A stretch of 50,734 nucleotides of DNA from Candidatus Loosdrechtia aerotolerans (GTDB lineage: Bacteria > Planctomycetota > Brocadiia > Brocadiales > Brocadiaceae): the NCBI GenBank assembly GCA_021646405.1, contig SOER01000020.1, forward strand, positions 1 to 50,734. Direction: 5' to 3'. Numbering within the stretch: position 1 is the first letter of the stretch; each line of letters begins with the position of its first letter. The translations under genes were made by a program, and so were the position numbers. The notes below the pieces were generated by a model. The model was given only the letters and a program-made list of their open reading frames with translations, did not search any database and was not told the DNA's origin. Positions 1 to 50,734 of this stretch are shown here, piece by piece.

Positions 1-126
1 AGGGGATGAAACCAAACAGTATTTTAAACCGGGTGGCACGGACAAACTTGTTTGTCCGTGATGGTGTAATTAATCCTGGTTCATTTTTGTTTGGTTTTTA
101 TTATATTCTGTTCGGTTTCATCCCTT
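1..126. repeat. MITE-like inverted repeat at window edge
   Basis: Bases 1-19 and 108-126 form an imperfect terminal inverted repeat (17 of 19 matching) with core GGGATGAAACC(A/G)AACAG. Inside, bases 37-60 form a perfect 11-bp stem (CACGGACAAAC) with a 2-base loop. A short reading frame runs through the element but its translation follows the palindromes and has no recognisable domain. The layout suggests a small non-autonomous mobile element. The left boundary may lie outside the window. Confidence 0.4.
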
Positions 127-260
127 GGATACTATATATGCAGGCAGGAGATTTGCAACGGCATATTACCATCTTCTTTTATCTACTTCAATGTATTTTT
201 AACTATAGGAGTATGAGTCTTAATTCCAAACAGTCTGATTTGGAGATTGGAATTTGGGAA

Positions 261-1511
261 TTATGATGGTACGGTTTTTTTATAAAAAACGAGTACAGAA
301 AGGCCGGTTCCAAGCAGGATTATAAGTATCATCCCCCATAAAATAACCTGAGGGTTTACGTTCTTATCGAGGAGAATCCCGAATAACAGCGGGGTTACTG
401 CTGTGGAAAAAACCACAATGGCTGACTGCAATCCCTTAATAGAACCAAGGTACTTAACACCGTAAAGTTCTGCCCATAAAGCTCCAATAATGGTCATATT
501 AAGTCCCATGGAGAGGCCAGCGCCTCCTAAATATACAAAGGCCCAAAATATGTCGTTCCCTTTCATGAAACAAAGGATACCGAGTCCCAGGGGAATCAAA
601 ACAAAAGGGAATAATGCCCTTGCGGTAAAACGATCGATGAGGGGCCCAATCATGAAGGATATAACACCACGACTCACTGCAAATGCGATAAAGGCCGCAG
701 AAACGGTTTGAATACTCCATCCCTTCCATGTTACTAAACTCGTTTGGTGGAAGAACAGGGCAGTCAGGAAAGCCGGTGTTATAAGAATTGGAATTTGCAG
801 GGTATAGTACCGCCAGTCACGAAGGATATCACGTACCCTCCAGTCAAAATTATCTGTTACCACCTTTCCGTACGCATTATTCTTTCTTACGGTATCTATA
901 CCGGATTTTCTTGAGAAGATCCGGTATACCTTCTTTTCGCGGTCTTTACGCAGCAAAAACGCCACCACAGGTAAAAAGAAGAGGAGAATAAGCATGGTCA
1001 GAAAAATCCATCCGGAACGCCATCCATAGTTGAGGATCCAGGAAGAGATAAGAATGGGAAATACCGCTTCACTTAGGGGATAACCCATATTTGCAATTCC
1101 TAACGCCTTCCCTCTTACACTACCGAACGATCTTGCCATGGTGGTAGATGAGATCATGGTCAGTGTGCCTTGCCCCAGGTTACGAACCAAAAGAAAACCG
1201 AAGAAGATCATTATGAAACCCTGACTCCAGCTCAAAAGGAAACACCCTGTAGCCAAAAGAAACCCCGCAGCAAGAGTGAACCATACAAGGCGAACACGGT
1301 CAAGCAACCGGCCATGGAAAGGTAAAATACCGGCAGAAACAAGGGTGGCCACTGAATAAATGCTGGCAATACCTGATTGGCTGTACCCAAACGTTTCACG
1401 CATCGGCCCTATAAAAAGCGATACGAGAAAGGTTTGCCCGGGTCCGCTGAACGCAGCAGTTAACAGACCGAAAAGTAGAAGATGTGGGTATTTTCTAAGA
1501 AGCTTGAGCAT
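261..1511 (-). CDS. MFS transporter, 416 aa
   Basis: A predicted 12-helix integral membrane protein of the major facilitator superfamily, acting as a secondary transporter in the cytoplasmic membrane. The sequence is hydrophobic throughout, with a central charged cytoplasmic loop (about residues 190-235, RKDREKKVYRIF) separating two six-helix halves. A short motif GRLLDRVRLVW follows helix 2, in the position of the MFS loop 2-3 signature, and FMIGPLIDRFTARALFP is the equivalent in the second half. The substrate cannot be named; the shape is that of anion or monocarboxylate-type MFS carriers. It stands alone, divergent from the GT4 gene to its right. The stop is TAA. Confidence 0.85.
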   Translation of the reverse strand: MLKLLRKYPHLLLFGLLTAAFSGPGQTFLVSLFIGPMRETFGYSQSGIASIYSVATLVSAGILPFHGRLLDRVRLVWFTLAAGFLLATGCFLLSWSQGFIMIFFGFLLVRNLGQGTLTMISSTTMARSFGSVRGKALGIANMGYPLSEAVFPILISSWILNYGWRSGWIFLTMLILLFFLPVVAFLLRKDREKKVYRIFSRKSGIDTVRKNNAYGKVVTDNFDWRVRDILRDWRYYTLQIPILITPAFLTALFFHQTSLVTWKGWSIQTVSAAFIAFAVSRGVISFMIGPLIDRFTARALFPFVLIPLGLGILCFMKGNDIFWAFVYLGGAGLSMGLNMTIIGALWAELYGVKYLGSIKGLQSAIVVFSTAVTPLLFGILLDKNVNPQVILWGMILIILLGTGLSVLVFYKKTVPS

Positions 1512-1908
1512 ATCTCAATATAGAATTATACGTAAAACATAATACGTTATCATATCTATGTTCATGTATCAAGAAGTAAAATAATTCTGGATTTTTTCAT
1601 TTGTGTACAGTAAGTTATTTTAAAATCGCAACTATGGGTAGCCGCATCCCTTTAGGGTGCGCCTCACGCTAAAGCGCGGAACAGTGTTGTACTTTTTTCT
1701 GGGGTTTGGGCGTTAGTTACGCAGGCTAAAGACCTACGGCTACATGTGGTTGCCTTCGGCAATTGTAGCCGCCTGACAATCTGAGGAGTTACTATTATTC
1801 TATGATCTTGAATCCTGGTATCTTAATATCCTTATGGCTGAATAGTTACCAGTTCAGGGCAAACATTCAGACAGGAATGCACAGATATGATAGGTTTAAA
1901 ACTACTAT
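1512..1908. other. 397-base intergenic region with dispersed repeat
   Basis: No gene is seen between the divergent MFS and GT4 genes. Bases 1638-1661 (GTAGCCGCATCCCTTTAGGG and four more bases) recur inverted at 40497-40520 with one mismatch. The same element continues with inverted ends, CTACGGCTACAT near 1740 and TTGTAGCCGCC near 1765, so it looks like a short palindromic repeat of about 140 bp. Promoters for both flanking genes must lie here, but no convincing -35/-10 pair stands out. Confidence 0.5.
1638..1775. repeat. GTAGCCGCATCCC dispersed repeat
   Basis: A short intergenic repeat bounded by copies of the GTAGCCG motif in opposite orientations. The 24-base left arm has a second copy on the opposite strand at 40497-40520 (one mismatch), and a related GCGGCTACA sequence occurs near 31308. 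It lies between genes in all three places. Confidence 0.5.
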
Positions 1909-3045
1909 ATGAAAATTGCCATTAATACAACATCTGCCGTTGCGGGTGGTGGTGTAACCTACCTGAAAAATCTTTTAAGGTGTTTATCAAAAACACCTGC
2001 AAATCATCAGTATCTCATAATAACAACATCCTCCGGAAAAGAAACCTTTTATTTCCGGCATCCCAATTTTACATTTTTATCTTTCAGAATACCCTCAAAG
2101 GGTTCTCTTTTACGTATCTTCTGGGAACAGTGTATCTTACCTTCCATCATAAAAAGGTATGGAGCAGACATCCTCTTTTCTCCTGGCAATATATGTCCGC
2201 TTTTTCCTGCGATTCCCAACGTGGTTATGGTACAGAATATTGAGCCATTGAGCAACGGCCCTTCGATAAAACGGAGTTTATTCCAGAATATACGGTTGAG
2301 ATTATTGAAACAGCTAACCCTGTTATCGGTTAAAAAGGCCCGGTGGGTTATCTTCCCCTCAACAAAGGTGCATACCCTTCTAGAAAAGACAGGGATCTCT
2401 GTTAAGCATGCAGAGGTTATTTACCACAGCGTTAACAGGGAAATATTTTACCCGCGTAAAGAAGACGACTGGTTAAATCAATATAAGAAAAAACATGGTC
2501 TGGAAAAATTCATTCTGTATGTATCCCATATCCAGCGGTACAAAAATTTCATGGAACTCATAAAGGCGTTTATATTGCTGAAGGGCAGGATAGATGATAC
2601 TGTTCAGCTTGCTTTTGCAGGGGAGTGTTTTGACCGGGAATATTATAATGAGATGAAGGCTTTCATAACAGAGCACCAGTATGAGGACCGGATTATCTTT
2701 TTAGGCAATATTCCTTACACGGAATTACCCTATCTTTACTCTGCCTGTATGATATTTGTTTATCCTTCTACCTGTGAATCATTCGGGATGACGTTAGGAG
2801 AAGCGATGGCCTGTGGCGCTCCGGTACTTGCCTCTAACAGGGAGCCGATGATAGAAATATGTGGTGATGCGGCTATTTATTTTGATCCAACCGATCCTGC
2901 TGCAATAGCCGGGGTGATATTCAATACCCTCGTAGATAAAGATTTAATCTCTATATTAAAAATACGTTCACTAAAAAGGTCAGAAGAGTTTTCCTGGGAA
3001 AATACAGTAAAAAAAATCCTGGAGATTTTTGGAGGTATAGTTTAA
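1909..3045 (+). CDS. Glycosyltransferase family 4 (GT-B fold), 378 aa
   Basis: A retaining GT4-type glycosyltransferase that should transfer a sugar from a nucleotide-sugar donor onto a glycan or lipid acceptor at the cytoplasmic face of the membrane. The N-terminal half opens with MKIAINTTSAVAGGGVTYL, a typical GT-B acceptor-domain start with a glycine-rich loop. The C-terminal half has the donor-domain features: ILYVSHIQRYKNF near residue 206, and the EX7E-type segment STCESFGMTLGEAMACGAPV near residue 290 followed by SNREPMIEICGDAA. Length is normal for the family. It is separated from, and convergent with, the polysaccharide cluster to the right, and probably serves the same surface glycan. 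Donor and acceptor are not predictable. The stop is TAA. Confidence 0.88.
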   Translation: MKIAINTTSAVAGGGVTYLKNLLRCLSKTPANHQYLIITTSSGKETFYFRHPNFTFLSFRIPSKGSLLRIFWEQCILPSIIKRYGADILFSPGNICPLFPAIPNVVMVQNIEPLSNGPSIKRSLFQNIRLRLLKQLTLLSVKKARWVIFPSTKVHTLLEKTGISVKHAEVIYHSVNREIFYPRKEDDWLNQYKKKHGLEKFILYVSHIQRYKNFMELIKAFILLKGRIDDTVQLAFAGECFDREYYNEMKAFITEHQYEDRIIFLGNIPYTELPYLYSACMIFVYPSTCESFGMTLGEAMACGAPVLASNREPMIEICGDAAIYFDPTDPAAIAGVIFNTLVDKDLISILKIRSLKRSEEFSWENTVKKILEIFGGIV

Positions 3046-3135
3046 AAATTTGGTTCATAAGGAATTGTAGTCTCTGAAGGATGGAACTGAACAGAATCAT
3101 CAAACAACACTCCACGACAATGGGCATCATACTAT

Positions 3136-4164
3136 CTAACTTTTCCTTGATATTTTTATCTTAGAAAAACAGGTATGATAAAAATGCACGACACCCTGAA
3201 ATCCTATTTTGTTCAAGCAACGGCTAACCAGCCCCTTCACTAATTGAAACAAAAAAAATACACTGTGAAAAATACTCGGTGAATATATATCCTTAGCCTC
3301 TTTCCACTCCCATAAGACCTGTTTCAGATATCTATCAGAAATACCACCTAAACGCATATTGGCCATACATTGTTCGATATAAGAAAAGTGCAAACCCCTG
3401 TTCCTGGCGCGCAGCAACCATTCGTAATCCATCGCATAATGAAATTCACATCGAAAAAGCCCTATCATCTCATAAGCAGAACGACTAACAAACACAGTCG
3501 CATGATTGACCGTCATTCCATGCGTCAAAAGAGCATCATTTGCGTGTACCAATTTTACCTTTTGATTAGAATCCCAGCATTGTACTATTCCATAAATAAT
3601 ATCAGTATATTCTTTATTGAACTGTCTAACTACCCAATCAACAGTATCCAGTTCATACCAGTCATCCGCATTAACAATACCAATAATTTTTCCCGTTGAT
3701 AAAGCAATCCCTTTGTTAAAAGCATCACTAATTCCCTCATCCGGTTCACTTATCCAATATGCAAGTCTATTATCATATTTACGGATAATATCAAGAGTAC
3801 CATCTGTAGAACATCCATCTACTATTATGTATTCTATGGCATCATATGTCTGGTTTAGTACACTCTGAATAGTCTGTTCTAAAGTGCTCACTCCATTACG
3901 AACTATCGTAACAATGCTTACCATTGGGTGGAGAGGCTTTGACCCCTTATTTAAGTCATTACAAATGCGCATTCCACCCTCAATCCGGTCCGGATGAGGA
4001 GTTCTTATTATATAGTCTCTTATTGTAGGAGGGTAATGATGGTATTTTTTCATTGAAACCAGTCTCATCTTCTTTTTGATAAAATTCAAAAAACTTCTTT
4101 TGATTTCCGACAATCTATCCTCTTTATAGCAATTTGATACAATCAAGAATGCATTTTTTGTCAA
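3136..4164 (-). CDS. Glycosyltransferase family 2, 342 aa
   Basis: An inverting GT-A glycosyltransferase. The catalytic domain starts near residue 82 (VSIVTIVRNG), continues with EYIIVDGCSTDGT near 111-123 and has the metal-binding DxD-type motif at VNADDWYE near 164-171; DYEWLLRARNRG supplies the later acceptor-site aspartate. About 75 residues precede the domain, longer than usual for this WcaA-like group, so the true start may be internal (Met 33, Met 38 or Met 65). It is the last gene of the leftward polysaccharide run, 9 bases after the GT8-like gene. It stops with TAG, and an in-frame TGA lies two codons further on. Confidence 0.87.
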   Translation of the reverse strand: MTKNAFLIVSNCYKEDRLSEIKRSFLNFIKKKMRLVSMKKYHHYPPTIRDYIIRTPHPDRIEGGMRICNDLNKGSKPLHPMVSIVTIVRNGVSTLEQTIQSVLNQTYDAIEYIIVDGCSTDGTLDIIRKYDNRLAYWISEPDEGISDAFNKGIALSTGKIIGIVNADDWYELDTVDWVVRQFNKEYTDIIYGIVQCWDSNQKVKLVHANDALLTHGMTVNHATVFVSRSAYEMIGLFRCEFHYAMDYEWLLRARNRGLHFSYIEQCMANMRLGGISDRYLKQVLWEWKEAKDIYSPSIFHSVFFLFQLVKGLVSRCLNKIGFQGVVHFYHTCFSKIKISRKS

Positions 4165-4173
4165 AAATAATTA

Positions 4174-5133
4174 TCAGTAATGAATTGTAGCAAATCGCGT
4201 TATTTTTGTTACTCTTCTTTTAAAGTAACGCAACACTCCCCATTTTTCTTTTGTTTGTGTGATATATGGTATTGCAATATGCTGTGTTTTTAATAAACTG
4301 AGATGCTTACTGAGATTCTCCAAATATTGCTTATAGAGAACCAATCCTTGTTTTCCTATTCTATATCCATGATATAATTTTACTTTATATGGACTAATTA
4401 TCCTTAAATCATGAAAATGATAAAAGACAGGATCTTTTAATCTTCCTCTTTTTTTCTCAATATAGAGTACATTCCAGGGTGCCAGGGTTTTATCAGTTTG
4501 TTGAACAATATGTACAACATCGCCAAATAACTCAGACCAGCAATCCAGGTATTTCTGATCACCAAATTTTCCAGCTTCCAAACGGGCAAAACACCATTCC
4601 AGACATCGATCTTGCCACCATTTCATAACCATTACAGCTTTTTCAGTTCTTCTAAAAGTTATAAATTGAACACAGAAACGTCCTTTTGCAAGCGATTGAT
4701 CGTAGTGAGGATCATATGCATGTTCTGTAATTAAAATATGTTTCCTATTCCGGTCTAATTCAGAAAGCAGGGCCCTCGGATCGTCAAAAAAGAACACATC
4801 AGCATCCAGGTAAGTAATACGATTTACTTTTGGGTCTCGTTCAAACACAGCCTGAGGTGTAAACGGTGTTAATGTCCAGCAATATTCGCCCAATGATCGC
4901 TCAGGCCTCACACCTACTAATTCGCTTGTCTCAACCTCTCTTAATGGAATTAATGTCACGTTGGGTAAAGAAATCAGTTTCAATTGCTTTTCAACCAATT
5001 CATCCATGCATAGAATCCATAAATGGAAAGGCTGTGCATGATCCATCAGGGAACTGTGAAGCGCCATTCCCATTGGCAAGAAATTGCTGTCAAACAGTGT
5101 AATAAAGTGCTCTATTGATTTATCTAAATTCAT
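4174..5133 (-). CDS. GT8-like glycosyltransferase, 319 aa
   Basis: Probably a GT-A fold glycosyltransferase related to family 8 (glycogenin/LgtC-like). The N-terminus FITLFDSNFLPMGMALHSSL is the typical opening of such proteins, and the DxD metal-binding motif is clear at residues 110-112 (TYLDADVFFFDD). DQKYLDCW near residue 190 matches the conserved acceptor-site segment. The start ATG has GGGG 7 bases upstream, and the gene overlaps the end of the upstream aminotransferase by 14 bases, suggesting translational coupling. The acceptor glycan is unknown. The stop is TGA. Confidence 0.82.
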   Translation of the reverse strand: MNLDKSIEHFITLFDSNFLPMGMALHSSLMDHAQPFHLWILCMDELVEKQLKLISLPNVTLIPLREVETSELVGVRPERSLGEYCWTLTPFTPQAVFERDPKVNRITYLDADVFFFDDPRALLSELDRNRKHILITEHAYDPHYDQSLAKGRFCVQFITFRRTEKAVMVMKWWQDRCLEWCFARLEAGKFGDQKYLDCWSELFGDVVHIVQQTDKTLAPWNVLYIEKKRGRLKDPVFYHFHDLRIISPYKVKLYHGYRIGKQGLVLYKQYLENLSKHLSLLKTQHIAIPYITQTKEKWGVLRYFKRRVTKITRFATIHY

Positions 5134-6217
5134 TGATAACCCCTATTACTTTGTTAACATCGGTGTCACTCATTTGAGGATGACATGGAATGGAGAGACA
5201 ACGGGCCGTATAAGACTCAGCATGAAACAAACCCTTCGGATCGCATCGCATATTCCTGCACGGTGGTTGATGATGAACAGGTACCGGATAATGAATGAGA
5301 TTGTCTATCCCGCGTTCTCTAAGGTAGCTGCCAAGACGGTCTCTTTCGTTACACAGGATTACAAAGAGATGATATACATGGCTTTTACTATCTATTGGTT
5401 TAGCTAACAAGCGAACGAGCGGATTTTTTATACCATCGAAATAGGCCTGTGCAATTTTTTTCCGCCTTGCAGCAAAGAGATCAAGCCAGTCAAGGCGTAT
5501 CGTTAGAATAGCAGCGTGTATTTCATCCAGGCGACTATTTAGACCCAGTTCTGAATGGTAGTAGCGTTGAGATTGTCCGTAATTCCGTAATATCTTGGCT
5601 TGATTTGCGATATTTTCTGAATTCGTGATTATTGCCCCTCCATCGCCTATTGCACCTAAATTTTTCGTAGGATAGAAGCTGTAGGCGCCCCATGCACCAA
5701 AAGACCCGGTAACCTTATCTTTCCAGGAAGCTACGTGTGATTGGGCACAATCCTCCAACAAATAAATATTAGCATGTTTACAGAATGTAACCCATGTATC
5801 CATATCTTGTACCTGGCCATAAAGATGAACAAGTAAGATTGCCTTAGTACGAGGCGACAGACACCGCTCAACACTCACAGGATTTAACAAAGCCGTTTCT
5901 GTATTAATATCAGCAAACACGGGCGTTGCACCGGCACGAATAATCGCTAATACAGTAGCAAAAGCAGTTACAGGCGTTGTAATTATCTCATCCCCGGAAC
6001 CGATATTAAGAGTTCGGAGGCCTATCTCAATAGCATCCATCCCGTTCCCTACTCCCACAGCATAATTAACCCCGCAGCAGTTGGCCCAGGCCGTCTCAAA
6101 ATTCTTGACTTCGTTTCCAAGAATATACCAACCAGACTTAATCACCTTCTCAACAGCAGCAACCTCCCTCTGTACAAGTTCTGCAGGTTCTGCCCGGAAG
6201 TCATTCATCAATATCAT
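5120..6217 (-). CDS. DegT/DnrJ/EryC1/StrS sugar aminotransferase, 365 aa
   Basis: A PLP-dependent aminotransferase that makes an amino sugar from a keto-sugar nucleotide. It has the family features: GVGNGMDAIEIGL near 55-67, LEDCAQSHVA near 155 (Asp contacting the PLP pyridine), and SFYPTKNLGAIGDGGAI where Lys185 is the expected Schiff-base lysine. Length is standard. It starts 2 bases after the stop of the epimerase gene upstream and overlaps the GT8-like gene downstream, so these three genes are probably one transcript. With the epimerase it may make the amino sugar built into this glycan; which amino sugar cannot be told. The stop is TAA. Confidence 0.9.
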   Translation of the reverse strand: MILMNDFRAEPAELVQREVAAVEKVIKSGWYILGNEVKNFETAWANCCGVNYAVGVGNGMDAIEIGLRTLNIGSGDEIITTPVTAFATVLAIIRAGATPVFADINTETALLNPVSVERCLSPRTKAILLVHLYGQVQDMDTWVTFCKHANIYLLEDCAQSHVASWKDKVTGSFGAWGAYSFYPTKNLGAIGDGGAIITNSENIANQAKILRNYGQSQRYYHSELGLNSRLDEIHAAILTIRLDWLDLFAARRKKIAQAYFDGIKNPLVRLLAKPIDSKSHVYHLFVILCNERDRLGSYLRERGIDNLIHYPVPVHHQPPCRNMRCDPKGLFHAESYTARCLSIPCHPQMSDTDVNKVIGVINEFR

Positions 6218-6219
6218 TT

Positions 6220-7215
6220 TTATTCCCAGTAATAGGTCTTATTCTGAATATAGTACTCTAGGGTCTTTTTCAGTCCTTCCCGAAGAGAAACACGAGGCGA
6301 CCAGCCCAGAAACTGATGAATCTTCGTATAATCACTAAAATAGTCACCAATATCGATTGCCTTAAGATCAGGAGGGAAAGGCACTATCTCAAATGTCCCC
6401 TTTTGAAAAATCTCAATAAGCAAAGCGGCCAAATCTTTTAGATTTATATATTGAATACCCCCCAAATTAAATACCTCGCCATAAGCTTTGGGGTTAATCG
6501 CTGCTATCAGGAGGGCATCTACCACATCATCAATATAACCAAAATCACGTAATTGTAATCCGTTACCAAACACCTTAATTGGCGTACCTTCAATTAAGTT
6601 CTTCAGCCAAATTCCTAAGAACGTTTGCCGGGCATCTTTCACCCTCATGCCTGGTCCATAGGTGTTGGTTAAGCGTAATGCACATGATCGAATTTTATAA
6701 ACGTTATTATAGAGTAAGTGGTACCACTCTCCTGCTAATTTATTGATACCATTCACATCAACAGGACAAATCGGATGTTTCTCATCAACCGGCAGGTACT
6801 CCGGTTTGCCGTAAACTTGCCGAGTACTGGCAAAGACAATCCTTATATCCGGATTATATTTGCGACAGGCTTCAAGGATAGATAATTGAGCTGATGCATT
6901 AATATCAAGATCGGTTTGCGGATCATTCATAGAATCTATATGACTGGTCTGGCCCGCAAGGTTGAATAAATAATCTTTTTTCTGAACGAGATTAGCCATA
7001 GCATAAGGATCCCGGACATCGCTAATATTAACGATTACCTGATCTTTTATATCATGAATGTTGAATAGGTTACCTCCGTAGAAAGGTATAAGACTATCGA
7101 TCAAGGTAACCTTTGCATCAAGGTGAACCAATCGTCTGGCAAGCGATGAACCAATAAAACCAAGCCCACCGGTAATAAGCACTTTCGTGCTAAAAAACTC
7201 CCGGAAGTTTTTCAT
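6220..7215 (-). CDS. NAD-dependent epimerase/dehydratase, extended SDR, 331 aa
   Basis: A sugar-nucleotide epimerase or dehydratase. The NAD-binding motif is GGLGFIG at residues 16-22, followed by the acidic residue that binds the ribose (LIDSL). The substrate domain has RLTNTYGPGM and DFGYIDDVVDALL, typical of UDP-glucose 4-epimerase relatives. The active site is odd: the usual YxxxK reads N155-G-I-N-K159, so the catalytic tyrosine position is Asn while Lys is kept; FASTRQVYG supplies Ser/Thr. I believe a subfamily with this VNGINK signature exists, but the reaction is unsettled. It lies 4 bases after the methyltransferase and 2 bases before the DegT gene. The stop is TAA. Confidence 0.85.
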   Translation of the reverse strand: MKNFREFFSTKVLITGGLGFIGSSLARRLVHLDAKVTLIDSLIPFYGGNLFNIHDIKDQVIVNISDVRDPYAMANLVQKKDYLFNLAGQTSHIDSMNDPQTDLDINASAQLSILEACRKYNPDIRIVFASTRQVYGKPEYLPVDEKHPICPVDVNGINKLAGEWYHLLYNNVYKIRSCALRLTNTYGPGMRVKDARQTFLGIWLKNLIEGTPIKVFGNGLQLRDFGYIDDVVDALLIAAINPKAYGEVFNLGGIQYINLKDLAALLIEIFQKGTFEIVPFPPDLKAIDIGDYFSDYTKIHQFLGWSPRVSLREGLKKTLEYYIQNKTYYWE

Positions 7216-7219
7216 ATTG

Positions 7220-7939
7220 TCATTTTTTTCTTAATAGAATTACACTATCCAAGTATAAACCTTCATTTCTTGGTAGAACCTTGGAAAGTAACTCACCGAG
7301 TATATTAAATGGAGATATGAAAAAAATCGTAATAGCAAGATTTGCATAAACATTTTTTGTAGCTATTTTCTTATAAATATAACTATTAAGCAGTTGAAAG
7401 ATCACTCTAATATCATAAATACTTTTCCGGTATTCAATTATCTCAAAACCAGATTTTTTCAATATATATCGCAGGCCAAAAGAAGTGTAACGTGCAAAAT
7501 CATTCGGTTGTTCATGTTCATCCCATACAAATGGAACTGTCATGAGCAGTGTTCCTCCTGGTTTCAACACTCTATATATCTCATTTAAGAATTCAACAGG
7601 ATTGAAAACATGTTCAAAAACTTCATTAACAATGATACTATCAAATTCATTGTTTCGAAATGGGAAAGTTTTACCATCGTAAAAATAGTCGGCCTTTTTA
7701 TTTTTTCTATTTTCGAAAGTGTCTAACTCTAGACCAATATACTGAGAGGAATTAAATAATTTTTCGTAGGGTTTTTGTCCACAACCAACATCAAGAACTC
7801 TGCCATTTATGTATTTTGCCAGTGAGGAGATATTCTCAAATAAGCCTTTTCTGGCAAAATAAAAAGGGGCTAAAAAAAGCCCAAAAATTGAGGGACCAAA
7901 TTGTTCTTTTTTAATTGATTCTTTCAACCTTTTAATCAA
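7220..7939 (-). CDS. Class I SAM-dependent methyltransferase, 239 aa
   Basis: A Rossmann-fold methyltransferase of the Methyltransf_11 kind. SAM-binding motif I is VLDVGCGQKPYEKLF near residues 48-62, motif II is YIGLELD, and the post-motif region IIVNEVFEHVFNP with EIYRVLKPGGTLLMTVPFVWDEHEQP is characteristic. The C-terminus is hydrophobic (ANLAITIFFISPFNILGELL), which may bring it to the membrane. The start codon is TTG; no better start is available. It sits between the radical SAM gene and the epimerase and is likely to methylate a sugar or glycan intermediate. The stop is TGA. Confidence 0.85.
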   Translation of the reverse strand: MIKRLKESIKKEQFGPSIFGLFLAPFYFARKGLFENISSLAKYINGRVLDVGCGQKPYEKLFNSSQYIGLELDTFENRKNKKADYFYDGKTFPFRNNEFDSIIVNEVFEHVFNPVEFLNEIYRVLKPGGTLLMTVPFVWDEHEQPNDFARYTSFGLRYILKKSGFEIIEYRKSIYDIRVIFQLLNSYIYKKIATKNVYANLAITIFFISPFNILGELLSKVLPRNEGLYLDSVILLRKK

Positions 7940-7990
7940 TTACATTCACTCAATTAAAATAATCTCAGATTCATAAATTGGTCAGTCTAA

Positions 7991-8983
7991 TTATTCCCAA
8001 AACCTTTTCGTTTCTTTTTTAGGGTATATACCGGTGCAATCATGACACATAGTTTCACAGTACTGTCCTTCAGATTTTTGTTTTTTTAATAACCTTCTGC
8101 AATATCTGTAATTTTCGCCGTTCCATATTCCCCAAAAATCATCTGTTACTATATTCCCAACTCTATATTCTTTCTCACCTGAAGGAAAACAACACGTATA
8201 CCAATCACCATTCCAATCAATGGTAACATGATTATACAATTCCATGCACTTTTTCACTATTCCATAAGGATGGTAAGGTTGATATTCGTTATGAATGGGC
8301 ACCAAGTCTAATCTTCGGGAAATATCTTTTCCTAATTTTGACATATAGGACATCCTTATAAAATTGATTGAATCTACTCCTTGAGCCCTCCAGAATTTTT
8401 CGTATTCTTCCATTTCATTTTCATTAAACTTAAATACTACGCATTGCATCTCAATGAATGGTATTTCCGATTGTAATTCTTTTTTTAGCCCAATGATATT
8501 ATTAACACTATCTATAATTTTATTCAGATTTCCTTCCCGTCTATATTTCCCGTAAGTTTCTTGTGTTAATCCATCACAAGAAACTATCAACTTCGAAAGC
8601 CCTGCTTTAATAAGTTTTTTCCCAATCTCTTCGCTATATAACATCATATTTGTACTAAGCAGTGTTTTTACATTATGCTTATAAGCATATTCAATACACT
8701 GGAATACATTCTTATTTAAAAAGGGTTCACCCCAATTATATAAAAGAATTGAACTCACTTCGGGGAGCAATTTGTCTAACCCTGCTTTAAATATATCAAA
8801 GCTCATAATTCCTCTTTGTATATGCTTAAACTGATTTTTCAGTCCACCTGTACTACACAACGGGCAAATTAAATTGCACTTATTTGACATTTCAAAAATT
8901 GCACTCGTAGGTTTATTAAAAACCTTTGTAGTTCGTAAAATAATGGAGACTTTACTAAACAATTTGTTAATAATTCTCTGCAC
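7991..8983 (-). CDS. Radical SAM protein with SPASM-like C-terminus, 330 aa
   Basis: A radical SAM enzyme. The [4Fe-4S] motif CX3CX2C is at Cys36, Cys40 and Cys43 (KCNLICPLCSTG), followed by NWGEPFLNK (the GGEP-like SAM-binding motif) and LIVSCDGLTQETYGKYR. The C-terminal part has clustered cysteines (CMELYNHV, WYTCCFPSG, YCETMCHDCTG) fitting a SPASM-type auxiliary cluster domain. Start is GTG, 11 bases past the stop of the upstream methyltransferase. Enzymes of this shape in polysaccharide clusters are seen but their substrates are mostly unknown; a sugar or a linked lipid or peptide is possible. The stop is TAA. Confidence 0.87.
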   Translation of the reverse strand: MQRIINKLFSKVSIILRTTKVFNKPTSAIFEMSNKCNLICPLCSTGGLKNQFKHIQRGIMSFDIFKAGLDKLLPEVSSILLYNWGEPFLNKNVFQCIEYAYKHNVKTLLSTNMMLYSEEIGKKLIKAGLSKLIVSCDGLTQETYGKYRREGNLNKIIDSVNNIIGLKKELQSEIPFIEMQCVVFKFNENEMEEYEKFWRAQGVDSINFIRMSYMSKLGKDISRRLDLVPIHNEYQPYHPYGIVKKCMELYNHVTIDWNGDWYTCCFPSGEKEYRVGNIVTDDFWGIWNGENYRYCRRLLKKQKSEGQYCETMCHDCTGIYPKKETKRFWE

Positions 8984-8994
8984 AATATTTCTAC

Positions 8995-9810
8995 TTACCC
9001 CATTCTCTCGAAGATAAACCCCTTAAATATTGAGGGTATATTTACTTTCTCGTGTGTATCAAATTCAGCAATAAGTCTATACTCCTTTAATAGAAAAGAA
9101 TTCAGAAAATTTTCTTTATTAAAAAACCAAGCCGGGTAACTTGCCTGGTATATCTCGGGTGAAACTTTCTGAATGGTTATTCTGTCGTTTCCTTTATCCA
9201 GGAATGGCGTTCTATCGAAAACTATGTATCTAAATTCTTTATTGGTAACTTCGGCTAATAAATCATATGGTTTTTCAAGGTATTGAATAACGGCAGAAAA
9301 AAGAATTGTATTTGGACGTTGCTCCCTAAAACAGCTATCAATACTATAATAAAATTTAAGATGTTTATCTTCAAAATAACGTTTCCCGCATTCAACAAAC
9401 TTTTCCTGCTCAACAATATTCCAATATAATTCGTTCAAATGCATAAGAAATTTTCTGTTCTGAAAATATGTACTTCCTAGTGAACCACCAAAATCGACTA
9501 AATTAAGCTGGCTCTCATTTTGCGATGCAATCCATAGAAGAGCAGCTAAAAGAGGCCATGAATATTGGATATTATCAAAGAGAACCGAATCTCTTTCATA
9601 AACTGCTTCACCTTGTTTTACTTTTAATAATGCATCTTTTACTTTATTTACTATCATATCAGAATCATACCCAATAGATGCTGTTTCCGCTTCCCCCCAA
9701 CTTGTATAATTACCGAAAAAGCCATATTTTGCATTCCTGTTTAATAGATATGCCTTGAGAAATACTGGTGGCAGAAAATCTTTCATAATATTTTTAATTT
9801 GCCCATTCAT
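8995..9810 (-). CDS. Putative methyltransferase, TIGR04325 (LIC12133) type, 271 aa
   Basis: The protein resembles the TIGR04325 family of predicted methyltransferases found in surface-polysaccharide clusters. Recognisable parts are FGNYTSWGEAETASIGYDSD near residues 32-51, the SAM-binding-like NLVDFGGSLGSTYFQNR near 103-119, and ILFSAVIQYLEKPYDLL near 170. The C-terminal segment with SYPAWFFNKENFL is also typical. It overlaps the upstream glycosyltransferase by 4 bases (TCAT, TGA/ATG on the minus strand), a sign of coupled translation. No biochemical role is established as far as I know. The stop is TAA. Confidence 0.78.
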   Translation of the reverse strand: MNGQIKNIMKDFLPPVFLKAYLLNRNAKYGFFGNYTSWGEAETASIGYDSDMIVNKVKDALLKVKQGEAVYERDSVLFDNIQYSWPLLAALLWIASQNESQLNLVDFGGSLGSTYFQNRKFLMHLNELYWNIVEQEKFVECGKRYFEDKHLKFYYSIDSCFREQRPNTILFSAVIQYLEKPYDLLAEVTNKEFRYIVFDRTPFLDKGNDRITIQKVSPEIYQASYPAWFFNKENFLNSFLLKEYRLIAEFDTHEKVNIPSIFKGFIFERMG

Positions 9811-10709
9811 GGTAGCCTTGTAAATTTTTTCATCTTGTTAATAATTAAAGTAATAAAAGATATCTTCTTTGATTTTAGATACTTTTCAATTTCTTTATAT
9901 ACAAATTTATTTTCTTCAAGAGGAACTTTTGCTAAAGAAATAGGTTTATTGGAAATCACAGTATTAAACATATTTGATATCCCACCATGGGTTCCGCTAT
10001 CATCATTTCCAATATTGTAGATGAGCGACCCTCCTGGATGAAGCGCAAGCTTTTCTTTTAAGAAAGTGGAAGCACGCCAAAGAGCTGCCCAGGAATCGTT
10101 TCTCCCACGAATTTGATTTACCAACATCTTTGTATAAGGATATGCCCCATTTATGTCAAATATTCTCTGAAGCCTTCTTTTCTTTATTTCATCCAAAAGT
10201 TTCTGACCGTCCGGCTCAAATATATCCCATCCTCTTTTCCAGGTAGCCCATCCCCAACAATCCGCTCCTCTTAGAAAAAACGTTTCGGGCAACCTGGCTT
10301 TAATAGGATACATATAGGCATGAATACATACAACCTTTTCATCATCTTTATAAAATTCCAGTGCCTCATTCATGAATTTCAAAAAATATAGAGAAGTGAT
10401 CATGTCATCTTCTAAGGTAATAATTTTGCCATGTTTATTAACTATTTCTGTAACTCCTGTAATTATAGAATTAGCAAGCCCGATATTAAGATGTTTTTCA
10501 ATTACAGTTACACTCTTAAATCCTGTAACCTTTTTGATGTACTCTCTTACTTTCGATACTTTTTCTCCATCGTTTAAAGATTTTGGACCATCGGAAAATA
10601 TAAAAAGTTCACTGGCCCCTGCTAACTCATTTTTCTGCAACGCTTCAATAGTTTGCTGGGTATGCCATAACCTGTTATAAACAAATAAAACAATCGGAGC
10701 TAAAACCAT
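9807..10709 (-). CDS. GT2/GnT-I-like glycosyltransferase, 300 aa
   Basis: A GT-A glycosyltransferase related to proteins similar to N-acetylglucosaminyltransferase I. The N-terminus APIVLFVYNRLWHTQQTIEAL is characteristic, the metal-binding EDD lies at residues 100-102 (IITLEDDMITS), and GADCWGWATWKRGW near 155-168 is the family's tryptophan-rich signature. NIGNDDSGTHGG near residue 245 is another conserved feature. The length is right. It is followed with a 4-base overlap by the TIGR04325 gene. The acceptor is not predictable. The stop is TGA. Confidence 0.83.
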   Translation of the reverse strand: MVLAPIVLFVYNRLWHTQQTIEALQKNELAGASELFIFSDGPKSLNDGEKVSKVREYIKKVTGFKSVTVIEKHLNIGLANSIITGVTEIVNKHGKIITLEDDMITSLYFLKFMNEALEFYKDDEKVVCIHAYMYPIKARLPETFFLRGADCWGWATWKRGWDIFEPDGQKLLDEIKKRRLQRIFDINGAYPYTKMLVNQIRGRNDSWAALWRASTFLKEKLALHPGGSLIYNIGNDDSGTHGGISNMFNTVISNKPISLAKVPLEENKFVYKEIEKYLKSKKISFITLIINKMKKFTRLP

Positions 10710-10826
10710 CTTCTACCACAAAGATAACGAGGTTTATAAATTAAGAGTAAGTTTCTCCATGAAAATGCTATAAGAGTGATTAAAGTATTTTGTTAAATAC
10801 TATTCTTTTCTACCGTACATCATTAA

Positions 10827-11558
10827 TCAATTATAACTCTTATTTTCCTTAAGCTTATCTATATAAAACAATGAATTAAATGTTTTAGCGAAGAGTTCGT
10901 AATTACGATCGGTTATATAATGATGTAGAGGGCAATCAAAAATATCAGAAAGACTCGATTTCAATGATTCTACTAACAAACATTTTGGCCTATATAGTTT
11001 CCAGTTATTAGACTTCAAGATGTTCAAATCATACCCTTCTGCATCGACAGACATGAAATCAATTGATGTGTTGTTTGGTAAGTATTCTGCAAGTAGCGTA
11101 TCTAACCGGCTCACTTTTACTTTTTTTCTGCCAATTATTCGATAATTTGTATTAGATACCCTTTCCTCTGATAGTTCTCTACTGAATGAATTCAGTGCCG
11201 GCTCATCAAACATAAAATAAGTTAGCTCTCCTTCTTGGTCTGATACACCTATTTCAAGATTTATATCACCAGCACGATACTTTTTAAATAGTTTAATTAC
11301 CGCAGGATTAGGCTCAATATTAATACCCCTCCATCCACGCTTGTAAAAAAAATAGGTGTTGGAGTATTTTTTTGGGTGATAAGCACCTATATCAATATAA
11401 AATCCCGTTCTCTGTTTTTCAAAAATTCGGGAAAGAATCATGTCCTCACCTTCCTGGGAATAGGTTTTTATTGCATAGCAATCCAGCGCATTGAATTTTA
11501 TATGTCTATATGCTTGTAATATCGCACTTGGTAATATTTTTTTTACTACTTCTTTCAT
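10827..11558 (-). CDS. FkbM family methyltransferase, 243 aa
   Basis: A SAM-dependent O-methyltransferase of the FkbM family, likely acting on a sugar hydroxyl. SQEGEDMILSRIF near 35-47, FYIDIGAYHPKKYSNT near 53-68 (SAM-binding motif I variant), NIEPNPAVIKLFKKY and SVDAEGYDLNILKSNNW near 168 are all typical. Length is normal. It is 30 bases after the flippase gene in the leftward polysaccharide run. The stop is TGA. Confidence 0.88.
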   Translation of the reverse strand: MKEVVKKILPSAILQAYRHIKFNALDCYAIKTYSQEGEDMILSRIFEKQRTGFYIDIGAYHPKKYSNTYFFYKRGWRGINIEPNPAVIKLFKKYRAGDINLEIGVSDQEGELTYFMFDEPALNSFSRELSEERVSNTNYRIIGRKKVKVSRLDTLLAEYLPNNTSIDFMSVDAEGYDLNILKSNNWKLYRPKCLLVESLKSSLSDIFDCPLHHYITDRNYELFAKTFNSLFYIDKLKENKSYN

Positions 11559-11588
11559 TGCTTTTTAAGAGTATATAAAATTGGCAAT

Positions 11589-12989
11589 CTAATCTTTTCT
11601 ACCATCCCATATCCTTGGATAGATTATTGCTTTTGCCAGCATAAAGCCAGTTTTATGAAGCGGCTTATAAAAAAAACATGCCCCATGTGCTGCAAACCAA
11701 TAGGCAACGCATGTAGAAATAACCGCTCCCATACCTTCATAAACAGGTATCAACATATAGTTCAGAATAATATTGATTAAACATCCAAGAAAAACAGTCA
11801 CAAAATGAACTCTAGTCCAATTCATTGTAGTGAGGAAGGAGCTGCGTGCAACCCCTAAATTAACAAATAAACCAGCCCAGACAAGAACTGATAGTAAAGT
11901 ACCAGCCTTATTATAATCTTCACCATATAAATTTCTAATAACCCAGTCTGATAAAAAGGTTGTAGGGATTGCAACAATATATGCAAGAAAAACCATTAAA
12001 TTATAAAGTTTTTGTAATTTTTCATAGAAAAATGAGTCAGCAATCTGCTTTGCTTCTATAAGACTAGGGAAAAGTGAAGAGACAATTGACACCGGTATAA
12101 AATACCAAGCCTCGGCAAGCCGTACTGCAGCGGAATAAAAACCAACTTCATGATTTCCAATCATATTCCCTAGCATTATTTGATCAATCCGCATATAAAT
12201 CATAATCATAATGCTTGATAGTATTAATGGCCAACTATCCTTGAGAAGCCTTTTGGCAAGAGAAACACTATTTCGCCAGGCCTTTATGTATTGTTTATTT
12301 ATCCGATAAACTATTATTAATGCCGCTGATCCAATTATCACTTCAGCCAGCCCAGCCCAGACAAATGCAACAAGAGAAGCCTTTATAGAAATTAAAATAA
12401 TCTTAACAAAAGTAATTAGTAAAAAGGCTGTACCCTTAGCATATACAGTGTATTTTGATTTAACTTGTGACTGAAACCAAAAGTCAATGGTATCAAATGC
12501 CTGAAAAATCATCCCCGCAGCACTAATCCCTACCAACCAATGAGTTAGCTTATCGTTAGGTCGGAGTATGAAGATTGCCCCAATAATTAGCACAAATGCA
12601 ATTAATCCGCCGAACAGTTTTAAAACGAAGACAGTACCAAGTATTTCATCCTTGCGAGACCGGTCCTTTACGATATCTCGCACCACAATTCCATCCAGCC
12701 CGAGTGAAGCGAATGCGCTGAATAACGAGACAAAGGCAAGGGCAAAGTTATAGTGCCCAAATTGCTCGGGTCCAAGGTAACGGGCAACCCAAACACCAAC
12801 AAACAATCCCACACCCATACGCAGTATTTTGTCAGCAAACAACCAGCCTGTATTTGTAAGAATCTTTTGTAGAGTAGTGCGGCCTTCTAATCTTGTACGG
12901 ATGAATGCAGGAAGGGATTTAAGTAAGGTTTGGTTCATTTTTGAGAAGAAAAAAACACGGAACGTTAAAATAGATTGAAAAATAAACAC
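11589..12989 (-). CDS. Oligosaccharide flippase (Wzx/PST-like), 466 aa
   Basis: A polytopic membrane protein of the polysaccharide transport family that should move lipid-linked oligosaccharide units across the inner membrane. Around 12-14 hydrophobic segments are visible; the N-terminal signature is NTGWLFADKILRMGVGLFVG followed by WVARYLGPEQFGHYNFALAF, standard for Wzx-like flippases. The likely start is the internal ATG at 12938 (MNQTLLKSLP), giving 449 aa; the 17 extra residues are hydrophobic and no ribosome-binding site decides between them. No polymerase (Wzy) gene is visible nearby. It ends with TAG, with the next in-frame stop eight codons on. Confidence 0.88.
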   Translation of the reverse strand: MFIFQSILTFRVFFFSKMNQTLLKSLPAFIRTRLEGRTTLQKILTNTGWLFADKILRMGVGLFVGVWVARYLGPEQFGHYNFALAFVSLFSAFASLGLDGIVVRDIVKDRSRKDEILGTVFVLKLFGGLIAFVLIIGAIFILRPNDKLTHWLVGISAAGMIFQAFDTIDFWFQSQVKSKYTVYAKGTAFLLITFVKIILISIKASLVAFVWAGLAEVIIGSAALIIVYRINKQYIKAWRNSVSLAKRLLKDSWPLILSSIMIMIYMRIDQIMLGNMIGNHEVGFYSAAVRLAEAWYFIPVSIVSSLFPSLIEAKQIADSFFYEKLQKLYNLMVFLAYIVAIPTTFLSDWVIRNLYGEDYNKAGTLLSVLVWAGLFVNLGVARSSFLTTMNWTRVHFVTVFLGCLINIILNYMLIPVYEGMGAVISTCVAYWFAAHGACFFYKPLHKTGFMLAKAIIYPRIWDGRKD

Positions 12990-13033
12990 AGTAACTATTT
13001 TTTCAACTTAAATAAAATAAAAATTCCAACACA

Positions 13034-14382
<1,349 letters not shown>

Positions 14383-15537
14383 TTAATTTTGAATATGATT
14401 CACTGCAAGGTTATTCCTCGTCCAGGATATTCCTTTTTTCTCCAATATCTTCTTCCCATCACTATTTGTATTTATACCTATGAGCTCCATATCTGAATCA
14501 ACCATTATCTTAATAAGTTCCTCAAAGGTGACCTTAGGTTCCCAGCCCAGTTTCTCCTTTGCCTTAACAATATCTGCCTGTAAAATATTTACATCTGTTG
14601 GCCTAAAATATTTGGGATCTATCTCAATGAGGGTATCCCCAACTTTTATATGAGAATCTAAAGATGTGAGATGAGGACGCAAGGATTTTATAATACCCAC
14701 CTGGTTAACTCCTTCACCTTTCCATTCTATCTCAATGCCAGCATAGCTGAAGGCAGACTCAACAAATTCTCTTACCGAATGACTTTTCCCTGTACCTATT
14801 ACATAATCATCCGGTCTGTCCTGTTGAAGCATGAGCCATTGACATATCACATATTCAGGAGTAAAGCCCCAATCTCTCTTTGTTTCCAGGTTTCCAAGGT
14901 ATAACCTTTTCTGTTTTCCGGCTATTATTTGTGCTATCGCCCGGCTTATCTTTCTTGTTACAAAGGTCTCTCCCCTCCTCGGTGATTCGTGATTAAATAA
15001 TATGCCGTTACAGGCAAACATATTGTATCCATCTCTATAATTAACGGTCATCCAGTAAGCATAAACCTTAGCTGCCGCATAAGGGCTTCTCGGCTTAAAA
15101 GGGGTTTTTTCATTCTGTGGAGGCAGCGCGTCCCCAAACATTTCACTGCTGCTTGCCTGATAGAACTTAACCTTAATGCCACTTCTTCTGATAGCCTCCA
15201 GTATCCTGGTTGTACCCAGCCCTGTAATGTTTCCTGTAAATTCCGGCATATCAAAGCTAACGCGTACGTGACTTTGAGCCGCTAAATGGTAAATTTCATC
15301 TGGTTGAATGTTATAGATAAGATTGGTGATTTGGCCTGAATCCGAAAGATCGCCATAATGGAGGAAAAGCCGTACATTATATTCATGAGGATCCTAGTAG
15401 AGATGGTCTATTCTGTCCGTATTAAAGGTACTGGAACGACGAATAAGTCCGTGGACTTCATACCCATGAGATAAGAGAAATTCTGTCAGATACGAACCAT
15501 CCTGACCCGTAATTCCTGTTATTAATGCCTTTTTCAT
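14383..15537 (-). pseudogene. gmd: GDP-mannose 4,6-dehydratase interrupted by one amber codon
   Basis: Gmd converts GDP-mannose to GDP-4-keto-6-deoxymannose. Reading from the ATG at 15537 gives a normal N-terminus ([20 protein letters not shown]) with the GxxGxxG cofactor motif. At codon 48 a single TAG (15394-15396) interrupts the frame inside DHLY-stop-DPHEYN; this family normally has Gln there (HLYQDPH). The frame then continues intact to TAA at 14383, with [10 protein letters not shown] and the catalytic [12 protein letters not shown], for a total of 384 codons. The longest uninterrupted frame from an internal ATG (15249) lacks the cofactor-binding strand. It could be a recent point-mutation pseudogene (CAG to TAG), a suppressed stop, or a sequencing error. 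Confidence 0.87.
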
Positions 15538-15547
15538 ACCTTAATTG

Positions 15548-15576
15548 ATTTTAACCTAAATATTTTAAGTTAAAAT
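15548..15576. promoter_or_regulatory. 29-bp AT-rich palindrome upstream of gmd
   Basis: Arms ATTTTAAC and GTTAAAAT extend to 12 complementary pairs out of 14 around base 15562. It begins 11 bases upstream of the gmd start codon at 15537, where an operator or leader hairpin could affect transcription or translation. No family of regulator can be assigned. Confidence 0.35.
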
Positions 15577-15770
15577 GACACAAGAGAATGCAAATTTTAA
15601 CTCAGAATACTATTTTCAATAGTCAGATATTTTTATTCAAAAGAAATTTTGCAGAAAACTACCTCCTCACGTAACATTTAGAAATAGGATTATAGTAAAA
15701 TCTTACGTATTTCACTAACTTTTTTCTTAACACTTCATTAAGTGCTTATCTTAATGGATTGGTTTAAATG

Positions 15771-15823
15771 AAAAGAGGGTAAGTACTTAGCTTGTTGTAC
15801 AAACTAAATGCTTACCCTCTTTT
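15771..15823. terminator. Two-way hairpin terminator, 13-bp stem
   Basis: AAAAGAGGGTAAG (15771-15783) pairs perfectly with CTTACCCTCTTTT (15811-15823). The A-tract on one side and the T-tract on the other make it usable in both directions. On the minus strand it ends the tatA and small-peptide transcript coming from the right, separating it from gmd. Confidence 0.7.
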
Positions 15824-15868
15824 TACTATCTGGATATGAATCACAGCAGGGATTACGCTAAGGGTTAT

Positions 15869-15970
15869 TTACCCCTTAGTCCTTCCAACCCTTCTCCCCT
15901 TGCAGCCCATCCTTCCATGGTTTGCCCGCTTACTTTTCCAGGTAAATCTTATTCTTCTCTTATCTCTCAT
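15869..15970 (-). CDS. Candidate 33-aa very basic small protein
   Basis: An ATG at 15970 opens a 33-codon frame ending in TAA, lying between tatA and the terminator at 15771-15823. The peptide has 11 Arg and 5 Lys, a central FTWKSKRANHGR and an end rich in Gly/Arg/Lys (CKGRRVGRTKG). The RANHGR stretch reminds me of the KANHGKRP motif of tiny ribosome-associated proteins such as actinobacterial bL37; that comparison is from memory and unverified. A GGGAG sequence lies about 13 bases upstream and AGGAGG about 30 bases upstream, so the ribosome-binding site is not ideal. A ribosomal or RNA-binding role is a guess. Confidence 0.45.
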   Translation of the reverse strand: MRDKRRIRFTWKSKRANHGRMGCKGRRVGRTKG

Positions 15971-16116
15971 AGTATCATTCCCACTCCCAAAAACAAAAAA
16001 TCCTCCTACCGATCCCCTTTTATCAGCTTAAATACCACAACATCTTTTTACATCAGATTATTATCCGGAATCCATAGTCAACAAGTAACTCATCTGACCT
16101 TTAGAAATAACCTTTG

Positions 16117-16338
16117 TTATTTACTCTCTTGCTTGGTAGCTTCTTTCTCAAGATCTATCCTTGCTGAGGGCCTGTCACTCGCATCTTCTACATCTTGCTC
16201 AACGCCCTTAACGCCTTTCTTAAACTCAACAATACCCCGGCCTAACGACTTCATTACATCGGGAAGCCGTTTACCAAAGATGAGAAGTGCTACAATCAGG
16301 ATAATAAACCACTCCCAACCACCTGGCATACTAAACAT
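16117..16338 (-). CDS. tatA: Sec-independent protein translocase subunit TatA/E, 73 aa
   Basis: A small membrane protein of the twin-arginine translocation pathway, forming the channel part that exports folded proteins. It has a short N-terminal helix (WEWFIILIVALLIFGKRLPDV, with the FGxxLP hinge) followed by an amphipathic helix (MKSLGRGIVEFKKGVKGV) and a charged tail. The start ATG has a strong AAGGAGG site 8 bases upstream. No tatB or tatC is adjacent. The stop is TAA. Confidence 0.93.
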   Translation of the reverse strand: MFSMPGGWEWFIILIVALLIFGKRLPDVMKSLGRGIVEFKKGVKGVEQDVEDASDRPSARIDLEKEATKQESK

Positions 16339-16430
16339 AATTTATGCCTCCTTAATAGAGAAAATTTAAAGACAATTACTTAAAATTATATCCTCAGGTA
16401 AATAAAAATCAATGGATTTTCAAATAAAAA

Positions 16431-17432
16431 TTATTTCTTGTAAGGCCTTACTTCCCTCAGTGTCTTTACAAGGAGGGATATATCCGATGGCATATCTACC
16501 TGAAATTCCATTTTTTTCTTTGGAACAGGATGAAAAAACTCAATTTTGTGTGCATGAAGCGCTTGCCTTTCAATAATTGGAATCTCTTCAGGACCCCTCT
16601 CTTTCTGTAAAAGGTCTGAAAGATAACAATCTTCCCTGGTACTATAGAGAAAATCGGCAACAACGGGGTGTCCTATAGCACGCATATGTACACGAATCTG
16701 ATGTGTCCTGCCCGTCTTTGGCATAACCTTCACGAGGGTATAGCCACAAAAACGTTCTAATACTTCGTAGACAGATATGGCCTCCCTGCCGATATCGCGT
16801 CTTATTCCCATCTTCTGCGTCTCAGTCTTATGTCTTCCGATGGGTAAATTAATTTCATCAGAATCCAGCCTGACCTCACCTTCGACCACGGCAAGGTATT
16901 CCTTCTTAACCTGTCGTTTCTCAAACTGCATGGCAATGTGTGAATGGACAACATCGCTTTTAATCGATAACATAATTCCGCTCGTGTCTCTATCCAGTCG
17001 ATGAACAATTCCTGCTTTTAGCGGACCGTTAATCTGAGAAAGGTTCTGACAGTGGAAGGTCAGCGCATTTACAAGCGTTCCGGAAGGATGCCCTCCTGCG
17101 GGGTGGACGACCATATCTGACGGCTTGTTAATAAGCATCAGATAATCGTCCTCGTATACGATATCGAGAGGAATGTCTTCGGGGATAATCTTGTTTTCCG
17201 CCAGGATAGGAACACGAATGGATATAGTATCCCCCTTCTGGATATCATAGCTGCTCTTGACCGCACGCCCGTTAACCAATACAGACCCTTCTTTTATAAG
17301 TTTCTGAATACAGGTCCTTGAATAATCAGGGAGACGCAAGGCAAGGTATCTATCGATCCTTCTGTCTTCAAACGACTTCTTTATATCGAAGATAAACTCT
17401 TTTGTTTTTGGAACTTCCTGCAATATATTCAT
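16431..17432 (-). CDS. rluD: RluA/RluD-family pseudouridine synthase
   Basis: An enzyme that isomerises uridine to pseudouridine in 23S rRNA or a similar RNA. An N-terminal S4 RNA-binding domain (RYLALRLPDYSRTCIQKLIKEG and VLVNGRAVKSSYDIQKGD) precedes the catalytic domain with the invariant aspartate in GIVHRLDRDTSGIML. GRTHQIRVHMRAIGHPV is the other family signature. The frame can start at a GTG at 17480 (349 aa) or at ATG 17432 (333 aa); I prefer the ATG, but neither has a clear ribosome-binding site. Which uridines it modifies cannot be told from sequence. The stop is TAA. Confidence 0.92.
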   Translation of the reverse strand: MNILQEVPKTKEFIFDIKKSFEDRRIDRYLALRLPDYSRTCIQKLIKEGSVLVNGRAVKSSYDIQKGDTISIRVPILAENKIIPEDIPLDIVYEDDYLMLINKPSDMVVHPAGGHPSGTLVNALTFHCQNLSQINGPLKAGIVHRLDRDTSGIMLSIKSDVVHSHIAMQFEKRQVKKEYLAVVEGEVRLDSDEINLPIGRHKTETQKMGIRRDIGREAISVYEVLERFCGYTLVKVMPKTGRTHQIRVHMRAIGHPVVADFLYSTREDCYLSDLLQKERGPEEIPIIERQALHAHKIEFFHPVPKKKMEFQVDMPSDISLLVKTLREVRPYKK

Positions 17433-17563
17433 GACAAAACAACAATCACTCAAGATTAAACGAAAATCTCCATTATCCACTTTTTTCTCAGAAAGGGATA
17501 AAGGAGAGATTATAACATCCGGGAGAGATCCTCTGAATATTACTAATATCCTGGATCAAATAT

Positions 17564-18214
17564 CTATCGAATGGCTGAAAGACGGTATTGCGCCAGGGTA
17601 GCACAACTACTGTTTGGAGAAAGTTCTACCGCCCTGGTATATGAACGGACTGCATCATCGGTTTGGCCAAGTTTTTCATAGCAACGACCTGCATCCCATT
17701 CTACTTGAGCAGTGAGAAAACTATTCTGAGCAGCAACCGTCTCAAACTGCTGAACCGCTTCTGATAAGAGCCCTTTTTCCTCATAGGCATACCCCAGAGA
17801 TTGCCTTACTATAGGACTAAGGGAATGACTCCTGTACCTGTTCAGGAAATCATTATATGCCTGAATGGCTTCATCATAGTTTTTTAACCGGTAAGAAACA
17901 TTTCCCAACTGGAATAATACCCATGGTGTAGCGCTTGTAGAAGACATGTTATCCCTGATATATTTATAAGCATTAGCCGCAGAGGATAGTGCAGCGTCTC
18001 GTTCCTTAGCCTCTTTTCCCCGCGGTTCCAATGCCATTGTCAAATCCTTATTTATTTTCCATAGGTTCTGCCATGCAGCCTGCGTCTTCTTCTTATTCAT
18101 TGTAATAAAAGAGAGAGAGCCTGCACTGGCAGCAATGGCAACACCAACACCAATACCAATATATACCTTATATTTATTAAGTGTTTTTATTATATTTGCA
18201 GTAGATTCGTTCAT
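17564..18214 (-). CDS. TPR-repeat protein with N-terminal membrane anchor, 216 aa
   Basis: Residues 15-37 form one membrane segment (VYIGIGVGVAIAASAGSLSFI) preceded by a lysine, so the rest faces the periplasm or equivalent compartment. The rest is helical with tetratricopeptide-like units: WVLFQLGNVSYRLKNYDEAI, SLGYAYEEKGLLSEAVQQFE and WDAGRCYEKLGQTDDAVRSYT. The topology resembles YfgM-type anchored TPR proteins, which assist envelope protein complexes, but the similarity is only general. It ends with TAG, with a tandem TAG-TAA eight codons further on. Confidence 0.8.
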   Translation of the reverse strand: MNESTANIIKTLNKYKVYIGIGVGVAIAASAGSLSFITMNKKKTQAAWQNLWKINKDLTMALEPRGKEAKERDAALSSAANAYKYIRDNMSSTSATPWVLFQLGNVSYRLKNYDEAIQAYNDFLNRYRSHSLSPIVRQSLGYAYEEKGLLSEAVQQFETVAAQNSFLTAQVEWDAGRCYEKLGQTDDAVRSYTRAVELSPNSSCATLAQYRLSAIR

Positions 18215-18232
18215 TTTCTTCTTTCTTTTCTG

Positions 18233-18874
18233 TTATAAACTAACGAGAAATTCTGCTTCCTGAAACATCCCTTTGATATCGTCTTCTTCCATACCTGCCC
18301 CGCGAGCAATCTGTCCAGCATAACTACGGTCTACCAGATCGTCAGGCGTATGAGAATCTGAACCAAAGACAAGTTTGGCCCCTGTCTTCTTTGCTATTTT
18401 AACAACATGCCCGTTTGCATAGGCATGCCCTTTCCTGCCGGAGACCTCAAGTTTTACATTATTATTCCTTGCCAGCACCGCATCATCCTCGGTTATAAGA
18501 CCCGGATGGGCCAGGATGTCTGTACCAGCTTCTATAGCTGCCCGGTTTGTCCCTGGTAAAACGGGTTCAGTAACGGTTTCACCATGAACTATCACGATAA
18601 AGGCCCCTAATGCCCTTGCCCGCGCTACCATGGATTTTATATGCTCTGGCCGGAGATGCGTCAATTCAACGCCTCCGTAAACTCTGATTTTTGATACGGA
18701 GGTAATCTCTTTACAAGCCTTTACTATATTGGGGATTACGATGTCTATATTAGAATAATCGGCATGGTCTGTTATCACTAACCCGCGAAAGCCCTTTACC
18801 TCGCAACGCCTGGCCAGCTCTGCCGGCAGAAGCACACCATCAGAAAACAGCGTGTGAGTATGCAGATCAATCAT
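18233..18874 (-). CDS. PHP-domain metal-dependent phosphoesterase, 213 aa
   Basis: A polymerase/histidinol-phosphatase (PHP) domain protein. The metal ligands are visible: DLHTHTLFSDG at the N-terminus, ITDHADYSN near residue 35, GGVELTHLRPEHI near 67, ILAHPGLI near 119, and LVFGSDSHTPDDL near 170. Such proteins hydrolyse phosphate esters; this one lacks polymerase domains and is near histidinol-phosphatase size, but the substrate is not predictable. It is followed 18 bases later by the TPR protein gene. The stop is TAA. Confidence 0.88.
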   Translation of the reverse strand: MIDLHTHTLFSDGVLLPAELARRCEVKGFRGLVITDHADYSNIDIVIPNIVKACKEITSVSKIRVYGGVELTHLRPEHIKSMVARARALGAFIVIVHGETVTEPVLPGTNRAAIEAGTDILAHPGLITEDDAVLARNNNVKLEVSGRKGHAYANGHVVKIAKKTGAKLVFGSDSHTPDDLVDRSYAGQIARGAGMEEDDIKGMFQEAEFLVSL

Positions 18875-19047
18875 CCTAGCCCCAAAAATTATCCGGGTTC
18901 ATCGAGAGGGTTACCGAGTTACTCAGGGGAATAAAAGGTCTCTGGCTCTCAACCACTCAACTCCATACCTTATCAGTAATAACGCTCTCCCGCACCTTTA
19001 GGTTCCCTTCAGAACGTGTTTATGCAGCAAAATTAAGAAGCAATTAA

Positions 19048-19121
19048 TGCGCCCGAGACGATTTGAACGTCTGACCTACGGTTTAGGAAACCGTCGCTCT
19101 ATCCTGCTGAGCTACGGGCGC
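19048..19121 (-). tRNA. tRNA-Arg (anticodon CCU)
   Basis: On the minus strand the 7-bp acceptor stem GCGCCCG/CGGGCGC encloses a complete cloverleaf. The D arm begins AGCTCAGCAGG, the anticodon arm is ACGGT-TTCCTAA-ACCGT with anticodon CCT, and the T arm contains GTTCAAATC. The 3' CCA is not encoded; the discriminator base is A. It stands alone between the PHP gene and yidD. Confidence 0.95.
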
Positions 19122-19259
19122 ATTGGATTTACAAACGTATATCTTGCTTTCTTATTAAATTCGTTAAAAACCTGTACAAAAGAGTAAATTATAACTTCAA
19201 TATTAAAAAAATCAACACTAAACATCAACCACCCCGGCTTTAGCCTCCCAATCCCGAAA

Positions 19260-19469
19260 TTACTTTACCGGATCATATCCGGAACCGCCAAACGGATGAC
19301 ACCTCAATATCCGCCACGTTCCAAGACCTACCCCCCGAAAAATGCCCTTCTTTTCCACAGCATCTATCATATACTGGGAACAGGTAGGTTCATAACGGCA
19401 TGATGGGAGTAAAAGCGGCGAAATAATACATTGATAAAACTGTACCAGTTTAATTACTATAAATTTCAT
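19260..19469 (-). CDS. yidD: Membrane protein insertion efficiency factor YidD, 69 aa
   Basis: A small membrane-associated protein that helps YidC-dependent insertion of inner-membrane proteins. It has the full family signature: [13 protein letters not shown], the cysteine motif [16 protein letters not shown], and the C-terminal [16 protein letters not shown]. Length is normal. Its ATG is embedded in a TAG-ATA-AA-ATGA junction right after rnpA, so the two genes are coupled as in most bacteria. The stop is TAA. Confidence 0.95.
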
Positions 19470-19474
19470 TTTAT

Positions 19475-19900
19475 CTATTTGTTAGGGTGTGTGAAACCGG
19501 CAGGTGCCAATACCTTTTCGGTTGTATAAGAAAATTTCCTGTTTATCTGTATGAGTAAATCCTTCAACTTATTTTCAACATATGATAAATTTATATCCGA
19601 TGAAAAAACCTGCCGTGGAATGGCAATGATGTCTACATGTACAGTAAGCACATGTTTATTCAGTCTGTACGCCTCCCTGAGCAACCGTTTTGCACGATTT
19701 CGCCGCACGGCATTCCCTATCTTCTTCTTACTGACCACCAACCCCAAACGGGAATGCTGAAGATTGTTGGGAATAACGTAGAGAACAACGGCATCGTTTT
19801 TCAATACCTTTCCTTCATGAAAAACCTGCTCAAATTCCCTGTTTAAGGTTAAATGTTCAGCCCTGGTAAACCGAAAGCTCATAAGAAAACTTGTAATCAC
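19475..19900 (-). CDS. rnpA: Ribonuclease P protein component
   Basis: The protein subunit of RNase P, which trims the 5' leader from tRNA precursors. The N-terminal half has [22 protein letters not shown], and the signature [26 protein letters not shown] (two parts: [10 protein letters not shown] and [11 protein letters not shown]) is complete. The frame opens at a GTG at 19900; the ATG at 19882 ([11 protein letters not shown]) is the more likely start and gives 135 aa. The usual upstream neighbour rpmH (ribosomal protein bL34) is not found in the next 1.1 kb. The stop is TAG, followed two codons later by TGA inside the yidD start. Confidence 0.93.
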
Positions 19901-20324
19901 GTAAGATTAATAAACTTCATAATGTAAATCGTATATTTTCAAACGCAGAGAAATATCCTTTTCTCCCCCCTTATCCCATATGCGTTGAACTACCCAGGTT
20001 CAAGGTTCAAGGCATTAGGAGAAGAACTGCCTGAAGGGTATGAAGAACACATGACAGCCAGCTTCACCCCTCCCCTGAGCCTTAAACCGCAAAAACCTTT
20101 CAAGATTCTTCACTTTGCTTCGCGGAATTTACCCTGAATACACTCGCTTCGCTCAGTATAAACTCCGTGAATGTGTTCAGAATGACAATAATGGAATTTG
20201 TCATTCTGAGCGAAGCGAAGAATCCCGGCAGCGAAGAATCTCGTCTTTTCACGGTGTTAAGAAAGCACCTTATACTGAACACATGAAAATTCCTATACGT
20301 TGTACTTAACCCCGAAGGGGTGAA

Positions 20325-20494
20325 ATGATTATAGCAAAAGAATAAACCACAGACTAATAACCCCGAAGGGGTGACATTATGAAGCTGTGTTTTGGCACCA
20401 CCGTTCCGGGTTAGCTGTTATTCTCATTTTTTATTTACAAGTATGTCACCCCTTCGGGGTTTACAATTCTTCTGAGGTCTTTTGCTATAATCAT
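20325..20494. repeat. CCCCGAAGGGG inverted-repeat element
   Basis: Bases 20325-20377 and 20443-20494 are imperfect inverted copies. Both share ATGATTATAGCAAAAGA at the outer end and AACCCCGAAGGGGTGACAT at the inner end. Extra half-copies (TTAACCCCGAAGGGGTGAAA at 20307, ATCCCTTCGGGATTAAAA at 20499) flank it. This is a REP/MITE-like layout; no transposase is in the element. Confidence 0.6.
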
Positions 20495-20653
20495 AGCATC
20501 CCTTCGGGATTAAAAACAATTGAATATAAAGGATCACTGTTGCATCATAGTAACATCATTAACCTTATAACAACACCTCCCCGCAAACCCGCTTACATAA
20601 AATAAAAATTCCTATACAATCAAGCTCTGGAACAATTCGGTACTTTTTTCTGA

Positions 20654-20769
20654 TTCTCACACAAAGCCACCAAGACACTAAGATATATGGTATGTCCCCA
20701 TTCTATATTCCCAACATTCTATCATTCATCATTCTTTATTCTTAGTGTCTCCGTGTCTTTGTGTGAGAA
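20654..20769. repeat. CACACAAAG inverted-repeat element, 30-bp arms
   Basis: Bases 20654-20683 and 20740-20769 are inverted copies matching at 27 of 30 positions, with ends TTCTCACACAAAG and inner AGACACTAAGA. The 56-base spacer is AT-rich. Typical of a short non-autonomous repeat. Confidence 0.6.
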
Positions 20770-21063
20770 AGATACCTTAGCCTGTGCGTATGGGGTGAAG
20801 GGGGAGTGATCTTTTGTCTTTTGTCTATCCTCTCCCACGCACTGAATTATCTCAACACCTGCAGGTATATTTTTGAGAACCTCTTTATCTGAAAACCTCT
20901 TGAATGTCAGCTACAGGACTGTAGGTTATCAGATATACAAAAGGAAGTCAACAATTTCCGATGGAGGATCGGGCAGGTGGTACATTATCAAACTTTGACG
21001 AAGTCTGTGAATCGGAATCAAAGGATTTTGACTGGCATATACATTTTACTGAGGAAGAAAAAC

Positions 21064-21939
21064 TCAAATGCTGCTACATAATTCTTTTAATTCATTTAAT
21101 AAAGGAAATGGTTTAAAACCCAATAATAATGCCTTTGTATTATCGAGCGATACATCTGGTGGTCTTGGCGCCGCCATCATAATATCTTTCTGTTTAGATG
21201 GTATTAACTTCGCTTCCTGAAAATGAAAGACATCCAGGAGTAACTTACCAAAATCATACCGGGAAATACGTTCCATTCCACCTAAATGCAGTATTCCACG
21301 CATCTTCCCGAGTGCAAGAAAAAGTCCATGTACTGCCGATTTTACACTGAGCGGGGTTCGAAATTCATCGACAAACAAGGGTAACTCCCGGCCTTCTTTC
21401 ATTGCACGTATCATGGGTTGAATAAAACTCGCAGCACAGGGTCCGGGATTACCAAACATCAAGGCCATACGACAGATAACAACCTCGGGGTACCACCTCA
21501 TCATACCCTCCTCTGCCAGTACCTTCTGCTCTCCGTAAAAACTAACAGGACAGACCTCATCCTCTTCCCGGTAAGGAGCATGTAACCCATCGAATACCAG
21601 ATCGGTTGAAGTAAAAACACACGGGATTGAATATTCAGCACACAACCCGGCAATATGGATGGAGGCATCTACGTTAACCTTTTGCGATTCAGTCCGATGC
21701 TTCTGGCAATAATTAGGATCCGATTTTGCTGCCGTATGAATTACTGCATCAGGCCGAACTGTTTGAAACACACCTTCCAGTTCTCCGGGATCAGTCAGGC
21801 CAACCTTAACTATCGTAACACCTTCAATCTGTACCGGATGAAAAAAGGAGGTCCCAAACACCTCCCACTCCCCTTTTGCGGCCTGGCAAATATTCCAGCC
21901 CAGGAATCCGCTAGCGCCGGTTATAAGCAATCTTCTCAT
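21064..21939 (-). CDS. RmlD-like SDR sugar-nucleotide reductase, 291 aa
   Basis: An extended short-chain dehydrogenase resembling dTDP-4-dehydrorhamnose reductase. The N-terminal GASGFLGWNICQA is the cofactor loop, FTSTDLVFDGLHAPYREED near residue 110 is a strong RmlD-type signature, and VSFYGEQKVLAEE has the catalytic YxxxK. RGILHLGGMERISRYDFGKLL near 230 is also typical. The lack of rmlA, rmlB or rmlC nearby leaves the substrate open; methionine adenosyltransferase beta-like members share these features. It stands alone beside the repeat region. The stop is TGA. Confidence 0.82.
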   Translation of the reverse strand: MRRLLITGASGFLGWNICQAAKGEWEVFGTSFFHPVQIEGVTIVKVGLTDPGELEGVFQTVRPDAVIHTAAKSDPNYCQKHRTESQKVNVDASIHIAGLCAEYSIPCVFTSTDLVFDGLHAPYREEDEVCPVSFYGEQKVLAEEGMMRWYPEVVICRMALMFGNPGPCAASFIQPMIRAMKEGRELPLFVDEFRTPLSVKSAVHGLFLALGKMRGILHLGGMERISRYDFGKLLLDVFHFQEAKLIPSKQKDIMMAAPRPPDVSLDNTKALLLGFKPFPLLNELKELCSSI

Positions 21940-21982
21940 TTTTTATTGGTATGCCAATTTAAACCATTTCTGTTTCAATGTC

Positions 21983-22159
21983 TCAGGCACTGATGATCTG
22001 GCGTTGGAAAATAAGGTATAATAAGTCCTCACAGGTAAAAGAGGCTACGAGAACGTAGCTTGTACTATTCATCGTATCGCATTCCTCCTTAACCTTTTGG
22101 CTTAAATCCTGAGTGTTACGAATATCAATCTTTCTAACTTCAGTTTCCATTATCTCCAT
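21983..22159 (-). CDS. Hypothetical 58-aa protein
   Basis: An ATG at 22159 with GGGAAG 9 bases upstream opens a 58-codon frame ending in TGA, 43 bases before the reductase gene on the same strand. A second ATG at 22150 is possible. The peptide is acidic-basic at the start (MEIMETEVRKIDIRNTQDL) and then has a strand-like hydrophobic stretch (SYVLVASFTCEDLLYLIFQR). The codon use looks natural and it fills a gap that otherwise holds nothing. I do not recognise a family; the alternation of helix and strand resembles small DUF4177-type proteins only loosely. Confidence 0.5.
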   Translation of the reverse strand: MEIMETEVRKIDIRNTQDLSQKVKEECDTMNSTSYVLVASFTCEDLLYLIFQRQIISA

Positions 22160-22336
22160 TGTTTAACTTCCCTTCTGAAAAATGTGTTGAAATTCAAACA
22201 ATAGTTCCTTACCAGAACAGATAAATACCTGATCAGGAAGGGCATCAAAAAATATACCACGAAGGGAAAAAATAATTATTTGTGATACAAAAAGGTAGGA
22301 TTCCTGAGGTTTTTAGAAATATTTGCCTGGCGTAAA

Positions 22337-23728
22337 TTACACCTGAACCTGATCCAGGATACCCGGTACAAAGGCGGTAAGATGCAACTGTTCCTTTATC
22401 GTCTCAGCAAAACCTAAGGCGATCTCTTCTTCACCATGGATTACAAAGACATGCTTCGGTCTTTTTTTGAACCTCCCGAGCCATTCGAGAAGTTCTTTAC
22501 GGCCGGCGTGGGCTGAAAGGCCGCCAATAGTATAAACCCTGGCTTTTACAGCAATATCCTCACCAAAGATTTTTACCTTTTTGGCCCCCTCAATAATTGC
22601 ACGCCCCAGGGTACCTTTGGCCTGATATCCCACAAAGATGATACTGCATTCCGGACGCCACAGGTTATGTTTCAAATGATGAAGGATCCGGCCTGCTTCG
22701 CACATCCCGCTCGACGATACAATAACAGCTCCGTTTCTCATCCTGTTGATCTCCTTTGACTCTTCAACAGACTCTGTAAACTTCAATGTATGGGTACTTC
22801 TGGAAAAATGTCCTTCCTTCATCAACTCCAGTGTTTCCTGGTCAAAGCATTCCGGATGTTTTAAGGTAATTCGTGTAGCCTTGTAGGCCATAGGACTATC
22901 AACAAAGACCTGAAGATGATTTAGCCTTTCCTCACGCGATAACTCGTTCAGCATATAAAGAACGTCCTGTGTACGTCCTACGGCAAAGGCAGGTATAATG
23001 ATATTACCACCCCTTTTTAAAGATTCCGACACGGCCGTGGCAAATTCGTCTCTCGTTTCGCTCATGCCCTTATGGTTTCTGTTGCCATAAGTAGATTCTA
23101 CAAAGACAAAATCCCCTTCCCCAATTTGGGCCCTGTCCCGAACTAATGGAAAGTCCTCCTGGCCGAGATCTCCTGAAAAAACAAGCTTCTTTTCCTCCGA
23201 ATCATCCTGTATCCATAATTCAACGATACCAGAACCCAGGATATGTCCCGCATCCTGAAATCTTACCCTCACCCCGTTACCCAGATCCACTACTTCGTTA
23301 TATGCTATATCCTGAAAATATGATAAACTGTTCGCCGTTTCCTGTACGGTATACAGCGGTTTAACAAGGCGTCTGCCAGCCCTCATTCGTTTTTTGTTTT
23401 CTGACTCGGCATCAAATTCCTAGATATAGGCCGAATCCAGCAACATAACGCCGCCTAAGTCTACCGTAGCACTTGTGGCGAGAATATTTCCTCTGAAACC
23501 CTCTTTTACCAGTTTTGGAATAAGACCTGAATGATCCAGGTGGGCATGGGTTAACAGGAGATACTGAACTTCTGAAGGTTTGAAAGGAAAGGGTTTCTTA
23601 TTTCTTTTCACATCATCGCCGGTACCCTGAAAGATACCGCAGTCAACTAAAATATTGGTCTCTTTTGTCTGGATATGAAAACAGGAACCAGTAACAGTTC
23701 GCGCCGCACCAACAAATTGAATTTTCAT
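22337..23728 (-). pseudogene. MBL-fold/beta-CASP nuclease interrupted by one amber codon
   Basis: The intact family hydrolyses RNA (YSH1/CPSF-like processing exonuclease). Starting at ATG 23728 (MKIQFVGAARTVTGSCF) the frame gives the metallo-beta-lactamase motif LLLTHAHLDHSGLI, then at codon 103 a TAG (23420-23422) within DSAYI-stop-EFDAE. Relatives commonly have SAHIQEEDAE here, so Gln is the expected residue. The same frame continues with FSGDLGQEDFPL, VESTYGNRNHKG, the beta-CASP domain, SAHAGRKELLEW and VIHGEEE to TAA at 22337. If TAG were read the product would be 463 aa, a normal length. No other damage is seen, so this is a recent mutation, a read-through gene or a sequence error. Confidence 0.85.
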
Positions 23729-24193
23729 AATTAACCCTAAATATTCAGTTGAAATTGAATCGGTATATGGATAGTATAGCAGGAATACAGCCCTTCGGCA
23801 AAAACATATTTGGACCGCAAATTTTTTCCAGGAAACTAAATTGTTATATTTACACAAAATAAAGGCAACTACTCAGGGTTCAGGGTTCAGGGTTGGCTTG
23901 TTCCCAAACTCTGTTTGGGAACACCTTTAGCAAAACTCTGCTTCGTGTTTCGTCATCGAAACAGAGTTTCGATGCCCATTGTGTTCCCAAACAGAGTTTG
24001 GGAACAAGAGGAAGAGGCATACCCAGCGCATGGTTTGGGAACAAGCCTGCGGCAGGCCAGGTAGAGACGAAAGAATTGTGTCTCTACTAAGACTTAGCTT
24101 GATGCATATGCCCCTAACCCTGAACCATGAACCTGAATAATTACAAATAAAGGTATTACTACTGTATCTTAACAAAAAAGGAGGGATATACTT
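23729..24193. other. 465-base intergenic region with stem-loop repeats
   Basis: Lies between the divergent nuclease gene and icd. No gene is seen. It holds GGGTTCA heptamers at 23878, three stem-loops with an AAAC-AGA-GTTT core (23900-24005), and CCCTAACCCTGAACC near 24112, which is the inverse of the heptamer block. The icd ribosome-binding site GGAGGG is at 24180-24185. Confidence 0.6.
23900..24005. repeat. Three stem-loops sharing an AAAC-AGA-GTTT core
   Basis: Stem-loops at 23900-23922 (GTTCCCAAAC-TCT-GTTTGGGAAC), 23954-23974 (CATCGAAAC-AGA-GTTTCGATG) and 23983-24005 (GTTCCCAAAC-AGA-GTTTGGGAAC) all have perfect stems of 9-10 bp and a 3-base loop. A lone half, GTTTGGGAACAAG, lies at 24033. 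The two outer ones are the same element in opposite orientation. Confidence 0.7.
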
Positions 24194-26403
<2,210 letters not shown>

Positions 26404-26409
26404 TATTTC

Positions 26410-26568
26410 GTAAGTATTCTGGTTCAAGGTTCAAGGTTCAAGGTTCAAGGTTCAAGGTTCAGAGTTAAAAGCGTTAATAAAAGGACTGTTTTGAGGTTAC
26501 GAAGAGCTTAGGGCGATCAGTCTTGCTCCTCTCCTGCTGAACCTTAAACCTTGAACCAGAATACTTAC
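26410..26568. repeat. Heptamer-arm inverted-repeat element between mdh and sdh
   Basis: Bases 26410-26437 and 26541-26568 are inverted copies with one mismatch in 28 (outer GTAAGTATTCTGGTTCAAGG). The left arm runs into a tandem array of the heptamer GGTTCAA (about five copies, 26421-26460). The 159-bp element fills the whole gap. Similar blocks occur at 19996 and 23878. Confidence 0.75.
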
Positions 26569-26620
26569 ACCGTATCTCTTACAATTACCTTAACAAAACC
26601 GTTACTGTTTTTATAACCCT

Positions 26621-26983
26621 ATGCAAACAAAACATCAAGGTTTCTGGTCATGGTTCCTGCAAAGGATTACCGCCCTGTTACTTGTCATTGGAATGTCCAT
26701 CCATTTTTTTCTGTTTCATTTTAGTCCCAACCGGTACACTTCCCGCTATTATAATGAGATTGTTTACCAATATTGTACACCGGGATGGATTACTTTTCAT
26801 CTCTGTCTTCTTTCATTAGTTATCTACCACGGATTAAACGGATTCTGGGGAATATTCCTGGACTTTAATCCCGGAAAGAGGGCACATTTCATTTTCAAAT
26901 ACCTCCTCTGGTCTATTGGTCTTATTTTATTTGGTATCGGAACATATATTCTCATTTGGTTTGCAATGAACAATGGTGAATGA
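26621..26983 (+). CDS. Succinate dehydrogenase membrane subunit (cytochrome b-like), 120 aa
   Basis: A three-helix membrane protein of the SdhC/SdhD kind that anchors the flavoprotein and takes part in quinone and heme binding. Helices lie near residues 14-32 (LQRITALLLVIGMSIHFFLF), 53-75 (WITFHLCLLSLVIYHGLNGFWG) and 88-113. The histidines in GMSIHFF and VIYHGLNG are plausible heme ligands. It overlaps the next gene by 11 bases. The stop is TGA. Confidence 0.83.
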   Translation: MQTKHQGFWSWFLQRITALLLVIGMSIHFFLFHFSPNRYTSRYYNEIVYQYCTPGWITFHLCLLSLVIYHGLNGFWGIFLDFNPGKRAHFIFKYLLWSIGLILFGIGTYILIWFAMNNGE

Positions 26984-27398
26984 GACCCGAAAACACGAAC
27001 AAAAGAAACGAATCACTGGTCTTATACGTATGCAAAAATTAAAAGAATATTTTAAGGATTTAATGAAAAATCAATATCCGGGCATGTATGTCTTTTGGAT
27101 CCACCGGATTACAGGTGTAGCGGTCACCCTGTTTCTCTTTTTGCATATCTGGACACTAAGTCATGTTTTCCTCGGCAAATCTGCCTATGACTATGCAATA
27201 AGTAAATTTGATACAAAATTTGGGTGTATCTTTCAATATCTGTTACTCCTGGCAGTAGCGATACACCTTCTCAATGGAATAAGAATTACCGTCGTTGATT
27301 TCTGGCATCTTACCCGTATACAAAAGAAATTATTATGGATACTATCTTTTATTTTTCTCATCATTGCCGTTATAGGGATATTCACAGTAATTTTGTAA
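26973..27398 (+). CDS. Succinate dehydrogenase cytochrome b556-like subunit, 141 aa
   Basis: A second three-helix membrane subunit. After a charged N-terminus, NQYPGMYVFWIHRITGVAV near residue 33 matches the SdhC N-terminal signature (RxTG), FLFLHIWTLSH and LAVAIHLLNGIRI hold likely heme-ligand histidines, and a third helix ends the protein. The start ATG overlaps the previous gene; an internal ATG at 27030 (MQKLKEY) is also possible and would remove the odd 19-residue polar start. sdhA follows 9 bases later. The stop is TAA. Confidence 0.85.
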   Translation: MVNETRKHEQKKRITGLIRMQKLKEYFKDLMKNQYPGMYVFWIHRITGVAVTLFLFLHIWTLSHVFLGKSAYDYAISKFDTKFGCIFQYLLLLAVAIHLLNGIRITVVDFWHLTRIQKKLLWILSFIFLIIAVIGIFTVIL

Positions 27399-27407
27399 GG
27401 AACGTTT

Positions 27408-29132
27408 ATGATTTACCATGATGCGATTGTCGTTGGCGGTGGTTTAGCGGGTTTACGGGCGGCTATTGAACTGAATCGTCATAACATCAGGACCGCCGTT
27501 ATATCAAAGGTGCATCCTATCAGATCTCACTCCGTTGCTGCACAGGGTGGTATTAATGCACCCCTGGGAAATCACCCCAGGGGTATTCATGATACGTGGG
27601 AAAAGCATGCCTTTGATACGGTAAAGGGAAGTGATTACCTGGCAGATCAGGATGCCGTTATCCGTATGACCCGAGAGGCTTCAGAACGAATTTACGAGAT
27701 GGATTATTGGGGATGCCCTTTTAGCCGTACTCTTGAGGGAAAGATTGCCCAAAGGCCGTTTGGCGGCGCCGGTTTTCCCCGCACCTGTTATGCAGCAGAC
27801 AAAACAGGACATGCCCTTATGCATACCCTCTATCAGCAGATTGTCAGATTCAAACAGGCATCTGAACGAAAAGAGATGGTCGTCTATGATGAGTGGCTGG
27901 TAACGGACCTTGTAATTGAGGAGGGAATCTGTGTTGGTATTATAGCCTTCGATATTATTCACGGGAAACTCGAGGCATTTGAGGCAGGGGCGGTAATTTT
28001 TGCTACAGGAGGTGCTGGTCGTATCTATGGAAAAAGTACGAATGCCCTCATCAATACCGGTATGGGTATGGCAGTGCCCTATTGGGCAGGTATACCATTG
28101 AAGGATATGGAATTTATCCAGTTTCATCCGACAACACTCTTCGGCAAGAATATCCTGATTACCGAAGGCTGTCGCGGTGAAGGCGGTTTTCTGTTAAACA
28201 ATAAAGGTGAACGTTTTTTAGCAAAATACAGCGATTCAATACATGCTATGGAAGTAGCACCAAGGGACATCATCTCAAGAAATAGTATTCGTGAAATCAT
28301 GGCAGGCGGGGGTTTCAATGACAGCTATATGCATCTGGATTTAAGACATCTGGGTAAGGAAAAAATCGAGCAAAGGTTACCGGGTATACGGGAAATCTGC
28401 AGGGATTTTGCAGGCATAGACCCCGTTACAGACCCCATACCTGTCCAGCCGGGCCAACACTATACTATGGGAGGCATTGATTGTACCACTGAATGTGAAA
28501 CCGTTGTAAAAGGATTCTATGCCGCTGGTGAGGCCGCTTGTGTAAGTGTACACGGAGCCAATCGCCTGGGTGGGAACTCACTGCTGGATACGGTTGTCTT
28601 CGGGGCTATTGCAGGCAGCAACGCTGCCAGGTATATACACAATTTAAAGCACCGGAAGTGCGAAACAATCCTGAAAGAAACCTTAAAACGTACAGAACAA
28701 AAGCTCGACAGAGTAGGTAAATCAGAAGGAACTGAACTCCCTGTCGATATAAAAAATGCGCTCAATATCATAATGGATACCAAGGTGGGCATCTTCCGTG
28801 ATGCCTCACAATTGAAAGAGGCCCTGTATGAAGTTAAGGCCTTACAGGACAGGTATAAACGGATTAAACTTCATTACACCGGTAAACACACGAACCTCAG
28901 CCTGCAATGGGCACTGGAATTGAGGGGCAGTTTAGATGTAGCAGAGGCAATCATCATAAGCGCATTAGCCCGCGAGGAAAGCCGAGGTTCCCATTATCGC
29001 ACTGATTTTCCTAAAAGGAATGATAACGACTGGCTAAAGCACACATTGGCATATTCTATTCCGGAAGGAGTACGATTGGATTATAAACCGGTGAACATAG
29101 GTCCTTTCGAACCAAGAGAGAGAAAATATTAG
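27408..29132 (+). CDS. sdhA: Succinate dehydrogenase/fumarate reductase flavoprotein subunit, 574 aa
   Basis: The FAD-containing catalytic subunit. DAIVVGGGLAGLRAAIEL binds FAD, SHSVAAQGGINAPLG contains the histidine usually linked covalently to FAD, FIQFHPTTLFG and REIMAGGG lie in the substrate domain, and CVSVHGANRLGGNSLLD is the second FAD-contact motif. The C-terminal segment with ESRGSHYRTDFP is typical. An AAGGAA site is 7 bases before ATG. The iron-sulfur subunit gene sdhB is not found downstream; the next gene is on the opposite strand. It stops with two TAG codons in tandem. Confidence 0.95.
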   Translation: MIYHDAIVVGGGLAGLRAAIELNRHNIRTAVISKVHPIRSHSVAAQGGINAPLGNHPRGIHDTWEKHAFDTVKGSDYLADQDAVIRMTREASERIYEMDYWGCPFSRTLEGKIAQRPFGGAGFPRTCYAADKTGHALMHTLYQQIVRFKQASERKEMVVYDEWLVTDLVIEEGICVGIIAFDIIHGKLEAFEAGAVIFATGGAGRIYGKSTNALINTGMGMAVPYWAGIPLKDMEFIQFHPTTLFGKNILITEGCRGEGGFLLNNKGERFLAKYSDSIHAMEVAPRDIISRNSIREIMAGGGFNDSYMHLDLRHLGKEKIEQRLPGIREICRDFAGIDPVTDPIPVQPGQHYTMGGIDCTTECETVVKGFYAAGEAACVSVHGANRLGGNSLLDTVVFGAIAGSNAARYIHNLKHRKCETILKETLKRTEQKLDRVGKSEGTELPVDIKNALNIIMDTKVGIFRDASQLKEALYEVKALQDRYKRIKLHYTGKHTNLSLQWALELRGSLDVAEAIIISALAREESRGSHYRTDFPKRNDNDWLKHTLAYSIPEGVRLDYKPVNIGPFEPRERKY

Positions 29133-29185
29133 TAGTTACAAAATCGCAATATCTCAAACAAATTCCAAAAATCTGCGTTACCTTT

Positions 29186-30874
29186 TCACAGCCGCCCGGA
29201 CCTTAGGATACTAATTGCCAGTCCTAACCCGAGAACTCCTGCGAAGACAAATCCAATGATTCCCAGTACCGGGAATCCGTAAAGAAAGGGACCTTTATTG
29301 GTCATAATAATAAGCGCCGAACCAATTATGAGGGCAGAAATAACAAGACTAAAGGAGATCCGGTTGCTTGACTTATCCATCTCGGAAATAAATTTTGAAA
29401 GCCCCTGATGTTCAAATTCAATCTTTAGTGTACCCGTCTTTATCTTTCGTATAATCTCATGGGTATCCTTAGGGATTGCCTTCAGGACATCCAATAATTC
29501 CGAAGAATAGAACATCATGTCTTTGAGTATATGTTTCGGATCATGACGTTCGTGTATAAGTCTCTCTACAAAAGGCCTTGTATGGGCTATCGTATTAAAT
29601 TCCGGGTCCAACTGCCTCGCAATACCGTCTATGGTAGCCAGGGCCTTGATAAGGATATGCAATTGTGAAGGGATCTTCAACTTATGGCGCATCATTAAAT
29701 CAATCACCTGCGGAAGTATCGTGGAGATCTCTACCTGCTTTAAAGGCATATCATAATACCGGTCTATAAAATCACTTATATCATATTTAAACTCCCGCAC
29801 AGATTCTTCACTAACGAAAGTACCCAGCATCTCCAATGCCTTGAGGATGCCGTTCATATTTTTCATCGATAAGGCAATCAAGAGGTTTACAATAGCATCA
29901 CGGGTGTCTTCATCGAGCCTGCCTACAATTCCAAAATCCACAAAAGCAATAACATTACCGGGCAGGATAAAGATATTTCCCGGGTGAGGGTCTGCATGAA
30001 AAAATCCGTCGATAAACACTTGTTGAAGAATGGCATTCGCACCATGTGTAGCGATTGCCTTCCTTTCTTCGTCCTGATGAGGACAGGATAAATACTGGTT
30101 CAGTCTGATCCCTTTAATTTCTTCTGTAGTGAGAACCTTACATTTTGTATAATCCCAAAAGACCCCGGGAATACGAACGGTGGTACTATCTTTAAAGTTT
30201 TTATGAAATTTGTCGATATTATACGCTTCGTACCGGAAGTCTATCTCTTTTGTAATAACTTTTGTAAATTCATCAATGATACTTATCGGATCAAAAACCT
30301 TTACTTCCTGCATGTACCGGTTTGTCAGCATAGCCAGGTTATAGAGGATGTCTATATCCGTTTCGATCATCTTACGAATATCCGGCCTTTGTACTTTTAC
30401 CACAACATTTTCACCAGTTTTCAGTTGTGCCCGGTGTACTTGCCCCAAAGAGGCAGCAGCAAGGGGAACGGTGTCGAATGAAGCAAATAACTCTTCAGGA
30501 TAGCATCCAAACGATTCCTTTATCTGTTTTCGGACATCTTTATAGTCAAATGGCGGAATACGGTCCTGGAGCTTACTCAGTTCCGCACAGAGGTCATGGG
30601 GAATTAAATCTGGCCGGACACTCAGGATTTGTCCGAGTTTTATAAACGTGGGGCCAAGTTCTTCCAGTACCTTTCGTAAGCGAACAGCACGGGATTCCGG
30701 AGGTTCTGTAAAACGCTGTAATATCCGCGTCTTAATAATACCCCTTCCGATCATATGGCCATCCAGATGAAGCTGCTGAATGACAAAACCAAAACCATGT
30801 TTTGTCAATATCCTGAGGATTTGATTAAAACGCCGGATGTCACGGATCTTCTGGCCTATTTTTCTTAACTGCAT
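29186..30874 (-). CDS. ubiB: ABC1/UbiB-family atypical kinase, 562 aa
   Basis: An ATPase/kinase-like protein linked to quinone biosynthesis or lipid handling in the membrane. It has the family's KxGQ motif in GPTFIKLGQILSVRPDLIP, the Ala-rich loop AAASLGQVHRAQL in place of a Gly-rich loop, VVKVQRPDI with the ATP-site lysine, FHADPHPGNIF and FVDFGIVGRL. Two membrane helices end the protein (about residues 500-558). It is preceded 25 bases upstream by a phasin-like gene, likely one transcript. The stop is TGA. Confidence 0.93.
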   Translation of the reverse strand: MQLRKIGQKIRDIRRFNQILRILTKHGFGFVIQQLHLDGHMIGRGIIKTRILQRFTEPPESRAVRLRKVLEELGPTFIKLGQILSVRPDLIPHDLCAELSKLQDRIPPFDYKDVRKQIKESFGCYPEELFASFDTVPLAAASLGQVHRAQLKTGENVVVKVQRPDIRKMIETDIDILYNLAMLTNRYMQEVKVFDPISIIDEFTKVITKEIDFRYEAYNIDKFHKNFKDSTTVRIPGVFWDYTKCKVLTTEEIKGIRLNQYLSCPHQDEERKAIATHGANAILQQVFIDGFFHADPHPGNIFILPGNVIAFVDFGIVGRLDEDTRDAIVNLLIALSMKNMNGILKALEMLGTFVSEESVREFKYDISDFIDRYYDMPLKQVEISTILPQVIDLMMRHKLKIPSQLHILIKALATIDGIARQLDPEFNTIAHTRPFVERLIHERHDPKHILKDMMFYSSELLDVLKAIPKDTHEIIRKIKTGTLKIEFEHQGLSKFISEMDKSSNRISFSLVISALIIGSALIIMTNKGPFLYGFPVLGIIGFVFAGVLGLGLAISILRSGRL

Positions 30875-30898
30875 GAACCGGTAGTTCCTTTTGTTTTT

Positions 30899-31204
30899 TT
30901 ACGTTTTTGATTCTAATTTCTCTAAGATTTCTTCAAGTCTTTTTTGCATATGCTGGAGTTCACGCCGTGTTGGAATATCCAGTTTGTGAAGTGCCCTTTC
31001 TACAGCCTCTTCAATCTTCAACTCGATTTCCTTTTTACCCGATGCAATTTTGTTCATTATCTCATTCAACAGCACCTTTGCTTCGCCCCTCTTAAGTTCT
31101 CCGTTCTTTACCATAGTATCAATAAACCCTTCAACACTCTCCTTTGTCATAAAAACTGCCCCAATGCCAAAATTGATAGCCCTTTCGACAATATCTGAAA
31201 TCAT
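30899..31204 (-). CDS. Phasin-like coiled-coil protein, about 101 aa
   Basis: A small, helical, charged protein resembling phasin/poly(hydroxyalkanoate) granule-associated proteins and similar partners of UbiB-type kinases. A hydrophobic start (ERAINFGIGAVFMTKESVEGF) is followed by long amphipathic helices (RGEAKVLLNEIMNKIASGKKE; RRELQHMQKRLEEILEKLE) that probably form a coiled coil. An AAGGA sequence 9 bases before ATG 31204 favours this start over ATG 31213. It lies just upstream of ubiB, so a role with that kinase or as a membrane-surface scaffold is plausible. The stop is TAA. Confidence 0.75.
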   Translation of the reverse strand: MISDIVERAINFGIGAVFMTKESVEGFIDTMVKNGELKRGEAKVLLNEIMNKIASGKKEIELKIEEAVERALHKLDIPTRRELQHMQKRLEEILEKLESKT

Positions 31205-31337
31205 GATTACCATTCCTTAATTAAATTAGATAGCCACAGGCTCCACCCCTGTAGTATACGTATGAAAGCCTCTCTGCACGTGATGCGAGCAACCTAAAGT
31301 TTGCGGCTACAGATGTGTGAAAAACCCATATAATACC

Positions 31338-31904
31338 TTATTCTAAAAGAATTAATCCGTATATATTAACCTCATCGGTTTTATCCTTCAGCGTTTCTAT
31401 CTTTAAACTATGATTTCTTACTGTTTGATATACATCAATACCGCAAGCCTCCATCGACGGTCTTGCCTCTGCCGTACGAATACAGGTGGAAGTGGTCACA
31501 CAATTCTCACATAGTTTACAAGGACCGGCTCCAAGACCAAATGCCTTATAGAATCCCAGAGAAAACGCTGCCTTCTCTATCTCTACAATACTGTAACGCA
31601 TTTGCCAGCTCAAATGCCCGTGCAGGAGTACTGCTGTATGATATTCCCTGAGAATATCTTTCATTTCTTCGTATGAAGGGGAATGAGGGGGGCAGGTAAG
31701 TTTTTTCCCGTATTCATCGCATCCGTACTTACACTTTAATTGAACCCATCGTGCAATTACGATAGTCTCGGTACGGATAACAACACCTTGTCTGCAACCT
31801 AATTCTACAGCTTTTTTTATCAAAGAATTGTATGCATCATCAGGATTATACTGTGGTACAATGATGTTCCGTACTTCCGGGATAGGCAGATCGTTCCTAT
31901 GCAT
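31338..31904 (-). CDS. DUF2284 predicted metal-binding protein, 188 aa
   Basis: A cysteine-rich protein of the DUF2284 family. The family's Cys pattern is clear: KCKYGCDEYGKKLTCPPHSP near residue 57, and GPCKLCENCVTTSTCIR near 127. PSMEACGIDV near residue 148 adds another conserved Cys. A metal or iron-sulfur cluster is expected; the biological role is unknown. No operon partner is obvious. The stop is TAA. Confidence 0.88.
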   Translation of the reverse strand: MHRNDLPIPEVRNIIVPQYNPDDAYNSLIKKAVELGCRQGVVIRTETIVIARWVQLKCKYGCDEYGKKLTCPPHSPSYEEMKDILREYHTAVLLHGHLSWQMRYSIVEIEKAAFSLGFYKAFGLGAGPCKLCENCVTTSTCIRTAEARPSMEACGIDVYQTVRNHSLKIETLKDKTDEVNIYGLILLE

Positions 31905-32010
31905 ATTTTTCAGGCCTCTCAGGAATTATTGTTCTATCAAAGGTACTATAAACAAGTAAAAAAAATTTATCAAATATTTTTTCTCTTTTAAACCAAAACA
32001 AGACATCTTA

Positions 32011-32038
32011 TTGACAGAAAGAATAGGTAAAGTATAAT
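32011..32038 (+). promoter_or_regulatory. Sigma-70-type promoter of radC
   Basis: TTGACA at 32011-32016 and TATAAT at 32033-32038 are both perfect consensus hexamers with a 16-base spacer. The expected transcription start, about 32045, is only some 8 bases before the radC ATG at 32053, so the mRNA would have a very short leader without a ribosome-binding site. Confidence 0.75.
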
Positions 32039-32052
32039 CTGTAAATATTATT

Positions 32053-32751
32053 ATGAAAGAAGAAAAAAAACGTCCTACAATTAAACAGCTCCCGAGTCAC
32101 GAGCGGCCGAGAGAGAGATTAATCCAAAAAGGGGATGAACACTTAACAGACGCAGAACTTCTGGGAATTATTATCCGTGACGGTACTTCACGTTATAGCG
32201 CTGTTGATCTGGCAGAGAGGCTTCTTTCGGAATATGGTGATTTTCGGAGACTGAGCATTGCCTCCATTGGAGAACTTTGCAAGGTAAAGGGAATAGGACC
32301 GGCACGGGCTGCTCAAATTAAGGCATCATTGGCTATTGCCAAACGTTTTTCTACCATTTCAATAAAACCCTTACAGCAGTTTAAGTGTAGTACCGATATC
32401 TTTCATCATTTTCACGAGCGGTTACGCGGACAAAAGCAGGAGATATTCTTAAATATTCTTCTGGATAATAAAAACCGTATCATAAAAGAATTAACTATCT
32501 CTTCCGGCAGCTTAACTTCCAGTATCGTTCACCCCAGAGAGGTATTTAATCCGGCTATCAAAGAATCTGCAGCCTCAGTAATCTTTGTCCACAATCATCC
32601 TTCAGGAGACCCCGAGCCGAGCAAGGAGGATATCTATACCACCCATCGATTGATAGAAGCAGGAAATATCGTTGGTATAAAGGTCTTAGATCATATTATT
32701 ATAGGAAATGGACTCTTTACAAGTTTTAAGGACAAAGGGATTATATCTTGA
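32053..32751 (+). CDS. radC: RadC-family JAMM/HhH protein, 232 aa
   Basis: A conserved protein with an N-terminal helix-hairpin-helix pair (LCKVKGIGPARAAQIKASLA near residue 76) and a C-terminal JAB/MPN metalloprotease-like domain. The zinc motif is complete: VHNHPSGDPEPSKED near residue 180. RERLIQKGDEHLTDAELLGIIIRDG is the family's N-terminal signature. The DNA-repair role suggested by the name is not established. The stop is TGA. Confidence 0.93.
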   Translation: MKEEKKRPTIKQLPSHERPRERLIQKGDEHLTDAELLGIIIRDGTSRYSAVDLAERLLSEYGDFRRLSIASIGELCKVKGIGPARAAQIKASLAIAKRFSTISIKPLQQFKCSTDIFHHFHERLRGQKQEIFLNILLDNKNRIIKELTISSGSLTSSIVHPREVFNPAIKESAASVIFVHNHPSGDPEPSKEDIYTTHRLIEAGNIVGIKVLDHIIIGNGLFTSFKDKGIIS

Positions 32752-32935
32752 CAATATGTTAAGTTTTGATATGCTTATGTCTATTGCGTTTCAATCTACA
32801 CACCCTTAGTAGACTATTAACCCTTAACCCTATAAAATACTTAGTACTAATTCTTACAGCAAAACTGAGAAAAAACACCTTTCGTAATGCAGCGGGTTGG
32901 GAATCTACTCTGTGGTAAAGAGATAAGTATAATAA

Positions 32936-33009
32936 GCGCCCATAGCTCAATTGGATAGAGTCACGGACTACGAATCCGGAGGTTGGAGGTTCAAATCCTC
33001 CTGGGCGCG
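32936..33009 (+). tRNA. tRNA-Arg (anticodon ACG)
   Basis: The acceptor stem GCGCCCA/TGGGCGC encloses a normal cloverleaf; the anticodon loop is CTACGAA with anticodon ACG, and the T loop is GTTCAAATC. A34 of this tRNA is the standard substrate of TadA, which converts it to inosine, and tadA begins 62 bases downstream. The 3' CCA is not encoded. Confidence 0.96.
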
Positions 33010-33071
33010 TTTATATTTTTATAAAGAACCGTAAAGAGGACTTTCAGCTCGGGACAGAAGATTCAAAACAC

Positions 33072-33542
33072 ATGGAACACAATACTGATAAACATACATA
33101 TTTTATGAGACAGGCTATCATTGAAGCAAAAAAGGCTATGGAAAAAGATGAAGTTCCTGTTGGGGCGGTCATTGTTTACAACAACCGCATTATAGCCCGC
33201 GCTCATAACCAACGGGAAATGCTGAATGACCCTACTGCCCACGCAGAGATGATAACGATAACCCAGGCGGCTGCCTATCTGCAAAACTGGCGCTTAACAG
33301 GAACAACACTCTATGTAACATTAGAACCATGTGCCATGTGCGCCGGCGCATTGGTACAATCGAGAATTGATACCCTCGTATATGGGACTGTTGATAAAAA
33401 GGCCGGAGCATGTACGTCTGTTATGAACCTTGTTCAGGAACCAAGATTTAATCATCGCGTCAATGTCGTATCAGATATCCTTGCTGATGAATGTAAATAT
33501 ATACTACAAAAATTTTTCCTGGAAAATTGCCGTACAAGGTAA
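33072..33542 (+). CDS. tadA: tRNA(Arg) adenosine(34) deaminase, 156 aa
   Basis: Converts A34 to inosine in tRNA-Arg(ACG). The zinc-binding and catalytic residues are visible: HAEMITIT (His and Glu proton shuttle) near residue 57 and EPCAMCAGALVQSR near 87. The N-terminal HTYFMRQAIIEAKKA and DEVPVGAVIVYNN are typical. The substrate tRNA gene lies directly upstream on the same strand, so both may share a transcript. The stop is TAA. Confidence 0.95.
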   Translation: MEHNTDKHTYFMRQAIIEAKKAMEKDEVPVGAVIVYNNRIIARAHNQREMLNDPTAHAEMITITQAAAYLQNWRLTGTTLYVTLEPCAMCAGALVQSRIDTLVYGTVDKKAGACTSVMNLVQEPRFNHRVNVVSDILADECKYILQKFFLENCRTR

Positions 33543-33655
33543 ACATTGAGCGAAATGAAGTTTCCTTGTTATTCTGAGCCCTCTTCGACAAACTCAGGGT
33601 GACAGGGAGGGAAGAAGGTATACATATTTTAACGTTTGTATAAGATAGTCTCAGG

Positions 33656-33746
33656 GGAGAGGTGCCAGAGTGGTTGATTGGGACGGTCTCGAAAACCGTT
33701 TCCCGCCGAAAGCGGGACGTGGGTTCGAATCCCACCCTCTCCGCCA
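33656..33746 (+). tRNA. tRNA-Ser (anticodon CGA)
   Basis: A class II tRNA with acceptor GGAGAGG/CCTCTCC, anticodon arm ACGGT-CTCGAAA-ACCGT (anticodon CGA) and a long variable arm (TCCCGC-CGAAA-GCGGGA). The CCA end is encoded. A dispersed repeat fragment (CTTCGACAAACTCAGGGTGA) precedes it at 33583. Confidence 0.95.
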
Positions 33747-33841
33747 GTTAACCTGAAAAAACATGGAGGTGTTCAGCGATAAAAAGAATACCTTAAAATA
33801 CTTTTTTGAAACCTTTTAACACTAGAATAAGTTAATATCCC

Positions 33842-33934
33842 GGAGAGGTGTCAGAGAGGCCGAATGAGCGCGCTTGGAAAGCGCGTATACCGGCAAAACC
33901 GGTATCGCGGGTTCGACTCCCGCCCTCTCCGCCA
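33842..33934 (+). tRNA. tRNA-Ser (anticodon GGA)
   Basis: A class II tRNA with the same acceptor stem as the previous gene, anticodon arm CGCGC-TTGGAAA-GCGCG (anticodon GGA) and a variable arm TACCGG-CAAAA-CCGGTA. The CCA is encoded. The SRP RNA gene starts 16 bases after it, so they are probably co-transcribed. Confidence 0.95.
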
Positions 33935-33950
33935 GTTTATATTTAAATAG

Positions 33951-34220
33951 GCCGTGCTAGATGGGGAGCTAGCGGTTCCCTGTAACCTGCAACCCGCTAC
34001 AGCAGGGTCGATCGCTTTTTTGCGGGCTCAGAACCATTCGCTTTGTCAATGTAAGTGGTGATGAAGGTTGGATCTCATGCAATAGGAGACTTTGTGAATC
34101 TGGTCAGATGCGGAAGCAAGCAGCCATAAGCATTTGTCCTTATGTGCCGTGAGTAAATCTGACCTGAGCTAACTGCATTGATAAACTTATGGAAATGGGC
34201 ACAAGAAAAAGTGCACGGCC
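33951..34220 (+). ncRNA. ffs: Signal recognition particle RNA, large (Alu-containing) type
   Basis: The RNA of the signal recognition particle. The ends GCCGTGC (33951) and GCACGGC (34213) pair. The 5' part GGGGAGCTAGCGG and CAGCAGGGTC is the Alu domain of the large bacterial type (as in B. subtilis scRNA). The S-domain hairpin is at 34102-34125: GGTCAGATGCGGAAGCAAGC, with the conserved GGAA tetraloop at 34112-34115. The loop is closed by TGC/GCA where TCC/GGA is usual, a compensated change. GAGCTAACTGC near 34166 is also conserved. dnaX follows, which is a common neighbour. Confidence 0.92.
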
Positions 34221-34318
34221 TATTATTAATTTTCAATCTTCGTCTCTGCAAGTCTTTTATACATAACGCAACGCCCGTAATTCTCTGCAAAATATATAAA
34301 GTAACTAGATAAAGCGTA

Positions 34319-34347
34319 TTGATATAGGTTGAATAACAGAGTATAAT
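34319..34347 (+). promoter_or_regulatory. Sigma-70-type promoter of dnaX
   Basis: TTGATA at 34319-34324 and TATAAT at 34342-34347 with a 17-base spacer. The transcription start is expected near 34355, about 38 bases before the dnaX ATG at 34393. It lies after the SRP RNA gene, so dnaX can be transcribed separately. Confidence 0.65.
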
Positions 34348-34392
34348 AAGTTTAACATTTATCTAGCATCTACTATCGAGGTCAATGAACGA

Positions 34393-36069
34393 ATGTCTTA
34401 TATTGTATTAGCCCGCAAGTATCGTCCTCAAACTTTTGACGATCTTGTAGGACAGGAAGCAATTGTAACAACCCTCAAGAACGCCATACGATCAAACAGG
34501 GTTGCCCATGCTTACCTCTTAGCAGGACCACGGGGAGTAGGCAAGACCTCAACAGCACGGATAGTGTCTAAGGCACTGAACTGCATACACGGTCCCACGG
34601 ACACCCCGTGCAATGTTTGTGATATTTGCCGGTGCATTTCTGAAGGGAACGATATCGACGTTTTAGAAATAGATGGTGCTTCAAACCGGGGAATTGACGA
34701 GATAAGGAATATACGGCAAAATGTTAATTATGCCCCGTCGCGGGCACGCTATAAGATTTATATTATTGATGAGGTGCATATGCTTACACGCGAGGCGTTT
34801 AATGCACTCCTGAAAACCCTTGAGGAACCGCCGCCACATGTTAAATTTATTTTTGCTACGACAGCGGTGAACCGTCTTCCTGAAACCGTTCAATCCCGGT
34901 GTCAGCGATTCGATTTTAAGAATATCTCTGTTCATGATATAGAAAAGCGGCTTCTGGATATCTGTAAAACCGAAGGTGTATCTATTGAATCTTCTGCCCT
35001 TCATATGATAGCAAGATATGCCAAAGGCGGGCTCAGAGACTCACAATCGGTTTTAGATCAACTCCTTTCCTTTTGCAACGGGAAAATATCCAGAGAAGAT
35101 GTAAACTTTGTCCTGGGCTGTATTGATGAAGATAAAATCCTGGGGGTGTTTGAAGGCTTTGTGAAGAAAGATACATCCTCTGTTTTGAGAATTACAAATG
35201 ACATCTTAAATGAAGGGAAAACCGCCGGAGAGTTTATAGACCAATTACTCTTATACATACGGGAGCTTCTGGTTTTCACCTCTTGCAAGCAAGAAGCAAA
35301 GTGGATGGAATTCAATCCATCATTCATACAGCAATACGGGAAATCGTTTTCTCAGGATACCCTCATGTATATGGTCCAGATACTATCAGACGCAAGGGTA
35401 CGTACACCGGATTCACTTCTGCAACGTATCTTGCTTGAGATGGCTCTAATTAAACTGAGCCGGATGGAATCTATCGGTTCACTGAACGACATACTGGAGA
35501 AGATTACTTCTCTGGAAAGCAGGCTGGGAAAATCCGATAATAACTCTGAAGGAAAAGACAGAGAGACAGTACTCATCCGGGACCCGGAAACACAGCAAAC
35601 GGTACCAGAACCAATACGGGAAGGATACAATACACCACACACCGAAGATACAGAGAAGGGTAAAAATGAAATACGATATAACGAAAAGGACCTGTGGGAA
35701 AAAATCCTCTCTGCAATTCAGAATAAGAAGAAATCCATCTGGTCACTGTTGCGGGAAGGTCAGTTAGCAAGGCTCGAGAACGGAGAATTCGTTATTGAAT
35801 TTCCGGGTAATTATACGTTTCATTTGCAAAGACTTAATCAGGTTGAAGAAAAAAAATTTATAGAACAGTGTATACAGGAAATAGTACAGAATACAGTAAA
35901 AGTACGGTTTGTGGCATCACAGATGAATTCCGATAAGAGTAAAAACGATACATTATCTACTAATCATGCCCCTTCAAATCAGAAAACAGTCGATTTAACA
36001 ACCTCTGAGCCGGCAGTGAAAAAGACTGTAGAATTATTTGACGGTCATGTTATTAAAATACATAAATAA
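34393..36069 (+). CDS. dnaX: DNA polymerase III subunit gamma/tau, 558 aa
   Basis: The AAA+ clamp-loader subunit. ARKYRPQTFDDLVGQE starts the protein, Walker A is AGPRGVGKTSTAR near residue 44, the zinc module is CIHGPTDTPCNVCDIC near 64, Walker B is IIDEVHMLTREAFNALLKTLEEPP near 120, and the sensor region FATTAVNRLPETVQSRCQRF follows. The C-terminal third (after residue 380) is polar and less conserved. A run of eight A bases near 35849 could allow slippage to a slightly shorter product. It heads the dnaX-ybaB-recR cluster. The stop is TAA. Confidence 0.96.
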   Translation: MSYIVLARKYRPQTFDDLVGQEAIVTTLKNAIRSNRVAHAYLLAGPRGVGKTSTARIVSKALNCIHGPTDTPCNVCDICRCISEGNDIDVLEIDGASNRGIDEIRNIRQNVNYAPSRARYKIYIIDEVHMLTREAFNALLKTLEEPPPHVKFIFATTAVNRLPETVQSRCQRFDFKNISVHDIEKRLLDICKTEGVSIESSALHMIARYAKGGLRDSQSVLDQLLSFCNGKISREDVNFVLGCIDEDKILGVFEGFVKKDTSSVLRITNDILNEGKTAGEFIDQLLLYIRELLVFTSCKQEAKWMEFNPSFIQQYGKSFSQDTLMYMVQILSDARVRTPDSLLQRILLEMALIKLSRMESIGSLNDILEKITSLESRLGKSDNNSEGKDRETVLIRDPETQQTVPEPIREGYNTPHTEDTEKGKNEIRYNEKDLWEKILSAIQNKKKSIWSLLREGQLARLENGEFVIEFPGNYTFHLQRLNQVEEKKFIEQCIQEIVQNTVKVRFVASQMNSDKSKNDTLSTNHAPSNQKTVDLTTSEPAVKKTVELFDGHVIKIHK

Positions 36070-36088
36070 ATTATAGAGGAGATTAATA

Positions 36089-36445
36089 ATGATGAAGGGT
36101 TTTGGCAACATTGGCGAAATGATGAAGCAAGCACAAAAGCAAGCACAAAAGATGCAAAAGCAAATGGAAGAAATTCAAAACGAGTTAAAGGAGCGGGTTA
36201 TTGAGGCCAGCTCAGGCGGTGGAATGGTTACCGTGCACATAAACGGGAAACAGGAGATCCTTTCAATTAAAATTGATCCGGAAGTCGTAGATCCAAAAGA
36301 TGTTCAGATGCTTGAGGACCTTATTCTATCAGCCGTTTCGCAGGCAATGAAAAAATCCCAGGAACTCTACCAGTCTGAGATGGAAAAAATTACCGGAGGT
36401 CTCAATGTTCCCGGCCTGCAAGGAATACTTGGAGGTGGAATGTAA
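36089..36445 (+). CDS. ybaB: YbaB/EbfC nucleoid-associated protein, 118 aa
   Basis: A small DNA-binding nucleoid protein. Its N-terminus is a Met/Gln/Lys-rich helix (MMKQAQKQAQKMQKQMEEIQ), followed by the conserved SSGGGMVTVHINGKQEILSIKIDPEVV core and a C-terminal helix with Gly-rich end. It starts 19 bases after dnaX with a GAGGAG site and precedes recR, the usual order. The stop is TAA. Confidence 0.95.
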   Translation: MMKGFGNIGEMMKQAQKQAQKMQKQMEEIQNELKERVIEASSGGGMVTVHINGKQEILSIKIDPEVVDPKDVQMLEDLILSAVSQAMKKSQELYQSEMEKITGGLNVPGLQGILGGGM

Positions 36446-36486
36446 TTTATGATATCCTATAGGGAATACAAAAAGAGGTTTTTGTT

Positions 36487-37095
36487 TTGACGACATATCC
36501 ACAATCTGTAATTAAACTTATCAATGAATTTGAGAAGATGCCCGGTATAGGGCAAAAAACAGCAGAACGCCTTGCCTGTTACATTCTGAAACAACCTCTA
36601 GAAGAAGCTATGCAACTGGCTTACGCCATCCGTGATGTTAAAAAGGTTATCAAGACATGCACAACGTGTTTTAATGTCTCAGAAAGCGATCCATGTCATA
36701 TTTGCAGTAATACAGAGAGGGATAGTTCCGTGATTTGTGTAGTCGAACAAGTTGCAGACCTTTTAACAATTGAAAAGACGTGCACGTACAAAGGTCTTTA
36801 TCATGTACTTCAGGGGCATATCTCTCCGTTAGAAGGTGTTACTCCGGAGTTTTTGACAATCGGGAACCTCCTCCAGAGGATTAAAGAGGACCATGTAAAA
36901 GAAGTCATTCTGGCAACTAATTTAAATATGGAAGGTGATACAACGGCTCTCTATATTCATAAACAATTATCCCCTTTAGGTGTATGTGTTACAAGACTTG
37001 CCCGTGGATTACCAACAGGAAGTTATCTTGAGTATGCAAGTACGGCGATTGTCGCCGATGCTATCAGTGGTCGAAATGAAATGAGATATTCGTAA
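36487..37095 (+). CDS. recR: Recombination protein RecR, 202 aa
   Basis: Part of the RecFOR pathway for loading RecA at gaps. An N-terminal HhH region (INEFEKMPGIGQKTAERLACYIL) is followed by the zinc motif CTTCFNVSESDPCHIC near residue 57 and a Toprim domain (VICVVEQVADLLTIEKT, then EVILATNLNMEGDTTALYI). LARGLPTGSYLEYA is the C-terminal signature. The start codon is TTG, with an AGAGG site about 10 bases upstream. The stop is TAA. Confidence 0.95.
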   Translation: MTTYPQSVIKLINEFEKMPGIGQKTAERLACYILKQPLEEAMQLAYAIRDVKKVIKTCTTCFNVSESDPCHICSNTERDSSVICVVEQVADLLTIEKTCTYKGLYHVLQGHISPLEGVTPEFLTIGNLLQRIKEDHVKEVILATNLNMEGDTTALYIHKQLSPLGVCVTRLARGLPTGSYLEYASTAIVADAISGRNEMRYS

Positions 37096-37125
37096 GTTTA
37101 AGTTTTTTTAAAAGGTGATGTTTTC

Positions 37126-38565
37126 ATGAAAATGCAATCGTCTTTATTACCTCAGCTTCAACAAAAAATGAAATTGTCTCCTCAAATCATTCAATCGATT
37201 GAGATTCTCCAGCTACCGCTCCTGGCCCTTATTGAACATGTACAGCAGGAACTGGTAGACAATCCCCTCCTGGAAGAAGTCGTTGAAGACAGGAAGGATG
37301 AGGGTCTCAAGGAGGAAGACGATGCAACGCCGGATTCAGACAATGATACACAAAAAGATGAATTTGACAGGCTCGGTGAAATTGCTGAAGATTGGCGCGA
37401 TTATTATTCCCAGACAGTCGTTCGAAGAAATAATCTTTCAGAAGAGCGTGATCAAAAACAGGAGGCACTGGAAAATACAGCAGCCAAACCGGTATCCCTC
37501 CATGACTACTTAATGGGACAGTTATCATTAGTCGATGTCCCTGACCATCTTATGGAACCTTGTGAAAATATCATTTACTCCATTGATAAATCGGGTTATA
37601 TAGCAAGTCCGCTCGAAGAGATTATGCAATCCCTGGAGAAACCCCTTTCTCTTGAAGAGGTTAAGGACGCCCTCAGAATTATTCAATCACTGGAACCGCC
37701 CGGTGTCGGAGCAAGGAATCTGCAAGAGTGTTTATTGCTCCAACTGGATAAACGGGACCGGCATTATCATTTGACAAAAGAATTGCTTCTCAACCACCTA
37801 GAGGATATTGAGGCCAAGAAATATCCTCTCATAGCAAAAAAGACCGGACAAAGCGTAGAGGCAATAAAGAAACTGGTAGAATTTATCCGTACACTAAACC
37901 CCAAGCCAGGCTCTATTTTCTGCGAAGAGACCATCCCTTATGTAGTCCCTGAAGTAAAGGTAGAATATATTGACGGAAAATATGAAGTTTTTCTTATTGA
38001 TAATACAAATCTACCACACCTGCATATCAGTTCTTTCTACAAAAAATTTCTTAATGAAAATGGTACCGATAATTCAACAATTCAATATATACAGAAAAAG
38101 ATTGAATCGGCAAAGTGGCTTATCGATGCAATTGAACAGAGACGGAGTACCCTCTATAAGGTGGCTTGTAAAATAGTCGAATTACAAAAAGAGTTCCTGG
38201 ATGAAGGAATTCATAAACTTCATACCCTGAAGATGCAGGATGTTGCCGATGTTGTAGGTGTACATGTATCAACGGTAAGCAGGGCTATTGCCCATAAATA
38301 TATTCAGACGCCACAGGGTATTTTTGAAATGAAATTTTTCTTTACCGGGGGATTCCAAAATGTGGACGGGTCGATGGAATCATGGGAATCGATACGGCAA
38401 AAACTTGCCGAAATTATATCAAAAGAGGATAAATCCAGTCCTTTTAGTGATGAAGAAGTTGCAGAAAAATTACACGATTCCGGTATAGCCATTGCCCGCA
38501 GAACAGTAACAAAATACCGGAGGATCATGAAAATACCATCTTCAAGACAAAGAAAGGAATACTAA
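37126..38565 (+). CDS. rpoN: RNA polymerase sigma-54 factor, 479 aa
   Basis: An alternative sigma factor that needs AAA+ activators. Region I is rich in Gln and Leu (LLPQLQQKMKLSPQIIQSIE), the acidic region II spans about residues 50-90, the core-binding domain follows (LEPPGVGARNLQECLLLQLD), then the helix-turn-helix (MQDVADVVGVHVSTVSRAI) and the RpoN box ARRTVTKYR near residue 465. An AAGGTGATG site precedes the ATG. The lipoprotein gene begins at the very next base after the TAA stop. Confidence 0.96.
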   Translation: MKMQSSLLPQLQQKMKLSPQIIQSIEILQLPLLALIEHVQQELVDNPLLEEVVEDRKDEGLKEEDDATPDSDNDTQKDEFDRLGEIAEDWRDYYSQTVVRRNNLSEERDQKQEALENTAAKPVSLHDYLMGQLSLVDVPDHLMEPCENIIYSIDKSGYIASPLEEIMQSLEKPLSLEEVKDALRIIQSLEPPGVGARNLQECLLLQLDKRDRHYHLTKELLLNHLEDIEAKKYPLIAKKTGQSVEAIKKLVEFIRTLNPKPGSIFCEETIPYVVPEVKVEYIDGKYEVFLIDNTNLPHLHISSFYKKFLNENGTDNSTIQYIQKKIESAKWLIDAIEQRRSTLYKVACKIVELQKEFLDEGIHKLHTLKMQDVADVVGVHVSTVSRAIAHKYIQTPQGIFEMKFFFTGGFQNVDGSMESWESIRQKLAEIISKEDKSSPFSDEEVAEKLHDSGIAIARRTVTKYRRIMKIPSSRQRKEY

Positions 38566-38772
38566 GTGGAACACAGAATAGGTGTATCAGGCATTACCCT
38601 TTCTCTTCTTGCCACAATTATTCTCTTTTGTCTTACCGGTTGTTTTACGACAGATACGTACCATAATAAAAAACATATCTCCACAATAAAAAAGGATCTT
38701 GATGCTGCACATAAGGATATTGATACACTGCTGGGCATAAATGAGCCCTCTCCATTGGTGGAAGACCCATAA
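38566..38772 (+). CDS. Small putative lipoprotein, 68 aa
   Basis: A GTG start directly after the rpoN stop opens a 68-codon frame. Residues 9-25 form a signal-peptide core (GITLSLLATIILFCLTGCF) ending in the lipobox LTGC, so Cys26 would be lipidated after cleavage. The remaining 43 residues are charged and probably helical (KKHISTIKKDLDAAHKDIDTL). It overlaps nothing once the downstream gene is started at 38828. The function is unknown. It is translationally linked to rpoN by position. The stop is TAA. Confidence 0.8.
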   Translation: MEHRIGVSGITLSLLATIILFCLTGCFTTDTYHNKKHISTIKKDLDAAHKDIDTLLGINEPSPLVEDP

Positions 38773-38827
38773 CATCCCAACATTTATCCTCATAAATACA
38801 GAAACAGTTGATGAAAAGAGAGAGTTG

Positions 38828-40411
38828 ATGAATTTTGATTTGCTTATAAAAAACGGGACGGTAATCGATGGAACCGGGATGCCGAAAAAAATTGTAGATA
38901 TCGGCATCAAAGACGAAATAATCACCTTAATAGACTGCCATATCCCCGGCGGCACATGCCCCACTATTGATGCAGACGGAATGATTGTTGCGCCCGGATT
39001 TATTGACGTTCACTCCCACAGCGATTTTCTCTGGCTTGCCCACGCCGGAAGCGACAGCAAAATATTCGATGGCGTGACTACAGAACTCTGTGGAAACTGC
39101 GGTTTATCAGCATTTCCACTGCGGGGAAAGATATTAAAACGACGGGTACAAGGACTGGCAAAATATAATATCTCCATCAGGTGGAACTCAGCAGAGGAAT
39201 TTTATGATACTGCAGAGAAAATGAAAAGCTCAATAAACAGGGCATTTCTCGTCGGACACGGCAACATCAGGGCTTGTGTTATCGACTATGAGAGCAGAAG
39301 CCCCGACTCGCATGAATTATTCCGGATGGTGAGTGATCTTGAAGAGGCCATGAATGCCGGTGCATTTGGTATGTCCAGCGGCCTTATCTATCCCCCCGGA
39401 TGCTATTCGACAACGGCGGAAATATCAGAGTTATGTAAGGTAGTAAAACGTTACGGCGGTTTATATGCAACACATATCAGGGGTGAAGGAGATACGCTTG
39501 AAGAAGCAATAACAGAGGCTGTCGAGGTATCAAAACATTCCGGAGTCAAATTACAAATATCACACCTGAAAACCTCGGGAAGCCGCAACTGGCATAAAGT
39601 AGACCGTATACAGGAACTCCTTGAGCGTGCGCTGGATGAAGGAGTTGATGTTACCTGCGACCGTTATCCATACACTGCTGCAGCTACTGACCTGGATGTT
39701 ATATTGCCTCACTGGGTTTATGAAGGTGGTACCGAAAAACAGATACGCAGACTGCAGGATATACATATCCGAAAACAGCTTATCAGGGAAGTCACTCACA
39801 GATATGATGACAGTTTCTGGAATACCATCGTAATCTCTTCTGTTTATTATAATAAAAATAAATGGATGGAGGGTAAAAGTATATCAGAAATTGCAACAGA
39901 ACTTAAAAAATCATACCTGGACACGGTCTTCGATCTGCTTATTGAAGAGGATACAAGGGTTGATATCTTTTTATTCAGCATGTGTGAGGAAAATTTAGGA
40001 CGCATATTAAGCTGGGATTTTGTTTTTATTGGCTCTGACAGCGCTGTACGCACCCGTTACGGAATCCTTGGAGAGGGAAGACCCCATCCCCGGAGCTACG
40101 GAACCTTTTCACGTGCTCTGGGAAGATTTTGCCGTGATATGAAACTCTTACCTTTGGAAAAAACAATTCAGAAGATGACCGGCCTACCTGCACAAAAGAT
40201 CGGATTAGACAGGAGGGGTTTCATAAAAGAAGGGTATTTTGCCGATATAACTATTTTCGATCCTGAAAAAATTAACGATAAAAGCACCTACACAGAACCA
40301 CACCAATATTCAGAAGGTATAGAACATGTACTTGTAAATGGACATGTTACCGTAAGGAATGGCAAACATACGGGTATAACAAACGGCCGTATATTAAGAC
40401 ACCTTCCCTGA
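38828..40411 (+). CDS. D-aminoacylase/N-acyl-D-amino-acid deacylase family amidohydrolase, 527 aa
   Basis: A zinc amidohydrolase of the D-aminoacylase family. Its N-terminus (MNFDLLIKNGTVIDGTGMP) is the usual beta-sandwich opening, VAPGFIDVHSHSDFLWL holds the HxH metal ligands near 60, TTELCGNCGLSAFP contains the family's bridging Cys, and YATHIRGEGDTLEEAI, LQISHLKTSG and CDRYPYTAAATDL follow. FIGSDSAVRTRYG has the catalytic aspartate. The frame continues upstream to 38741, but GAGAG 5-9 bases before ATG 38828 and the homologous start favour the shorter form. Exact substrate unknown. The stop is TGA. Confidence 0.9.
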   Translation: MNFDLLIKNGTVIDGTGMPKKIVDIGIKDEIITLIDCHIPGGTCPTIDADGMIVAPGFIDVHSHSDFLWLAHAGSDSKIFDGVTTELCGNCGLSAFPLRGKILKRRVQGLAKYNISIRWNSAEEFYDTAEKMKSSINRAFLVGHGNIRACVIDYESRSPDSHELFRMVSDLEEAMNAGAFGMSSGLIYPPGCYSTTAEISELCKVVKRYGGLYATHIRGEGDTLEEAITEAVEVSKHSGVKLQISHLKTSGSRNWHKVDRIQELLERALDEGVDVTCDRYPYTAAATDLDVILPHWVYEGGTEKQIRRLQDIHIRKQLIREVTHRYDDSFWNTIVISSVYYNKNKWMEGKSISEIATELKKSYLDTVFDLLIEEDTRVDIFLFSMCEENLGRILSWDFVFIGSDSAVRTRYGILGEGRPHPRSYGTFSRALGRFCRDMKLLPLEKTIQKMTGLPAQKIGLDRRGFIKEGYFADITIFDPEKINDKSTYTEPHQYSEGIEHVLVNGHVTVRNGKHTGITNGRILRHLP

Positions 40412-41008
40412 TCTCTGAAAAGACTTCCGTTACCACAAATACACAAATACAGCGGTATCCCTTCAGGATGCGTGTAAAAATCCGAATGAAGCGTTGCGCA
40501 CACTAAAGGGATGCGGCTACATTTTATGGCAACAAATTGTCAAATGTCAGTTATATTGCCCTCCGGTAAAAAATATATTTTATGCAACCATTTGTAGTAA
40601 AAATATGTTATAGGAATTTGAAAATATAATTTTTAATTCCTGCTCATTAAACCCCTACACGATTGGAAAAACAAATATTGACAATACTCCCCAAGTATTT
40701 ACTCAAACTTATACCTCAACTAACAATAGTAGACTATACACCATGATCCGCTTCCTCGCACATCCGTCTACCTTACAAAATAATCTTTGTTCCTGAGGAT
40801 ACCCTGAAAAACAAATTATTGTTAAAAAATCAATAAAATACCATAAATATCTAACATTGTAATGTATATATAAATATAACATTTATATACACTTATGATA
40901 TATTTTAACACAACCCTGTTTTTTGCAACAATTCTGGATAATTATTTGTTATAATTTATAGAATTTTTAATTTTAAAAAAATTTATTCAAGGTAGGTAAA
41001 AAAATAAA
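40412..41008. other. 597-base AT-rich region upstream of rpoD
   Basis: No gene is visible on either strand. It contains the inverted copy of the GTAGCCGCATCCC repeat at 40497-40520 and, near the right end, the rpoD promoter. The middle (40560-40900) is strongly AT-rich with no clear structure. An isolated TTGACA at 40678 has no good -10 partner. Confidence 0.6.
40947..40955 (+). promoter_or_regulatory. Extended -10 promoter of rpoD
   Basis: TGTTATAAT at 40947-40955 is a perfect extended -10 element (TGnTATAAT). No matching -35 hexamer is at the right distance, which fits extended -10 promoters. It is 54 bases upstream of the rpoD ATG; AAGGTAGG near 40990 is the likely ribosome-binding site. 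Confidence 0.5.
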
Positions 41009-42505
41009 ATGGACAAGTACGAAGAATATAAAATTGACTATCTAACCGACCTGAATCAACTAAATCAAGAAAACTTCATCATCGGGGAGGATGACTTTAC
41101 AGAAGGGGAAGTTCCTAAAGAGAATATAAAATATAAGGACTACGACCCCGTTCGTCTTTATTTAAAAGAGATGGCTAATTTGCCCCTTCTAACCCGTGAG
41201 GAAGAACTGTATCTGGCAAAAAAGATAAAGATCATGAGCAGACTGCTTCACAGAAGGGTATTGGGGTTTGATTATGCCTTAGAATGTTATATCCATATTT
41301 TGGAGGAAGTAGATAGCGAATCGGACCTTGCCCAGTTTATTGATTCGACGGTAGCAAAAGATCAGAGCAAAAATGAAAGAGTTGAGCAGATTTATACTGT
41401 TACGGAACACATCAAAGGCTTGCTTGAAAGTAACCTGAAGGATTATGATAAGATTGAAAAAAGGACACTTCCTAAGCATGTAAAATCCAGACTCTTGAGA
41501 AACATAGCAGCAAGAAAAAGGAAATCAATAAGAGATCTTGAGTCTATTCATATCCGCACAGAAACAATACTGCCTGTTATGAAACACCTGGTAGAGGTTT
41601 TATCCGAATTTATGAGACTTGAAAGAAAACCAAAAAGTGGTTATCTGAAAAAAGAGTTTTGTAAAAAACTTTCAAGTAATGCGAAAGGGATAAAAGCAGT
41701 ATCACTAACTCCGGTTACAGAAATAGAGAAGTCTATAAAAACAATCAGCTCTATTTACTATGAATACGAATCAGCGAGAAAGAAATTTACTGAAGGCAAC
41801 TTAAGGCTCGTGGTAAGTATTGCAAAAAAATACAGGAAACGGGGTCTTGCCTTCCATGATCTTATTCAGGAAGGAAATACAGGTTTGATGAGGGCGATTG
41901 ATAAGTACGACTACCGCATGGGATTTAAGTTCAGCACATACGCAACATGGTGGATTAAGCAGGCTATCATCAGAGCCATCGATGATAAAGCAAGAACGGT
42001 ACGTATTCCGGTACACATGACAGAGGTAATTAATAAAACAACACAGGTATTGAAAAATACCCACTGGAGCATCGACAGAAAACCTCTGTTAGAAAACGTT
42101 GCAAAAGAAGCGAATATTCCTCTTTCAGAGGTTTTTCGGGTATTCCGCGTTGCATCAAGACCTATATCATTAGAAAATCCTATCGGCAATGACGGTGAAG
42201 CAATGTTTGAGGATTTTATCCAGGATAAAAAGACGGAATCTCCGGTCTATCAGGCACATCATACGTTACTCAAAGAACAACTGGAGAAAGTGCTTGAAAC
42301 CTTAACCCATCGGGAACGCGAAGTAATCAAGTTGCGTTTCGGTATTATTGACGGCTATACGCATACCTTAGAAGAGATCGGGAAAAGGTTCAATATAACA
42401 AGAGAAAGAATACGCCAGATAGAGGCAATCGCTATCCGCAAACTTCAGCATCCGCTGCGAAGTAGAAAGTTAGAAGGGTTCCTCGAAGGGGCAATGACGA
42501 ACTAA
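41009..42505 (+). CDS. rpoD: Primary-type sigma-70 factor RpoD/SigA, 498 aa
   Basis: The main sigma factor. Region 1.2 is [22 protein letters not shown] near residue 45, region 2 is [34 protein letters not shown] with [11 protein letters not shown] near 290, and region 4 is [14 protein letters not shown] followed by [20 protein letters not shown]. The acidic region 1.1 is very short and the non-conserved linker between 1.2 and 2.1 (residues 75-255) is large and basic, as in other big primary sigmas. A strong terminator follows 28 bases after the TAA stop. Confidence 0.96.
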
Positions 42506-42532
42506 ACGTATGTACTACATCATATTGTGAAT

Positions 42533-42567
42533 AGAGGCCTCGTACACAAGCGAGGCCTCTGTTTTTA
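42533..42567. terminator. Two-way rho-independent terminator between rpoD and a small basic gene
   Basis: AGAGGCCTCG (42533-42542) pairs perfectly with CGAGGCCTCT (42551-42560) across an 8-base loop, followed by GTTTTTATTT. On the minus strand the hairpin is followed by an A/T-rich stretch (ATTCACAATATG), a weaker tail. It lies between the convergent rpoD and the 30-aa gene. Confidence 0.85.
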
Positions 42568-42598
42568 TTTTGTTCTCATAAAAAGGGCACGAATAGCA

Positions 42599-42691
42599 TT
42601 AAACCTTTGAATGCTTTCTTCTGCGTCTCTTGAGTAGATATTTTTTTCTGTTCAGTCTGTGTTTTTTCTTTCCATTAAAACCACTTGCCAT
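42599..42691 (-). CDS. Candidate 30-aa very basic small protein
   Basis: An ATG at 42691 opens a 30-codon frame ending in TAA. Upstream on the minus strand GAGAGGATTTAT puts a clear ribosome-binding site 6-7 bases before the ATG. The peptide has about 17 basic residues of 30: MASGFNGKKKHRLNRKKYL followed by LKRRRRKHSKV. It converges on rpoD and shares its terminator. The pattern of Lys/Arg/His clusters resembles tiny ribosome-bound proteins (COX24/AURKAIP1 or bTHX style) only in composition. It is probably missed by length-limited gene callers. I infer RNA or ribosome binding. Confidence 0.6.
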   Translation of the reverse strand: MASGFNGKKKHRLNRKKYLLKRRRRKHSKV

Positions 42692-42914
42692 ATAAATCCT
42701 CTCAATAGTTTTATAACAGTATACGAAGAAAGAAGGTATAAATACCAAATAAAGGGGTAATTATACCATTAATAAACCTGGGATTCAATAAAATATTCAC
42801 CCTGTATGATTCTTAAAAAAGGTTTGCATCTTTTGAAACTGTCTGTTAACATAAAGTTACAACTTAAGATGTTCTTGAGTATTATTCAATTGTTATTTTA
42901 TGAGGATGAGTATT

Positions 42915-44174
42915 ATGGCTAAAAAAGCCAATGCAGATAAAATGGCGTGCTCATTTTGTGGCAGGAGCTATGATACGGTTAGTCGTTTAATTCAGGGGAA
43001 TGCCAGTACTTTCATCTGTAATGAGTGTGTAGAGGCATGCCACATGCTTCTTAAAAGAGATCAAAAGCAAGCCCCTGTTAAACCTCTCAATAAAACACCC
43101 ACTCCTACACAAATTCACGCAATATTAGACGAACACATTATTGGTCAGGAAAAGGCAAAAAAGACACTCGCCGTAGCAGTTTACAATCACTACAAGCGCT
43201 TAATTAGCTCTTCTCATAATCAAAATAAAGACGGAGTTGAGATAGACAAAAGCAACATACTCCTTGTAGGACCTACGGGATCAGGTAAGACGCTTTTGGC
43301 ACGCACCCTTGCGAAAATACTCGATGTTCCGTTTGCAATTGCAGATGCAACAACACTTACCGAAGCCGGGTATGTAGGAGAAGATGTAGAAAATGTACTG
43401 CTGGCACTATTACGAAATGCGGATTTCAATCTCCAACGTGCACAACAGGGGATTATTTACCTCGACGAGATTGATAAGATCGCCAGAAAAAGCCCTAACC
43501 CCTCTATCACAAGAGACGTTTCCGGTGAAGGAGTCCAACAGGCATTACTAAAAATGCTTGAGGGTACCGTTGCCAACGTACCTCCACAGGGAGGAAGGAA
43601 GCATCCCGAACAACAATACATCCAAATAGATACAAAGGATATTCTCTTTATTTGCGGTGGCACCTTCACAGGGATAGAAGAGATCATTAAAAGAAGAATT
43701 GGAAAAACCAATATCGGATTTGAGGCAAAAAGCACCGATAATTCTCACCACAATATGTCCTTAGGAAATATTCTGAGTAAATTAGAGGTTGAAGATATTA
43801 TTAACTACGGAATGATTGTTGAATTTATAGGCCGGTTGCCCATCGTTGCCCCCTTAATGCCACTTACAGAAGAGGACCTTGTCCGGGTTATGACAGAGCC
43901 CAAGAATGCCCTGGTAAGGCAATATCAAAAATTCTTTGATATGGAAGAGGCAAAGCTGGAATTTTCTCATGAGGCGCTTATGGAGATTAGCAAGAAGGCA
44001 TACGAAAAAAATACAGGTGCAAGGGCATTACGATCGATATTCGAAAGCTTCATGCTCGATGCCATGTATCACCTGCCATCCAATAAAAAGGGCGATACCT
44101 CTTTTCTGGTTACACCTGCTGTTGTACGTGGTGAAGTACCGCTTATAGCACAGAAATACAGAAAAACTGCGTAG
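42915..44174 (+). CDS. clpX: ATP-dependent Clp protease ATP-binding subunit ClpX, 419 aa
   Basis: The AAA+ unfoldase partner of ClpP. The N-terminal zinc domain is [11 protein letters not shown] and [12 protein letters not shown], Walker A is [15 protein letters not shown], Walker B is [15 protein letters not shown], and the pore loop [11 protein letters not shown] and [13 protein letters not shown] segments are all standard. An ATG at 42900 is possible, but GAGG 9 bases before ATG 42915 (MAKKANADK) supports the shorter start. No clpP or tig is next to it. It ends with TAG after KYRKTA, and the next in-frame stop is eight codons on. Confidence 0.95.
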
Positions 44175-44209
44175 ATTTGTAATAATGTAGTTTTTTGAAA
44201 ATTCTCACG

Positions 44210-44261
44210 CAGAGTCGAAGCACATGCGGGATTAATATACGCTACATGTGCTTCGACTCTG
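44210..44261. repeat. Perfect 17-bp inverted repeat after clpX
   Basis: CAGAGTCGAAGCACATG (44210-44226) and CATGTGCTTCGACTCTG (44245-44261) are exact inverse copies around an 18-base loop. The run of T bases needed for a classical terminator is absent on the plus strand. It could protect the clpX mRNA 3' end, form a protein-binding site or be a mobile-element remnant. Confidence 0.7.
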
Positions 44262-44442
44262 TTAGTAATACGACGAATGCGTTCAATAGGTTTTTGAAAC
44301 TACAGCATCATTTGGCATCAAACCTTCCGATCCTCAGCATGTTCTCAATCTTACAAAAATTGATTTACAAATATCTTATACATCCAAAACGGACTTATTG
44401 TACAGCGCCCTCTTTTATTCAATATTGTGCTACTCTGTACCC

Positions 44443-45354
44443 ATGAATTTTACACCAAAACAGCATTTAGAGATCGGTAATTATGTAAAATACCTGGATG
44501 AAATCCTTCACAAATGTGAAAAAGGAATTGAGTACTGCAAGATATGCCCCAATGAATCCGTTTGCGCAGAGTTGGAAAAAGATGATTTCGGATTACATGG
44601 ATCGTCCATATCGGATATCCTGGAAGCTATCCAATATACCTTAGAGAAGATCCCGGGTTATTTACATTTCCACAAAAGAGAAGAGTTCAAAAGCTGTATC
44701 AAACGATATATCAACGAGGCCCCTGTTCAAAAGCAGGGCATGTGGAAAGAGAGTATCCTCGATACACTACTTGATAACAAACTCGCCGATCCAACTTATA
44801 AACCTCCGCCAAAAGTAGGCGAGATCCGAACGCTTCTCACCTACAGTTCCAAAATCAGCTTCTCTCCTTATCTGAAATGTATCTACCGTAAAAATGAGAG
44901 CACCCCGTATGATACAAGCACGCACCTCTCTTGTGAGGTTATTTCACAAAGTACAAAGGTTATACGTCAATTCATTCAGGCCAGAAACATTGAAATTGCA
45001 GTTCCCCATACTACAGATTATATACGATATTATATTGTGGGTGATATAAGCGAGATGTTACAGAGGTGTAATGTAGATGAGATAGGGCTTGCTGCTGCTC
45101 TCTGTTATTATGCATTACTTACCCAAATACCAATCACGGGAAACATAGTGGTAACAGGCAAATTAGACAGTCGAGGAAGAATATCACCGGTAGATTCACT
45201 GGACAACAAAATAGAAACGGTTTTAAGAGAACTCCATTATATAAACAAAATCATCGTCCCGAAAGACACATTGCCGGATACTCATTATGAAAATGTACCT
45301 ATCGTTGAGGTTGATAACCTTCAGCAAGCAATAGAGATTGTATTCTCTGATTGA
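44443..45354 (+). CDS. Lon-like (S16) protein lacking the catalytic dyad, 303 aa
   Basis: The C-terminal 100 residues follow the Lon protease domain: GLAAALCYYALLTQIPITGN, VVTGKLDSRGRISPVDSLDNKIETVLREL and NKIIVPKDTLPD. The catalytic serine segment (GPSAG in Lon) reads DEIGL and the first Lys of the KEK segment reads Asp (SLDNK), so both catalytic residues appear to be lost. The N-terminal part has four cysteines in HKCEKGIEYCKICPNESVC and no AAA+ domain. The frame is open upstream to 44398, but ATG 44443 looks like the real start. It may be a binding or scaffolding relic of a proteolytic protein. The stop is TGA. Confidence 0.6.
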   Translation: MNFTPKQHLEIGNYVKYLDEILHKCEKGIEYCKICPNESVCAELEKDDFGLHGSSISDILEAIQYTLEKIPGYLHFHKREEFKSCIKRYINEAPVQKQGMWKESILDTLLDNKLADPTYKPPPKVGEIRTLLTYSSKISFSPYLKCIYRKNESTPYDTSTHLSCEVISQSTKVIRQFIQARNIEIAVPHTTDYIRYYIVGDISEMLQRCNVDEIGLAAALCYYALLTQIPITGNIVVTGKLDSRGRISPVDSLDNKIETVLRELHYINKIIVPKDTLPDTHYENVPIVEVDNLQQAIEIVFSD

Positions 45355-45391
45355 GCGTTTACTGATAATCAGATTTCGTTGATTCTATTGC

Positions 45392-46873
45392 TCAAAATTT
45401 TATCGTCAATCCTTGTGCCATCTTAATTTCCATAGCATGGTTAACCGTCCAGGCTGTACGGTGTGTTACCACATCAATAAGCGTACTCCCTGATGGCAAC
45501 CCTGTTCCGCTCTTTTTAACACCTCCAAAAGGAAGGTGTACTTCGGCGCCAATGCTCGGCAGATTTACATAGCCAAGACCATATTCACAATCCTCCCGTA
45601 TCCTTCTTGCCTTTCGGTAATCTTCCGTAATTACTGCACAGGTAAGGCCATAGCCAGTACCGTTATGCACCTCTACAGCCTCATCAATATCTTTTACCGG
45701 AATAATGGCAACGTGTGGTCCGAAGACCTCTTCCTGAAGTACACGGCTGCTCAGACTATGGTGCATACGATATACAAAAGGAGACATAAAGTAGCCCTTT
45801 GTATAAGGGTCCTGGGTAAGCCTCCCGCCCTCCAGTAACGCCTCCGCCCCTTCTTTTCTGGCGAGGGTATTATACATCGTAATCTTCTCAGTTGCTGCTT
45901 CATTAATTACCGGTCCCATGAAAACATCCTCATCCAGTGGATCACCAATCTTTATCCTCTTTGTTACCTCTATAAATCTCCTTTCAAACTCAGACAACAC
46001 CCTCTCATGCACGATTAACCGGCTTGCAGAGGTACATCTCTGACCTGACGTCTTAAACGCACTAACGACAGCTGCATTTACAGCGATATCCAGATTCGCA
46101 TCATCGAGGACAATGATAGCATTCTTTCCCCCCATCTCACAGGCGGCCATTTTGTTATCAAATCCGGCAACGGTCTTCTTTATCTCCGATCCTACAGCAT
46201 TAGAGCCAACAAAGAGTACAACGGGAATATCAGGGTGTCTTACCAATGCATCCCCGCAGCCTCCGTGTATTACATTCACAACACCCGGTGGGAAACCGGC
46301 CTTATGGGCGTACTCAGCAATCGTATTACCAATACAGGCAGTTTCCCGGGAGGGTTTAAGAATAACCGTATTCCCCTCTACCACCGAGGGGCAGACCAGC
46401 CACAGAGGTACGGCAAAAGGGAAGTTCCATGCAGTAATCGCAGCAACAATACCCTTTGGTTTTCTGCGCATAAAGGAGTCTTTTTCAGGAATCTCAGAAT
46501 CAACTATATCGCCATGGGGCATTCGTACGGTACCGAATACATATTGGGCCATATGGATACCTTCCGTTACATCTGCACGGCTCTCTACAATCCCCTTTCC
46601 ACATTCCCTTGCCATCAAACGGGCCAGCTCTTCCCGGTCTTTTTTAATTAACTGAGTAAACGTATCAAGATATTCACCGCGTTTGATACGTGATACGTGC
46701 CTCCAGCTATCGTAAGCCGTCTGTGCAGCATGAACGGCGTTTCTTACGTCTTTTTCAGAAGAGAGTGGAAATGTCCCCAGTACTTCATCAAAACGGGCAG
46801 GATTCCTGCTCTCAAACCTTTCACCGGAGACCCCGTCAACGAATGTCCCATTGATATAATTTTTTCCTTCCAT
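45392..46873 (-). CDS. Aldehyde dehydrogenase family protein, 493 aa
   Basis: An NAD(P)-dependent aldehyde dehydrogenase. The Rossmann segment ITAWNFPFAVPLW and LKPSRETACIGN bind cofactor, the general-base Glu is in CEMGGKNAIIVLDDAN and the nucleophilic Cys is in SGQRCTSASRLIV. FGPHVAIIPVKDIDEAVE and LPFGGVKKSGTGLPSG are typical C-terminal motifs. A TAGGAG site lies 10 bases before ATG. It resembles the semialdehyde/ALDH7 branch, but the substrate is not determinable. It stands alone, convergent with the Lon-like gene. The stop is TGA. Confidence 0.92.
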   Translation of the reverse strand: MEGKNYINGTFVDGVSGERFESRNPARFDEVLGTFPLSSEKDVRNAVHAAQTAYDSWRHVSRIKRGEYLDTFTQLIKKDREELARLMARECGKGIVESRADVTEGIHMAQYVFGTVRMPHGDIVDSEIPEKDSFMRRKPKGIVAAITAWNFPFAVPLWLVCPSVVEGNTVILKPSRETACIGNTIAEYAHKAGFPPGVVNVIHGGCGDALVRHPDIPVVLFVGSNAVGSEIKKTVAGFDNKMAACEMGGKNAIIVLDDANLDIAVNAAVVSAFKTSGQRCTSASRLIVHERVLSEFERRFIEVTKRIKIGDPLDEDVFMGPVINEAATEKITMYNTLARKEGAEALLEGGRLTQDPYTKGYFMSPFVYRMHHSLSSRVLQEEVFGPHVAIIPVKDIDEAVEVHNGTGYGLTCAVITEDYRKARRIREDCEYGLGYVNLPSIGAEVHLPFGGVKKSGTGLPSGSTLIDVVTHRTAWTVNHAMEIKMAQGLTIKF

Positions 46874-47009
46874 AATCTTTACTCTCCTATTTACTATTTA
46901 CAGAGGCTTTATTTTATGTTTGAAATTTCGTTGAATTTTATTACCCTTATCTTAGCGTAAAGTAGTATACATTTCACCTTAATTTATAAAAGGTATATAA
47001 CGAAAAATT

Positions 47010-47735
47010 ATGAAAGTACTTGGTATAGAAACATCGGGAAATATTGGTGGAGCAGCCATTTGTGAGAATAAATACGTTGTTGCCGCCAGGGATTTAGAGG
47101 CAGGAATGCATCATGGGAGGGAATTGATTCCTACCATTAAGGAGATCTTTCAACAGGTTGGCTGGAAATTTCATGATATTGATCTTATTGCTGTGGATAT
47201 CGGACCCGGATCATATACGGGGTTGCGAATAGGAGTAACCTGTGCAAAGGTACTTGCATATGCAGTAAAGAAACCTGTCATTGACGTTCCCGCGTTCGAC
47301 GCTATTGTTGAAGATTATCGTATGAATTCCATACCCATCTGTCCTGTTATCGATGCAAAGCGCAACCGTGTCTATGCGTGTATTTACGAACCTGTTTCCA
47401 TACAGTTCCACGGACAAGAAGTTATCCGGAAAAAAAGGGTGTCTGAATTCATGGTAATTCAACCGGAACAACTTTTATCTCTGCTTCCACGGCCGGTGGT
47501 CGTTTTTGGTGATGGCGTTACGGCATATAAAGACCTGTTTCTCCAAAAGGGTATTTATATTGACGAAGAGGAAAGGACTCTACCAAAGGCAAAGCATATT
47601 GCCCTCCTGGGTGAAGTGGCATACGAATCGGGACGACGGTGTGAGCCTGATAAACTATTGCCACTGTACTTAAGAAAAGCGGAGGCCGTTGAGAAGCTCG
47701 AGGGTAAAAAGGCTCAAATCCATCGTACTGCATGA
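47010..47735 (+). CDS. tsaB: tRNA threonylcarbamoyladenosine biosynthesis protein TsaB, 241 aa
   Basis: Partner of TsaD and TsaE in making t6A37 in tRNAs that read ANN codons. The N-terminus LGIETSGNIGGAAICENKYV and the signature IAVDIGPGSYTGLRIGVTCAKVLAYAV are complete. VIDAKRNRVYACIYE near residue 113 is also typical. The C-terminus is slightly extended with KKAQIHRTA. The related rimI is not seen downstream. The stop is TGA. Confidence 0.93.
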   Translation: MKVLGIETSGNIGGAAICENKYVVAARDLEAGMHHGRELIPTIKEIFQQVGWKFHDIDLIAVDIGPGSYTGLRIGVTCAKVLAYAVKKPVIDVPAFDAIVEDYRMNSIPICPVIDAKRNRVYACIYEPVSIQFHGQEVIRKKRVSEFMVIQPEQLLSLLPRPVVVFGDGVTAYKDLFLQKGIYIDEEERTLPKAKHIALLGEVAYESGRRCEPDKLLPLYLRKAEAVEKLEGKKAQIHRTA

Positions 47736-47794
47736 AAAACGGGGACGGGAGAAGGTAAAAATAGTTTTTATTACATCTGAGGAAGGCAGGGAAT

Positions 47795-48220
47795 TCAGGA
47801 AAAAAGATTCTCTTTTCTACGGTGACTTAAAAACGGGAATATTGGGATATCCTCCGGCTGAATCCAGACGATCTTGCCATCTTCCCATGACGCAACGGGA
47901 TTGCCTGCTTTTTTATGCTGAAGTAATGCTTCGTTAACAGCTTTAGACAAAGCTCTTGTTATTTTTTCTTTAGAAATATTTCTTTTGAATGCGGGTAACC
48001 GCTTGTCGGGTATCATCAAGTATTGATTCGGCTTTAGGTCCGCTCTGTCCTTGTGAGACAGAATTTGATAACCTTCTTCGTTTCTCAATTCTCTGACTCG
48101 GCGTGCCCATTCCACAGCGCCGCCGCTCGCTGCTTGAATATCACGAGATTCAACGACCTTTCCAAGGTTGGCGAGAAAGAATTCGAGGATAAGCTGCTTC
48201 GATCCCTTACGTCTAGACAT
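47795..48220 (-). CDS. Winged-helix remnant of an HNH restriction enzyme fused to a short tail, 141 aa
   Basis: The first 80 residues resemble the N-terminal winged-helix part of HNH-type restriction endonucleases next to methyltransferases (VEWARRVRELRNEEGYQIL, SHKDRADLKPNQYLM, FKRNISKE). The HNH domain that should follow NISKE is absent; the C-terminus instead reads ALSKAVNEALLQHKKAGNPV followed by SWEDGKIVWIQPEDI, which looks like a different small-protein module. It overlaps the methyltransferase gene by 8 bases. Probably an inactive restriction partner or a specificity/regulatory protein. The stop is TGA. Confidence 0.55.
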   Translation of the reverse strand: MSRRKGSKQLILEFFLANLGKVVESRDIQAASGGAVEWARRVRELRNEEGYQILSHKDRADLKPNQYLMIPDKRLPAFKRNISKEKITRALSKAVNEALLQHKKAGNPVASWEDGKIVWIQPEDIPIFPFLSHRRKENLFS

Positions 48221-49055
48221 GAAGGCTATGTTCTATTGCGTAATTGGCATATTCAGGATTTAGCTCAATCAGAATTGCATGCCTGTTCAAATCGTTTGCA
48301 ACAATTCCTGTAGTTCCTGATCCGCCAAAAGGGTCCAGGACTACGTCACCTTCCCTTGACCCTAATAGGATGCAGCGTCTAGCAAGTTCTCCAGGAAATG
48401 CAGCTGGATGACCATGACTATTTGGGTCGGCGCCCAATATCCAATAATTGCGAAGATTTGCTCCGGTTTCCTGGCGAACGGCTTTTGAATTGTAGTAATA
48501 TGACGGCGATTTCGCGAAGAGAAAAATCTCTTCTGTAGCATTTGTTGGACGATTCTTAACACTTTCAGGCATTGCAGTTTTTTTTATCCAGGTAATCTTG
48601 GACCGAAGTATCCACCCGTCCTCTTGCAGTGCAAAGGCAACTCTCCATGGAAGGCCCATTAAATCACGGTCTTTCAGACCCCAAACATCCGGGACTTTGC
48701 AATTCCGTTTCTGAATGAGCTTTTTTGTATTGCCAACCATGGCATTTGGACCACATTTTCCGGTTCCACCGTTGCGGGCATAACCGTCCCCGACATTGAG
48801 CCAAAGTGTACCGTCTGACCGAAGTTTTTCACGTACCTTACGAAAAACAGTAACAAGACTCTTAACATACAATTCAGGGGATGGTTCGGCGCCTATCTGA
48901 TCAGGGTGATCGTAATCCCGAAGGCCCCAATAAGGTGGGGACGTAACACAGCACTGTATAATTTCGTTCTCCAGTGTTGTCAGTACTTCCGCACAATCCC
49001 CTATCAGAACTTTGAGCCGGGCAGACTGCACGAGATTTAGTTTTAACTGCGCCAC
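48213..49055 (-). CDS. Site-specific DNA methyltransferase (N4/N6 amino type), 280 aa
   Basis: A beta-class amino-methyltransferase: the catalytic motif IV is TSPPYWGLRDYDHPDQIG near residue 38 and the SAM-binding motif I is DVVLDPFGGSGTTGIVA near 240, in the order typical of this class. The SPPYW form of motif IV favours N4-cytosine modification, though N6-adenine is not excluded. LPWRVAFALQEDGWILRSKITW and EEIFLFAKSPSYYYN are further family signatures. The start is GTG with AGGAGG 15 bases upstream. It forms an overlapping pair with the winged-helix gene. It stops with TAG (in-frame TAA two codons on). Confidence 0.9.
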   Translation of the reverse strand: MAQLKLNLVQSARLKVLIGDCAEVLTTLENEIIQCCVTSPPYWGLRDYDHPDQIGAEPSPELYVKSLVTVFRKVREKLRSDGTLWLNVGDGYARNGGTGKCGPNAMVGNTKKLIQKRNCKVPDVWGLKDRDLMGLPWRVAFALQEDGWILRSKITWIKKTAMPESVKNRPTNATEEIFLFAKSPSYYYNSKAVRQETGANLRNYWILGADPNSHGHPAAFPGELARRCILLGSREGDVVLDPFGGSGTTGIVANDLNRHAILIELNPEYANYAIEHSLHV

Positions 49056-49207
49056 AATGACAATGCACCTCCTAAAGCATCTAAGCCAAGAACCTGGTTG
49101 TTTAGTATCTCACCAACTTAATAGCAAGTACCAGGTCATTCAGATTGATTCGATTCCCGATATCCAAACAAGTTTTTTATAGTCTTTAACTTCTATCAAA
49201 GTAAAAC

Positions 49208-49345
49208 TTAAAAGTCAACACAATAAATTACCGCACTATTAACACCCTCATTCAACTCTAAAATAGGCAGTTTTGATAATATTTCTATTCTCTGCTCCGG
49301 CCATTCCTCTGCTATCTTTACCAGTTTTGTGGTCTTAGATGATTG
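49208..49345 (-). pseudogene. Relic of a second PIN-domain (VapC-like) gene
   Basis: In another frame than the PIN gene, and running past its end, the minus strand reads LVKIAEEWPEQRIEILSKLP followed by ILELNEGVNSAVIYCVDF to TAA at 49208. This has the feel of the central helix-strand part of VapC-like PIN proteins (WPE..I..L..LP.LEL). It has no start codon and both ends are missing, so it is a fragment at most. Confidence 0.35.
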
Positions 49346-49812
49346 AAGTTGATCGCATCAATGTTTTTTGACAGCAAATAATTAGTAAGTGGTAAATCAT
49401 CTGAAAGTACTAGAAAATTTCCTTTCACAAGATCAATAATGCCTGAATCAGTTAGTCCAAATTTTTTAAAATGATCTAAAGAACATATATCGGAACTCTG
49501 CTTATAATGTTCATTTAATACCTGAATTCGCTCTGCAAATTCTGTAAAATAATTATCCTTAATGTTATCTGATAAGCTATTACACAGATTACTTACCTCG
49601 GTTAATATGTTAGGGGTAGTGATTAATTTGGCAAAAAAGCTTGCTATTTGCGACAAAAGGTCAAAATCCTCAATAGTATATTTTTTTGTTCTTTTAAAGC
49701 TCTGAATCATCGACGGATTATATTTGCCAATAAAATATAGTAATAGTAAATTCGAATCTATTAATAAACCCTTACTACGATAATTCTGAATAATTTTCGG
49801 ATAATAATCCAT
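49318..49812 (-). CDS. PIN-domain protein, probable ribonuclease toxin, 164 aa
   Basis: A PIN-fold protein, a metal-dependent ribonuclease in many toxin-antitoxin systems. The acidic residues are in place: Asp in LLIDSNLLLLYFIG near residue 18, Glu in TPNILTEVSNL near 72, Asp in FGLTDSGIIDL near 123 and Asp in LVLSDDLPLTNYLL near 138. It begins 3 bases after the stop of the 87-aa gene upstream, so the two are one unit. Longer than a standard VapC (about 130 aa) because of the central helical insert. The stop is TAA. Confidence 0.75.
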   Translation of the reverse strand: MDYYPKIIQNYRSKGLLIDSNLLLLYFIGKYNPSMIQSFKRTKKYTIEDFDLLSQIASFFAKLITTPNILTEVSNLCNSLSDNIKDNYFTEFAERIQVLNEHYKQSSDICSLDHFKKFGLTDSGIIDLVKGNFLVLSDDLPLTNYLLSKNIDAINFNHLRPQNW

Positions 49813-49815
49813 AGA

Positions 49816-50079
49816 TTAATCTACTTTTCTAATTTTCATTGACAAGACCTTGCCCGTCTTACGTTCGATCTTGAAACACTTATATTCTCTTCCTGTTCTG
49901 GTAAATGGAAGCGAATGAGAAAAAGCTGGTTTATCTACGTTATAACCTATGGTTATATACCAATACTTTTCGTCTTCCGAAATCTCAACTTCTTCAAGGG
50001 CTAAGTCGGAATACTTATCCCCAAACAAATTTATAAAATATTTTGTTGCTACTTCGGTGGCATCCTTAACATCTACCAT
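49816..50079 (-). CDS. Small partner of the PIN protein, 87 aa
   Basis: ATG 50079 has a near-perfect AAGGAGGTGA site 5 bases upstream; an open frame upstream to 50133 is unlikely to be used. The protein is alpha/beta (ATEVATKYFINLFGDKYS, YWYITIGYNV, REYKCFKIERKTGKVLSMKI), and the end resembles a PepSY-like strand pattern. It is not a classical DNA-binding antitoxin. Its position just upstream of the PIN gene suggests an antitoxin-like or regulatory partner. I do not recognise a named family. The stop is TAA. Confidence 0.6.
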   Translation of the reverse strand: MVDVKDATEVATKYFINLFGDKYSDLALEEVEISEDEKYWYITIGYNVDKPAFSHSLPFTRTGREYKCFKIERKTGKVLSMKIRKVD

Positions 50080-50092
50080 TTGATTCACCTCC

Positions 50093-50236
50093 TTAAAAGT
50101 TATGAAATTTGAATAGATTGTCCAAGAATGCAAATTCGTGAAAATTCGGATATTGATTTATAAGGACTTGAGAAATCGTAAAAAATGAATCCCGGACAGC
50201 CTGTGAAGGTCTGGCTTTTCTGACTTTCAAGTCCAT
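50093..50236 (-). CDS. Possible 47-aa small protein
   Basis: ATG 50236 opens a 47-codon frame (MDLKVRKARPSQAVRDSFF and onward) ending at TAA, just upstream of the PIN pair. A TATAAT on the minus strand at 50248-50253 would place the transcription start a few bases before the ATG, but no -35 hexamer and no ribosome-binding site are seen. It may just be the leader of the following operon. Confidence 0.25.
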   Translation of the reverse strand: MDLKVRKARPSQAVRDSFFTISQVLINQYPNFHEFAFLDNLFKFHNF

Positions 50237-50250
50237 CGCTATTTGTCTTA

Positions 50251-50583
50251 TTATACCACACACTTTTTCATTTCATCAAAATTCTTATTCGTTTCTTTGC
50301 AAAACACTTCCGTATGGCTAAGGTACCTTGCCATATTCAACAATACACCTATAAAATTACCCACAAGAACACCAAGAAGTGGTATGGGTAGAATTGTTTG
50401 GAACGTGCTTGCCCCTAAAACACCACAGCTTATCACAAAGACATCGCGTATGCAGCTTTCCGTGAACTGTTCAGGGGACAATTTGCCTTGATACAATGTT
50501 ATGAAGTTGTGCATTGTGTTTAAAGCAACAACAGTAGCAATGCCAGTTACCGCGGGGGTAACATCTTTAAATGCTTTTCCCAA
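50251..50583 (-). CDS. Small membrane protein with Gly-rich helices, at least 110 aa
   Basis: Two or three hydrophobic stretches are seen (DVTPAVTGIATVVALNTMHNF; VISCGVLGASTFQTILPIPL; LLGVLVGNFIGVLLNMARYL). The nearest start is a TTG at 50583. The open frame continues upstream with a stretch like FQLLLTITASCKTG, resembling a lipoprotein signal but without a normal start codon, so the gene may be 5'-truncated. No family recognised. The stop is TAA. Confidence 0.5.
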   Translation of the reverse strand: MGKAFKDVTPAVTGIATVVALNTMHNFITLYQGKLSPEQFTESCIRDVFVISCGVLGASTFQTILPIPLLGVLVGNFIGVLLNMARYLSHTEVFCKETNKNFDEMKKCVV

Positions 50584-50714
50584 AAGTCCTGTTTTACAGG
50601 AAGCAGTTATAGTTAACAGCAGTTGAAACCGAACAGGAAATAAAATTGTTTAAAAGGATACTTCTGTAAGAAAGTTCTGAAAGTTTGTAAACAAGTTATA
50701 CGAGGAGGTATCCT

Positions 50715-50734
50715 ATGCTTCAATTGGATCCGAA
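50715..50734 (+). CDS. Start of a truncated gene at the window edge
   Basis: ATG at 50715 with GAGGAGG 8 bases upstream starts MLQLDP and leaves the window. The sharp change of direction and the GAAACCGAACAG repeat 80 bases upstream (shared with the element at the window start) would fit an insertion-sequence transposase, but only six codons are visible. Confidence 0.4.

Follow-up and report, generated by a model that had tools for sequence, protein, structure and literature searches.

Dcm sites of Escherichia coli are a classical hotspot of C-to-T change, and such changes at CCWGG are expected to give amber stops only. In the lacI gene of E. coli, amber hotspots were reportedly traced by Coulondre et al. 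in 1978 to C-to-T change at Dcm sites, CCAGG becoming CTAGG. The locus described here resembles this case, as its TAG codons would have arisen in a C-CAG-G context and ambers alone are seen. It differs in that the source genome has no match to the cytosine-5 methylase family (PF00145), Vsr was not found there either, and the mutation is deduced from sequence. Consensus errors offer a second comparison: nanopore base-callers fail at the Dcm sites CCAGG and CCTGG (PMC6591954), and the errors are concentrated in these motifs in the way that the present ambers are found in CTAGG; the comparison presupposes a nanopore assembly and CCWGG methylation of the organism. In-frame TAG inside intact genes is also a property of pyrrolysine and amber-suppressor tRNA systems, which differ from the present case, where there is no synthetase and no CUA tRNA and TAG ends genes routinely. 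No report of amber readthrough in anammox bacteria was found in the literature searched.

Two interrupted genes and their relatives

The window, i.e., the whole stretch of 50,734 nucleotides analysed, is one contig (C12) of a genome of 3.26 Mb in 61 contigs that is 99.4% complete. The initial annotation described two long genes about 8 kb apart, each otherwise undamaged and each with one TAG, and this description holds: minus-strand translation recovers the nuclease frame of 463 codons, undamaged but for its single TAG, together with the gene for GDP-mannose 4,6-dehydratase (gmd), and the two ambers are separated by 8,026 bp (Table 1). Their closeness is weak evidence against chance, because the window was picked for containing both. 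Read through the stop, the nuclease frame is spanned by the Pfam domains Lactamase_B (metallo-beta-lactamase), Beta-Casp and RMMBL in that order, and the amber falls within the first of them.

Table 1. Coordinates of the interrupted genes, their stops and other features mentioned in the text (window positions unless a locus is named)
Feature	Position	Strand	Basis
Beta-CASP metallo-beta-lactamase-fold nuclease frame, 463 residues, broken once	22337..23728	-	Translation and Pfam
In-frame TAG of the nuclease, codon 103, ATC-TAG-GAA (CTAGG)	23420..23422	-	Translation and context
ORF past the nuclease stop, 349 codons, ATG-initiated; reinitiation possible but unproven	22337..23386	-	
gmd, GDP-mannose 4,6-dehydratase, first amber-interrupted gene	14383..15537	-	TIGR01472, 547.7 bits vs cut-off 415
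In-frame TAG of gmd, codon 48, TAC-TAG-GAT (CTAGG)	15394..15396	-	
PF01555 DNA methylase, SPPYW motif	48213-49055	-	
tRNA-Sec, anticodon TCA, source genome	L371 1501-1598		
Formate dehydrogenase, in-frame TGA, source genome	L170 411-413 (C33 about 60411)		
Rhodanese-like gene, in-frame TGA, source genome	L295 9258-9260 (C22 about 109258)		
Vsr-like endonuclease and adjoining cytosine-5 methylase, G001	L258 1495-3158 (C1 about 3258049-3259712)		
Amber of the HAO-like octaheme gene, G001	L301 / L244 1187-1189 (C1 about 2401188)	-	
Amber of the beta-CASP paralogue, G020	L032 near 4475	-	

About 30 relatives of the nuclease, among them its orthologues from the family and order, contain no internal stop; the 28 orthologues found are 65-74% identical across most of their length and stop-free, and the nearest named relative (67% identity) belongs to a Planctomycetota MAG. 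The orthologue is missing from a genome of the same genus (G001) and from G003, and the nuclease is therefore dispensable in the group. Close relatives of gmd likewise revealed no internal stop, and in G001 the codon at the amber site is CTC. Each TAG had been taken to stand for Gln, a residue said to be common in relatives at the nuclease site. Gln is indeed found at each site in some relatives, namely 12 of 27 for the nuclease (His in the other 15) and 3 of 15 for gmd (besides Leu in 6, Ile in 3, and Arg, Thr and Val), but it is fixed at neither, so that conservation by itself does not identify the residue at either amber as Gln. The invariant columns of both genes have changed about as fast as in relatives, with no sign of relaxed selection. 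Since both genes keep this normal rate, the stops are young, an age that suits a new allele no less than an artefact.

The CTAGG context and the origin of the stops

All four ambers found in the genus occur in the CTAGG context: those of the nuclease and gmd, and two that G001 has of its own, both as C-TAG-G. One of the latter interrupts a distant beta-CASP gene (GHILGSA-TAG-VL) and the other an HAO-like octaheme gene, a gene that is about 88-91% identical across genera. HAO-like octaheme genes are common to the nearest relatives and also occur in the source genome, which has CAG where G001 has TAG. Together with the Planctomycetota MAG that contains the nearest named nuclease relative, these genes suggest that the source organism is an anammox-type planctomycete. 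The reading is GAC-CAG-GGA in G005 and G012 and GAC-TAG-GGA in G001 (ATAGAC-xAG-GGATGT), the second C of CCAGG having become T. Among coding CAG codons, 7.8% in the source genome and 7.7% in G001 lie between C and G. If CAG contexts were random, four of four ambers in C-TAG-G would arise by chance with a probability of about 3.6e-5, and two of two within the source genome with one of 0.006; both figures are post hoc and presume an original CAG at each site, and it was the nuclease search that brought up one of the two G001 cases. When the methylatable C of CCWGG turns into T, the only stop codon that can result is TAG, from C-CAG-G or, on the other strand, from CC-TGG; this would account for the restriction to ambers.

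The explanation that we favor, with a probability of about 0.6, is that recent, independent C-to-T changes at CCAGG left broken alleles of otherwise conserved genes, in which TAG acts as a stop. A single C-to-T change within CCAGG would have converted C-CAG-G to C-TAG-G separately in the nuclease and in gmd, and the new TAG would end translation early, leaving a broken allele of a gene that is conserved elsewhere. This supposes that both sites in the window were CAG beforehand, that the change exists in the cells, beyond the assembly alone, and that loss of the genes is tolerated. The explanation is supported by the stops themselves and their context, by the absent decoding machinery, by the use of TAG and of C-TAG-G as terminators, by the conservation of the two genes, and by the C-to-T change in the HAO-like gene. 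Counting against it, the lack of a cytosine-5 methylase and of Vsr leaves the classical Dcm route without its enzyme here, Gln is fixed at neither site, and CTAGG is under-represented in the genome overall. In CTAGG density, the window falls within the spread of the other contigs and shows no enrichment, and regional hypermutation was rejected for this reason. The initial annotation had offered a common source of error such as C deamination as an alternative to suppression. This fits better than suppression, given CTAGG at both ambers and at the two in G001, but it is weakened by the missing methylase. Possible causes are a spontaneous C-to-T change with the context arising by chance, a methylase encoded on an element outside the bin, and a base-calling error at modified CCAGG.

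The last of these possible causes would make the stops an error of the consensus: the cells would have CAG, with T wrongly called in the assembly at a modified base of CCAGG. We regard this as rather unlikely. The known failure of nanopore base-callers at this motif speaks for it, as do the four of four ambers of the genus in CTAGG and the lack of any sign of decay in the nuclease and gmd. One of the four ambers lies in the highly conserved HAO-like gene, where a genuine nonsense change would be surprising, which for that case in G001 favors an artefact. Against it, no cytosine-5 methylase was found in the source genome, CTWGG is not in general excess, and the nanopore study does not give the errors as C-to-T (PMC6591954).

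Several further observations concern methylases and short motifs in the two genomes. In G001, unlike in the source genome, a Vsr-like endonuclease gene adjoins a cytosine-5 methylase gene (Table 1). CTAG is strongly under-represented, with an observed/expected ratio of 0.35 in a 1.62 Mb sample of the source genome and 0.36 in G001, and CTTGG/CCAAG is among the lowest pentamers of the source genome, although a Vsr gene was not found there. The window encodes a DNA methylase of the PF01555 family with an SPPYW motif, and the most under-represented hexamer palindrome is CAGCTG (observed/expected 0.55 in the source genome and 0.42 in G001); the methylase is a candidate for a link with this scarcity.

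Use and decoding of TAG

Readthrough of UAG by a suppressor or near-cognate tRNA that inserts Gln or a different amino acid, with both genes functional, appears quite improbable. It would be suggested by the presence of two otherwise intact genes (in the genus, four) that are conserved to a normal degree and have one amber each in a shared context, and by Gln at each site in some relatives. However, the amber suppression by a mutated tRNA-Gln hinted at in the initial annotation found no support in the decoding machinery. Among the tRNA genes above the Rfam cut-off, with anticodons read by ARAGORN, none of the 46 in the genome has a CUA anticodon, and a suppressor tRNA was rejected on this basis; the two tRNA-Gln genes have the normal anticodons CTG and TTG, and the release factor 1 gene is above cut-off and uninterrupted. 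Pyrrolysine decoding was rejected as well, as the PylSn domain has no match in the genome and PylSc only matches below 31 bits against a cut-off of 178. In G001, which has 47 tRNA genes, CUA was absent from those inspected (most, not all).

Genome-wide use of TAG likewise points to termination. Stops flanked by in-frame coding sequence were listed with a dicodon coding model, for which the long ORFs of the same genome served as training set, in several batches covering 1.62 Mb (half of the genome), of which 1.565 Mb lie outside the window; sensitivity, measured on random internal codons, was 83%. For the main TAG candidates the check was a read-through translation, for the others flanking sequence only. 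At this sensitivity, no further internal TAG survived inspection in the 1.565 Mb scanned beyond the window; the other candidates resembled ordinary neighboring genes with a common frame, such as gatC/gatA and the ATP synthase c and b subunits, and were set aside. Internal interruptions by any stop codon were few in the sampled half. TAG is the terminator of 170 of the 862 genes scored (~20%), a few of these counts being interrupted frames themselves, and C-TAG-G closes a few apparently intact genes, e.g., a KpsF/KdsD-like and a nitroreductase-like gene. TAG is a stop in this bacterium, without alteration of the genetic code, and suppression is not supported.

An amber shared among species was rejected too, because the orthologues are stop-free and no amber is common to two genomes; without a shared amber there is no conserved readthrough. 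Three apparent matches were discarded: the TAG of gmd in G019 does not lie within the gene, whose aligned frame is LYQDPHD, that of a beta-CASP paralogue in G020 reads CTG-TAG-ACG and is apparently at a Tyr position, and the stretch matched in G030 is frameshifted. The G020 paralogue amber lies outside CTAGG, and the N-terminal part of that paralogue is unmatched in frame.

In a narrower version, the genus would read UAG only in C-UAG-G, by an ordinary tRNA without a dedicated suppressor; this we consider very improbable. If true, ambers at former CCAGG sites would be tolerated even in a gene as highly conserved as the HAO-like octaheme one. Scarcely credible is the production of the nuclease as two pieces, with reinitiation at an ATG past the stop, which is found 11 codons on and heads a frame of 349 codons, as the amber cuts through the metallo-beta-lactamase domain, no relative is split likewise, and gmd offers no start codon within the first 48 codons after its own amber.

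Probable recoding of TGA and meaning of the amber pair

The source genome contains a tRNA-Sec with the anticodon TCA. A formate dehydrogenase gene (DQCART-TGA-HAPTV) and a rhodanese-like gene (FYCD-TGA-PNENTSAG; Table 1) each have an in-frame TGA where selenocysteine is expected. Judging from these genes, TGA is probably recoded in this organism. Recoding would thus show itself where it is present, and it excludes TAG. In the Scalindua profunda paper, selenocysteine is named in the reference list only.

No change of the genetic code is needed for a pair of amber-interrupted genes as striking as this one to arise. The flanking C and G, which turn the amber into CTAGG, provide a quick diagnostic for mutation of CCAGG or for a sequencing error at this motif, to be applied before a metagenome assembly is taken as evidence of recoding.
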